Part shown: in pieces, positions 1 to 33,203 of the stretch
How positions within the stretch are numbered: the first letter of the stretch is position 1
Layout of the letters: every line of letters starts with the position of its first letter
IMG/VR virus record: IMGVR_UViG_3300025011_000129
Location: 1-33,203 of that record
DNA: 33,203 nucleotides
Source of the DNA: a virus
Direction: 5' to 3' (one strand)
Program-made: the position numbers and the translations under genes
Notes under the pieces: model-generated
The model's input: only the letters and a program-made list of their open reading frames with translations
Database searches by the model: none
Told to the model about the DNA's origin: nothing

Positions 1-458
1 GCCTGTCCGTAATCTACGATCAAGTCTACAAGGTGGCTAAGCACCTCCTCAGCCTCTCCACGACTGTCTAGGATGATCTCCTCGAAGTTATGTCTTGCTC
101 GGTTCTGATGGGTCATTTCGCGCCTATCAGAGGGTCTGCGTGAGTCAGAGTAGTTGTTATAGCTGACGTATGACCGTCCTTGGTCTCTCCTGGTTCTAGA
201 TCCTTGTTTCTCGCCAAAGAGTCGCATTTCCAAGCCACCCTTTACCGAGTCATAGATCATACTTTTAGCCGCGGGTATCAAAACATCATACAAAACGTAA
301 GAATAAACGTTACCTACGTCTTCTCCCACAAATGTTTCCAGGATACGTTTGCCTAAGGGTTTTTTTCTAGTAACAACCTTACCGGTTACAACCTTCTCGA
401 TCTTTTTAGGCTCTTCTTTTTTTTCACGATTTTTATGGGCATTGGATGGAAAGTCCAT
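1..458 (-). CDS. conserved phage protein of unknown function (3' end outside window)
   Basis: The frame is open from an ATG at 458 to the left edge, giving 152 codons with no stop, so the C-terminus lies outside the window. A strong AAAGGGG ribosome site precedes the start. The N-terminal 25 residues are rich in Lys and Glu (MDFPSNAHK, then KKEEPKKIEK). They are followed by a folded-looking part (LETFVGEDVGNVYSYVLYD), an Arg/Ser/Tyr-rich linker around residues 85-115, and an acidic block (ILDSRGEAEEVLSHL). I recognise this layout from conserved proteins found in the replication or early regions of many Bacillota phages. The charged start and basic linker would fit nucleic-acid or ssDNA-associated work, but that is inference. 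It is the last gene of the minus-strand run in this window and overlaps the 53-residue frame at 386-547. Confidence 0.8.
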   Translation of the reverse strand, partial: MDFPSNAHKNREKKEEPKKIEKVVTGKVVTRKKPLGKRILETFVGEDVGNVYSYVLYDVLIPAAKSMIYDSVKGGLEMRLFGEKQGSRTRRDQGRSYVSYNNYSDSRRPSDRREMTHQNRARHNFEEIILDSRGEAEEVLSHLVDLIVDYGQ

Positions 459-547
459 GCGGTTACCCCTTTCAATTCTTCATCATTGTGTACGCAATAT
501 GGTACTTGCAAATCAAAACATTTTAAACACGCGACGCATTTATACAA
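386..547 (-). CDS. possible 53-residue zinc-ribbon-like miniprotein, TTG start
   Basis: A TTG-initiated frame with a GGAG site about 7 bases upstream. It starts with a Cys cluster (YKCVACLKCF, then PYCVH), which gives four Cys and a His in the first 20 residues, as in a small zinc ribbon. It then has an aromatic stretch (ELKGVTAWTFHP) and a very basic tail (KKKKSLKRSRRL). The last 73 bases overlap the start of the next gene in another frame, so the basic tail may simply reflect the Lys-rich N-terminus of that gene read out of frame. The Cys pattern resembles the 64-residue protein at 4040-4234 (CVTC and CPVC). No cassette promoter lies directly upstream. It may be real and translationally coupled to the downstream gene, or it may be chance. 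Confidence 0.5.
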   Translation of the reverse strand: MYKCVACLKCFDLQVPYCVHNDEELKGVTAWTFHPMPIKIVKKKKSLKRSRRL

Positions 548-615
548 AATCAAAACTCCATTCAAAAAAAGATAAATACCATGTTACCATGATACCTATC
601 TAATTAGTATTAATC

Positions 616-855
616 TTAATCGCTCATCGCGTCCTTAAATTGTGCTGCCGCTTCGTCGATCTTATGTTCGGTATATTTACTTGCCTCTTTGCTAACCATG
701 CTTGCTAATACCACTTTCCCTGTTTCAGTACAGATTTTTGCAATCCATCCAATGGAACTTGGTGTCGTGAAATTAACAGCATTGCCTACTATGGCACTAA
801 CTCCTACCGAAACTATAAGTCCAACCCCGCTTTTCAACATCTCAATTTTCTTCAT
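616..855 (-). CDS. small membrane protein, 79 residues
   Basis: The start was set at the ATG at 855 (MKKIEMLKSG) because AAGGGAGAA precedes it. A longer upstream reading would begin inside the leader. Residues 9-28 (VGLIVSVGVSAIVGNAV) are a glycine- and valine-rich hydrophobic stretch, probably one membrane pass. A second weakly hydrophobic part covers about residues 38-55 (WIAKICTETGKVVLASM). The tail is amphipathic and charged (EHKIDEAAAQFKDAMSD). It is driven by the conserved promoter element at 887-916, with a leader of about 25 bases. I see no catalytic motif. It belongs with the other one-pass miniproteins of this region, and its function is unknown. Confidence 0.8.
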   Translation of the reverse strand: MKKIEMLKSGVGLIVSVGVSAIVGNAVNFTTPSSIGWIAKICTETGKVVLASMVSKEASKYTEHKIDEAAAQFKDAMSD

Positions 856-886
856 GATGATTCTCCCTTCAAGATTTAACATACTA

Positions 887-916
887 TTTCATTATAGCAT
901 ATGTAAATCGCGCGAC
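887..916 (-). promoter_or_regulatory. cassette promoter copy 1
   Basis: Minus-strand element with the conserved TCGC block, TTACATA and TATAATGAAA at the standard spacing. The first block is GTCGCG rather than CTCGCG. It has a TGC triplet before TATAAT, which makes an extended -10. It precedes the gene at 616-855. Confidence 0.85.
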
Positions 917-919
917 ATA

Positions 920-1102
920 CTACTTTGAGGTATAACCCTCACAACTTCCAGAAACACATTTATGGTTATCGCAAGTACTTTTATTCAAAACACAAGAGAA
1001 AGCGCATTTATCGGCGCAATCATGACAACATTCCGGATTCCTTAATTGAGTCGGTTTAAAAAGATTTATAAAATATAAACAAACAGCCTTTATAATACCC
1101 AT
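920..1102 (-). CDS. cysteine-rich miniprotein, 60 residues
   Basis: It starts at the ATG at 1102 behind GGAGGAATTAACG. The longer TTG start is rejected because the ribosome site would then lie inside the gene. Residues 1-13 are hydrophobic (MGIIKAVCLYFIN) and could be a short membrane anchor or signal. The rest packs nine cysteines into about 35 residues, with spacings such as PECCHDCADKC, AFSCVL and KCVSGSCEG. Such density suggests a metal cluster or a disulfide-stabilised knot. It is the last gene of the operon that begins with the ThyX-like gene at 2308, 15 bases after the membrane protein at 1118-1273. I do not recognise the family with confidence. Confidence 0.8.
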   Translation of the reverse strand: MGIIKAVCLYFINLFKPTQLRNPECCHDCADKCAFSCVLNKSTCDNHKCVSGSCEGYTSK

Positions 1103-1117
1103 CGTTAATTCCTCCAA

Positions 1118-1273
1118 CTAATTGAATAAGTTTTCTTTAGCAAAGAATATGGGAATTCCCATCATTAATGCCATAACAAAAGCGGTAGCGTCGCTTTCTA
1201 TAAATATAGAAATTACTCCTACGGCCATGAGAATTAAAGAATATACCTTGTTGGTCCACGTTTTAGATCTCAT
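1118..1273 (-). CDS. small two-pass membrane protein, 51 residues
   Basis: The ATG at 1273 follows AAGGAGGATTGAC. The stop of the upstream gene (1275-1277) lies inside this spacer, so the two are translationally coupled. After a short basic start (MRSKTWTNK) come two hydrophobic segments: residues 10-24 (VYSLILMAVGVISIF) and 30-46 (ATAFVMALMMGIPIFFA). They are separated by the polar IESD, a hairpin-like two-pass topology with both ends probably inside. It resembles small phage membrane proteins of unknown role. It is part of the 2308-920 operon. Confidence 0.8.
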   Translation of the reverse strand: MRSKTWTNKVYSLILMAVGVISIFIESDATAFVMALMMGIPIFFAKENLFN

Positions 1274-1274
1274 G

Positions 1275-1751
1275 TCAATCCTCCTTAAAATAATACGGAC
1301 ATTTTTCAATCCCAACACTATCAGGATTCACAGGAATATCGTACTTAGCAAACAACGCACGAACCTTGCAGGTGCTCGCTATCTCGGTACAGTCCTTACA
1401 AGCCTCTAATGCCTTCTCGCACAAATCAAGTAAATCAGACGTTTGAATCGGCGTAACGCTATCAAGCTCTAACATTTGCTTGTATTCACGAACGGCTTCG
1501 TCTTTATACTTCAACACGACATTCATTTTCTTCGATTCCGTCTTTAGACTATCTTGTTCTAGATCGTCTAACTTTTCGCATTTCATACGTAATGATCTAA
1601 ATATAAACGATTTTGCCATTCGAAGAAACTTAACAGAATCTTTATTACGTCCTATTTTAGCCCATTCGTTGGCCGTGTTAGTTACATAATCCATAAATCC
1701 TGTAAGAGTTAGGACTTGATTCTTTTCCGATCGATTAAGATATGTTTTCAT
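1275..1751 (-). CDS. conserved phage protein, DUF5651-like, 158 residues
   Basis: It starts with MKTYLNRSEKNQVLTLTGF, a start I associate with the DUF5651 family of Bacillota phage proteins. That assignment is from memory and moderate. The middle is helical and charged (residues 45-95). The C-terminal third has five cysteines: LCEKALEACKDC, ASTCK, and KCPYYF at the end. This could be a metal site. Its start overlaps the stop of the ThyX-like gene (ATGA), which shows tight coupling. The soluble, helical, Cys-bearing layout suggests a cytoplasmic early-gene function, but none is established. Confidence 0.75.
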   Translation of the reverse strand: MKTYLNRSEKNQVLTLTGFMDYVTNTANEWAKIGRNKDSVKFLRMAKSFIFRSLRMKCEKLDDLEQDSLKTESKKMNVVLKYKDEAVREYKQMLELDSVTPIQTSDLLDLCEKALEACKDCTEIASTCKVRALFAKYDIPVNPDSVGIEKCPYYFKED

Positions 1752-2308
1752 TGGTTTATGTCCTTTCTGTATTTCTCAAGTAAAGTTTTATAATTTGGAG
1801 TCCTAAAATAACCACAAGTTTCGTATTCATAACAATGTCCTCTATAGATACAGTCCGGTACTGATATGTTAACTAATTCAGGTTCACTCCCACGTAATTT
1901 ATCTAAAAACATTACCCAAGCATCTCTAGTTTCCTTACTAGCCTTTTTACAAAGTCGTCTCCTAGATATGTTAATAACAGCCTGAGCGTTACCCTCACCC
2001 TCAACTGATATAAGATTACTTTGCGAGCCCTCTTCGGTACGGTCAATGCCGGTTCGATCGGTCCTACTAGTACTTACGTGCCACTCAACCCCAACATGAT
2101 GTCGTGTAAAATGAGTTTGTACCCACCAAAGCAGACTGCTCCACTTCCACTTAACAATGAGTTTCCGTATTGGAGAATGCTCACAAAGCAACATCCTTCT
2201 TTTCCATTCACTTGACGGGGTAGCTCCAGCGTCCTTACCGACAGTAGTCATTGCGGCATCCTTAACCTCTTGCCAATCACCTTTAATCTTTAAGAAATCA
2301 ATTTTCAT
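1748..2308 (-). CDS. ThyX-like (FAD-dependent thymidylate synthase-like) protein
   Basis: The 186 residues contain SEWKRRMLLCEHSPIRK and, at about residues 68-85, FTRHHVGVEWHVSTSR. This is placed like the ThyX signature RHRxxS...SxR, in which His/Arg/Ser contact FAD and dUMP. Canonical ThyX converts dUMP to dTMP with methylene-tetrahydrofolate and FAD. Here the motif is diverged (RHH for RHR, longer spacing), and the protein is shorter than the usual 220-250 residues. Catalysis is therefore uncertain. A C-terminal Cys set (VPDCIYRGHC, then YETCGYF) is not part of canonical ThyX and suggests a phage subfamily. The ATG at 2308 follows AAAGGAGGATATACAT. It heads a four-gene operon with no cassette promoter of its own, so it depends on readthrough of the terminator at 2331-2364. 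It pairs logically with the dCMP deaminase at 7767-8153. Confidence 0.65.
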   Translation of the reverse strand: MKIDFLKIKGDWQEVKDAAMTTVGKDAGATPSSEWKRRMLLCEHSPIRKLIVKWKWSSLLWWVQTHFTRHHVGVEWHVSTSRTDRTGIDRTEEGSQSNLISVEGEGNAQAVINISRRRLCKKASKETRDAWVMFLDKLRGSEPELVNISVPDCIYRGHCYEYETCGYFRTPNYKTLLEKYRKDINQ

Positions 2309-2330
2309 ATGTATATCCTCCTTTATGTAT

Positions 2331-2364
2331 TAAAGAAAAAAGAGTGCTATGTAACATAACACTC
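2331..2364 (-). terminator. intrinsic terminator after the 64-residue gene
   Basis: The arms at 2342-2351 and 2355-2364 form a 10-bp stem with one G-U pair and a 3-base loop. The stem is followed on the minus strand by a T-run. It lies between the stop at 2385 and the ribosome site of the ThyX-like gene, so it would attenuate the ThyX operon. Confidence 0.75.
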
Positions 2365-2384
2365 CCCATCCTCCTAACCTTTTC

Positions 2385-2579
2385 TTACTCGGCATCCGTG
2401 TCAAGTATGTTCAGTTCTTCAATTTCCACATCCAAGTTGACTTCCTCAGACGCGTCATTTCTCGACTTAACCATTACTGTAGCTATTGCTAGCCCAGCTA
2501 TGGTTCCTCCGATAATTAACGCATTCTTAACGATCGCCTTCTTATTTGCTTTGATAATTGCACCAAATCCATTTAACAT
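2385..2579 (-). CDS. single-pass membrane miniprotein with acidic tail, 64 residues
   Basis: The ATG at 2579 (MLNGFGAIIKANKKAIVKN) follows GAAAGGGGATATCATT. The N-terminus is basic and amphipathic. Residues 20-38 (ALIIGGTIAGLAIATVMV) are a clear membrane segment, and the C-terminal 25 residues are strongly acidic (ASEEVNLDVEIEELNI). The same plan (basic start, one membrane pass, acidic end) recurs at 8656-8841 and 9134-9325, which suggests a related functional class. It is preceded by cassette promoter 2 and followed by an intrinsic terminator. Its role is unknown; it would sit in the host membrane. Confidence 0.8.
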   Translation of the reverse strand: MLNGFGAIIKANKKAIVKNALIIGGTIAGLAIATVMVKSRNDASEEVNLDVEIEELNILDTDAE

Positions 2580-2610
2580 AATGATATCCCCTTTCAAAAA
2601 TACAGTTTAG

Positions 2611-2640
2611 TTTCATTATAGCATGTGTAATAACTGCGAG
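2611..2640 (-). promoter_or_regulatory. cassette promoter copy 2
   Basis: Shows CTCGCA, then TTACACA and TGCTATAATGAAA. The spacing is the same as in the other copies, and the -10 is of the extended TGn type. It drives 2385-2579 and, by readthrough, probably the ThyX operon. Confidence 0.88.
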
Positions 2641-2646
2641 GGCAGT

Positions 2647-2835
2647 TTACCGTTCGGCGTAGATATAAACAATTTTTTCTGGGGAATTAGAAAACGCCCC
2701 CAAAACATCTCTCTTAACTTTTTCAACCATCCCGTAAAAACCAGGAACATCTAAGATTTCCCCAACCTTTGGTAAACGTTTCATCGGTTCAAGATTCATG
2801 AGCTTTAGATTCTCATCGATTAATTGAATTTTCAA
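2647..2835 (-). CDS. small soluble protein, 62 residues, TTG start
   Basis: The frame opens with TTG behind AGGGAGGATTTTAAA, about 8 bases upstream. There is no ATG in a suitable place until residue 13, and using it would lose the ribosome site. The sequence is beta-like (LPKVGEILDVPGFYGMVEKV, later IVYIYAER), soluble and without Cys, as in many small phage early proteins. Its start is 13 bases after the stop of the 111-residue gene upstream, so both are one transcript. The next cassette promoter begins only 6 bases after its stop. I do not recognise the family. Confidence 0.7.
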   Translation of the reverse strand: MKIQLIDENLKLMNLEPMKRLPKVGEILDVPGFYGMVEKVKRDVLGAFSNSPEKIVYIYAER

Positions 2836-2848
2836 TTTAAAATCCTCC

Positions 2849-3184
2849 CTAATCTTTTACGCATTGTTCTTTTCGTAATCGTATAAAATCAGTTTCAATC
2901 GTAATTTCGGTTACATACTCTTTATCGAATACGATTGTCTCTTTGATCTCGAAACCATTAGGATGTGGGTTATAAAGAGTTATAAAAACATCACCACCAA
3001 CATTCCAATTTATTTCTACACGATCAGCCACCTTATCAAATGATACGAGTTTGTTACAAGCACTTGGTAGATTATCGCTAAATTTACCAGTGGTAACGAA
3101 GGAGAATACATCGACGGTATTCCCCTTTTTCGTACGTACAATAATACTTTTATGTTCTTTCGTTTGCCTACTACGATTTCTCAT
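2849..3184 (-). CDS. hypothetical beta-rich protein, 111 residues
   Basis: The ATG at 3184 follows AGGAGAAGTAAAC. The first 20 residues are basic (MRNRSRQTKEHKSIIVRTKK). The rest alternates hydrophobic and polar residues in short strands (VDVFSFVTTGKF, DVFITLYNP, ETIVFDKEYVTEITI), which suggests a small beta sandwich or barrel. No motif is recognised. It starts 11 bases after the stop of the DUF6353-like gene, in one operon with 2647-2835. The basic start would allow nucleic-acid contact, but nothing proves it. Confidence 0.75.
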   Translation of the reverse strand: MRNRSRQTKEHKSIIVRTKKGNTVDVFSFVTTGKFSDNLPSACNKLVSFDKVADRVEINWNVGGDVFITLYNPHPNGFEIKETIVFDKEYVTEITIETDFIRLRKEQCVKD

Positions 3185-3195
3185 GTTTACTTCTC

Positions 3196-4002
3196 CTAAT
3201 CTTTATATCCATATCTTGGTTCTACGCTAAAATCCAGAACAAGACATGGCGTTCCATTCTCGGTTAACTGTGTACTGAAGTCAGGGTCAATAAGACCGTC
3301 GTCAATATGCCAACCAACCATCTCGCCCATCTTCGTGCCCTTCAATCCGAGACCAATATAGACCTCATTCAGGGTTATAAACCCATGTGAATCGGTCAAT
3401 AAGTCTCGACTAAGATCGTTAAGTACTCTTCGAATCTGCTCAATATCACTCTTGAAATATCGTCCAGAAAGTGAGTCATAACACAAAGTCTCCCCGGCAC
3501 CAGTGATTATCAATTCTTTATCACTCACCGGGTTCTTAGTAATACGATCCTTTGCAATTTCATCCTTAATAGCTCGCTCTTTGTTCTTACCAATAGTCTC
3601 GACCACCTTAGCCTGATACTCTTTTAGAGCTGCTTCGGACAAAGAATATATACTTGCTAGAGCAGCGTTCCGTCGTAGGTTAATTGAATTAGCGCCGATA
3701 ATACAAGTGATAGTTAGCGTGCCCATGACTACGGTTGGAATGTAGCATTTCCAGGTTAGTTTGATAATGTCTTTTTTGGTAAGAGTTCCGCTATCAAGAT
3801 GCTTATCCGGGTCTAATCCTTCTCGCATATGGGTGTTTCTACGTTTTTGCTGCTCCTCGGTGAGTAACTCAAAGGCTTTCGGCGTAGCCTTAATTCCCAT
3901 TAAAGTGGTAGTCACGAGCCCAGCCACACTTAACCCCGTAAGAATTGTTGGTGAGTTTTTAACCAAGACTTGTCCGATTTTTTGGACGCCATTTACTCTC
4001 AT
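3196..4002 (-). CDS. DUF6353-like phage membrane protein, 268 residues
   Basis: The start motif VKNSPTILTGLSVAGLVTTT, followed by GIKATPKAFELL, and a C-terminus ending in EPRYGYKD match what I know of the DUF6353 family of Bacillota phages. It has two membrane segments: residues 18-38 (TILTGLSVAGLVTTTLMGI) and about 82-105 (YIPTVVMGTLTITCIIGA). Between them is a basic loop, and the large soluble C-terminal part (about 150 residues) is probably cytoplasmic (FITLNEVYIGLGL, MVGWHIDDG). The start is behind GGGGGATATTATT. It follows the zinc-ribbon gene in the same transcript. The function is unknown in the family; its prevalence suggests a role at the host membrane. Confidence 0.75.
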   Translation of the reverse strand: MRVNGVQKIGQVLVKNSPTILTGLSVAGLVTTTLMGIKATPKAFELLTEEQQKRRNTHMREGLDPDKHLDSGTLTKKDIIKLTWKCYIPTVVMGTLTITCIIGANSINLRRNAALASIYSLSEAALKEYQAKVVETIGKNKERAIKDEIAKDRITKNPVSDKELIITGAGETLCYDSLSGRYFKSDIEQIRRVLNDLSRDLLTDSHGFITLNEVYIGLGLKGTKMGEMVGWHIDDGLIDPDFSTQLTENGTPCLVLDFSVEPRYGYKD

Positions 4003-4039
4003 AATAATATCCCCCGTTCTAAATAATAAAAAGGAGTCC

Positions 4040-4234
4040 CTAAATAGCGTGTGTAAGTTTTTCTTTCTTAGTTCGAATACACACGGGACAATGAGTCGGG
4101 ACCTTCAAACACTTGTTAAGAAACCACTGCTCGTGATCCACACTCAAATTAAATACCACGTTACAAGTCACACAAGTATGTTCGTTAACCAAAACTTCCT
4201 CGCCAATTAAATTAACATTTGTTACTTCTGTCAT
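4040..4234 (-). CDS. zinc-ribbon-like miniprotein, 64 residues
   Basis: Two Cys pairs, CVTC at residues 21-24 and CPVC at about residues 49-52 (preceded by a lone Cys at about 42), plus His residues fit a small zinc ribbon. The centre is NLSVDHEQWFLNKCLKVP, which resembles zinc-ribbon proteins that many Bacillota phages encode. The likely role is nucleic-acid or protein binding in the cytoplasm, by inference. The ATG at 4234 follows GGAGGAATTATT. It lies between the 67-residue membrane protein and the DUF6353-like gene and has no promoter of its own, so it is read from promoter 3. Confidence 0.8.
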   Translation of the reverse strand: MTEVTNVNLIGEEVLVNEHTCVTCNVVFNLSVDHEQWFLNKCLKVPTHCPVCIRTKKEKLTHAI

Positions 4235-4272
4235 AATAATTCCTCCTCTTCAAATATATCGATAAGAGCTAA

Positions 4273-4476
4273 TTAGGGCTCTATACGAACTAAGTTAAAA
4301 CTTTTAGGAGTGACATTTATAGCGGTCCATGCCCCACCAGAACAAAGCTTATCGGCAATTCGGTTATAGGCCGCTCCAGCTTTAAATACATCATGTTTTA
4401 ATTTAACTCCCACAACAACTAACACTACAGTTGATAAACCTAAAATAACCTTTTCACGTTTTGTTAATTTTTTCAT
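4273..4476 (-). CDS. small membrane-anchored protein, 67 residues
   Basis: The start is at 4476 (MKKLTKREKVILGLSTVVLVV) behind GGGGGAATTATCATT. The longer reading would run back into the tRNA-like element. The basic start is followed by one membrane segment at residues 9-26 (VILGLSTVVLVVVGVKL). A soluble tail of 40 residues carries YNRIADKLCSGGAWTAINV. It is the first protein gene after promoter 3, and the tRNA-like RNA forms its 5' leader. The family is not recognised. Confidence 0.78.
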   Translation of the reverse strand: MKKLTKREKVILGLSTVVLVVVGVKLKHDVFKAGAAYNRIADKLCSGGAWTAINVTPKSFNLVRIEP

Positions 4477-4505
4477 AATGATAATTCCCCCTTCAAAAAT
4501 AAAAA

Positions 4506-4573
4506 AAGAAGCTGCGGGTTCGAACCGCGATCTCCAATTATTCACTGGCGCTCTACCTTTGAGCTAGTTTCTT
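4506..4573 (-). tRNA. tRNA-like element, probably degenerate; anticodon not assignable
   Basis: On the minus strand the region folds as a tRNA. The acceptor AAGAAAC pairs with GCTTCTT in 6 of 7 positions. TA follows, then a D-arm GCTC-AAAGGTA-GAGC, and a T-arm GCGG-TTCGAAC-CCGC with a perfect canonical loop. The anticodon arm (CCAGTGAATAATTGG) is only 15 nt where 17 is normal. It either closes as 5 bp with a 5-base loop or as 3 bp with a 9-base loop. In the latter a U followed by GAA could be read as a Phe anticodon, but I would not assign it. No CCA is encoded; a T-run follows. The 5' end lies about 6 bases after the TATAAT of promoter 3, so transcription should begin at or within a few bases of the tRNA end. 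It may be a small functional tRNA, a mimic or a decayed copy. Confidence 0.6.
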
Positions 4574-4574
4574 C

Positions 4575-4604
4575 TTTCATTATAAAGTGTGTAAATCCTG
4601 CGAG
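4575..4604 (-). promoter_or_regulatory. cassette promoter copy 3
   Basis: CTCGCA, TTTACACA and TATAATGAAA at the standard spacing. It directly abuts the tRNA-like element and is the likely source of the 4476-2647 transcript. Confidence 0.88.
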
Positions 4605-4607
4605 CAA

Positions 4608-4754
4608 CTATTTAATACCTTTACCAAAACATCTAGGACAAACAACGAATTTAGGACCCGACATATCTACACCGTAGTATTTAACCACTACCTCGCCAAT
4701 AGTTGGTATTTTTCCTAAACCCTTACATCTATTACATTTTTTAATGGTGTTCAC
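4608..4754 (-). CDS. CxxCxG zinc-finger miniprotein, 48 residues, GTG start
   Basis: The frame starts at GTG (4754) just after GAAGGGGGAT. It has two copies of a DnaJ-type zinc-binding half motif, CNRCKGLGK at residues 7-15 and CPRCFGKG at 39-46, joined by a beta-like linker (TIGEVVVKYYGVDMSG). Two CxxCxGxG-type motifs are enough for one zinc site, so this is likely a minimal DnaJ-type zinc finger without a J-domain. The GTG is close to the Shine-Dalgarno sequence, which may reduce translation. The structured RNA at 4780-4889 forms its leader. It ends 4 bases before promoter 3. Confidence 0.78.
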   Translation of the reverse strand: MNTIKKCNRCKGLGKIPTIGEVVVKYYGVDMSGPKFVVCPRCFGKGIK

Positions 4755-4779
4755 ATCCCCCTTCAAATTTTAAAAAATA

Positions 4780-4889
4780 AAAGAGTGTAGGTTGATGACC
4801 CAACGAAAATCATCATTAAATACCCTTTAACGAGTATCACCCAGTAGAGTGGACTATTGCTCCACCACCTTCGTGTCTTACTGCTCTTT
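4780..4889 (-). ncRNA. structured leader RNA of unknown type
   Basis: The first transcribed bases after promoter 4 (AAAGAG, 4884-4889) can pair with CTCTTT at 4780-4785, followed by a U-run. Inside are a perfect 5-bp hairpin with 7-base loop at 4849-4865, a 6-bp hairpin at 4793-4815, and a weaker one near 4825. No open frame of useful size is seen. The size and closing helix recall a long-variable-arm tRNA, but the T-loop is not canonical (no TTCRA). I call it a structured leader or tRNA relic. It could also act as an attenuator for the GTG-started gene at 4608-4754. Confidence 0.45.
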
Positions 4890-4916
4890 CATTATAGCGT
4901 GTGTAAATCCTGCGAG
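4887..4916 (-). promoter_or_regulatory. cassette promoter copy 4
   Basis: CTCGCA, TTTACACA and TATAATGAAA. It begins one base after the U-run of the terminator at 4918-4939 and reads into the structured leader. Confidence 0.88.
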
Positions 4917-4917
4917 G

Positions 4918-4939
4918 TAAAAAGAAAGCCTAAGCTTCC
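4918..4939 (-). terminator. compact terminator, stop codon in the loop
   Basis: A GGAAGC/GCTTTC stem (one G-U pair) with a TTAG loop, followed by a run of T. The TAG in the loop is the stop codon of 4930-5058. Confidence 0.75.
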
Positions 4940-5058
4940 TTCAATTTATTTAACTGATATTCGAGTTCAATCTTACAACATTTTACCTTCGTCTTTGCAA
5001 TGATTAGCTCGTTTCTAACGAAGCGTTTCACTAACAATTTTAATGGCGTCTCATTCAT
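4930..5058 (-). CDS. small basic helical protein, 42 residues
   Basis: It starts at the ATG at 5058 (MNETPLKLLVKRFVRNE) behind GGAGGAGAGATTATT. The longer TTG-started frame to 5166 reads straight through promoter 5 and is rejected. The protein is almost entirely helix-forming and basic (KTKVKCCKIELEYQLNKLKEA) with a CC pair. It could form a short coiled coil. Its stop TAG is the loop of the terminator at 4918-4939, so the gene is one complete miniature cassette: promoter 5, a leader of about 20 bases, the gene and the terminator. The function is unknown. Confidence 0.78.
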   Translation of the reverse strand: MNETPLKLLVKRFVRNELIIAKTKVKCCKIELEYQLNKLKEA

Positions 5059-5079
5059 AATAATCTCTCCTCCAATTTC

Positions 5080-5109
5080 TTTCATTATAACCTGTGTAAA
5101 TCCTGCGAG
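5080..5109 (-). promoter_or_regulatory. cassette promoter copy 5
   Basis: CTCGCA, TTTACACA and TATAATGAAA. It drives 4930-5058. Confidence 0.88.
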
Positions 5110-5192
5110 GCTGTCTCCGAACCAAACATAAGCACAAATAACTGTAATAACAACTCCTTCTGCCAAGGTTCGAATTGGGTTACGGTAGACAT
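5085..5192 (-). CDS. doubtful 35-residue ORF overlapping promoter 5
   Basis: An ATG at 5192 has a good GGAGGG site 7 bases upstream. It opens a 35-codon frame (MSTVTQFEPWQKELLLQLF, then VLMFGSETASQDL) that ends inside the -10 box of promoter 5. It would be the second gene after 5229-5378. It is in favour that the ribosome site is strong. It is against that the last ten codons are the promoter itself and no terminator follows. It may be a truncated remnant left when the cassette to its left was inserted. The alternative frame (TTG at 5166) encodes a hydrophobic stretch and also ends in the next gene. Confidence 0.35.
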   Translation of the reverse strand: MSTVTQFEPWQKELLLQLFVLMFGSETASQDLHRL

Positions 5193-5228
5193 CAACAACC
5201 CTCCACTTCGGCGAAAAAGAAAAGAGGA

Positions 5229-5378
5229 TTAGCTATTAAATAGCCTTTCCAACTCCTCCATTTTTTCTTCAAATTGTTTTTTAAATTCTTCATATGTCAA
5301 TGTATCTGGTCCTTGGATAATAAAAGTTCTCAACTCCCCAATCGTTTTTATAATCCTTTCTGCATTTACTTTATCCAT
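5229..5378 (-). CDS. small acidic helical protein, 49 residues
   Basis: The ATG at 5378 (MDKVNAERIIKTIGELRTF) follows a weak AAAGGAATTTTATT site. The C-terminal half, TYEEFKKQFEEKMEELERLF, is a charged helix with heptad-like Leu/Phe spacing, so dimerisation by coiled coil is likely. There is no membrane segment and no Cys. It is driven by promoter 6 with a leader of about 25 bases. A short hairpin (GCTAT-TTA-ATAGC, with the stop beside it) and a T-rich stretch follow at about 5219-5240 and may terminate. The family is not recognised. Confidence 0.75.
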   Translation of the reverse strand: MDKVNAERIIKTIGELRTFIIQGPDTLTYEEFKKQFEEKMEELERLFNS

Positions 5379-5400
5379 AATAAAATTCCTTTCAATTTAT

Positions 5401-5430
5401 TTTCATTATAGCATATGTAATACGTACGAG
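5401..5430 (-). promoter_or_regulatory. cassette promoter copy 6
   Basis: CTCGTA in place of CTCGCR, then TTACATA and an extended TGC-TATAATGAAA. It drives 5229-5378. Confidence 0.85.
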
Positions 5431-5432
5431 GC

Positions 5433-5454
5433 AAAAAAGAAAGCCTAAGCTCTC
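5433..5454 (-). terminator. compact TTAG-loop terminator
   Basis: A GAGAGC/GCTTTC stem (one G-U pair) with a TTAG loop and T-run. It lies just after the stop of 5456-5650. The loop TAG is not the gene's stop here. Confidence 0.7.
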
Positions 5455-5455
5455 T

Positions 5456-5650
5456 TTACGCATTACTACTTTTTTCGATTCTAATCGTCATATTGTCCGC
5501 TTTAAATTGTATCTTAATTTCAGTTTCTACAGTCTTCCCCTCAGCATTTTCTTGTGTTGTTGGAATTTTAAATTCCATATCACAATTGTGTGCCTCGTAA
5601 AGAATCCCCTTCTTTAAAATTATTGATATAACCGCGTCAGTCAATTTCAT
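5456..5650 (-). CDS. hypothetical protein, 64 residues
   Basis: Start at the ATG at 5650 (MKLTDAVISIILKKGILYE) behind AGAGGAGAAATGGTT. An ATG two codons earlier is too close to the ribosome site. A short amphipathic helix is followed by alternating strands (DMEFKIPTT, VETEIKIQFKADNMTIRI), which suggests a small alpha-beta fold. It is soluble, with one Cys. Promoter 7 lies 30 bases upstream. It forms its own cassette, ended by the terminator at 5433-5454. No family is recognised. Confidence 0.77.
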   Translation of the reverse strand: MKLTDAVISIILKKGILYEAHNCDMEFKIPTTQENAEGKTVETEIKIQFKADNMTIRIEKSSNA

Positions 5651-5680
5651 AACCATTTCTCCTCTCAAAAATATGTTTAT

Positions 5681-5710
5681 TTTCATTATAACGTATGTAA
5701 TCCACGCGAG
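5681..5710 (-). promoter_or_regulatory. cassette promoter copy 7
   Basis: CTCGCG, ATTACATA and TATAATGAAA, close to the consensus. It drives 5456-5650. Confidence 0.9.
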
Positions 5711-5733
5711 AAAAAAGAAAGCTGTTAACTTCC
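5711..5733 (-). terminator. short terminator after 5744-6067
   Basis: A 5-bp stem (GGAAG with CTTTC, one G-U) and a T-run of six directly before promoter 7. It is weaker than the others. Confidence 0.55.
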
Positions 5734-5743
5734 TTTGAAGAAC

Positions 5744-6067
5744 TTATAAATCCATTTCCTTAAATTTTCCAGAATTGAGATCGTCCAATGCTCCGCGTAT
5801 AGCTGCCTCTACCGTGCTGTTTTTACCAACTGGTAGATCCAACGTCCATGGAACTCCTGAACCTGTCTCATCTCCTTGTAACCAATGAATCGAAAAGTCA
5901 AATCCTTCTACTTTACTAATAACAGTTTCTTCTTTTTCAACAAGGCTATTTTTTATTAAAAATCCAACGCCTATCACAGCACCAATTCCCGCCGCCAAAA
6001 TTATTCCTTTATGGTTATTCCATATGTTTTTAGCTCGGTCTTTTACTGTTAATTTATTTTTATTCAT
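5744..6067 (-). CDS. membrane-anchored protein, 107 residues
   Basis: The ATG at 6067 (MNKNKLTVKDRAKNIWNNHK) follows GAGGGGTAATTATATT. Only about 15 bases separate it from the -10 box of promoter 8, so the leader is minimal. The N-terminus is basic. Residues 21-39 (GIILAAGIGAVIGVGFLI) are a clear membrane segment rich in Gly and Ile. The tail of 65 residues is soluble and acidic (FDFSIHWLQGDETGSG, EAAIRGALDDLNSGKF). The plan resembles the 103-residue protein at 6511-6822. Its function is unknown. Confidence 0.8.
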   Translation of the reverse strand: MNKNKLTVKDRAKNIWNNHKGIILAAGIGAVIGVGFLIKNSLVEKEETVISKVEGFDFSIHWLQGDETGSGVPWTLDLPVGKNSTVEAAIRGALDDLNSGKFKEMDL

Positions 6068-6083
6068 AATATAATTACCCCTC

Positions 6084-6113
6084 TTTCATTATAAGGTGTG
6101 TATCCTACGCGAG
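6084..6113 (-). promoter_or_regulatory. cassette promoter copy 8
   Basis: CTCGCG, GATACACA and TATAATGAAA. It starts directly at the U-run of the terminator at 6114-6143. Confidence 0.9.
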
Positions 6114-6143
6114 AAAAAGAAAGGACGCTTTAAAAAGCGTCCT
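6114..6143 (-). terminator. strong terminator with stop codon at the loop
   Basis: A perfect 9-bp stem (6122-6130 with 6135-6143), with a T-rich tail. The stop codon of 6130-6279 lies at the loop. Confidence 0.85.
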
Positions 6144-6279
6144 CGCTATATCTGAAACATTCTGGTGCGGTTGCGTAACATGGCCATAAGCCACAATTTT
6201 TACATAAATCCTCTCTCTCGATTTTTTCCGCTTCGCTAATCGACATGGTTTCAATAAGTTTTACTTGTTCTTTCTCCAT
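6130..6279 (-). CDS. Cys-rich miniprotein, 49 residues
   Basis: The ATG at 6279 (MEKEQVKLIETMSISEAEK) follows GGAGGGTTTATT. A charged N-terminal helix is followed by a compact Cys module, LCKNCGLWPCYATAPEC, with four Cys within 15 residues. That spacing suggests a single zinc or iron-sulfur site. The stop sits in the terminator loop, so the whole unit from promoter 9 to terminator is under 220 bases. It is a different Cys arrangement from the zinc ribbons at 4040 and 4608. I cannot name a family. Confidence 0.78.
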   Translation of the reverse strand: MEKEQVKLIETMSISEAEKIEREDLCKNCGLWPCYATAPECFRYSEDAF

Positions 6280-6300
6280 AATAAACCCTCCTCCAATTTC

Positions 6301-6330
6301 TTTCATTATAACGTGTGTAATCTACGCGAA
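6301..6330 (-). promoter_or_regulatory. cassette promoter copy 9
   Basis: TTCGCG, ATTACACA and TATAATGAAA. It drives 6130-6279. Confidence 0.9.
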
Positions 6331-6483
6331 TATAACCCTTTTTTAGTCAAAATCCCCAAAATCGTTTCTAAGCCACGTAAAGGCCCTTCTAAGCCGTTTG
6401 ACGCATCTTCTGGCACTATAAGTCTAATAGCTAATTTAAACAGCTTAGAGACCCCTTTATGAAGGCACTTTTTCTTTAATTGG
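6331..6483 (-). pseudogene. start-less open stretch, possible gene remnant
   Basis: Between the terminator at 6485-6506 and promoter 9 lies a stretch with no promoter and no start codon with a ribosome site. One minus-strand frame stays open for about 50 codons with plausible protein composition (CLHKGVSKLFKLAIRLIVPE, then GLEGPLRGLETILGILTKK). It ends inside promoter 9. I read it as the 3' part of a gene whose start and promoter were lost, or as an untranslated spacer. No tRNA or strong hairpin was seen in it. Confidence 0.35.
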
Positions 6484-6484
6484 T

Positions 6485-6506
6485 AAAAAAGAGAGCATAT
6501 GCTCTC
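6485..6506 (-). terminator. perfect 6-bp hairpin terminator
   Basis: GAGAGC-ATAT-GCTCTC followed by six T on the minus strand, 4 bases after the stop of 6511-6822. Confidence 0.85.
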
Positions 6507-6510
6507 AAAC

Positions 6511-6822
6511 TTACTTGCTAAAAACTACATTATCACTTATTGTTATACAGACATAGTCCTCTGGAATCGAACCATCTCTAAATATAGCAAACCTCTCTGA
6601 ATTATTAGCATTTAAGTCTAAAATCTCTTTAGCTCTCTCTAAACTCATAAAACTATCTGGTGTTCCCCATTTAAGTATACTTTTACCTCTATCAAGCCTC
6701 TCGATTTTACCAATAACATGAGCTTTAGTTAATATGACCGCAGCAACTGCCGTACATACTACGCACCCCGTTATTAAAATTGGCTCTCTGTATTTCTTGT
6801 AGAATTCTTTAATACTTGTCAT
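6511..6822 (-). CDS. membrane-anchored protein, 103 residues
   Basis: The start is the ATG at 6822 (MTSIKEFYKKYREPILITG) behind GAAAGGGGATTATTCC. The longer frame runs back through promoter 10 and is rejected. The basic N-terminus is followed by one membrane segment at residues 15-33 (ILITGCVVCTAVAAVILT). The soluble tail carries IGKIERLDRGKSILKWG, a SFMSLERAKEIL helix and an ISDNVVFSK end. The topology is like that of 5744-6067. It is a single-gene cassette with a hairpin terminator. The function is unknown. Confidence 0.8.
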   Translation of the reverse strand: MTSIKEFYKKYREPILITGCVVCTAVAAVILTKAHVIGKIERLDRGKSILKWGTPDSFMSLERAKEILDLNANNSERFAIFRDGSIPEDYVCITISDNVVFSK

Positions 6823-6845
6823 GGAATAATCCCCTTTCAAATTTT

Positions 6846-6874
6846 CTTCATTATAGCGTATGTATCCTACGCGA
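6846..6874 (-). promoter_or_regulatory. cassette promoter copy 10
   Basis: TTCGCG, GATACATA and TATAATGAAG. It drives 6511-6822. Confidence 0.88.
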
Positions 6875-6898
6875 AAAAAGAGCATATTAACGCTCTTT
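6874..6898 (-). terminator. terminator with stop codon in the loop
   Basis: A perfect 7-bp stem (6877-6883 with 6892-6898) and a T-run. The TAA of 6887-7243 is inside the 8-base loop. The T-run touches the first block of promoter 10. Confidence 0.83.
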
Positions 6899-7243
6899 CA
6901 TAAATTTCTCCAACTCATTCATTTTTTCAATTATTAAAATATTTAAAAACTCATCAAGTTTAAACATAAATTCATTTTTAGTATTCGATGGTAATGTTTT
7001 CATCTCTTTTAAATATTCTACTAAACAATAATCACTTAATGTGGTAAGTACTAAATCTACATTATTATCATAAAACAAAGCATTTTGTTTACAAATACAT
7101 GGTATTGAAGCAAATACAAATATTATTTTAGATTTTATATAATTTTTCAATTCTAAAACATACACCTCATTAAAATATTTTTCTGCCATTAATAAACCTT
7201 TTTTATTCCGTGCGGTTTCAATTGATATCGTATTATCTAACAT
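6887..7243 (-). CDS. hypothetical protein, 118 residues
   Basis: The ATG at 7243 follows AAAAAGGAGGATTTAAAATA. The protein is AT-rich in coding and mostly helical (YFNEVYVLELKNYIKSKIIF, LTTLSDYCLVEYLKEMKTL), with a C-terminal charged helix (IIEKMNELEKFMKER). Residues 40-50 (IIFVFASIPCI) are hydrophobic but short. There is no recognised motif. Promoter 11 lies about 85 bases upstream, a longer leader than usual. That leader holds an unused AGGAGG at about 7313-7318, which may be the relic of an earlier start or a short leader gene. Confidence 0.72.
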   Translation of the reverse strand: MLDNTISIETARNKKGLLMAEKYFNEVYVLELKNYIKSKIIFVFASIPCICKQNALFYDNNVDLVLTTLSDYCLVEYLKEMKTLPSNTKNEFMFKLDEFLNILIIEKMNELEKFMKER

Positions 7244-7328
7244 TATTTTAAATCCTCCTTTTTAATAAATATAAACCTTTAAATTTTAGATAAACATATA
7301 GATGTTCGGACGTACCTCCTAACTTTTT

Positions 7329-7358
7329 ATTCATTATAGGATACGTATCCTACGCGAG
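7329..7358 (-). promoter_or_regulatory. cassette promoter copy 11
   Basis: CTCGCG, GATACGTA and TATAATGAAT. It is preceded by the 26-bp hairpin element at 7364-7389. Confidence 0.87.
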
Positions 7359-7363
7359 TGTTT

Positions 7364-7389
7364 GTTGACAACCACCGTCTACGACGGAT
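7364..7389 (-). repeat. 26-bp promoter-upstream element, copy A
   Basis: A hairpin CCGTC-GTA-GACGG (minus strand) followed by TGGTTGTCAAC, placed between the T-run of the previous gene and promoter 11. It is repeated at 8901-8926 with one substitution and an inverted hairpin loop. Confidence 0.75.
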
Positions 7390-7430
7390 GAAAAAAAAGA
7401 GGCTAAGTTTCCTTAACCCTAATCCCCCAA

Positions 7431-7631
7431 TTATCTCAACTCTATATCCTCGGCCGTACATACAAGTCGCCAATTCTTAGCGAGGGTTGCATAATGTACA
7501 TGACCTTCATCACTGTCACGTACGTCGAAGTACTTTATGCCATCTATAACATAGACAGCAATTACCACCCCGCTATACTCGTTGTTTATGTTTTGAACTT
7601 CGTCTTGATAATCTGGTAAAGCGATACTCAT
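7431..7631 (-). CDS. hypothetical beta-rich protein, 66 residues
   Basis: The ATG at 7631 ([20 protein letters not shown]) follows AAAGGAGATGTAGTC. The sequence looks like a small beta barrel (GVVIAVYVIDGIKYFDVRDS, then YATLAKNWRLVC), as in KOW or Tudor-like miniproteins, but I cannot assign one. Its first 59 bases overlap the end of the 7573-7779 frame. It is the last gene of the operon dGTP hydrolase-like, dCMP deaminase, membrane protein, this gene. A T-run at 7391-7398 follows. Confidence 0.72.
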   Translation of the reverse strand: MSIALPDYQDEVQNINNEYSGVVIAVYVIDGIKYFDVRDSDEGHVHYATLAKNWRLVCTAEDIELR

Positions 7632-7779
7632 GACTACATCTCCTTTTTGATAATAGGACTTCACCATTCAGTACGTATAACCCCAATGCAATATAAAAGA
7701 TAGAATCTCCAACGTTGTTTAAATAAAACTGAAGTAGGGCATACATCACAAGACTACCACTAATAATTAATCGGTACAT
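7573..7779 (-). CDS. small membrane protein, 68 residues
   Basis: The ATG at 7779 follows AAGGGAGTATT, inside the end of the dCMP deaminase gene (overlap 13 bases). Two hydrophobic segments, residues 3-18 ([16 protein letters not shown]) and 25-40 ([16 protein letters not shown]), form a membrane hairpin. The last 20 residues are very basic ([17 protein letters not shown]) and are encoded in the overlap with the next gene in another frame. The real protein could therefore have been extended by loss of an earlier stop. The function is unknown. Confidence 0.65.
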
Positions 7780-8153
7780 AATACTCCCTTCACATAAACA
7801 TTCTTAATCCCAGCATTAACAATCATTCTACGACACATGAAACACGGCGTGTCAGTAACATATATGTCGGCCCCATCAATCGCCACACCGTGTCTAGCCG
7901 CCTGGATAATCGCATTTGCCTCTGCATGTACGCTTTTACATAATTCGTAATGTTCACCGGCTTTAATACCTAGTCTTTTACGTTCGCAGACTACGCAATG
8001 ATCCTCGCCCATAGGCGTACCGTTATATCCTGTGCTTAGGATTTGTCTGTCTTTGACAATTACCGCGCCGACTTGACGACGCAAACAAGTTGATCGTGTC
8101 GATACAACCTTCGATATGGTTGAGAAGTATTCATTCCATGATGGTCGAGTCAT
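7767..8153 (-). CDS. dCMP deaminase (ComEB-type cytidine/deoxycytidylate deaminase)
   Basis: The 128-residue protein carries the zinc-dependent deaminase signature: HAEANAI at about residues 76-82 (His zinc ligand and Glu proton shuttle) and PCFMC at about 103-107 (two Cys ligands). It also has the N-terminal [10 protein letters not shown] and GYNGTPMG of dCMP deaminases, and a second Cys/His cluster (HCVVCERKR) typical of phage dCMP deaminases. It deaminates dCMP to dUMP in the cytoplasm, feeding thymidylate synthesis. The ThyX-like protein at 1748-2308 would be the next step. The start follows AATAGGAGGATATATTAAA. It lies one base downstream of the dGTP/dATP hydrolase-like gene. Confidence 0.93.
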
Positions 8154-8154
8154 T

Positions 8155-8616
8155 TTAATATATCCTCCTATTAACCCATTCCATCAATATATTCATATTA
8201 CTTATTCCTCCAGATTCTAGAGCCTTAATTAGAAATAATTTATCATTCTCGGATATTTGTAAATCTTCATTTGAAGTGTATGCTTTATTCCTTGATGGCA
8301 TATCCTGCAATTCTGGATGTTTTTCTTCCATCCACATGGCACCTAAAATATTCCATGCGGCAGCACAAAGATGATCTTCATCCGTCGCCCCGTCCATATA
8401 CTTTAAAAGATGTCGTAGGCCGCTATCCACCATATCGCTTATAGGAATACCTTTCTCCCAATTCCTTTCTGCGTATTTTTTAGCACCAGCTTCGTAATGC
8501 TTTGATAATCGTATTAAGGCGCACGCTGGTAATAAATCACATCGACCTTTACCCTCAGCCCTATCTCGTACTGCCCCAGTTTCATATTCTCTTCGGTTAC
8601 CGCTGTCTTGTAACAT
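8155..8616 (-). CDS. dATP/dGTP diphosphohydrolase-like protein (DUF5664 family)
   Basis: The motif set [17 protein letters not shown], then [33 protein letters not shown] and [20 protein letters not shown] is typical of the phage family known as dATP/dGTP diphosphohydrolase N-terminal domain (DUF5664). His and Glu/Asp residues in these blocks are likely metal ligands. The expected role is purine dNTP hydrolysis or control of the dNTP pool, but the biochemical reaction of this particular protein is inferred. The start follows AAAGGAGAAATACG. There is no cassette promoter directly upstream, so transcription probably comes through the terminator at 8645-8665 from promoter 12. It forms an operon with the dCMP deaminase. 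Confidence 0.82.
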
Positions 8617-8644
8617 CGTATTTCTCCTTTCAAATTAGATGGAC

Positions 8645-8665
8645 AAAAAGAAAGCCTAAGCTTCC
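8645..8665 (-). terminator. compact terminator, stop codon in the loop
   Basis: GGAAGC-TTAG-GCTTTC plus a T-run. The TAG is the stop of 8656-8841. Readthrough here would be needed to reach the nucleotide operon. Confidence 0.75.
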
Positions 8666-8841
8666 TCCTCTTCATCTCCGTAGAATAGATCGTTTAATTC
8701 GTTTTCTTTGATAATTCCGTTAAGTCGATTGATTCCATATAAAGCTGCTACCCCAACAACTGCCATTGGTATAGCTATTGTTAGAGCGATCGTTTTAATT
8801 TTCTCTTTCTTCTCACTTAAGTACTTTTCAATTCTAAACAT
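8656..8841 (-). CDS. single-pass membrane miniprotein with acidic tail, 61 residues
   Basis: The ATG at 8841 follows AGAGGATGATTAATT. It has a basic amphipathic start (MFRIEKYLSEKKEKIKTIAL), one membrane segment at residues 17-37 (IALTIAIPMAVVGVAALYG), and a very acidic end (NDLFYGDEEEEA). This is the same plan as 9134-9325, with related wording: TIAVTLPISII there and TIAIPMAVVG here, and LFxGDxEE at both ends. The two are probably paralogues. Promoter 12 lies 25 bases upstream. Confidence 0.82.
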   Translation of the reverse strand: MFRIEKYLSEKKEKIKTIALTIAIPMAVVGVAALYGINRLNGIIKENELNDLFYGDEEEEA

Positions 8842-8865
8842 AATTAATCATCCTCTCAAGATTAC

Positions 8866-8895
8866 TTTCATTATAGGGTATGTAATCTACGCGAG
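8866..8895 (-). promoter_or_regulatory. cassette promoter copy 12
   Basis: CTCGCG, ATTACATA and TATAATGAAA. It drives 8656-8841 and probably the 8616-7431 operon by readthrough. Confidence 0.9.
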
Positions 8896-8900
8896 AGTCT

Positions 8901-8926
8901 GTCGACAACCACCGTCGTAGACGGAT
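8901..8926 (-). repeat. 26-bp promoter-upstream element, copy B
   Basis: Matches 7364-7389 with one base change, except that the 3-base loop of its CCGTC/GACGG hairpin is in the opposite orientation. It sits in the same place, 5 bases upstream of promoter 12. Confidence 0.75.
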
Positions 8927-8928
8927 AG

Positions 8929-8951
8929 AAAAAAAGAAAGCCTAAGCTCCC
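8929..8951 (-). terminator. compact TTAG-loop terminator
   Basis: A GGGAGC/GCTTTC stem (two G-U pairs) with a TTAG loop and a T-run of seven. It comes after the 36-residue gene; the gene's own stop is just upstream. Confidence 0.7.
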
Positions 8952-8956
8952 TCATT

Positions 8957-9067
8957 TCAATGGGTTCTCATATATCGAATCGCTACCCATATAAGCCATG
9001 CTCCACCAGTAATAATTGTCATTATTAAATCTAATATTATACTAGTGCTTCTTTGCTGATATCTCAT
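8957..9067 (-). CDS. 36-residue hydrophobic miniprotein
   Basis: The ATG at 9067 follows AAAGGAGAATTAAT. The full frame starts MRYQQRSTSIILDLIMTIIT and continues GGAWLIWVAIRYMRTH. It has a basic start, a membrane segment with GGAWLIW at the turn, and a basic end. I recognise a similar pattern (RS...LIMT...TGG.WLIW...RY) in very short phage and bacterial proteins, so this is likely real despite its size. Promoter 13 sits directly upstream, and the gene is followed by a terminator, making one complete cassette of about 170 bases. The function is unknown. Confidence 0.78.
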   Translation of the reverse strand: MRYQQRSTSIILDLIMTIITGGAWLIWVAIRYMRTH

Positions 9068-9091
9068 ATTAATTCTCCTTTCAAGATTCTA

Positions 9092-9121
9092 TTTCATTAT
9101 AGGATATGTTATTGGCGCGAG
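9092..9121 (-). promoter_or_regulatory. cassette promoter copy 13
   Basis: CTCGCG, ATAACATA and TATAATGAAA. It drives the 36-residue gene at 8957-9067. Confidence 0.87.
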
Positions 9122-9122
9122 G

Positions 9123-9143
9123 AAAAAGAAAGCCTAAGCTTTC
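9123..9143 (-). terminator. compact terminator, perfect stem, stop codon in the loop
   Basis: GAAAGC-TTAG-GCTTTC, fully paired, then five T. The loop TAG is the stop of 9134-9325. One base separates the T-run from promoter 13. Confidence 0.82.
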
Positions 9144-9325
9144 TCCTCTTTAATTATTTCTTCATTATCCCCATCAAAGAGTCCATCAAAATCATCGCCG
9201 TCGATATCCGGCATACTAACTTTAATACCACTTAAAGCTATTATCGATATTGGTAATGTTACCGCTATCGTAATATTTTTAATAGTATTTTTATTTGTAT
9301 CCCAAAAATCTCTAAATCTACTCAT
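9134..9325 (-). CDS. single-pass membrane miniprotein with acidic tail, 63 residues
   Basis: The start is the ATG at 9325 (MSRFRDFWDTNKNTIKNI) behind AAAAGGAGTGAGTAAG. A GTG three codons earlier overlaps the ribosome site. It has a basic start, a membrane segment at about residues 18-34 (ITIAVTLPISIIALSG), then an acidic repeat-like tail (DIDGDDFDGLFDGDNEE). The DFDGLFDGD stretch is rich in Asp and Gly and could bind cations. It is probably a paralogue of 8656-8841. It is a single cassette under promoter 14. Confidence 0.82.
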   Translation of the reverse strand: MSRFRDFWDTNKNTIKNITIAVTLPISIIALSGIKVSMPDIDGDDFDGLFDGDNEEIIKEEKA

Positions 9326-9351
9326 CTTACTCACTCCTTTTCAAGATTATG

Positions 9352-9381
9352 TTTCATTATAGGCTATGTAATTTATGCGAG
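9352..9381 (-). promoter_or_regulatory. cassette promoter copy 14
   Basis: CTCGCA, ATTACATA and TATAATGAAA. It drives 9134-9325. Confidence 0.88.
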
Positions 9382-9392
9382 TGTATAAAGAT

Positions 9393-9413
9393 AAAAAGAA
9401 AGCCTAAGCTTCC
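9393..9413 (-). terminator. compact terminator, stop codon in the loop
   Basis: GGAAGC-TTAG-GCTTTC and a T-run. The TAG is the stop of 9404-9592. Confidence 0.77.
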
Positions 9414-9592
9414 CTTCTGACAATATCATGTATCATTGGTTGTTTTTTAAGTATATTCATTTTGTTTATTACGTTAAGTATCTCATTATTGGCATCTTTT
9501 CGTCCTTGATAATATTGTGCTTTAGCGACACATATACTAGCAATAACTAAACATCCAAACACAAGTGTTACAGTTTTACCTTCTATTAACAT
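9404..9592 (-). CDS. small membrane protein with YYQGR motif, 62 residues
   Basis: The ATG at 9592 follows TTTAAGGAGGAATATGT. A membrane segment covers residues 8-23 (VTLVFGCLVIASICVA). It is followed directly by KAQYYQGRKDANNEILNVIN, then a polar helix to a basic-acidic end. The block YYQGRxDAxNE is shared with the neighbouring 9665-9856 protein, so the pair are tandem paralogues. The motif sits just after the membrane and may define an interaction surface. It has its own promoter (15) and terminator. Confidence 0.82.
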   Translation of the reverse strand: MLIEGKTVTLVFGCLVIASICVAKAQYYQGRKDANNEILNVINKMNILKKQPMIHDIVRREA

Positions 9593-9621
9593 ACATATTC
9601 CTCCTTAAATTAACATGTTAT

Positions 9622-9651
9622 CGTCATTATAACGTATGTAATCCATGCGAG
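9622..9651 (-). promoter_or_regulatory. cassette promoter copy 15
   Basis: CTCGCA, ATTACATA and TATAATGACG. The GAAA end is not kept here. It drives 9404-9592. Confidence 0.87.
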
Positions 9652-9652
9652 G

Positions 9653-9674
9653 AAAAAAGAAAGCTTAGGCTTTC
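9653..9674 (-). terminator. compact terminator, CTAA loop with stop codon
   Basis: GAAAGC-CTAA-GCTTTC, fully paired, with a T-run of six. The loop is the complement of the TTAG loop seen in the other copies, yet it still supplies the stop (TAA) of 9665-9856. Confidence 0.82.
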
Positions 9675-9856
9675 TTCTCGAATTTAATCTTTTCGATATC
9701 ATCCAATATGGTTTTAAGTCCATCGGTCATTTCGTTTCTAGCGTCAATTCGTCCTTGGTAGTATTGTATGCGGCTAAAACACCGACTAACAATTATTAAA
9801 CCTCCAACAAATATTGCACCACAAATTCCTAATGCAATTTTATCACTCTTATCCAT
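9665..9856 (-). CDS. small membrane protein with YYQGR motif, 63 residues
   Basis: The ATG at 9856 (MDKSDKIALGICGAIFVGG) follows TTAAGGAGGATTTATT. A membrane segment covers residues 7-25 (IALGICGAIFVGGLIIVS). After it comes RIQYYQGRIDARNEMTDGLK and a charged C-terminal helix (ILDDIEKIKFEKKA). It shares YYQGRxDAxNE with 9404-9592 at the same distance from the membrane, which shows tandem duplication and divergence. Promoter 16 lies 22 bases upstream. The function is unknown. Confidence 0.82.
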   Translation of the reverse strand: MDKSDKIALGICGAIFVGGLIIVSRCFSRIQYYQGRIDARNEMTDGLKTILDDIEKIKFEKKA

Positions 9857-9878
9857 AATAAATCCTCCTTAAGTATAT

Positions 9879-9908
9879 TTTCATTATAGGCTATGTATTC
9901 TACGCGAA
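9879..9908 (-). promoter_or_regulatory. cassette promoter copy 16
   Basis: TTCGCG, AATACATA and TATAATGAAA. It drives 9665-9856. Confidence 0.88.
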
Positions 9909-9920
9909 CCACAAACAGGC

Positions 9921-9955
9921 AAAAAAGAAAAGGCATGTTATTTAAACACGCCCTT
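9921..9955 (-). terminator. long terminator, stop codon in the loop
   Basis: An 11-bp stem with two G-U pairs (9929-9939 with 9945-9955), a 5-base loop holding the TAA of 9942-10235, then a T-rich run. Confidence 0.83.
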
Positions 9956-10235
9956 TAAGGACAAACCCCAATGCTTTCGTGGTGATTATATTCGCCTTTT
10001 CATATCCCATTATTAAGGCTATTCCCAATAAGTTCCCCGCTATAATAGCCATCGTGTCTGGAGATATACGGTACGAACGTTCGTTCGTCTTCACCTTATA
10101 TAACTTTTCAAGATTCTCTACTATAGCAGAATACTCCTTTGAATGTACCTCATAATTTGACATATCGATTATAATCGAATCAATCTCCTTTTCTAAATTT
10201 GTTCGTTTGTCTTTTTTGGCGAATTGTGCAAACAT
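9942..10235 (-). CDS. conserved phage protein, 97 residues
   Basis: The ATG at 10235 follows GAAGGGAGAGGCATAAT. The N-terminal 55 residues are helical and charged (KRTNLEKEIDSIIIDMSN, IVENLEKLYKVK). The C-terminal part is RISPDTMAIIAGNLLGIALI, then MGYEKANIITTKALGFVL. The block SPDT-AGNLLGI-GYE-TTKALGF is one I have seen in Bacillota phage proteins of unknown role. It contains a weak membrane segment (residues 62-78). It is the first cassette after the lysis genes, driven by promoter 17 with a leader of about 30 bases. Confidence 0.8.
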   Translation of the reverse strand: MFAQFAKKDKRTNLEKEIDSIIIDMSNYEVHSKEYSAIVENLEKLYKVKTNERSYRISPDTMAIIAGNLLGIALIMGYEKANIITTKALGFVLKGRV

Positions 10236-10264
10236 ATTATGCCTCTCCCTTCAAGACCTCCATC

Positions 10265-10294
10265 TTTCATTATAACGTGTGTTATTATCGCGAT
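10265..10294 (-). promoter_or_regulatory. cassette promoter copy 17
   Basis: ATCGCG, ATAACACA and TATAATGAAA. It is the rightmost copy and marks the border between the lysis genes and the cassette array. Confidence 0.87.
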
Positions 10295-10305
10295 CAAGTC
10301 TATAT

Positions 10306-10644
10306 TTAAACTGGCGTACCAGAGTCCGTAGCTTTCAATATATTTTTCATATTCATAACGGCTTCTTCAATTAATTTTTGTAATTCATTTTCTGAAATAA
10401 AGATCTTCAAAACCCACGGCAATCTACTGTATATTATTCCGATTGCGTAGGCATACTTTTGTTTTCCAGCACCTTGAATATCAAATTTCCTCTCGGCTGC
10501 TAACACGACGGCGAGTATTATACGTTTCGCCCTCGTTTTCTCTCCTCGGTAGAATAGCCACCCGATGAATAAGGCGAATAATATGATTACCAGAACGTTG
10601 TATGTCAAGGTATTCGGGTTTAAAAAGTTCATTAAAGTCGTCAT
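10306..10644 (-). CDS. holin, LLH-type (holin_LLH family)
   Basis: The 112 residues have one strong membrane segment at 15-33 (YNVLVIILFALFIGWLFY) and a weaker one later. They also have the family block LAAERKFDIQGAGKQKYAYA, IGIIYSRLPWVLK and an EEAVMNMKNIL tail. I recognise this as the phage holin LL-H family. Holins form membrane lesions that let the endolysin reach the cell wall. The start is behind GGAGGGACTAATCATA. It lies 5 bases downstream of the amidase gene, an order (lysin first) opposite to the usual holin-lysin order. No terminator is obvious between it and promoter 17. Confidence 0.85.
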   Translation of the reverse strand: MTTLMNFLNPNTLTYNVLVIILFALFIGWLFYRGEKTRAKRIILAVVLAAERKFDIQGAGKQKYAYAIGIIYSRLPWVLKIFISENELQKLIEEAVMNMKNILKATDSGTPV

Positions 10645-10649
10645 TATGA

Positions 10650-11375
10650 TTAGTCCCTCCTTAATTTTAATGGAAATTGTTCGGCGTGAAAGCCTAACCT
10701 CTCAATGTCTTGTATGGCTTTAGGCACCTTTGACTCAGCAACCCAAACAACAAGATTGACATCGGGGTCAGAAGCCTCTGTAAGGGCCTCATATGGGGCT
10801 GTGACGGGCTTAACAGCTTCCGAGTAAGGAACGTTAACGGCTCGACTTAAACCCCTACAAATGGCACTAGCGACCGTCTGATCCCACTTAGGATCTTTCA
10901 TCAGTGCTTCCTCTTTAGGATTAGATATAAATCCACATTCCACTAACAAAGCAGGTCCGTCCGTCTCCCTCGTGACATGTAGATTGGCCACTTTTACTCC
11001 TCGATCAGTAAGTCCAGTTGCTAATATCATTTCTTTTTGAACTTCTCTGGCGATACGTTCTGCCCAGCCACCTAGAGCTTGTACGCACGTGGTAATTCCA
11101 TGGGCTGTTGGATCGGAAAATGAATCTGTATGGATCGATAAGAAGTATTGGGGAACCCAGGCATTTGATACATCCGTAACATCGTCTAGATCCCCGTCTT
11201 GAATATCAAGAACTTTCCATCCGTTACGACGCATATCAGCAATCACAAGAGCCCCAATTTCTTGGTTTTGCGTCGACTCTTTAAGTCCGGTTGGGCCGAT
11301 TGCTCCAGGATCGAACGTTCCGTTATCCTTGGGACCGTGACCTTTGTTTACTGTTAGTTTACCAGGAGCGTTCAT
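10650..11375 (-). CDS. endolysin, N-acetylmuramoyl-L-alanine amidase (Amidase_3)
   Basis: The N-terminal 170 residues match the zinc amidase_3 fold. They have GHGPKDNGTFDPGAIGPTG near the start (first His ligand), KESTQNQEIG (Glu ligand), FLSIHTDSFS (second His) and ALLVECGFISN (catalytic Glu). DRGVKVANLHVTRETDGPAL is typical of phage and Clostridium amidases. The enzyme cuts the bond between muramic acid and the stem peptide in peptidoglycan. The C-terminal 60 residues (VNLVVWVAESKVPKAIQDI, LGFHAEQFPL) look like a small wall-binding, SPOR-like domain. There is no signal peptide, so export needs the holin. The start overlaps the upstream stop (ATGA), with GGAGGACTCTGA as ribosome site. Confidence 0.93.
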   Translation of the reverse strand: MNAPGKLTVNKGHGPKDNGTFDPGAIGPTGLKESTQNQEIGALVIADMRRNGWKVLDIQDGDLDDVTDVSNAWVPQYFLSIHTDSFSDPTAHGITTCVQALGGWAERIAREVQKEMILATGLTDRGVKVANLHVTRETDGPALLVECGFISNPKEEALMKDPKWDQTVASAICRGLSRAVNVPYSEAVKPVTAPYEALTEASDPDVNLVVWVAESKVPKAIQDIERLGFHAEQFPLKLRRD

Positions 11376-11725
11376 TCAGAGTCCTCCTTATCTATTTTTT
11401 GTGAGATTTCAGCCAATTTCACATTAGCTATTTCTTGATTATCAAATACTTTACGAAGTAATGCAAATTGTTCAAGTTTACATACTCCGCAATGTTTTTG
11501 ATCTGTCTCGATCATCGTCTTTAAGGCTGAGTTTACTTCGGTATTCTTCTCAATTACTTGTATTAACCGTCCTTCGCGATCGAAATCCTGTTTTCGCTTT
11601 GTGTTATCGATGGATGATAGAGTCTTCATGACTGGTATGAGCGCAACTATAATTAACGCAACTACTACAAGGAGGGTTATGATTGTACTATCACTCTGTT
11701 TCGCTAATGTGATTGCTGAATTCAT
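11372..11725 (-). CDS. membrane-anchored protein of the lysis cassette, 117 residues
   Basis: It has a short N-terminal tail, one strong membrane segment at residues 15-34 (IITLLVVVALIIVALIPVM), then a long charged helical region (KRKQDFDREGRLIQVIEKN). Near residues 79-82 is a CGVC pair (KHCGVCKLEQF), and the helix ends acidic. The topology is like XhlA-type or holin-partner proteins, and the position directly before the amidase with an ATGA overlap supports a lysis role. That role is inferred. The CGVC could bind metal or form a disulfide. The ribosome site AAAGGGGTAGATA precedes the ATG at 11725. Confidence 0.72.
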   Translation of the reverse strand: MNSAITLAKQSDSTIITLLVVVALIIVALIPVMKTLSSIDNTKRKQDFDREGRLIQVIEKNTEVNSALKTMIETDQKHCGVCKLEQFALLRKVFDNQEIANVKLAEISQKIDKEDSE

Positions 11726-11740
11726 TATCTACCCCTTTCG

Positions 11741-11811
11741 TTGATACCCATAAAATACGCTTATTGTATAACTAGTTATACCGTGATACACTATGACTCA
11801 GGAGGTGTAAT
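11741..11811. promoter_or_regulatory. divergent control region with 16-bp palindrome
   Basis: The perfect palindrome GTATAACTAGTTATAC at 11766-11781 lies between the leftward lysis cassette and the rightward regulator-recombinase pair. A plausible plus-strand promoter is TTGTAT (11764-11769), 17 bases, then TACACT (11787-11792). TTGATA at 11741 is an alternative -35. TATAAC or TATACAAT on the minus strand could serve the lysis genes. The palindrome would overlap either promoter and is a natural operator for the ribbon-helix-helix protein next to it. Strong AGGAGGTG follows at 11800-11807. Confidence 0.6.
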
Positions 11812-12057
11812 GTGTCTAAGAAGCTAATGGGGATACGATTAGATCAAGAAACCACTTTGAGACTGGATGCTTGGTCGGTAATGCTAAAACAGGAAAAGAC
11901 CAAAATAATTGAAGAATCATTTTTATTATGGGAAATTAATCACCACGCATCTGAGATAATCAGCGTTCATACCATCGTTGAGGAACTCAAAAAACACTCG
12001 TTAACATTCTATGGATTAGATAAGAGGAGTGAACTACCATGTCGACGAAAATATTAA
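11812..12057 (+). CDS. ribbon-helix-helix DNA-binding protein, 81 residues, GTG start
   Basis: The start is GTG at 11812, six bases after AGGAGG. The overlapping ATG two bases earlier is out of frame and short. MSKKLMGIRLDQETTLRLDA gives the antiparallel strand (IRLDQE) and first helix of a ribbon-helix-helix fold. SVMLKQEKTKIIEESFLLW completes the second helix. The last 35 residues may be an effector or oligomerisation part. Proteins of this type bind DNA as dimers at short palindromes and often repress their own promoter. The 16-bp palindrome just upstream is the obvious candidate. Its end overlaps the recombinase start by 19 bases, so the two are co-translated. It may control integration or direct recombination. 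Confidence 0.75.
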   Translation: MSKKLMGIRLDQETTLRLDAWSVMLKQEKTKIIEESFLLWEINHHASEIISVHTIVEELKKHSLTFYGLDKRSELPCRRKY

Positions 12058-13031
12058 GTTCGACCGCGGAGATTATGTTGGGTCAATTAACGACTGCTAT
12101 GACAATTACTTGCGATCTCAATAGACAACGAGTTGTCAGTATCCTATCACAATACGATATAAAGCCAGCTTTGGTAGCGATTGGTCATCCAGATCTAGCA
12201 CAAAAGATAAAGTTGTTTCTGTCTGGTAAGAAACTCGAAGGTCTAGCTGAGTCTACACTCAAAGGGTATACGCACGAACTTAGGATTTTTGCTAAACATG
12301 TATCAAAAGCAACGAGTGAGATTACTACTGCTGATCTAAGAATATACCTAAGCGAATGTGACCAACTTAAGACCGCGTCACTAGCAAAACGTCTGTCGGT
12401 ACTTAAGAGTATGTTTGGTTGGCTTTCTTCTGAGGAAATTATCGCCCATGACCCAACAAAGCGTATCCGACCTTTGAAGAAGGAACAGCGAGTCGCAAAG
12501 GCGTTGACTATTGAGGAGTTGGAAATGATTCGAGAGGCTTGTGTAAGTCCCAGAGAACGTGCGCTCGTAGAAGTCCTTTATGCAACGGGAGGAAGACTCT
12601 CTGAGATACAGAAAATGAGCCGTAATGATATAGATTATCAGGCGCTGTCGGTGTTGGTCATCGGCAAAGGAAACAAGGAACGACCCGTATATTTTTCGTT
12701 TAAAGCTATGTATCACCTTAAGAAATACCTTATGAAACGAACCGATAAAGACCCTGCTCTATTTGTTTCTGAACGAAGGCCTCATCAAAGATTATCCTGT
12801 AGGGGGATTGAGCGAGAGGTAAAAGTGATTGCTAAGAGATCAGAGGTCACTAAGAATGTATACCCACATATATTTCGTCACACTTTTGCTACATTAATGC
12901 TCGCGAATGGTGCCGAATTAGCTTCGGTACAAGCGTTATTAGGTCACTCTGATCCATCAACTACGATGATATATGTCGACGTTACCAATGAGAAACGTAA
13001 ACAATCACACCACCAATACTTGGTACAATAG
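12039..13031 (+). CDS. tyrosine recombinase / integrase (XerC/D-like)
   Basis: The 330-residue protein has an N-terminal core-binding (SAM-like) domain at about residues 50-135 (LFLSGKKLEGLAESTLKGYT). The catalytic domain has the expected active-site residues: Arg in ATGGRLSEI at about 185, Lys in GKGNKER at about 210, HxxR in PHIFRHTFA at about 276-279, His in LLGHSD at about 302, and Tyr in TTMIYVDVT at about 312. All five are present, so it should be active in cutting and rejoining DNA at specific sites. The absence of a long arm-binding domain makes it more Xer- than lambda-Int-like. The start is behind GAGGAG. It could integrate the phage, resolve dimers, or act on the repeats at 13061 and 14738. 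Confidence 0.92.
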   Translation: MSTKILSSTAEIMLGQLTTAMTITCDLNRQRVVSILSQYDIKPALVAIGHPDLAQKIKLFLSGKKLEGLAESTLKGYTHELRIFAKHVSKATSEITTADLRIYLSECDQLKTASLAKRLSVLKSMFGWLSSEEIIAHDPTKRIRPLKKEQRVAKALTIEELEMIREACVSPRERALVEVLYATGGRLSEIQKMSRNDIDYQALSVLVIGKGNKERPVYFSFKAMYHLKKYLMKRTDKDPALFVSERRPHQRLSCRGIEREVKVIAKRSEVTKNVYPHIFRHTFATLMLANGAELASVQALLGHSDPSTTMIYVDVTNEKRKQSHHQYLVQ

Positions 13032-13058
13032 CCTCCTTTTAGGGGGTTCTTTTTTGCC
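13032..13058 (+). terminator. terminator of the recombinase gene
   Basis: CCTCC-TTTTA-GGGGG forms a short G/C-rich stem directly after the stop, followed by TTCTTTTTT. It prevents plus-strand transcription from entering the tail-spike gene in antisense. Confidence 0.7.
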
Positions 13059-13060
13059 CT

Positions 13061-13093
13061 TTATTTCGTATAATGCGTCAACTGCGTATTAAT
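13061..13093. repeat. 33-bp direct repeat, left copy (flanking the tail spike)
   Basis: Matches 14738-14770 in the same orientation with 3 mismatches. It contains two TGCGT units 9 bases apart. This copy includes the stop codon of the tail-spike gene and begins 3 bases after the recombinase terminator. Confidence 0.85.
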
Positions 13094-14723
13094 CAAAGGC
13101 AACTCTCATTATAAATTCTGCATTTGTTGAATCTGTTGCATAACTTCCGTCCGTTGTCACAATAAGAGATAAGGCGTCTGTTGCTATAAAAGCTAATTCC
13201 GTTCCTGCTGACCAGTTTTTAACCAATGTGTAACCAGTTATGCCACTACCCATTACATAACTAAACCCTGTTGGAGTTCCATTCTTAGCTATTTCAATCG
13301 TCAAACTTCCGCCAATTTTTGGTGGATTTACATACATCCCTAACGCAGTAACAACCCCTGACTTACCAAACATTACTTGACTTCTTCCACTTCCGTTAAA
13401 AATAGGATTTGTATTCAAATTAACCGTTAAGTTTGCCAAAGTAAAATATATTGTTTGAGTGGATGGTCTGTAAATACTTGGCAAATTAGTTGCATCAATA
13501 AAATGGGTATTACCGTTATTTCTTACAGTAAATTTACCACCGTTATATTTTGATGGTGAATAAAATTGAGCGTACAGTATGGTGTTATTAGAAACAATTG
13601 ATTCAGCATAACCTGTTGCGATTTGATACAAATCTAATACAGGTGGGGGGCTTACTGTGCTTCTATCAGAAGCGACACCAGTTACTTTATTTGTTTGTTT
13701 ATGCCTCATATGGGTATTTTGTGAAAATATATTACCCCATGAAGATTGTGGAACATCTGATTTCATTTTTATATCTGAATAACCGTCACCCCAATTGTCA
13801 CATTCATCAAACACGTTATTTGTAACAATACACATTGTCATGCTATTAACAGAAATACCACCTGCTTTTTGCGTCCAAAAATTGTTGTTGGCAATGATAC
13901 ACTTATCGAGTGTTGTTGCGGAAATCCCCCATTTTGTATCAATCGTATAATAACTACCATCAAAAAAGTTATTTAAGATTTTCAAACCTCTAATGGAAGT
14001 TGTTGTTAAAATTGCACCATATGTTTTACCACCGACTATCTGATTATGGCTTATAACCGTATTACCTGTATATGAAACATCAACAGCACAATCCCTACCA
14101 TTACCCCACAATTCATTTTGCGTGATATACGAGTCTGTTGCTTCACATTTTAATACTGCAGATACAAACCTAGAATTAGTAATTTTTGCGACAAACAAAC
14201 TACCACCATACCCATTAGCCCTAACAATTGCAAGCCCATGTTTTGCACCTGCAGTAGAAGCTGTTCCCCCGTCATTGTCACCGATTACACAATTATCAAT
14301 AGTTAAATAATTGGTGTTTTGAAAACATACCGTCCATACTGTTCTCTCATTAATCGAAACAATAGCTATATTTCTAATCTCTATATTATTATTTGGAGTA
14401 GAAGTCCCGTAATTGGAATTAGCTAACAATGGTTTGTCAAGCATCAACCCGTTATCTTTTATGGCTGTGTATTCCTTCGTTGCACCCATAAGGACAACCG
14501 CTGTTGGGACTTTTATTGTGTCTGATATAATGTAAGTTCCAGAAGGGAAAAACAAAGTACCTTTCTTAACCGCTAGACTGTCAATAGCATTTTGGATTGA
14601 TATAGTATCGTCAGTTACCCCGTCCCCTTTAGCACCAAATGATTTTACTGTCGGATGATCAGCCAACTCCGACGTATGGATATCGACTAATTCCTGTAAG
14701 ATTTTAATTTTTGGTTTTCCCAT
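13089..14723 (-). CDS. tail spike with pectate-lyase-type beta-helix (Pectate_lyase_3)
   Basis: Near residue 26 the sequence VKSFGAKGDGVTDDTISIQN, then TLFFPSGTYIISDTIKVP, is the classic entry of the Pectate_lyase_3 right-handed beta-helix fold in phage tail spikes. Repeated short strands with Asn ladders follow (IANNNFW, IVTNNVFDECDN, VISHNQIVGGK) to about residue 340. The C-terminal 180 residues form a separate beta-rich domain (LGMYVNPPKIGGSLTIEI), probably for trimerisation or receptor binding. Such spikes bind and often cut surface polysaccharide; I cannot point to catalytic residues. The start is behind AAAAGGAGGTTAATCA. The gene is flanked on both sides by the 33-bp repeat, as if it were an exchangeable cassette. 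Confidence 0.88.
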   Translation of the reverse strand: MGKPKIKILQELVDIHTSELADHPTVKSFGAKGDGVTDDTISIQNAIDSLAVKKGTLFFPSGTYIISDTIKVPTAVVLMGATKEYTAIKDNGLMLDKPLLANSNYGTSTPNNNIEIRNIAIVSINERTVWTVCFQNTNYLTIDNCVIGDNDGGTASTAGAKHGLAIVRANGYGGSLFVAKITNSRFVSAVLKCEATDSYITQNELWGNGRDCAVDVSYTGNTVISHNQIVGGKTYGAILTTTSIRGLKILNNFFDGSYYTIDTKWGISATTLDKCIIANNNFWTQKAGGISVNSMTMCIVTNNVFDECDNWGDGYSDIKMKSDVPQSSWGNIFSQNTHMRHKQTNKVTGVASDRSTVSPPPVLDLYQIATGYAESIVSNNTILYAQFYSPSKYNGGKFTVRNNGNTHFIDATNLPSIYRPSTQTIYFTLANLTVNLNTNPIFNGSGRSQVMFGKSGVVTALGMYVNPPKIGGSLTIEIAKNGTPTGFSYVMGSGITGYTLVKNWSAGTELAFIATDALSLIVTTDGSYATDSTNAEFIMRVAFD

Positions 14724-14737
14724 TGATTAACCTCCTT

Positions 14738-14770
14738 TTATTTCGGATAATGCGTCTACTGCGTAATAAA
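14738..14770. repeat. 33-bp direct repeat, right copy (flanking the tail spike)
   Basis: Lies in the leader of the tail-spike gene, just before its ribosome site. It has the same TGCGT-CTAC-TGCGT centre as the left copy. It may be a promoter-operator or a recombination site. Confidence 0.85.
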
Positions 14771-14797
14771 GTTTCCCTTAATTGAGTAAGCTCCTAA

Positions 14798-17700
14798 TTA
14801 TAAATAAGATATATTATCTAACATTTTTATAAATTTAGCTGCAATTTCATTGTTTCCATAATTGTCTAAATAAGTAAACTTTCTGATATAAACATTACTT
14901 GGACCACCGGCATAAAAGGAAGTACCAGTAATATAATATTCGTTATTATACTTAACCACACTCGGATATACACATAGTATTGAACCTTGCATAATAATTT
15001 TACTTTGCGAAATATCGCCCGTATCTATTCTTGACACATTGGTTCTTTGCCGTGAATCCATAGTATTAAATAAATACAGTTTATCATTTTCAACCAACCA
15101 TGACGCTCTTGCCATTGCATCAGGAATGAAAATTTCTTGAGTTATAGATTTATTGATCATATTGATTTTAGCAATAAGTATTTTATATCCGCTTGATTGT
15201 CTTAATGCATAGTATAAATAATCGCCTAATACAGCACATGCACCCTCTAACATTGCATTCGATTCTGCAAATGACGGGTTTAACCATAGTTCATAATTTA
15301 CCATATCCGTTGATGAGAAAATAAGGCTGTTTGGTATATAATTTGATATACCTAGTCCAGAATAAAAAACATTATCCTTTTTTGCAATCTGTGCATTCAT
15401 AGAAATAAAATATGCAGTTGATTGTAATGATACTATATTGGAATTTATATAATCTGTTGTGAAATCATATAATGTACCACTGTTACTAATTTTACATATG
15501 CCAATACTACCTAATGATGCAGTAGAAATAGTAAAATCCCTATACAACATATACCATGTATTCCCCAACTTTGCTGAAAATAAAATACGCAAAGTATCAC
15601 TGTCTACAAATACAGAATTAGGAACTCCACATCCACTCGCTATTGGTGTCCCATCTACTGTATCTCCGTACTGCGCTGCGGTATGTGTTGTATAATTACT
15701 GCTTGTAATATCGCTTGTATCTATTATTGACAATTTAACATACGCATTTGTACTGAACGGATTATCACCATTACTGGTTGTATTCGCACAAGTAACAATA
15801 TATGCTACACCATTTGTATCAATATTTAATGAGGAATCATGTGAAAAATAATCTTGTGTTTTATCTCTATAATCCCATAAATCTTGGTCAAATTTAAGAC
15901 TATTTGCATACAATCTCATTATATCTAACACATTGAAATCATGAGTAAATGTTATGCCAGTTTTATAGGATGAGAAATATGAAGTATTGTCTGCTTTAGT
16001 TAAATTTAGTGTATAACTGAAATCCATATAGGAAATATCAGTCCCTAAAAGTAACGATTTTCTATTGGTTGAAATACCAACAATAATATACTCTGCGTTA
16101 TCTGGAATCGGTAAATTTCGATATGTGGTAACATTTACTGGCTCGTTATAGTTACTAGCATTATATCCATATATTCCACTTAAAAATGTTTTAGATTTAT
16201 CGTAGAAAAGAACACCTATATTTCCCGCAAGCCAACATTTTATATGCAAATAACTATTGCTTAAATGCCCTGATATAGAAATATATTGCGTTAAACTATA
16301 AGCTAGGTCTTCAGATACAATACCATTTGACGCATCAATGTATTTCCCATCCGTAAACATATCACTTGTAAATTTAATAGATTTCAGAACACATTTTTTC
16401 ACAGTATCATCATCAATAACTGTACCATATCCTTCTTGAACAATATTTACAGATGGTAATGAAGCAGTATCAGTACCACCCCTAAAATTATCAACATCAT
16501 CCGGAACATTTATTGCTAATCCGCCTGTCTCCATTTGGCTCCAATTCTCAATTACAGAAGAAACAGTATCCCCTTTACACCACATTGCTCTGTAGATACT
16601 ACTGGAGCCAATTTTAGTCCCTCTATCAAAAGATAAAATTCTTCCACTTTTTACTGGAAACTTAACAACGCTAATGCCATCTGCATCAATATATACCACA
16701 TTACCACTAACATCTGTGCCCAAGCGTTTATTGGATACTGTTTCATAGGATACAGTTGGATAATAATCCGGTAATGCATCATTGGTTTCGTTTATTTCTC
16801 CTTGTAATGTTCCAACCTGCCCTCTTATCGCCTCCCCTGCACTTGCATAAGTTACTCCATCAGCACCAACATGGGCGTCAATTAATTCGGCTGTTCCACT
16901 TGCAACGCCATAAACTAGCAATACATAATCTCCGGCTACGGGGATGTACCCTGTCGCTAATGGCGTAACGCTTGCTAAGTTTATTTGTCCCGCAGTTGCT
17001 CCGCTTGCCACTACTAATAATGCCCCAGTTATTCCAGCAGTAGATTTTTGATAAAAAGAAACATTAGGCGCGGCCACCAAAAGGTCAATTCTTGATTTCT
17101 GAGTATCTAGGTCTGTTTGCGGTGCTTTCGAAGCTAACTCTGACGCAGTTTCAGCCTGATACGACGAAAATCGTTCTTTAATGTTACCACTCACATTCGA
17201 TAATTCAATATCGCTAACTCCACCAGCTTGTATTTGTGAGCCAGCGATCGCTCCAGAGGTAGAGTCAACGATGGTTTTGTGTACCCTGAATACAACTATA
17301 TCATCAACATCGAGCGTCCAACCTATCAAATTAACACCTAAACCGTTTTCATTCTCGGTATACTCCATGTCCTTGGTTAAAAACTCACCATTATAAATAA
17401 CATCAAAATAGTCGGAATCAGGATTATATGATGGTAAATTTATGGGCACAAACGACTCATTTCCAACGCCAACGTATGTCGAGGGCATTATGGCATCCCG
17501 GCCAAGACTTAACGTACTAGCTACATTATCCACGGCGGTTTGTATTACCTCGAATCGTTCTTCGCGTAAGTCTTCGGACACATCCCTTATTTCTTCTGCC
17601 GCATTAAACACAGAGACTCTAGAAGCTTCACTAGCGTTAAAAGTTATAGTCCTATCGTTCTGACTTGTTAAGAAAGTGTTAGCTCTGACGGCTTCATTGA

Positions 17701-18274
17701 TGGTAAAAGTGCTTACCCGTCCGTCCTCAGCCGTTATTCTGGAAGCTTCGCCAGCTTCTCTCAATCCTTCTGCCGCATTAAACACAGAGACTCTAGAAGC
17801 TTCACTAGCGTTAAAAGTTATAGTCCTATCGTTCTGACTTGTTAAGAAAGTGTTTTGCCACCCCTCCAACGCACCAACAATACTGGATATATACTTAATG
17901 CTTAATAATCCAATGCTAGCATCCACGTAAAAGATAAATGTCGTAGACGATAAAACGTTAACTCCCTCGGTGAAGACTATCTCGGCTTCAACTTTACCGT
18001 CTACGGCTAGCGTAGCAGCTTTCAATACGCATTCAAACTTACCTGTTAGCGCATCCAAGATGGTTACGCCTGTTGTATTATCTTGGGATACAACCGCATT
18101 ATCCGAACGTAGAAAATTGAATTGTAGAGTTTGACCGGTTATGTTTACAGGTAATCCCTCGTCAACCAAAGTTATCTCCAAAACAGAAGTACCAGCATTG
18201 CCTTGTTTAAACAACGTGTTATTGGTAATCATTTTACTTTTTAAATCAATCGTAAGTTTGTATCGATTTTCCAA
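14798..18274 (-). CDS. receptor-binding / baseplate upper protein (BppU-type N-terminus), 1158 residues
   Basis: It starts with TTG behind GGGAGGTG. Residues 1-135 (LTIDLKSKMITNNTLFKQGN, then VLEITLVDEG) resemble the BppU N-terminal domain that docks onto the Gram-positive phage baseplate. Residues 140-230 are a coiled-coil neck with SEASR/NEAVR-type repeats, including an 88-bp exact DNA duplication (residues about 140-169 and 198-227). A middle stretch to about 480 is Ala/Gly-rich (GADGVTYASAGEAIRGQVG). The C-terminal 400 residues look like a beta-propeller or sialidase-type fold (SSTDMVNYELWLNP, ASWLVENDKLYLFN), suggesting glycan binding or hydrolysis at the host surface. Catalytic residues are not assigned. 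It sits between the hairpin at 18299-18340 and the tail spike. Confidence 0.83.
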   Translation of the reverse strand: MENRYKLTIDLKSKMITNNTLFKQGNAGTSVLEITLVDEGLPVNITGQTLQFNFLRSDNAVVSQDNTTGVTILDALTGKFECVLKAATLAVDGKVEAEIVFTEGVNVLSSTTFIFYVDASIGLLSIKYISSIVGALEGWQNTFLTSQNDRTITFNASEASRVSVFNAAEGLREAGEASRITAEDGRVSTFTINEAVRANTFLTSQNDRTITFNASEASRVSVFNAAEEIRDVSEDLREERFEVIQTAVDNVASTLSLGRDAIMPSTYVGVGNESFVPINLPSYNPDSDYFDVIYNGEFLTKDMEYTENENGLGVNLIGWTLDVDDIVVFRVHKTIVDSTSGAIAGSQIQAGGVSDIELSNVSGNIKERFSSYQAETASELASKAPQTDLDTQKSRIDLLVAAPNVSFYQKSTAGITGALLVVASGATAGQINLASVTPLATGYIPVAGDYVLLVYGVASGTAELIDAHVGADGVTYASAGEAIRGQVGTLQGEINETNDALPDYYPTVSYETVSNKRLGTDVSGNVVYIDADGISVVKFPVKSGRILSFDRGTKIGSSSIYRAMWCKGDTVSSVIENWSQMETGGLAINVPDDVDNFRGGTDTASLPSVNIVQEGYGTVIDDDTVKKCVLKSIKFTSDMFTDGKYIDASNGIVSEDLAYSLTQYISISGHLSNSYLHIKCWLAGNIGVLFYDKSKTFLSGIYGYNASNYNEPVNVTTYRNLPIPDNAEYIIVGISTNRKSLLLGTDISYMDFSYTLNLTKADNTSYFSSYKTGITFTHDFNVLDIMRLYANSLKFDQDLWDYRDKTQDYFSHDSSLNIDTNGVAYIVTCANTTSNGDNPFSTNAYVKLSIIDTSDITSSNYTTHTAAQYGDTVDGTPIASGCGVPNSVFVDSDTLRILFSAKLGNTWYMLYRDFTISTASLGSIGICKISNSGTLYDFTTDYINSNIVSLQSTAYFISMNAQIAKKDNVFYSGLGISNYIPNSLIFSSTDMVNYELWLNPSFAESNAMLEGACAVLGDYLYYALRQSSGYKILIAKINMINKSITQEIFIPDAMARASWLVENDKLYLFNTMDSRQRTNVSRIDTGDISQSKIIMQGSILCVYPSVVKYNNEYYITGTSFYAGGPSNVYIRKFTYLDNYGNNEIAAKFIKMLDNISYL
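17593..17680. repeat. 88-bp perfect direct repeat, copy 1
   Basis: Identical to 17767-17854 over all 88 bases, with 86 bases between them (offset 174 = 58 codons, so the frame is kept). It lies inside the neck of the 1158-residue protein. Confidence 0.93.
17767..17854. repeat. 88-bp perfect direct repeat, copy 2
   Basis: Second copy of the repeat at 17593-17680. Perfect identity over 88 bases, including silent positions, indicates a recent duplication or ongoing homogenisation. Confidence 0.93.
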
Positions 18275-18298
18275 ATTGACACCTCCCGATATTTAATA

Positions 18299-18340
18299 AC
18301 AAACTACCACACAAATTCTTTAACCTGTGTGGTAGTTTGT
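18299..18340 (-). terminator. 14-bp perfect hairpin over the end of the 184-residue gene
   Basis: The arms at 18299-18312 and 18327-18340 pair perfectly with a 14-base loop. The stop codon of 18304-18858 is inside the distal arm. The following bases (TATTAAATA) are AT-rich without a proper U-run, so it may be a processing or attenuation hairpin rather than a full terminator. Confidence 0.65.
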
Positions 18341-18858
18341 GCAGCCATGATTTGATCTCTCATTTCGTAATAACGAGCCATTTTTGTATCAATATGTGAT
18401 TTAGACTCCGCATAAAGAATAATAAATTGTTCTCTCGTGTGGAGTATCACTCCGGCATCCTTCGTAGTCCAATTTAAAGATAAAACGGCTGGATTTAAAA
18501 GTAAAGAGTTCATTTCTCGATTAAAGTTGGTCTGCCATTCTTCGTTAAACTTGTATGCATGCTCAACACCTGTACAGGAAGAATAAAACCCATTAAGGAT
18601 GTCGAGATTACAGGCAATATCAATCTCTTCAATTTTAGATTGTTGTACGTATGGAAGATTAACGGAATCTGGAATTGGAGTATAGATCGGCTCTCCATCC
18701 ACAAACGTGTAATCGGGATAATTTTCTATGACGTGTTTATCGACGACGTCATCAAGATATAACCCGGTTAATTTTCCACGCTTAACTAGACCCGCTATTG
18801 GATACGGGGCCTCACAGGAATAGATAAACTTTCCATATTCATCGTAAAACAAATACAT
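18304..18858 (-). CDS. minor tail / fibre-associated protein, 184 residues
   Basis: The N-terminal 80 residues (MYLFYDEYGKFIYSCEAPYP, then LDDVVDKHVIENYPDYTFVD) form a small beta domain. The C-terminal 100 residues carry YKFNEEWQTNFNREMN, LNWTTKDAGVILHTREQFI and MRDQIMAAQTTTQVKEFVW. This pattern (hydrophobic helix, WTTKDAGV, HTREQF) is one I recognise from short tail-tip or fibre-assembly proteins (DUF4376-like) that lie after Tal genes. The likely job is linking or chaperoning the receptor-binding proteins on the baseplate. It is 12 bases downstream of the Tal gene, with GGGGGATATTT as ribosome site. Confidence 0.7.
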   Translation of the reverse strand: MYLFYDEYGKFIYSCEAPYPIAGLVKRGKLTGLYLDDVVDKHVIENYPDYTFVDGEPIYTPIPDSVNLPYVQQSKIEEIDIACNLDILNGFYSSCTGVEHAYKFNEEWQTNFNREMNSLLLNPAVLSLNWTTKDAGVILHTREQFIILYAESKSHIDTKMARYYEMRDQIMAAQTTTQVKEFVW

Positions 18859-18870
18859 AAATATCCCCCA

Positions 18871-21800
18871 TTACCAAGGCTTAATTACTAAGTCGACTCT
18901 ACTGATGTAACAAGTGCCTATGGTAGCTTTAACAGCTACATATATATCCTGACCTGGAAATATAACGAAATCTATGACCGTTCTTTGTTTTATGAACTCG
19001 GTCGATTGGGTGGTCATATGTGGTAGGGATTGTTCATAAGGCTCCATATATACATACGGAAGACCGTTAGAACCAAATATGTCGATCTCACCCTTTCCTC
19101 CACTTGAAACTTTCCAAGTCACTTCAAGGGCCATCCAACCTAATTCTGATTCGGGACCCATGGTGTGTAGAATAGACGCCGTAGTAAGAGCGGTAAACAA
19201 CGTCATAGTCGATTGACCCATTGTTAACGCTTTATACTCGTCGGACGCCGTTGATACATATGATTTATGGTCTGGGTAATACAACGCGGTATACACTTCT
19301 TTAACTACCGAACCGTCTTCTCCAGGTACTCCATCCGTTCCCTGGAATATTTTCCAAGAATAACTCCCATAATAAGAACTTTGAGAAGGACTAAAGTCAG
19401 TATAGGTTCCGATATATTTACCACTTGTATAATTGAATCCTGTACCGGAAGCGTCCTCAGCATACGCTATGTGTAAATATGTCGTTTGACCATCGTCGCC
19501 TTTAATTAAACTCCAAGCATAGTCGGATGGAGTTGAGCTCTCGTCAATACTCTCTTTATTGGTAGCTATTCCTACGTATTTTTTCCCTGTAGGATTGTCA
19601 CTCATGTTAGTGCCAGCAGAATCATCGGCATATCTAATCCAAGTATAGCCACTAACCCCAGGAATACCTTGATCGCCAACAACTTTAACCCATGTGTATT
19701 TTGTATAGTCGTCCGAATCAGCCAATACGTTGTCGACGTACGTCCCCATGTATATACCAGAGGCCTCACCATTATTGGCTGTAAACGGTGTTCCACTACT
19801 ATAATTAGAGTATTTAATATGGAAATACGACGCTTTAGTGTCAGCATAGGTTTTTGCTGCCGATACAATGAGTTGCCATAATGTCCCACGCTGGGCATAG
19901 TAAGTTATAAATTTTGTATCGAATTCGACCCTAGAAACAAGGGAGGTCGATGTGGTACTCAAAATTGGAAGCGTGTTGCCAGTAAGAACCGTCACATTTA
20001 AGTACTCGTTCAAAGCGTTGTACGCGGTTGTGTAGGTTCCAGCGTCCACGCTATAGAAACCGGCTTGATTAATTAGACTTTGATAGTCAAGGACGATTGC
20101 GTCCCATATTGGCTTTAACGATTTCGATTTCTCACTTTTTGTTATTTTTCCGTTATCTGCTATCTCGTCCAAATCAAACATGGCTTCCTCGGCCGCTATT
20201 TGGGCATTTTCAGCCGCAAGTTGCGCTTTGGCAGCAAGCAAAGAACTGCCCATAGCTATACCCTGCGGAACACCATCTGTTATCTTTGTAAATATGTCGG
20301 CGTACGAATCCGTCGTGGCGCTACCATGAAGAACTTCTAAAGCACATCCTTGAAATAATCCAGGTATACCTATGAATGCATACGGATATTCACCAATCCC
20401 TGTATCTATTCCAGATCCACCACATCTTACAACGGCGTCCAATAATGCAGGATTCCAGCCAATCGAATCGTTAGATGTAAGTACTATAATTACGGTATCA
20501 TCCCACGAATTTAGATTTGTAGCTAATAAATTTCTTGTTGCATCATCCAAAAATGTATCGTACAATTGAGCAAAAACAATATCCAAAGTCTCCCGACTTA
20601 GTACGGTAAGCATTAAACCCCTACCGGATACACTACAAGCTGTAATTTTCTTTTTGTTTAGTTTAATGTAGCGACTTCCACTCTTTGCCCCAGTTCCTCT
20701 AATAGATAGTTCTCCATCTATTGCAAATTCTGGGGTTTTTAAAGTTATGGCGTTATTTAAAGTTAATTTGGTACTCATTACCAACTTGAATTTATCAAGT
20801 AATGCGAGTTTATCGACGGTCTTCATCTTTTTAGGGTAACTATCCAGCGACAAGTCAACCCATTTGTTTAACTCGACTTGTAGTCCCGTTGTTCCAGTTA
20901 GTGAATCTTGATAATTCGTTACAAGTTCGGGGGAGACCGACATATCCTCAGCGATGGCTATTATGTCGGCGCTTTCGGCTAATATTGTAGCAAAAGAGGC
21001 CTTAAGCGAAACTGATTCTTGATAATCGAGGAACCCGTTTTTAGCGAACATCGTTATATCTGTTTGCATACTTACAATAGCAACGCCTAATTCAAAAGCT
21101 TGTTGGTCCGCATAGGTTAATAGATTATCAATCTTTATACGCGTCATAACGTCGTTCAAGGCCGTCTTAGTTGTTTCAACGCGTTTAAGTTTACTATTTA
21201 GGGTTTTACCCTTATATACAGAAATGACGATAGGATAACTTGGTTGCCCTATCCAATCGTTCATCGCAGATAACGCGTCCGCCATAGAACTTTTAAACGC
21301 ATTTTCAGTTGTCGTTAGACTGGTTAAATCGGAACTTGGGTCGTCTAATAATAATTTCAATCCATCAGCAATCGTAATTATATCGTTTGACTCTGTTTCG
21401 ACAGCTACAAATAAAGCATTTAAAGTGACCGATTCTGTTTGCTGAATCGCGCCATTTTCGATATAAATATTAGCCTGAGTTTGAAACGCGCTTAATGCGG
21501 TATTTAACTCTGCTACTTGATTCTCAACATATCTCTTTCCGTCATCTTGTCGATATTTACTGATTGCATCATTGAGTAGTGACTTGGTATTTTGGACATT
21601 CTTGAACATAGTGTTAATTGCAACGATATCCTCTGGTAGGACCGGTATTGGATATTTAACTTGATCGATCCATTTACTTCTCAATTCTGTATCAAGAGCC
21701 GTCAACGCACTAGAATAAGCTTCTTTTTCGGTGATAATTTCTAGAGTTCCAGCGATACGAACAATATCTTCCGACTCAGCTTTAAGTTGCTCAAGATCGA

Positions 21801-22998
21801 GTTTTAACGCTCTAGCCTCGGTTAGCGTTATCCAGCCATCAGATGAGAATTTATCCACATCAGTAATCAGTTCAAATAACTCGGTATCTAATTCCTGAAT
21901 CTGGAGATCTAGATAATTTGTAGCCTTAACCAGATCCTGTTTTACAGTTTTTATGGCATCGGCTACGCTTTTGGCTATATTGGATTTAAAATTTCCTAAT
22001 TCAATTTTTTCAATTCTGTCAGTTAAACAGTTCTTTGTTATTTTTATAACTTTTGCTTTAAGGTTGATGTTCATTCTCAAATGTTTTATAGTGACTATAT
22101 CTCCGAGTTCGACAGTTTCTAATATTGAATAATTTTTATACTCCTCAGTCTTAGATAACTCAATCAAGTCAATTTTGTAATTAAACGTTGGTATATCGAT
22201 CTTAGAATCGATCAAGAAATTAGTTGCAGCGAGTCTCAATTGCACAATCGCCATTTCTTCAGTAATCAACAGACTTTCGTCCATACCAATATCACTAAAA
22301 TCCAGGGTTTTAATAACGGGATTTGGATAGTTGTCGATATATGGACTATCGATGTATTTCTCAGGTAGCAACAGTTCATTATTACCAATTGGCATCAGCC
22401 GCGTACAGAGGCCCTCTGTGGTGAGTGTTTCTTCGATACCTTGTATGTTCTTCCCATAAGCGATTAGGACACCTCTATCAAGCCCTCTGGTCTCTAAGAG
22501 CTTAACTGAGTAGTTATCCATAACGAGTTCGCCACCCCATGTGGCTATAATCCCTTCATAACCGAGAATCGCCTCGACAGGATTCATACGAGTAATCGTT
22601 TTAGTATTGACCCCTGCGATATCACTAGTGGCCTCAAAACTATGAGTATATTGAGTTGCACCTAATACCGAAGTAAGTGCTGAGGCACCAGATGTTTCGG
22701 TCAATGTCAAACTCTCAATAAAATTTCCAAGTAGATCGTAGAAAATATGACGAGCATTAACTTTAACGTCGGTTAACGTCTTAACTTTGCGATAAATCCT
22801 AAATAATTGGCCATCAGCTTTTATAATGTTATGTTCTAATAGATATTTCCACTTACCTCGCGCATCTAATGGATGGGTTAATTCAAGTTCGTACATGCCA
22901 TTGAGACCTTCGGTTAACGATGCAGAAATAGTTTCAGACAATACAACCAAACCGTTATTATTAAAGTCTGCGCATTTACTACCATACACGTTAATCAT
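18871..22998 (-). CDS. tail-tip protein Tal (phage minor structural / tail endopeptidase N-terminus), 1375 residues
   Basis: The start is the ATG at 22998, which overlaps the Dit stop (TAATG); a TTG five codons earlier is unlikely. Residues 1-340 are the Gp44/Tal-type baseplate hub (SASLTEGLNGMYELELTHPL, VNARHIFYDLLGNFIESL). Residues 345-760 hold three diverged repeats of about 130 residues with a common core (DGWITLTEAR, NGAIQQTESV, NGFLDYQESV, each followed by an ESxDI helix). A fourth core is at about 950. Residues 765-890 resemble an ILEI/FAM3 domain (GRGLMLTVLSRETLDIVFAQ, ending YAFIGIPGLFQGCALEVL). Residues 1060-1235 hold three carbohydrate-binding-like units (IRYADDSAGT, IAYAEDASGT). 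The C-terminus is a beta sandwich. It builds the tail tip and probably opens or probes the cell envelope. Confidence 0.85.
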   Translation of the reverse strand: MINVYGSKCADFNNNGLVVLSETISASLTEGLNGMYELELTHPLDARGKWKYLLEHNIIKADGQLFRIYRKVKTLTDVKVNARHIFYDLLGNFIESLTLTETSGASALTSVLGATQYTHSFEATSDIAGVNTKTITRMNPVEAILGYEGIIATWGGELVMDNYSVKLLETRGLDRGVLIAYGKNIQGIEETLTTEGLCTRLMPIGNNELLLPEKYIDSPYIDNYPNPVIKTLDFSDIGMDESLLITEEMAIVQLRLAATNFLIDSKIDIPTFNYKIDLIELSKTEEYKNYSILETVELGDIVTIKHLRMNINLKAKVIKITKNCLTDRIEKIELGNFKSNIAKSVADAIKTVKQDLVKATNYLDLQIQELDTELFELITDVDKFSSDGWITLTEARALKLDLEQLKAESEDIVRIAGTLEIITEKEAYSSALTALDTELRSKWIDQVKYPIPVLPEDIVAINTMFKNVQNTKSLLNDAISKYRQDDGKRYVENQVAELNTALSAFQTQANIYIENGAIQQTESVTLNALFVAVETESNDIITIADGLKLLLDDPSSDLTSLTTTENAFKSSMADALSAMNDWIGQPSYPIVISVYKGKTLNSKLKRVETTKTALNDVMTRIKIDNLLTYADQQAFELGVAIVSMQTDITMFAKNGFLDYQESVSLKASFATILAESADIIAIAEDMSVSPELVTNYQDSLTGTTGLQVELNKWVDLSLDSYPKKMKTVDKLALLDKFKLVMSTKLTLNNAITLKTPEFAIDGELSIRGTGAKSGSRYIKLNKKKITACSVSGRGLMLTVLSRETLDIVFAQLYDTFLDDATRNLLATNLNSWDDTVIIVLTSNDSIGWNPALLDAVVRCGGSGIDTGIGEYPYAFIGIPGLFQGCALEVLHGSATTDSYADIFTKITDGVPQGIAMGSSLLAAKAQLAAENAQIAAEEAMFDLDEIADNGKITKSEKSKSLKPIWDAIVLDYQSLINQAGFYSVDAGTYTTAYNALNEYLNVTVLTGNTLPILSTTSTSLVSRVEFDTKFITYYAQRGTLWQLIVSAAKTYADTKASYFHIKYSNYSSGTPFTANNGEASGIYMGTYVDNVLADSDDYTKYTWVKVVGDQGIPGVSGYTWIRYADDSAGTNMSDNPTGKKYVGIATNKESIDESSTPSDYAWSLIKGDDGQTTYLHIAYAEDASGTGFNYTSGKYIGTYTDFSPSQSSYYGSYSWKIFQGTDGVPGEDGSVVKEVYTALYYPDHKSYVSTASDEYKALTMGQSTMTLFTALTTASILHTMGPESELGWMALEVTWKVSSGGKGEIDIFGSNGLPYVYMEPYEQSLPHMTTQSTEFIKQRTVIDFVIFPGQDIYVAVKATIGTCYISRVDLVIKPW

Positions 22999-23702
22999 TA
23001 TTTCCACCGCCAATTAGGTGTAATTTCAATTTTACTAACCGATCCAATCCAACTAATAGTGTTAACGTCGACAGTGAGTTTAGGAAAGTCTCCACTCATA
23101 TCAGAATTTTTAAGAATATTATCCTTAAAACAATCCATTATATCACTGTCAATAGTCACATATTCTGAGACGTTCGTTAGAGTTATCAAAACGCCATTAA
23201 CCGTTAGATAAATAGTTCCGTCGCCGTAAACTTTAATGACGGGATCACTCTCATGCGTCCCACGTCCATGAATAGTTACGTCACCGTACATGGTTTGTTG
23301 TGGAATGATTGTTATTACAGGGTCATTTAGCATTTTTGCAAATGGTTGACAATCAAAGACTACAATAAATTTATACCATTGACGTATTATACGACTGAAC
23401 GGTATTTGATTCATTATACAGCCTTGATACTTACGATCTAGTTGGTTTGAGAAAATGACTTCCCCAGATCCATCTAACCAAGCTAGTATTCTATCTACCA
23501 ACGCGATATCCAACAGTGTACATTCGCAAGACTTAACGACACTTCCGTAAGTCCCAAAATCCTCGGTTAGAAAGCCGTTCCTTCCTGGTATAAATATCTT
23601 ATTTATATCGCGATTAACTTTAACGATTGGGGGTAACTCGTTGGTCAAGATCCCCATATCCTTACTGGAAATATTTTTGTATATGAAATATGGTTCACCC
23701 AT
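22998..23702 (-). CDS. distal tail protein Dit
   Basis: The 234 residues start MGEPYFIYKNISSKDMGIL and run on with VNRDINKIFIPGRNGFLTED, a typical Dit N-terminal belt domain. A galectin-like C-terminal part (residues 130-234; YGDGTIYLTVNGVLITLTNV) follows. Dit forms the hexameric ring that joins the tail tube to the baseplate and carries Tal. The gene lies between tape measure and Tal, as in Gram-positive siphoviruses. Its ATG shares a base with the tape-measure stop, and it overlaps the Tal start the same way, so the three are made in a fixed ratio. Confidence 0.88.
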   Translation of the reverse strand: MGEPYFIYKNISSKDMGILTNELPPIVKVNRDINKIFIPGRNGFLTEDFGTYGSVVKSCECTLLDIALVDRILAWLDGSGEVIFSNQLDRKYQGCIMNQIPFSRIIRQWYKFIVVFDCQPFAKMLNDPVITIIPQQTMYGDVTIHGRGTHESDPVIKVYGDGTIYLTVNGVLITLTNVSEYVTIDSDIMDCFKDNILKNSDMSGDFPKLTVDVNTISWIGSVSKIEITPNWRWK

Positions 23703-26700
23703 TAGTTGCCACCCCTTCCAGCTATTATTTGTTGTCTGTAAAACTCGAGTTCCTCAGCAAGAGCTTGAACGTCCTGTGTTCTGTTGTTGATGAAATTGGT
23801 TACAGTTACGGCTAATCCTCCGCCTTGGTTTGAGCCAGACACGCCATTCGTTGATGATTTGGTAATATTTGAATCCGAACCAGCTCTTCGATTAGCATCC
23901 ATACTAGATATAGACGCGGTCTTACTTCTAATGTCATCGATGTTGATGGACTGAGATCTATTGAATGCGGAACTTAGACCTTTGTTAATATTGGTTAGAT
24001 CTATAACCGGACGAATCGTTGGTTGAATGTCCATATTTCCACTAACGATAGACGCAATATTAGATATGGCGCTTTTCAAAGAGTCCTTTGCGGTAACAGC
24101 TACGTTTGTGATTTCGCTAACAACTACGCCAGAAAACTGTCTTAATCCACCAGCGAAACCCTCCATGGCATATTGTCCAACTTTTGCGAATTCTTTTGAT
24201 GGCGATTGTATGCCGAGTGTCTCATTAGCCGCATTCAATGCTTGTTTAGCCGCGTCTGAAGTAGCCTTAGCCAATAACACAGCCTGACGTTTAACTCCTT
24301 GGGTTATACCATCTATGATGTTTACTCCAACGCTTATCCAATCCGGTTGTTTAAATATGTTTTGTGTATCGGTAACAATCTTCGCGAAATCGTTGTTAGT
24401 TTGGGTATTCAAATCTTTGACTTTTGTCTCCCATTTTGAATTGAATTCGGCGAGCTGTTCTTGGGTGTTGGTTGTTATAGCGGCGAGTTGAGTTTGATAC
24501 ACGTCTTTAAGTTCGACTAATTGAGTATCGGTTTGACTGTTTAATTGTGTGATTTTCTTGTCGGACTGTTCTCTCATATCGCCGAGTTCTCTTACCGCTT
24601 CGCCCTTTGATTGTTTATGCTTGTCTTTCCATAAAGCCACGTACTTATCCAGTTCCGGTTTTAGTAATGAGTTTAGGGCCTTTACCTTTTCAAGAGCAGT
24701 TGGTCCCATTTCCTCAAGCTCTTTTAGTAGTCCGTCACTAATTCCTTTCTTCGAAAGTGACTTTATGTTCTTCTGCCACTCATCAAAAGCGGCGACTTGT
24801 GTTTCCAAGTTTATAACTAATTCGGCACCGGATACAGCCTCGGATTCGCCAAGTTCATCGAATAGGCCATACGTCTTATACAAGGAATCAGCACGAGATT
24901 TGACAGCTTGTCTATACTCGTCGTTTACAGAACGTATGTCTTGTTTTAGTTTTTCATTAATACCTTTCGTTTTGGCATAATAATCATCTTCTAATGTCTT
25001 TTGCTTTTCAAGCATTTCCTTTTTAAGACGATATACCTCACGATCGGCTTTCTCTCGTTCTTCTGTTCCAGCAGCGTATTTACTTTGTATATTCTGCCAC
25101 GCAGAAAGTTCTTCCATTAAACTGAGTTGATTGTAGTATTTCCGATCATCAATTAGCTTGATAGATTTATCGAATTCCTCTTTATTTATTTGCTGCCTGG
25201 TCTTGGATGCTTCGCGAGTAGTGTTGGTACTCTTGGCGAGTTCTTTATTACTCGCATCCGTAACTTTTGTGGCCATGGTTTTCGATTCTTCGACCGCTTT
25301 GGGAGTGTCTTGTTTTATTCCGTTTTTTAAACCAGCAACAATGTTCGCTCCATAGTCTTGGAATACTTTACTTGGAGAAGCTATACCTAGAGCGTTAGCC
25401 GCCGATTCGTTTACAGCCTTTCCTAAATTGCCAGCCGTCCTGCTCGCTTCCGATTGCGTGCTTTTTAATCCGTCAATTAGTTGTTCGCCAGAACGTATCC
25501 CCATCTCAGTAAATACTTTAGATGGAGACTTTATGCCTAGAAATCTTTCAGCGCTGTCAATCGCTTCTCCGATGATTCCAGTTATGGCTTTAGATAATGA
25601 TCCCGCCATATTCACAATACCTTTGATTAACCCTTTTATGATATTACCACCAACGTCTATGATTTTAGGAAGTAGATCTATAACCGCCTCAACGATAGCT
25701 GTTATAAGGTTCCCGACAGCGTCGTATAACTGTTGGTGATTATTTCGAATAGCGTCGGCCAATCCGTTAATAAACGCAATTATAACTTTGAATGCCGCGT
25801 CCACAATAGCTGGGAGTTTAGATACTACCCCAGCAATAAACTGCAGAATCACGTCGATGCCAGCTTCCACTACCTCTTTTATTAGGGAAGTGATTCCTTT
25901 GAGGATTCCCAATATCAACTTCATTCCGGAGTCAATCATTTTTGGAACCGATGCCACGAGTGTATCTAGTATTGATAATATAAGAGTTGCTATGGTAGTT
26001 ATGATTTGCGGTCCGACTTCCACTATTATTTGATGCATGGCCATCATTACATCTTTCATAGCGTTGGCTATCGTTGGGGCACCTTCGCCGATAATTATGG
26101 CGAAATCTATGATACCCTTAGCTATAGTTTTAAATATAAATGGTATGAGTCCAACGATACTGGTTACAACCGCGACTAATGCGACTGCCCCCGCCGTACC
26201 AGATACCGCTAAGGCGGCTAATCCGGCTGAGAAAGCCAATAAACCAACACCTACCGCCAAACATCCTATACCTAGTATTGCTATTGCTCCGGCTAGTGCT
26301 AATATCGCTGGAGTGAGTGGAGCTAAAAGTAAACCCGCTAACCCAATAACACCAAACGCTCCGGCCAAAGCAAGTAGACTAGTTCCGATCGCAACCAATG
26401 ACATGGAGCCTAGAGTCTGCAACACTTGTGCTAGGATAAGAAGTGCCCCAACAAGAATAAATAACGCCGTCGCATCGAGTATCTTGTTCTTCATCAAAGC
26501 AAACGTGGCAACTATAATTCCTAAAGAACCAGCCATAGCCAATAACCCTTTTGATATTTCTTCCCATGACATTTTTCCAAGCGTAGATAGAGCTTTCGCC
26601 AATATGGTTATCGTAGTAGCTATGTCAAGCATGGCTAACGATTGAAATAATATATTTTTTGGTAACGTCTTGAATGTTACGACTATAATCCCTAAAGCTC

Positions 26701-29461
26701 CAGCCAAGGTTGTCAATCCTCTTGCGATTTCATCCCATGACATTTTACCCATATTGCTAATGGCTTTCGCAAATATGATCATAGCCGCACCAAGAATAGT
26801 TAACGATAATGCCGTGGAAATAACGTTTTTAACATTACCAGTAAGATTTACAAATATGGCGACTTCGGCTAGAACAACACCGACTCCAAGTAATCCTTTG
26901 ATAAGGGCTACGGTATCTATTTCGCTGAACTTTTTAACTGCAACGCCCAATACATTTATGGCTATAGCCAGAACCACAATCCCAACGCTTTTGGTCACAC
27001 CCATACCACTTAGATCTGCGACTTTCATAAATAGCGCTAGTTCAGCCATCAATACACCAACGCCGATGAGTCCATTCGTCAAACCGGCTTTATCGACAGT
27101 GCTTAAACTCTTTACCGAAGAAACAAGAACTCGTATTGCTGTGCCGAAAATGATAAACCCGATCGAAGCTCTTATTAGACTGCCAGATATCCCACTTAGA
27201 ACTTTCGCCGAGATCAACAATATTCCAGTTAAAGCTGCAACAGCAGTAAGTCCTTGTTGCATACCTTCTTTATCTATCTTGGATAAGACGGTCATTGCAT
27301 GAGCGAGAATAAGAATTGCTACAGATAAACCAAGCATTGCAGTTGTGATTCTAGCCATCACCATGAATCCTAAACCACCAGAGACCTTCTCAAATAAAGC
27401 CATCGCACCAAAAAGTTGTAGGAACATCGTGGTCATTGCGGCGAGAGAAGATGCGAGTTTATTGGAGTCAATCGATGCTATAGCTACAAGCGCTACCGCC
27501 AATATACCAATAGCGATGGCTATTTTTAATAGGATCGCGGCTTTTAATGACGATTGATATGCTTCGAGACTACCTCGAACGCCACTGAGAATCCCAGTAA
27601 TCCCACCAAGAAAGTCCCCAGCATCGTCTGCTATTGAAGTTATTGATTTTACGAACTTACCTAATCCGAGTAAAATAGCAGTAAATACGCCACCGTTTAT
27701 CATGTTGACTATCGAATTGAAGTCTGAGTTGTCAATTGCGCTGGTAATACTGGCTCCGAGTTTTGAGAACGCGCCACCTATAATATCGGCTATTTTGTAG
27801 AATGTTGGAGCTACGCCTTTAAGTCCAACTAATATACCAGCAAATACGGCGTCAACCATCTCACCAAGCTTTTCAAATGGTTTGAACGTCGTGGCGACGT
27901 GCTCCGAGAAGGAATCAAGACCAGCAGTGTCAATGTCACCAAGAGATTTAAACGCGTTAACTATCCCGCCTATTGCCATTTTAACAACATCAGCTATGGG
28001 TTTTATAAGATTTCCTATTTTCTGAATCGCCACATTAAACGAGTCCGAAGATTTTATGGCCTTGTCGATTGATGTTAGAAACTCTCCGATACTACCCGTT
28101 ATGGCAAGAAATCCTCCGCCTGCTGGAATTAAATATTGAATAACCGAACTAAGACCGCCAGCGATCGCAAACAACGCTTGCTTACCAATATCTAGAATGG
28201 CAAATAAACCTTTGAAAGTACTCTTTATGTTAGCGGCGGTTTCGTCTCCTATTTTGAAGTTTCTTGATAAATCTCGTATTGATTTGGAAATCTTAACGAG
28301 TCTTTCACCCGTCATTGGTGGAAAAATGTCACTGAAGGCTTGACCTATTGGGTCTAAAATTTCTTTAAGCCCTTTAAAGGAGTTGAATAGCGCCTCTATG
28401 ATGGCGTATCGTCCGTCGTTAGCCTTCCAGAAAACAAGCATCTCGTTTCTTGCTTCGGCAGATGCTCCAGCGATAGCCCCAAAGCCGTCATTAATGGCTG
28501 TGAAGAAACCAGCAGCTTCTTCTCTGTCACCTATGACGTGCTCCCACGTCTGAGCCCATCCAGATTGAACCGACTCCTTCATTGTGCTGAGTAGTTGAGT
28601 TAAAGTTTTAACTTGTGTCGCTGCTTTAATTAAAGACTCGTCCGCAGCAAACTTAGCAAGTGTCTTAGTTAATACTTCGGTGGTTATCCAACCGGATTCC
28701 AACGACTCTCTAAATGATATAGCCATGTTTCGACCGTGACCAAGTTCTTTTGCTGTTTTCTCCAAAGCTTTCTGAAAGAGTTCTCCACCCATTCCCGCAT
28801 TAACTACCGAGTTCCAATCCATGAGTTTAACTGCTCCGGACGCTATAGCTTGGGAAAGTTGATACATGGCTGTGGATGCTTGTAGAGCACTAGATCCTGA
28901 ACCAGCAGCAAGGTTAGCTATACCTTTGATTGAGGTCGTTGATGTTTTGAGATCGACACCGGCAGCGGTAAATGTGCCTATATTTCTTGTCATCTCGGCA
29001 AAGTTGTAAATGGTTTTATCGGCATATATGTTTAATTCGTTGAGTGCTTTGTTAACGTCGTCAAGAGTTGTACCTTTACTAGCAGTGTTGGTTAAGACCG
29101 TGGTGATGGCATTCATCTTTGTTTCGTATTCTTCTAATCCTGTTTTTATTGGATTAATGGTGAGTGAAGCTATCAATTGTTTGCCAGTGTTAATGGCTGA
29201 ATTTGTAATATTTTGTAGGGCAGTAATTCCGATAATACCAAGTGTTGAGAACTTATTGGACAGATTATTAACGCCTTCAGCTATACCTGCTAGAGAAAAC
29301 GATTTTCCAGCTCTATCTAAATTCGATAAACTTCTAGTTGCGCCATCTAGGTTGAGGCCGGCCTTCAAGTTATTAAGAGACGCTACACTTGAACGAATCC
29401 CGTTTTCAAACTGTTGATTATAGAGTCGTAATTCAACAACTCGTTCATCGACACTATGCAT
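23702..29461 (-). CDS. tape measure protein, 1919 residues
   Basis: The start is the ATG at 29461 (MHSVDERVVELRLYNQQFE), behind GGAGGAGG and sharing the stop of the gp10-like gene. The track-length GTG start lies in the ribosome site. Residues 60-260 form the tape-measure domain (LEEYETKMNAITTVLTNTAS, AVKLMDWNSVVNAGMGGELF). Residues 640-1120 contain many membrane-type segments (LLKIAIAIGILAVALVAI), expected to help DNA pass the membrane. Residues 1150-1400 hold helical repeats, and 1480-1650 a coiled coil. Three LGIxSPSKxF motifs occur. By the usual 1.5 angstrom per residue the tail would be about 290 nm. It sets tail length and is ejected during infection. Confidence 0.93.
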   Translation of the reverse strand: MHSVDERVVELRLYNQQFENGIRSSVASLNNLKAGLNLDGATRSLSNLDRAGKSFSLAGIAEGVNNLSNKFSTLGIIGITALQNITNSAINTGKQLIASLTINPIKTGLEEYETKMNAITTVLTNTASKGTTLDDVNKALNELNIYADKTIYNFAEMTRNIGTFTAAGVDLKTSTTSIKGIANLAAGSGSSALQASTAMYQLSQAIASGAVKLMDWNSVVNAGMGGELFQKALEKTAKELGHGRNMAISFRESLESGWITTEVLTKTLAKFAADESLIKAATQVKTLTQLLSTMKESVQSGWAQTWEHVIGDREEAAGFFTAINDGFGAIAGASAEARNEMLVFWKANDGRYAIIEALFNSFKGLKEILDPIGQAFSDIFPPMTGERLVKISKSIRDLSRNFKIGDETAANIKSTFKGLFAILDIGKQALFAIAGGLSSVIQYLIPAGGGFLAITGSIGEFLTSIDKAIKSSDSFNVAIQKIGNLIKPIADVVKMAIGGIVNAFKSLGDIDTAGLDSFSEHVATTFKPFEKLGEMVDAVFAGILVGLKGVAPTFYKIADIIGGAFSKLGASITSAIDNSDFNSIVNMINGGVFTAILLGLGKFVKSITSIADDAGDFLGGITGILSGVRGSLEAYQSSLKAAILLKIAIAIGILAVALVAIASIDSNKLASSLAAMTTMFLQLFGAMALFEKVSGGLGFMVMARITTAMLGLSVAILILAHAMTVLSKIDKEGMQQGLTAVAALTGILLISAKVLSGISGSLIRASIGFIIFGTAIRVLVSSVKSLSTVDKAGLTNGLIGVGVLMAELALFMKVADLSGMGVTKSVGIVVLAIAINVLGVAVKKFSEIDTVALIKGLLGVGVVLAEVAIFVNLTGNVKNVISTALSLTILGAAMIIFAKAISNMGKMSWDEIARGLTTLAGALGIIVVTFKTLPKNILFQSLAMLDIATTITILAKALSTLGKMSWEEISKGLLAMAGSLGIIVATFALMKNKILDATALFILVGALLILAQVLQTLGSMSLVAIGTSLLALAGAFGVIGLAGLLLAPLTPAILALAGAIAILGIGCLAVGVGLLAFSAGLAALAVSGTAGAVALVAVVTSIVGLIPFIFKTIAKGIIDFAIIIGEGAPTIANAMKDVMMAMHQIIVEVGPQIITTIATLILSILDTLVASVPKMIDSGMKLILGILKGITSLIKEVVEAGIDVILQFIAGVVSKLPAIVDAAFKVIIAFINGLADAIRNNHQQLYDAVGNLITAIVEAVIDLLPKIIDVGGNIIKGLIKGIVNMAGSLSKAITGIIGEAIDSAERFLGIKSPSKVFTEMGIRSGEQLIDGLKSTQSEASRTAGNLGKAVNESAANALGIASPSKVFQDYGANIVAGLKNGIKQDTPKAVEESKTMATKVTDASNKELAKSTNTTREASKTRQQINKEEFDKSIKLIDDRKYYNQLSLMEELSAWQNIQSKYAAGTEEREKADREVYRLKKEMLEKQKTLEDDYYAKTKGINEKLKQDIRSVNDEYRQAVKSRADSLYKTYGLFDELGESEAVSGAELVINLETQVAAFDEWQKNIKSLSKKGISDGLLKELEEMGPTALEKVKALNSLLKPELDKYVALWKDKHKQSKGEAVRELGDMREQSDKKITQLNSQTDTQLVELKDVYQTQLAAITTNTQEQLAEFNSKWETKVKDLNTQTNNDFAKIVTDTQNIFKQPDWISVGVNIIDGITQGVKRQAVLLAKATSDAAKQALNAANETLGIQSPSKEFAKVGQYAMEGFAGGLRQFSGVVVSEITNVAVTAKDSLKSAISNIASIVSGNMDIQPTIRPVIDLTNINKGLSSAFNRSQSINIDDIRSKTASISSMDANRRAGSDSNITKSSTNGVSGSNQGGGLAVTVTNFINNRTQDVQALAEELEFYRQQIIAGRGGN

Positions 29462-29835
29462 TATCCAATTACCTCCTCCCACATCGTGTTTGCCATTTTA
29501 TCAAATATATGCCGTAATGCCGGGTTTATATAATCCCTACCTTGGACGTAACCGCCATTTCGTGTTGCGTGACCGTATTGAATTATAATCGCTATCGGTA
29601 CGCCATTAACAACGTTTGAATTAGTCCACATGATTGATAAAGAAGTTCCTTCTCGATGAATTTCATATTTCCACGAAACTGCCGTTAGTCCAGAATCTAA
29701 CGGAGTATTTAAAGCAAGGGCTCGTACACCTTCTTGCCCGTATCTTTCTAAAATTGCTGTGTAGTTGATTTTTGGAGCTCGTGTAAGCATCCGTTCTAAT
29801 CGTCTAAAACTTCCACGATGATGTATTTTTATCAT
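29461..29835 (-). CDS. HK97 gp10-like head-tail / tail-completion protein, 124 residues
   Basis: ALALNTPLDSGLTAVSWKYE, then WTNSNVVNGVPIAIIIQYGH and RNGGYVQGRDYINPALR, are the marks of the HK97-gp10-like family: alternating strands with a GHATRNGGYVQGRDYINPA end. The family acts at the head-tail interface or at tail termination. Here it is placed after the tail chaperone genes and just before the tape measure instead of with the connectors, an arrangement I note as uncommon. The ATG at 29835 overlaps the upstream stop (ATGA). Its own stop overlaps the tape-measure start. Confidence 0.75.
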   Translation of the reverse strand: MIKIHHRGSFRRLERMLTRAPKINYTAILERYGQEGVRALALNTPLDSGLTAVSWKYEIHREGTSLSIMWTNSNVVNGVPIAIIIQYGHATRNGGYVQGRDYINPALRHIFDKMANTMWEEVIG

Positions 29836-30371
29836 CCTTTTGTACCTAGCGATTCTCTACGGGATGCGTTTAACGCCGCGTTTCGACTCATGAGTTCTTT
29901 CTTACCACGCTTCTTTGGCGATTGATTCTTAACACCACATACGTTTATAAGTGTTAACAGTCTATTAAGATGCCATTTTTGACATTCAAAAGGAATATTC
30001 ATCGATATCATCCAATAATAAATTATCTCAGCAGTTATGATTTCTCGGTTGGTTGTTTTATTTTCGTTGTGGAAAGTTGTAGCTGTCATTGCGGCTTCTA
30101 TGTAATCTCTTACTTGTTTAATGTTGTCATTGGATATGAGATTAAATGTCTCATAATCGACGTTTTTGGTTATTGTCATACATCTTATGTAATCGATAGT
30201 TTCCTCTATCGTTTTCTCTACTTTTGATAAGAACGGTTTAAGCCACTTTGACTCCCATTTTGAAATGGAGACCAGCGAATGCTCCAGGCATAATGTTTGT
30301 TCTTTAGATGTGAAGAACTTATCGTTTACTTCGTCGTATTGTTCAGTGGCTAATATTGTAATGTTGAGCAT
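29832..30371 (-). CDS. tail assembly chaperone-type protein (second), 179 residues
   Basis: The start is at 30371 (MLNITILATEQYDEVNDKFF) because GGGGAGG lies just upstream. The longer frame to 30437 overlaps the previous gene and is rejected. The core TKEQTLCLEHSLVSISKWES, KWLKPFLSKVEKTIEETIDY and IRCMTITKNVDYETFNLIS is a family I know from Bacillota phages directly before the tape measure. These proteins help tape-measure and tube assembly. The C-terminus is basic (NQSPKKRGKKELMSRNAAL). Since it has its own ribosome site and start, no ribosomal frameshift is needed, unlike lambda G/GT. Confidence 0.78.
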   Translation of the reverse strand: MLNITILATEQYDEVNDKFFTSKEQTLCLEHSLVSISKWESKWLKPFLSKVEKTIEETIDYIRCMTITKNVDYETFNLISNDNIKQVRDYIEAAMTATTFHNENKTTNREIITAEIIYYWMISMNIPFECQKWHLNRLLTLINVCGVKNQSPKKRGKKELMSRNAALNASRRESLGTKG

Positions 30372-30393
30372 ACGTCTGGCCTCCCCTATTAAC

Positions 30394-30768
30394 TTACTTA
30401 ATCGAAATAGGACTTGACGGTACGATACCGTTAACAAAAGCGGCCGCAGCTTCTGGATTTGTAGCCAATTCTAGGAATAATTCGCTGTAGGCTTCGTTCT
30501 GAGAGAACGCATCTCGTAATTCCTGATTTTTAACAAATCGCTTACCATCCGGAGACTTCTCACCGTAAGATTTCAGGATTAAATCTTTAAACACCTCAAT
30601 AATTCGCTTAGTATCTTGAGATACTACAATTTTCTCGAGCATAGCAGCAAGACCACCGGTCGTAGACATCTCCATCTCGATGACCTCGGCTTTTGTTAGA
30701 TTGAAATAGAACTCTTCGGTTCTTTCGTTACCATCGAAGTCGACATAAGGAATGGTTTTTTTCATCAT
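30394..30768 (-). CDS. tail assembly chaperone-type protein (first), 124 residues
   Basis: The start is taken at the ATG at 30768 (MMKKTIPYVDFDGNERTEEF). The TTG seven codons upstream lies in the ribosome site AAGGGAG. The sequence FYFNLTKAEVIEMEMSTTGG, LAAMLEKIVVSQDTKRIIEV and FKDLILKSYGEKSPDGKRFV is the standard tail chaperone of many Gram-positive phages. The C-terminal stretch (LATNPEAAAAFVNGIVPSS) completes the fold. It binds the tape measure and tube during assembly and is not in the virion. The stop is 22 bases before the next start. Confidence 0.83.
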   Translation of the reverse strand: MMKKTIPYVDFDGNERTEEFYFNLTKAEVIEMEMSTTGGLAAMLEKIVVSQDTKRIIEVFKDLILKSYGEKSPDGKRFVKNQELRDAFSQNEAYSELFLELATNPEAAAAFVNGIVPSSPISIK

Positions 30769-30792
30769 TTGGTTTTTAACTCCCTTCAAATT

Positions 30793-31011
30793 TTAATTAA
30801 CTGGCACTATATCGATATAGTATTCTTTGTTCACTTCGAGCGTTTTGGCCATCTCCGAATTAACAGAATAAAACGTAATCTGACCAGCCGCTATATGTGT
30901 GAAAAATTTATCATTTTCTGGACTTACCGACATGGATGCTTGTAAGGCGATATCGGAACTTCCACGTGATATCGAGTTCTTAACACATTTGAATTTTGTT
31001 CGGGCTATCAT
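30793..31011 (-). CDS. small tail-region protein, 72 residues
   Basis: The ATG at 31011 (MIARTKFKCVKNSISRGSSD) follows GGAAAGGGTGATTGT; the longer start lacks a ribosome site. The sequence is beta-rich (IALQASMSVSPENDKFFTHI, AAGQITFYSVN, EVNKEYYIDIVPVN), resembling small tail-tube associated proteins found between the major tail protein and chaperones. It is soluble. A structural or assembly role is inferred from position only. It starts about 75 bases after the stop of the major tail protein, a spacer in which I see no strong terminator. Confidence 0.75.
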   Translation of the reverse strand: MIARTKFKCVKNSISRGSSDIALQASMSVSPENDKFFTHIAAGQITFYSVNSEMAKTLEVNKEYYIDIVPVN

Positions 31012-31085
31012 ACAATCACCCTTTCCAAACACGAAAACGGAGCTCTCATATCTCAGAGAACCCCGCCTACAAATTTGTTTAGCTA

Positions 31086-31742
31086 TTAACCAGCGGCGAA
31101 CATGGTCGCAATTTCGTCGGGCAGAGGTAATTCTGCTGGGGTAGCGGTATCTCCAAATAGCACTACCTCAAGTGCGGCGAGTTTTATTGCATCGACTTTC
31201 GTTGAGTCAATGGTTAAAGATGCTGTTGGTCTCTTTCCAGTGACAGCGACCGGCGTGGTGGTCACTTCCCACGAGAAAGTTATTGCTTCTGGAGAATCAT
31301 TGATTGTCGAATATGCCTTTTCTGTAGGGGCAGCAAGACAACCATAAACCAGATGTAATTTGTAACCGTGATCAGCCCCTTCGGTGTCATTACCTAGGGT
31401 AGTCTTATAGGCTAGACCAAACGTTTTACGATCTTGCTGACCTATCGAGACACCTACGGCAATTTCTGCCGAGCCATCGCACTCAGCAAATTCATCCGGA
31501 TATGTGTACGCTTCGATCGTTGCACCGAACTCCTCAGCGGATAGGAGATTTAAATATTTGATGTCGTCGGCGTAAATCGGTGTTGGTTCCGCACCAGACG
31601 GACTTTCGGTGACGGCTGTTAAGCCATTCCAAGCGACCCCTAAAGGATATGCGCCAGTATTATCCATAACATAGAGAACTCCATTTTTTACGCCGGTTTC
31701 ATAGAGACGTTCTCCAGAAGCATCCCAAATAAGTTTAGCCAT
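31086..31742 (-). CDS. major tail (tube) protein, 218 residues
   Basis: The start MAKLIWDASGERLYETGVKN, then GVLYVMDNTGAYPLGVAWNG, is a recognised beginning of siphovirus tail-tube proteins. SPSGAEPTPIYADDIKYLNL and TIEAYTYPDEFAECDGSAEI follow, in the phi13/HK97-like tube family. Residues 120-200 give the second half of the beta-barrel (EAITFSWEVTTTPVAV, PTASLTIDSTKVDAIKLAAL). It polymerises as hexameric rings to form the tail tube. The ATG at 31742 follows AAGGGGGAAAAGAA, among the strongest in the window, matching a need for high expression. Confidence 0.88.
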   Translation of the reverse strand: MAKLIWDASGERLYETGVKNGVLYVMDNTGAYPLGVAWNGLTAVTESPSGAEPTPIYADDIKYLNLLSAEEFGATIEAYTYPDEFAECDGSAEIAVGVSIGQQDRKTFGLAYKTTLGNDTEGADHGYKLHLVYGCLAAPTEKAYSTINDSPEAITFSWEVTTTPVAVTGKRPTASLTIDSTKVDAIKLAALEVVLFGDTATPAELPLPDEIATMFAAG

Positions 31743-31754
31743 TTCTTTTCCCCC

Positions 31755-32060
31755 TTAATAATAAAGATTGTATACGTCATGATTAAGATTATCAGACGTA
31801 TAATGCCTATCAAATACACACATAGGCAAAGACTTGATTTTGTCTGGAAGTAAACTATCAGGATTTTTGTCAACCACCGTTACGGTATACCCGACTTGAT
31901 GGTTATACGGTTTGTCGTTTGCGAATTTTGTTTTGTTAAGACTGCGCGAATAAATGACACAAGGATAACTCAACTTGACGGTTTCAGGAGGTTGAAAATA
32001 GACGTTAGACGAGCCGATTAGAGTCTCAAGGAGTGTTTGAAGTTGGACCCTGCTCGCCAT
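31755..32060 (-). CDS. tail completion / tail terminator-type protein, 101 residues
   Basis: LQTLLETLIGSSNVYFQPPE, YPCVIYSRSLNKTKFANDK, YTVTVVDKNPDSLLPDKI and the closing MCVFDRHYTSDNLNHDVYN form a small alpha-beta protein. I recognise this pattern (FDRHYTxDNLNHDVYNLYY) from tail completion proteins of Bacillota phages related to SPP1 gp17 or lambda U. It caps the tail tube for joining to the head. Its start shares a base with the stop of the HNH gene (TAATG), a junction presumably created when the endonuclease gene was inserted. Confidence 0.8.
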   Translation of the reverse strand: MASRVQLQTLLETLIGSSNVYFQPPETVKLSYPCVIYSRSLNKTKFANDKPYNHQVGYTVTVVDKNPDSLLPDKIKSLPMCVFDRHYTSDNLNHDVYNLYY

Positions 32061-32587
32061 TATATAACCACCTCCTCATCATAACAAACGGTATAGCCAC
32101 GAGTATGGCTTTGTCTCCCGTTTAAACACGCAGATATATTCACAGGATTAAGCGAAAGGATAATTGCCGCCTCATTAATACTTTCAAAACACTCTTCGTT
32201 ATGCTCGTAATCATAGACTTTTATTGGGCGCCTTCTCGCCTTAGCTAACTTTTCTGGTCTAGATCCATATAACGAATTGTATTTTGCGGTGCACCATTCC
32301 AAATTGTCCGATACGTTGTCTAACTTTTTTTCATTTTTATGATTTACTTGTGGTAGATCATTAGGGTTTGGAATATTCTGTTCGGCCACAAGACGACCAA
32401 CCGTTGTGTATAGACAATTACCATTAAATCTCAAAGTTACTTTTTCATACCCATATCGATCCTCGCTCGTTTTTAAAACCCTTCCAATTACTTTTCGTCG
32501 ATGACCTCTAGAATCTACGTATTCTCTATCGAGAGATCTAATCTTACCATCTGGGGAAGCATCATAATACCTCATCCAATTATTCAT
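32060..32587 (-). CDS. HNH homing endonuclease with NUMOD domains
   Basis: The 175 residues contain a NUMOD4-like start (YYDASPDGKIRSLDREYVD), then an HNH_3 core: PQVNHKNEKKLDNVSDNLEW, where VNHKN gives His/Asn and NVSDNLEWC the second half. A C-terminal NUMOD1-like helix-turn-helix follows (SINEAAIILSLNPVNISACL, RGYTVCYDE). Such genes cut DNA at an uninserted allele and spread by repair. Here it is a free-standing gene that sits between head connector and tail completion genes, with 4-base and 1-base overlaps. The insertion therefore preserved translation of the late operon. It is not part of the virion. Confidence 0.88.
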   Translation of the reverse strand: MNNWMRYYDASPDGKIRSLDREYVDSRGHRRKVIGRVLKTSEDRYGYEKVTLRFNGNCLYTTVGRLVAEQNIPNPNDLPQVNHKNEKKLDNVSDNLEWCTAKYNSLYGSRPEKLAKARRRPIKVYDYEHNEECFESINEAAIILSLNPVNISACLNGRQSHTRGYTVCYDEEVVI

Positions 32588-32907
32588 ATGGATACCCCAT
32601 TGTATACATTACCTATTGATAAGATCAGACGAGGTCTCTGAACATCAATTTTAGTAATCTTCCAGGAAGCTCCCATCCATTTAATATATCGCATGGTATG
32701 AAAATTCTGGTAAGCAAATGGATCGGCCACGACGCTAATTTCGTTGTTTAATATTAGATCATCGTTTAGGTTATCCCCTGCCTGCCAGCGTTTCGAGTGT
32801 TTAACTACATCTCCCGAATAGTTTCGCTCTGTTATTACCTCCTCCCATACACCAGGCGCTGTTTCCATGGTTTCAGAATACCCAATTACTCCGTAAAACT
32901 TTGCCAT
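32584..32907 (-). CDS. head-tail connector / head closure-type protein, 107 residues
   Basis: The protein MAKFYGVIGYSETMETAPGV, then WEEVITERNYSGDVVKHSKR, LNDDLILNNEISVVADPFAY and IKWMGASWKITKIDVQRPRL is a familiar small beta protein (DUF7253-like). It follows the major capsid gene in many Gram-positive phages, where it works as head closure or connector. No membrane segments. The start is behind AGAAGGAGATTCAAA. It lies 80 bases after the capsid stop, behind the hairpin at 32933-32977. It is placed between capsid and tail completion genes, with the HNH gene inserted after it. Confidence 0.78.
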   Translation of the reverse strand: MAKFYGVIGYSETMETAPGVWEEVITERNYSGDVVKHSKRWQAGDNLNDDLILNNEISVVADPFAYQNFHTMRYIKWMGASWKITKIDVQRPRLILSIGNVYNGVSI

Positions 32908-32932
32908 TTTGAATCTCCTTCTGTTAGAAGTA

Positions 32933-32977
32933 TAGTGAGCCTTCCGCGTATGACGCTATAACATAGAAGGCTCACTA
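32933..32977 (-). terminator. 12-bp perfect hairpin between capsid and connector genes
   Basis: The arms at 32933-32944 and 32966-32977 pair perfectly over 12 bp with a 21-base loop. There is no U-run after it. It probably acts as an mRNA 3'-end protector or attenuator that keeps capsid mRNA higher than connector mRNA. Confidence 0.65.
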
Positions 32978-32987
32978 ATCTTACTAC

Positions 32988-33203
32988 TTATCCAGCGGCG
33001 ACTTCCAGGAACTCAAGTGCAATTGCGGAATAGGGTTTAACCAACGCTCCGGAACAACGAGTTTCGATAAGATACTTCTGCGCATTGTAATCGATGTCAA
33101 AGTCGTCAAACATGTTGACGGCCCCACCTTTATCGGCTCCAACATTGTAATCGGATAGGTTAACTATGATGCCACCAAGAGTATAGACTTTGCTATCGGT
33201 CGA
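32988..33203 (-). CDS. major capsid protein, C-terminal 71 residues (5' part outside window)
   Basis: The frame is open from the right edge to a stop at 32988. The translated end contains GGIIVNLSDYNVGADKGGAV, NMFDDFDIDYNAQKYLIETR and CSGALVKPYSAIALEFLEVA. This is a typical C-terminus of Bacillota phage major capsid proteins, with the FDIDYN-K-LIETR-SGALVKPYSA signature that I recognise. It builds the icosahedral shell. The start, the N-arm and any scaffold or portal genes lie outside. It is the most upstream gene of the late operon in this window. Confidence 0.85.
   Translation of the reverse strand, partial: STDSKVYTLGGIIVNLSDYNVGADKGGAVNMFDDFDIDYNAQKYLIETRCSGALVKPYSAIALEFLEVAAG

Follow-up and report, generated by a model that had tools for sequence, protein, structure and literature searches.

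The locus considered here lies in a virus sequence of 33,203 nucleotides (the window; IMG/VR virus record IMGVR_UViG_3300025011_000129, matching part of the 48.5-kb contig L003) and shows two copies of a 33-bp direct repeat, one at each end of a tail spike gene, the left one just behind the gene of a tyrosine recombinase. This arrangement raises the question of what the repeats are for, in particular whether they bracket a spike cassette exchanged by the recombinase or by homologous recombination, as the original prediction had proposed, or are copies of a regulatory site. Based on comparison with related sequences, we think it likely that they are core sites of the adjacent Xer-like recombinase, which would use them in a system for the exchange of tail-fibre modules.

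Genes and repeats of the locus

The tail genes follow each other on the minus strand in the order tape measure, Dit, tail-associated protein, DUF4376 protein, BppU-like fibre, and spike, and a small protein and the recombinase are encoded on the plus strand, with the spike on one side and the lysis genes on the other. The following features were annotated:

11812..12057, plus strand: small protein of 81 aa overlapping the recombinase start (open reading frame; sub-threshold Pfam match, E 0.086)
12039..13031, plus strand: Xer-like tyrosine recombinase of 330 aa (Phage_integrase PF00589, 5.9e-36)
13030..13048, plus strand: intrinsic-terminator-like hairpin 3' of the recombinase (from sequence)
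13089..14723, minus strand: tail spike gene, 544 aa (PF12708, 5.6e-19)
14798..18274, minus strand: BppU-like fibre gene, 1158 aa (BppU_N, 2.7e-20)

The recombinase carries the full catalytic R-K-H-R-H-Y set (R186, K210, H277, R280, H303, and Y312), which is invariant in 18 relatives. Its best matches are Xer proteins, with XerA, XerC, and XerD models and structures ranking first (XerD in the PDB with 4.8e-34), though its scores lie under the curated cut-offs (XerA 219.8 bits, cut-off 220; XerC 202.5, cut-off 335; XerD 198.2, cut-off 329.6); its predicted structure is of middling quality (pLDDT 77). The 81-aa protein, retained at 91% in the related phage L004, looks ribbon-helix-helix-like by eye and is possibly a DNA-binding partner or regulator. 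In many relatives, too, the recombinase gene is followed at this spot by a hairpin-like stretch with T behind it. In one relative (L021:7001-11486), an insert with further tyrosine recombinase genes splits the recombinase gene after residue 281, and in another (L036:1-7296) the recombinase end is 94% identical to the window at the DNA level and lies beside Baseplate_J and Mu Gp48 genes, i.e., in a different tail type.

The direct repeats at 13061-13093 and 14738-14770 are real and correctly placed, but they match at 29 of 33 positions (mismatches at 13069, 13080, 13089, and 13093) rather than at the 30 first counted. The chance expectation for repeat pairs this good is 1.3e-4 in the window, and a scan of the window with TAATGCGTCNACTGCGTA, allowing up to three mismatches, found the two copies only (0.04 expected) and no third close copy. 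As had been noted, the left copy covers the spike stop codon (13089-13091) and begins 30 bp past the recombinase stop (13031), and the right copy sits in the spike leader, just upstream of a Shine-Dalgarno-like sequence and the start (14723). The right copy also lies about 27 bp past the stop of the BppU-like fibre gene (14798). The only exact repeat matches in viral contigs besides the window's phage (L038-L041) were taken as chance, being one common sequence with no recombinase relative among the tested proteins.

Two classes of sites in the fibre genes

Among relatives of the recombinase, two classes of 35-bp sites with similar arms were found, for which a dif-like layout of a 14-bp arm, a 6-bp centre, and a 14-bp arm is possible. 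The usual dif layout is a 6-bp centre flanked by two arms. Sites of the first class (T1) are mostly non-coding and overlap or follow the last stop codon of a fibre module, and those of the second (T2) lie in frame within the fibre gene and antisense to it. In the window, each repeat is the T1 of a different fibre gene, and both genes also hold a T2:

13060..13094, plus strand: site L (T1), centre TGCGTC at 13074-13079, right arm over the spike stop (T1 matrix 39.9 bits)
14645..14679, plus strand (antisense to the spike): T2 in the spike gene, centre TCAGCC at 14659-14664, encoding SELAD (1.9 bits)
14737..14771, plus strand: site R (T1), closing the BppU-like fibre gene, centre TGCGTC at 14751-14756 (T1 matrix 41.9 bits)
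17137..17171, plus strand (antisense to the gene): T2 in the BppU-like gene, centre TCAGCC at 17151-17156, encoding YQAE (11.3 bits)
13080..14658, minus strand: variable C-terminal module of the spike, pectate-lyase-like fold family (without DNA homology to L004 between 13079 and 14659)
14764..17143, minus strand: BppU-like fibre, variable C-terminal module (window, L004, and L197 each with a version unrelated to the other two)

The matrix scores of both T2 sites in the window are low, yet these sites have the correct centre and lie at junctions.

The centre reads TCNGCC in 38 of 40 sites deep in reading frames, and in the others mostly TNNGTC, or TNNTCC in Bacilli-type phages, so that coding and non-coding centres differ in every locus, by two to four of six bases. 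Partners may differ in the third base of the T2 centre, so that the overlap is not identical in every case. Arm symmetry of the sites amounts to 52-55%, and covariation between the arms was not significant.

T2 always occurs in one reading phase and encodes LxxHxAD-like peptides. Hence, motifs were picked by their peptide instead of their DNA and codons were counted against expectations from the same genes. In recombinase loci, the first codon was NTT in 43 of 45 motifs (12.8 expected) and the next codon ended in T in 26 of 31 (10.2 expected), compared to 1 of 16 (2.4 expected) in control loci, these counts including related sequences and thus not being independent trials. T2 is therefore under constraint at the DNA level, and the codon test rules out a mere protein motif.

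Four loci (L033:8041-10505, L013:3285-4364, L134:7214-7991, and L158:736-1714) displayed an extended T1 consisting of the T1 left half, about 80 conserved bp, and an inverted half. The same loci have extra small genes between the recombinase and the fibre module, and a conserved small gene (KSLNITIEPGIYEEFCDYAGKKGIRVSPWV), ribbon-helix-helix-like in appearance, adjoins T1 in them.

Comparison with the closest relatives

Searches with the fibre N-terminus and the DUF4376 protein returned, apart from the phage's own 48.5-kb contig, only L004 (IMGVR_UViG_3300025010_000080) and L197 (3300025030_000374), the latter a contig ending in the spike. L004 shares the backbone of the window at about 87-90% DNA identity, including a 96% identical recombinase, but has a different spike and a different BppU C-terminus. 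Its DNA homology stops at 13079, the final base of TGCGTC in the left repeat, reappears over 14659-14763, a stretch that begins with the first base of TCAGCC within the spike gene and ends inside the right repeat, in its right arm, and is found once more from 17144, a position in the left arm of the T2 of the BppU-like gene. L197 shows the same break at 17144, a third BppU C-terminus, and a right repeat that is kept; at the spike T2, its homology resumes at 14649. Homology thus breaks within sites, and at the spike sites exactly on the edge of the central hexamer. In both relatives, the fibre N-termini and the outer halves of the sites are kept and the C-terminal modules are unrelated to those of the window. 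At the protein level, similarity is confined to the first 47 residues of the spikes and to the first 380-400 of the BppU-like fibres. Presumably, the conserved N-terminus is the tail-docking part and the variable C-terminus the receptor-binding part. Within the N-terminal part of the BppU-like gene, a 109-bp near-tandem duplication (17572-17680 and 17746-17854, 92%) was noticed.

The original prediction had named the comparison of spikes in related phages as a check, and in L004 the spike indeed differs from the repeat sites onward; the repeats thus behave like recombination sites linked to the recombinase, as had been proposed. The idea of an exchangeable spike cassette holds in that the spike varies between relatives, but the unit is the C-terminal module: the first 22 codons or so are kept, and homology returns at the T2 inside the gene. 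Moreover, a single spike cassette is not what the two repeats enclose, since each of them closes the C-terminal module of its own fibre gene, and a second fibre, the BppU-like one, shows the same kind of variation starting at 17137-17171. With identical centres in direct orientation, the left and right repeats could also recombine with each other and excise the entire spike, but no product of such an event was seen.

Proposed exchange of fibre modules

Each fibre gene is organized as a conserved N-terminus, an in-frame T2, a variable C-terminus, a stop codon, and an intergenic T1, the two sites having the same orientation. The recombinase would catalyse strand exchange at the site centre, and, because the centres of the two classes differ by two to four of six bases within a locus, T1 would pair with T1 and T2 with T2. 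A C-terminal module would then give way to one supplied by a second phage or prophage present in the cell, and would not be deleted by recombination between T1 and T2; the outcome may be a change of receptor with an effect on host range. From the sequences, we infer that the exchange takes place between genomes. Taken further, this would be a natural cassette exchange, in which phages of Firmicutes share receptor-binding tips between genomes with the help of an Xer-like recombinase acting on two sites that are incompatible with each other, one of them embedded in the reading frame of the fibre gene, with tips being replaced and not lost; to this wider proposal we give about even chances.

Distribution of sites and breakpoints

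The arrangement is found repeatedly in phages of Firmicutes: among 83 recombinase loci, T1 was recognised in 59, T2 in 59, and both in 46 (11, 2, and 0 in the reversed-sequence control), a count favoured by the fact that some of these sites went into building the matrices; the other 37 loci lack one or both recognisable sites. The orientation of T1 and T2 agrees in 43 of 44 loci. Prophage-like regions of Paenibacillus, Metabacillus, Sporosarcina, and a Syntrophomonadaceae bacterium are among the loci, and host-type Xer loci revealed no T1 or T2 above 16 bits.

In comparisons of pairs of loci, 26 of 281 homology ends were no more than 30 bp away from a site in each of the two partners. When one partner alone was considered, 29 homology ends were near sites, with a null mean of 3.2 and a maximum of 9 in 500. 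In six pairs, the T2 break lay on the left edge of the centre (site position 15), and in four pairs the T1 break lay on its right edge (position 20), examples being L131/L132, L136/L138, L143/L148, and L144/L149; several of these pairs have loci in common, so the independent events are fewer.

Contigs found by the T2 sequence alone mostly lacked this recombinase (10 of 13, some being fragments), and there it would act in trans or have been lost. In L206 and L207, otherwise different phages without the recombinase, a module 25-27% identical to that of the window spike directly follows their own T2, as expected if modules travel.

Alternative explanations

T2 in contigs without the recombinase would also suit a reading in which the sites are linkers of shared DNA for RecA- or Rad52-like joining of unrelated tips and the recombinase is a bystander. 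Selection for recombination could likewise preserve the DNA identity of such linkers, and relaxed homologous recombination, documented for temperate phages (PMC3945230), fits this reading. We nevertheless regard it as improbable, since the arms are shared by the in-gene T2 and the intergenic T1, the latter adjoining the recombinase gene, both classes are dif-like, and they keep different centres. Unaided homologous recombination, which had been offered as one route of spike exchange, also does not readily account for breaks on the edges of the central hexamer.

A further possibility is that the recombinase is the lysogeny integrase of the phage, the left repeat serving as attP and its right counterpart being a duplicate that arose by chance or persists as a relic. 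An attP typically sits just after the integrase gene, and the 48.5-kb contig of the window phage revealed no second match to PF00589 or PF07508. Many relatives, however, possess another integrase, either of the tyrosine type (G003, G012, G017, G023, and G024) or a large serine integrase (G008, G013, G015, G016, and G019), commonly near the contig end. As T1 furthermore lies inside the phage sequence between recombinase and fibre genes, second-class sites lie inside fibre genes, and the fibres vary between the sites, we consider this very improbable.

That the repeats are a duplicated promoter or regulatory element of the fibre genes, the simpler reading first put forward, is hardly credible: site R does lie just upstream of the spike start and T1 contains a TATAAT-like string, but the fibre genes are encoded on the other strand from this string, promoter-like matches are about as frequent in the region as after shuffling (10 found, 9.2 expected), only two copies exist in the window, the T1 sites of relatives follow stop codons and their other sites lie in genes, and the early promoter-like family of the window, present in many copies, is a different one.

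Relationship to known systems

Compared with described systems, the proposed module exchange comes closest to the Rin shufflon, known from prophages of Bifidobacterium (PMC6109161) and clade 1 prophages of Eggerthella lenta (PMC8778435). Both have an XerD-like or Xer-like tyrosine recombinase beside a receptor-binding or fibre gene (PMC6109161, PMC8778435), one site in the gene and one just past its 3' end in direct orientation, and a constant N-terminus with a variable C-terminus. In Rin, the recombinase is also distinct from the lysogeny integrase, which here is true of many relatives, no second integrase having been found in the window phage. In contrast, Rin has extra inverted sites, an array of silent C-termini, inversion, and rix repeats of 8-11 bp (PMC6109161, PMC8778435), whereas the sites described here are 35 bp long, dif-like, all direct, and of two classes with different centres, and the variation is found between genomes. 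Inverted sites were sought in the 27 loci with at least two sites, with no true case, the one apparent case being a T2 read on the other strand; on this ground, an inversion switch was rejected. No silent C-terminal array was recognised in the locus maps read, some of which hold small genes of unassigned role. Since no inverted sites were found, we do not assign the system to Rin and regard it as a further variant of fibre diversification driven by a recombinase, which would work like a direct-site counterpart of Rin. In the openly accessible journal literature, Rin was found and no direct-site system in Firmicutes phages.

The systems Gin of Mu, Cin of P1, and Min of p15B likewise have a recombinase adjoining tail-fibre genes, a crossover site in the fibre gene, and a switched C-terminus (PMC6109161), but use serine recombinases and inverted sites instead of a tyrosine recombinase and direct ones. 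XerCD/dif and XerA are the closest relatives of the recombinase by sequence and fold; XerCD acts on chromosome dimers, whereas the recombinase here would act on fibre modules. Integrons (IntI, attI/attC) resemble the system in an Xer-related recombinase beside a site of gene variation, and some relatives carry extra small genes at T1. The exchanged unit here, however, is a gene end fused in frame, and the recombinase reached 105.8 bits with the IntI-type integrase model TIGR02249 (cut-off 265). The extended T1 of some relatives gave weak folds, which hint only faintly at an attC-like hairpin, and the window has simple sites only. In engineered recombinase-mediated cassette exchange, heterospecific lox or FRT sites with different centres flank the exchanged piece. 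The present system shares the two site types with different centres, but is natural, and its centres are presumably incompatible.

Phage receptor-binding proteins have long been noted to have a constant and a variable part, and a concrete enzyme and concrete DNA sites are thereby offered for the boundary between the two; fibre tips differing from these sites onward suggest how such viruses could change hosts. If the proposal is right, exchangeable tips could be read from the sequence in many Firmicutes phages and prophages, host-range switching would be directly testable in laboratory phages, and the list of known recombinases would grow by an Xer-like enzyme whose two classes of sites may not react with each other.

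Further features of the window

At least 12 copies of TCATTATA..CGTATGTAAT....GCGAG occur between 885 and 10304 (e.g., 4889-4917 and 9624-9652) before small early genes, ending in TATAATGA on the gene strand; the TCATTATA..CGTATGTAAT repeat looks like a phage-specific promoter family. Repeated AAAAAGAAAGCCTAAGCTTTCT blocks, partly inverted and possibly terminators, were detected between small early genes at 8638-9676 and 4912-5456. Finally, the window encodes a tRNA-Ile (4504-4574, anticodon AAT as reported by ARAGORN) and an HNH/NUMOD homing endonuclease-like gene amid the head-tail genes (32060-32587).
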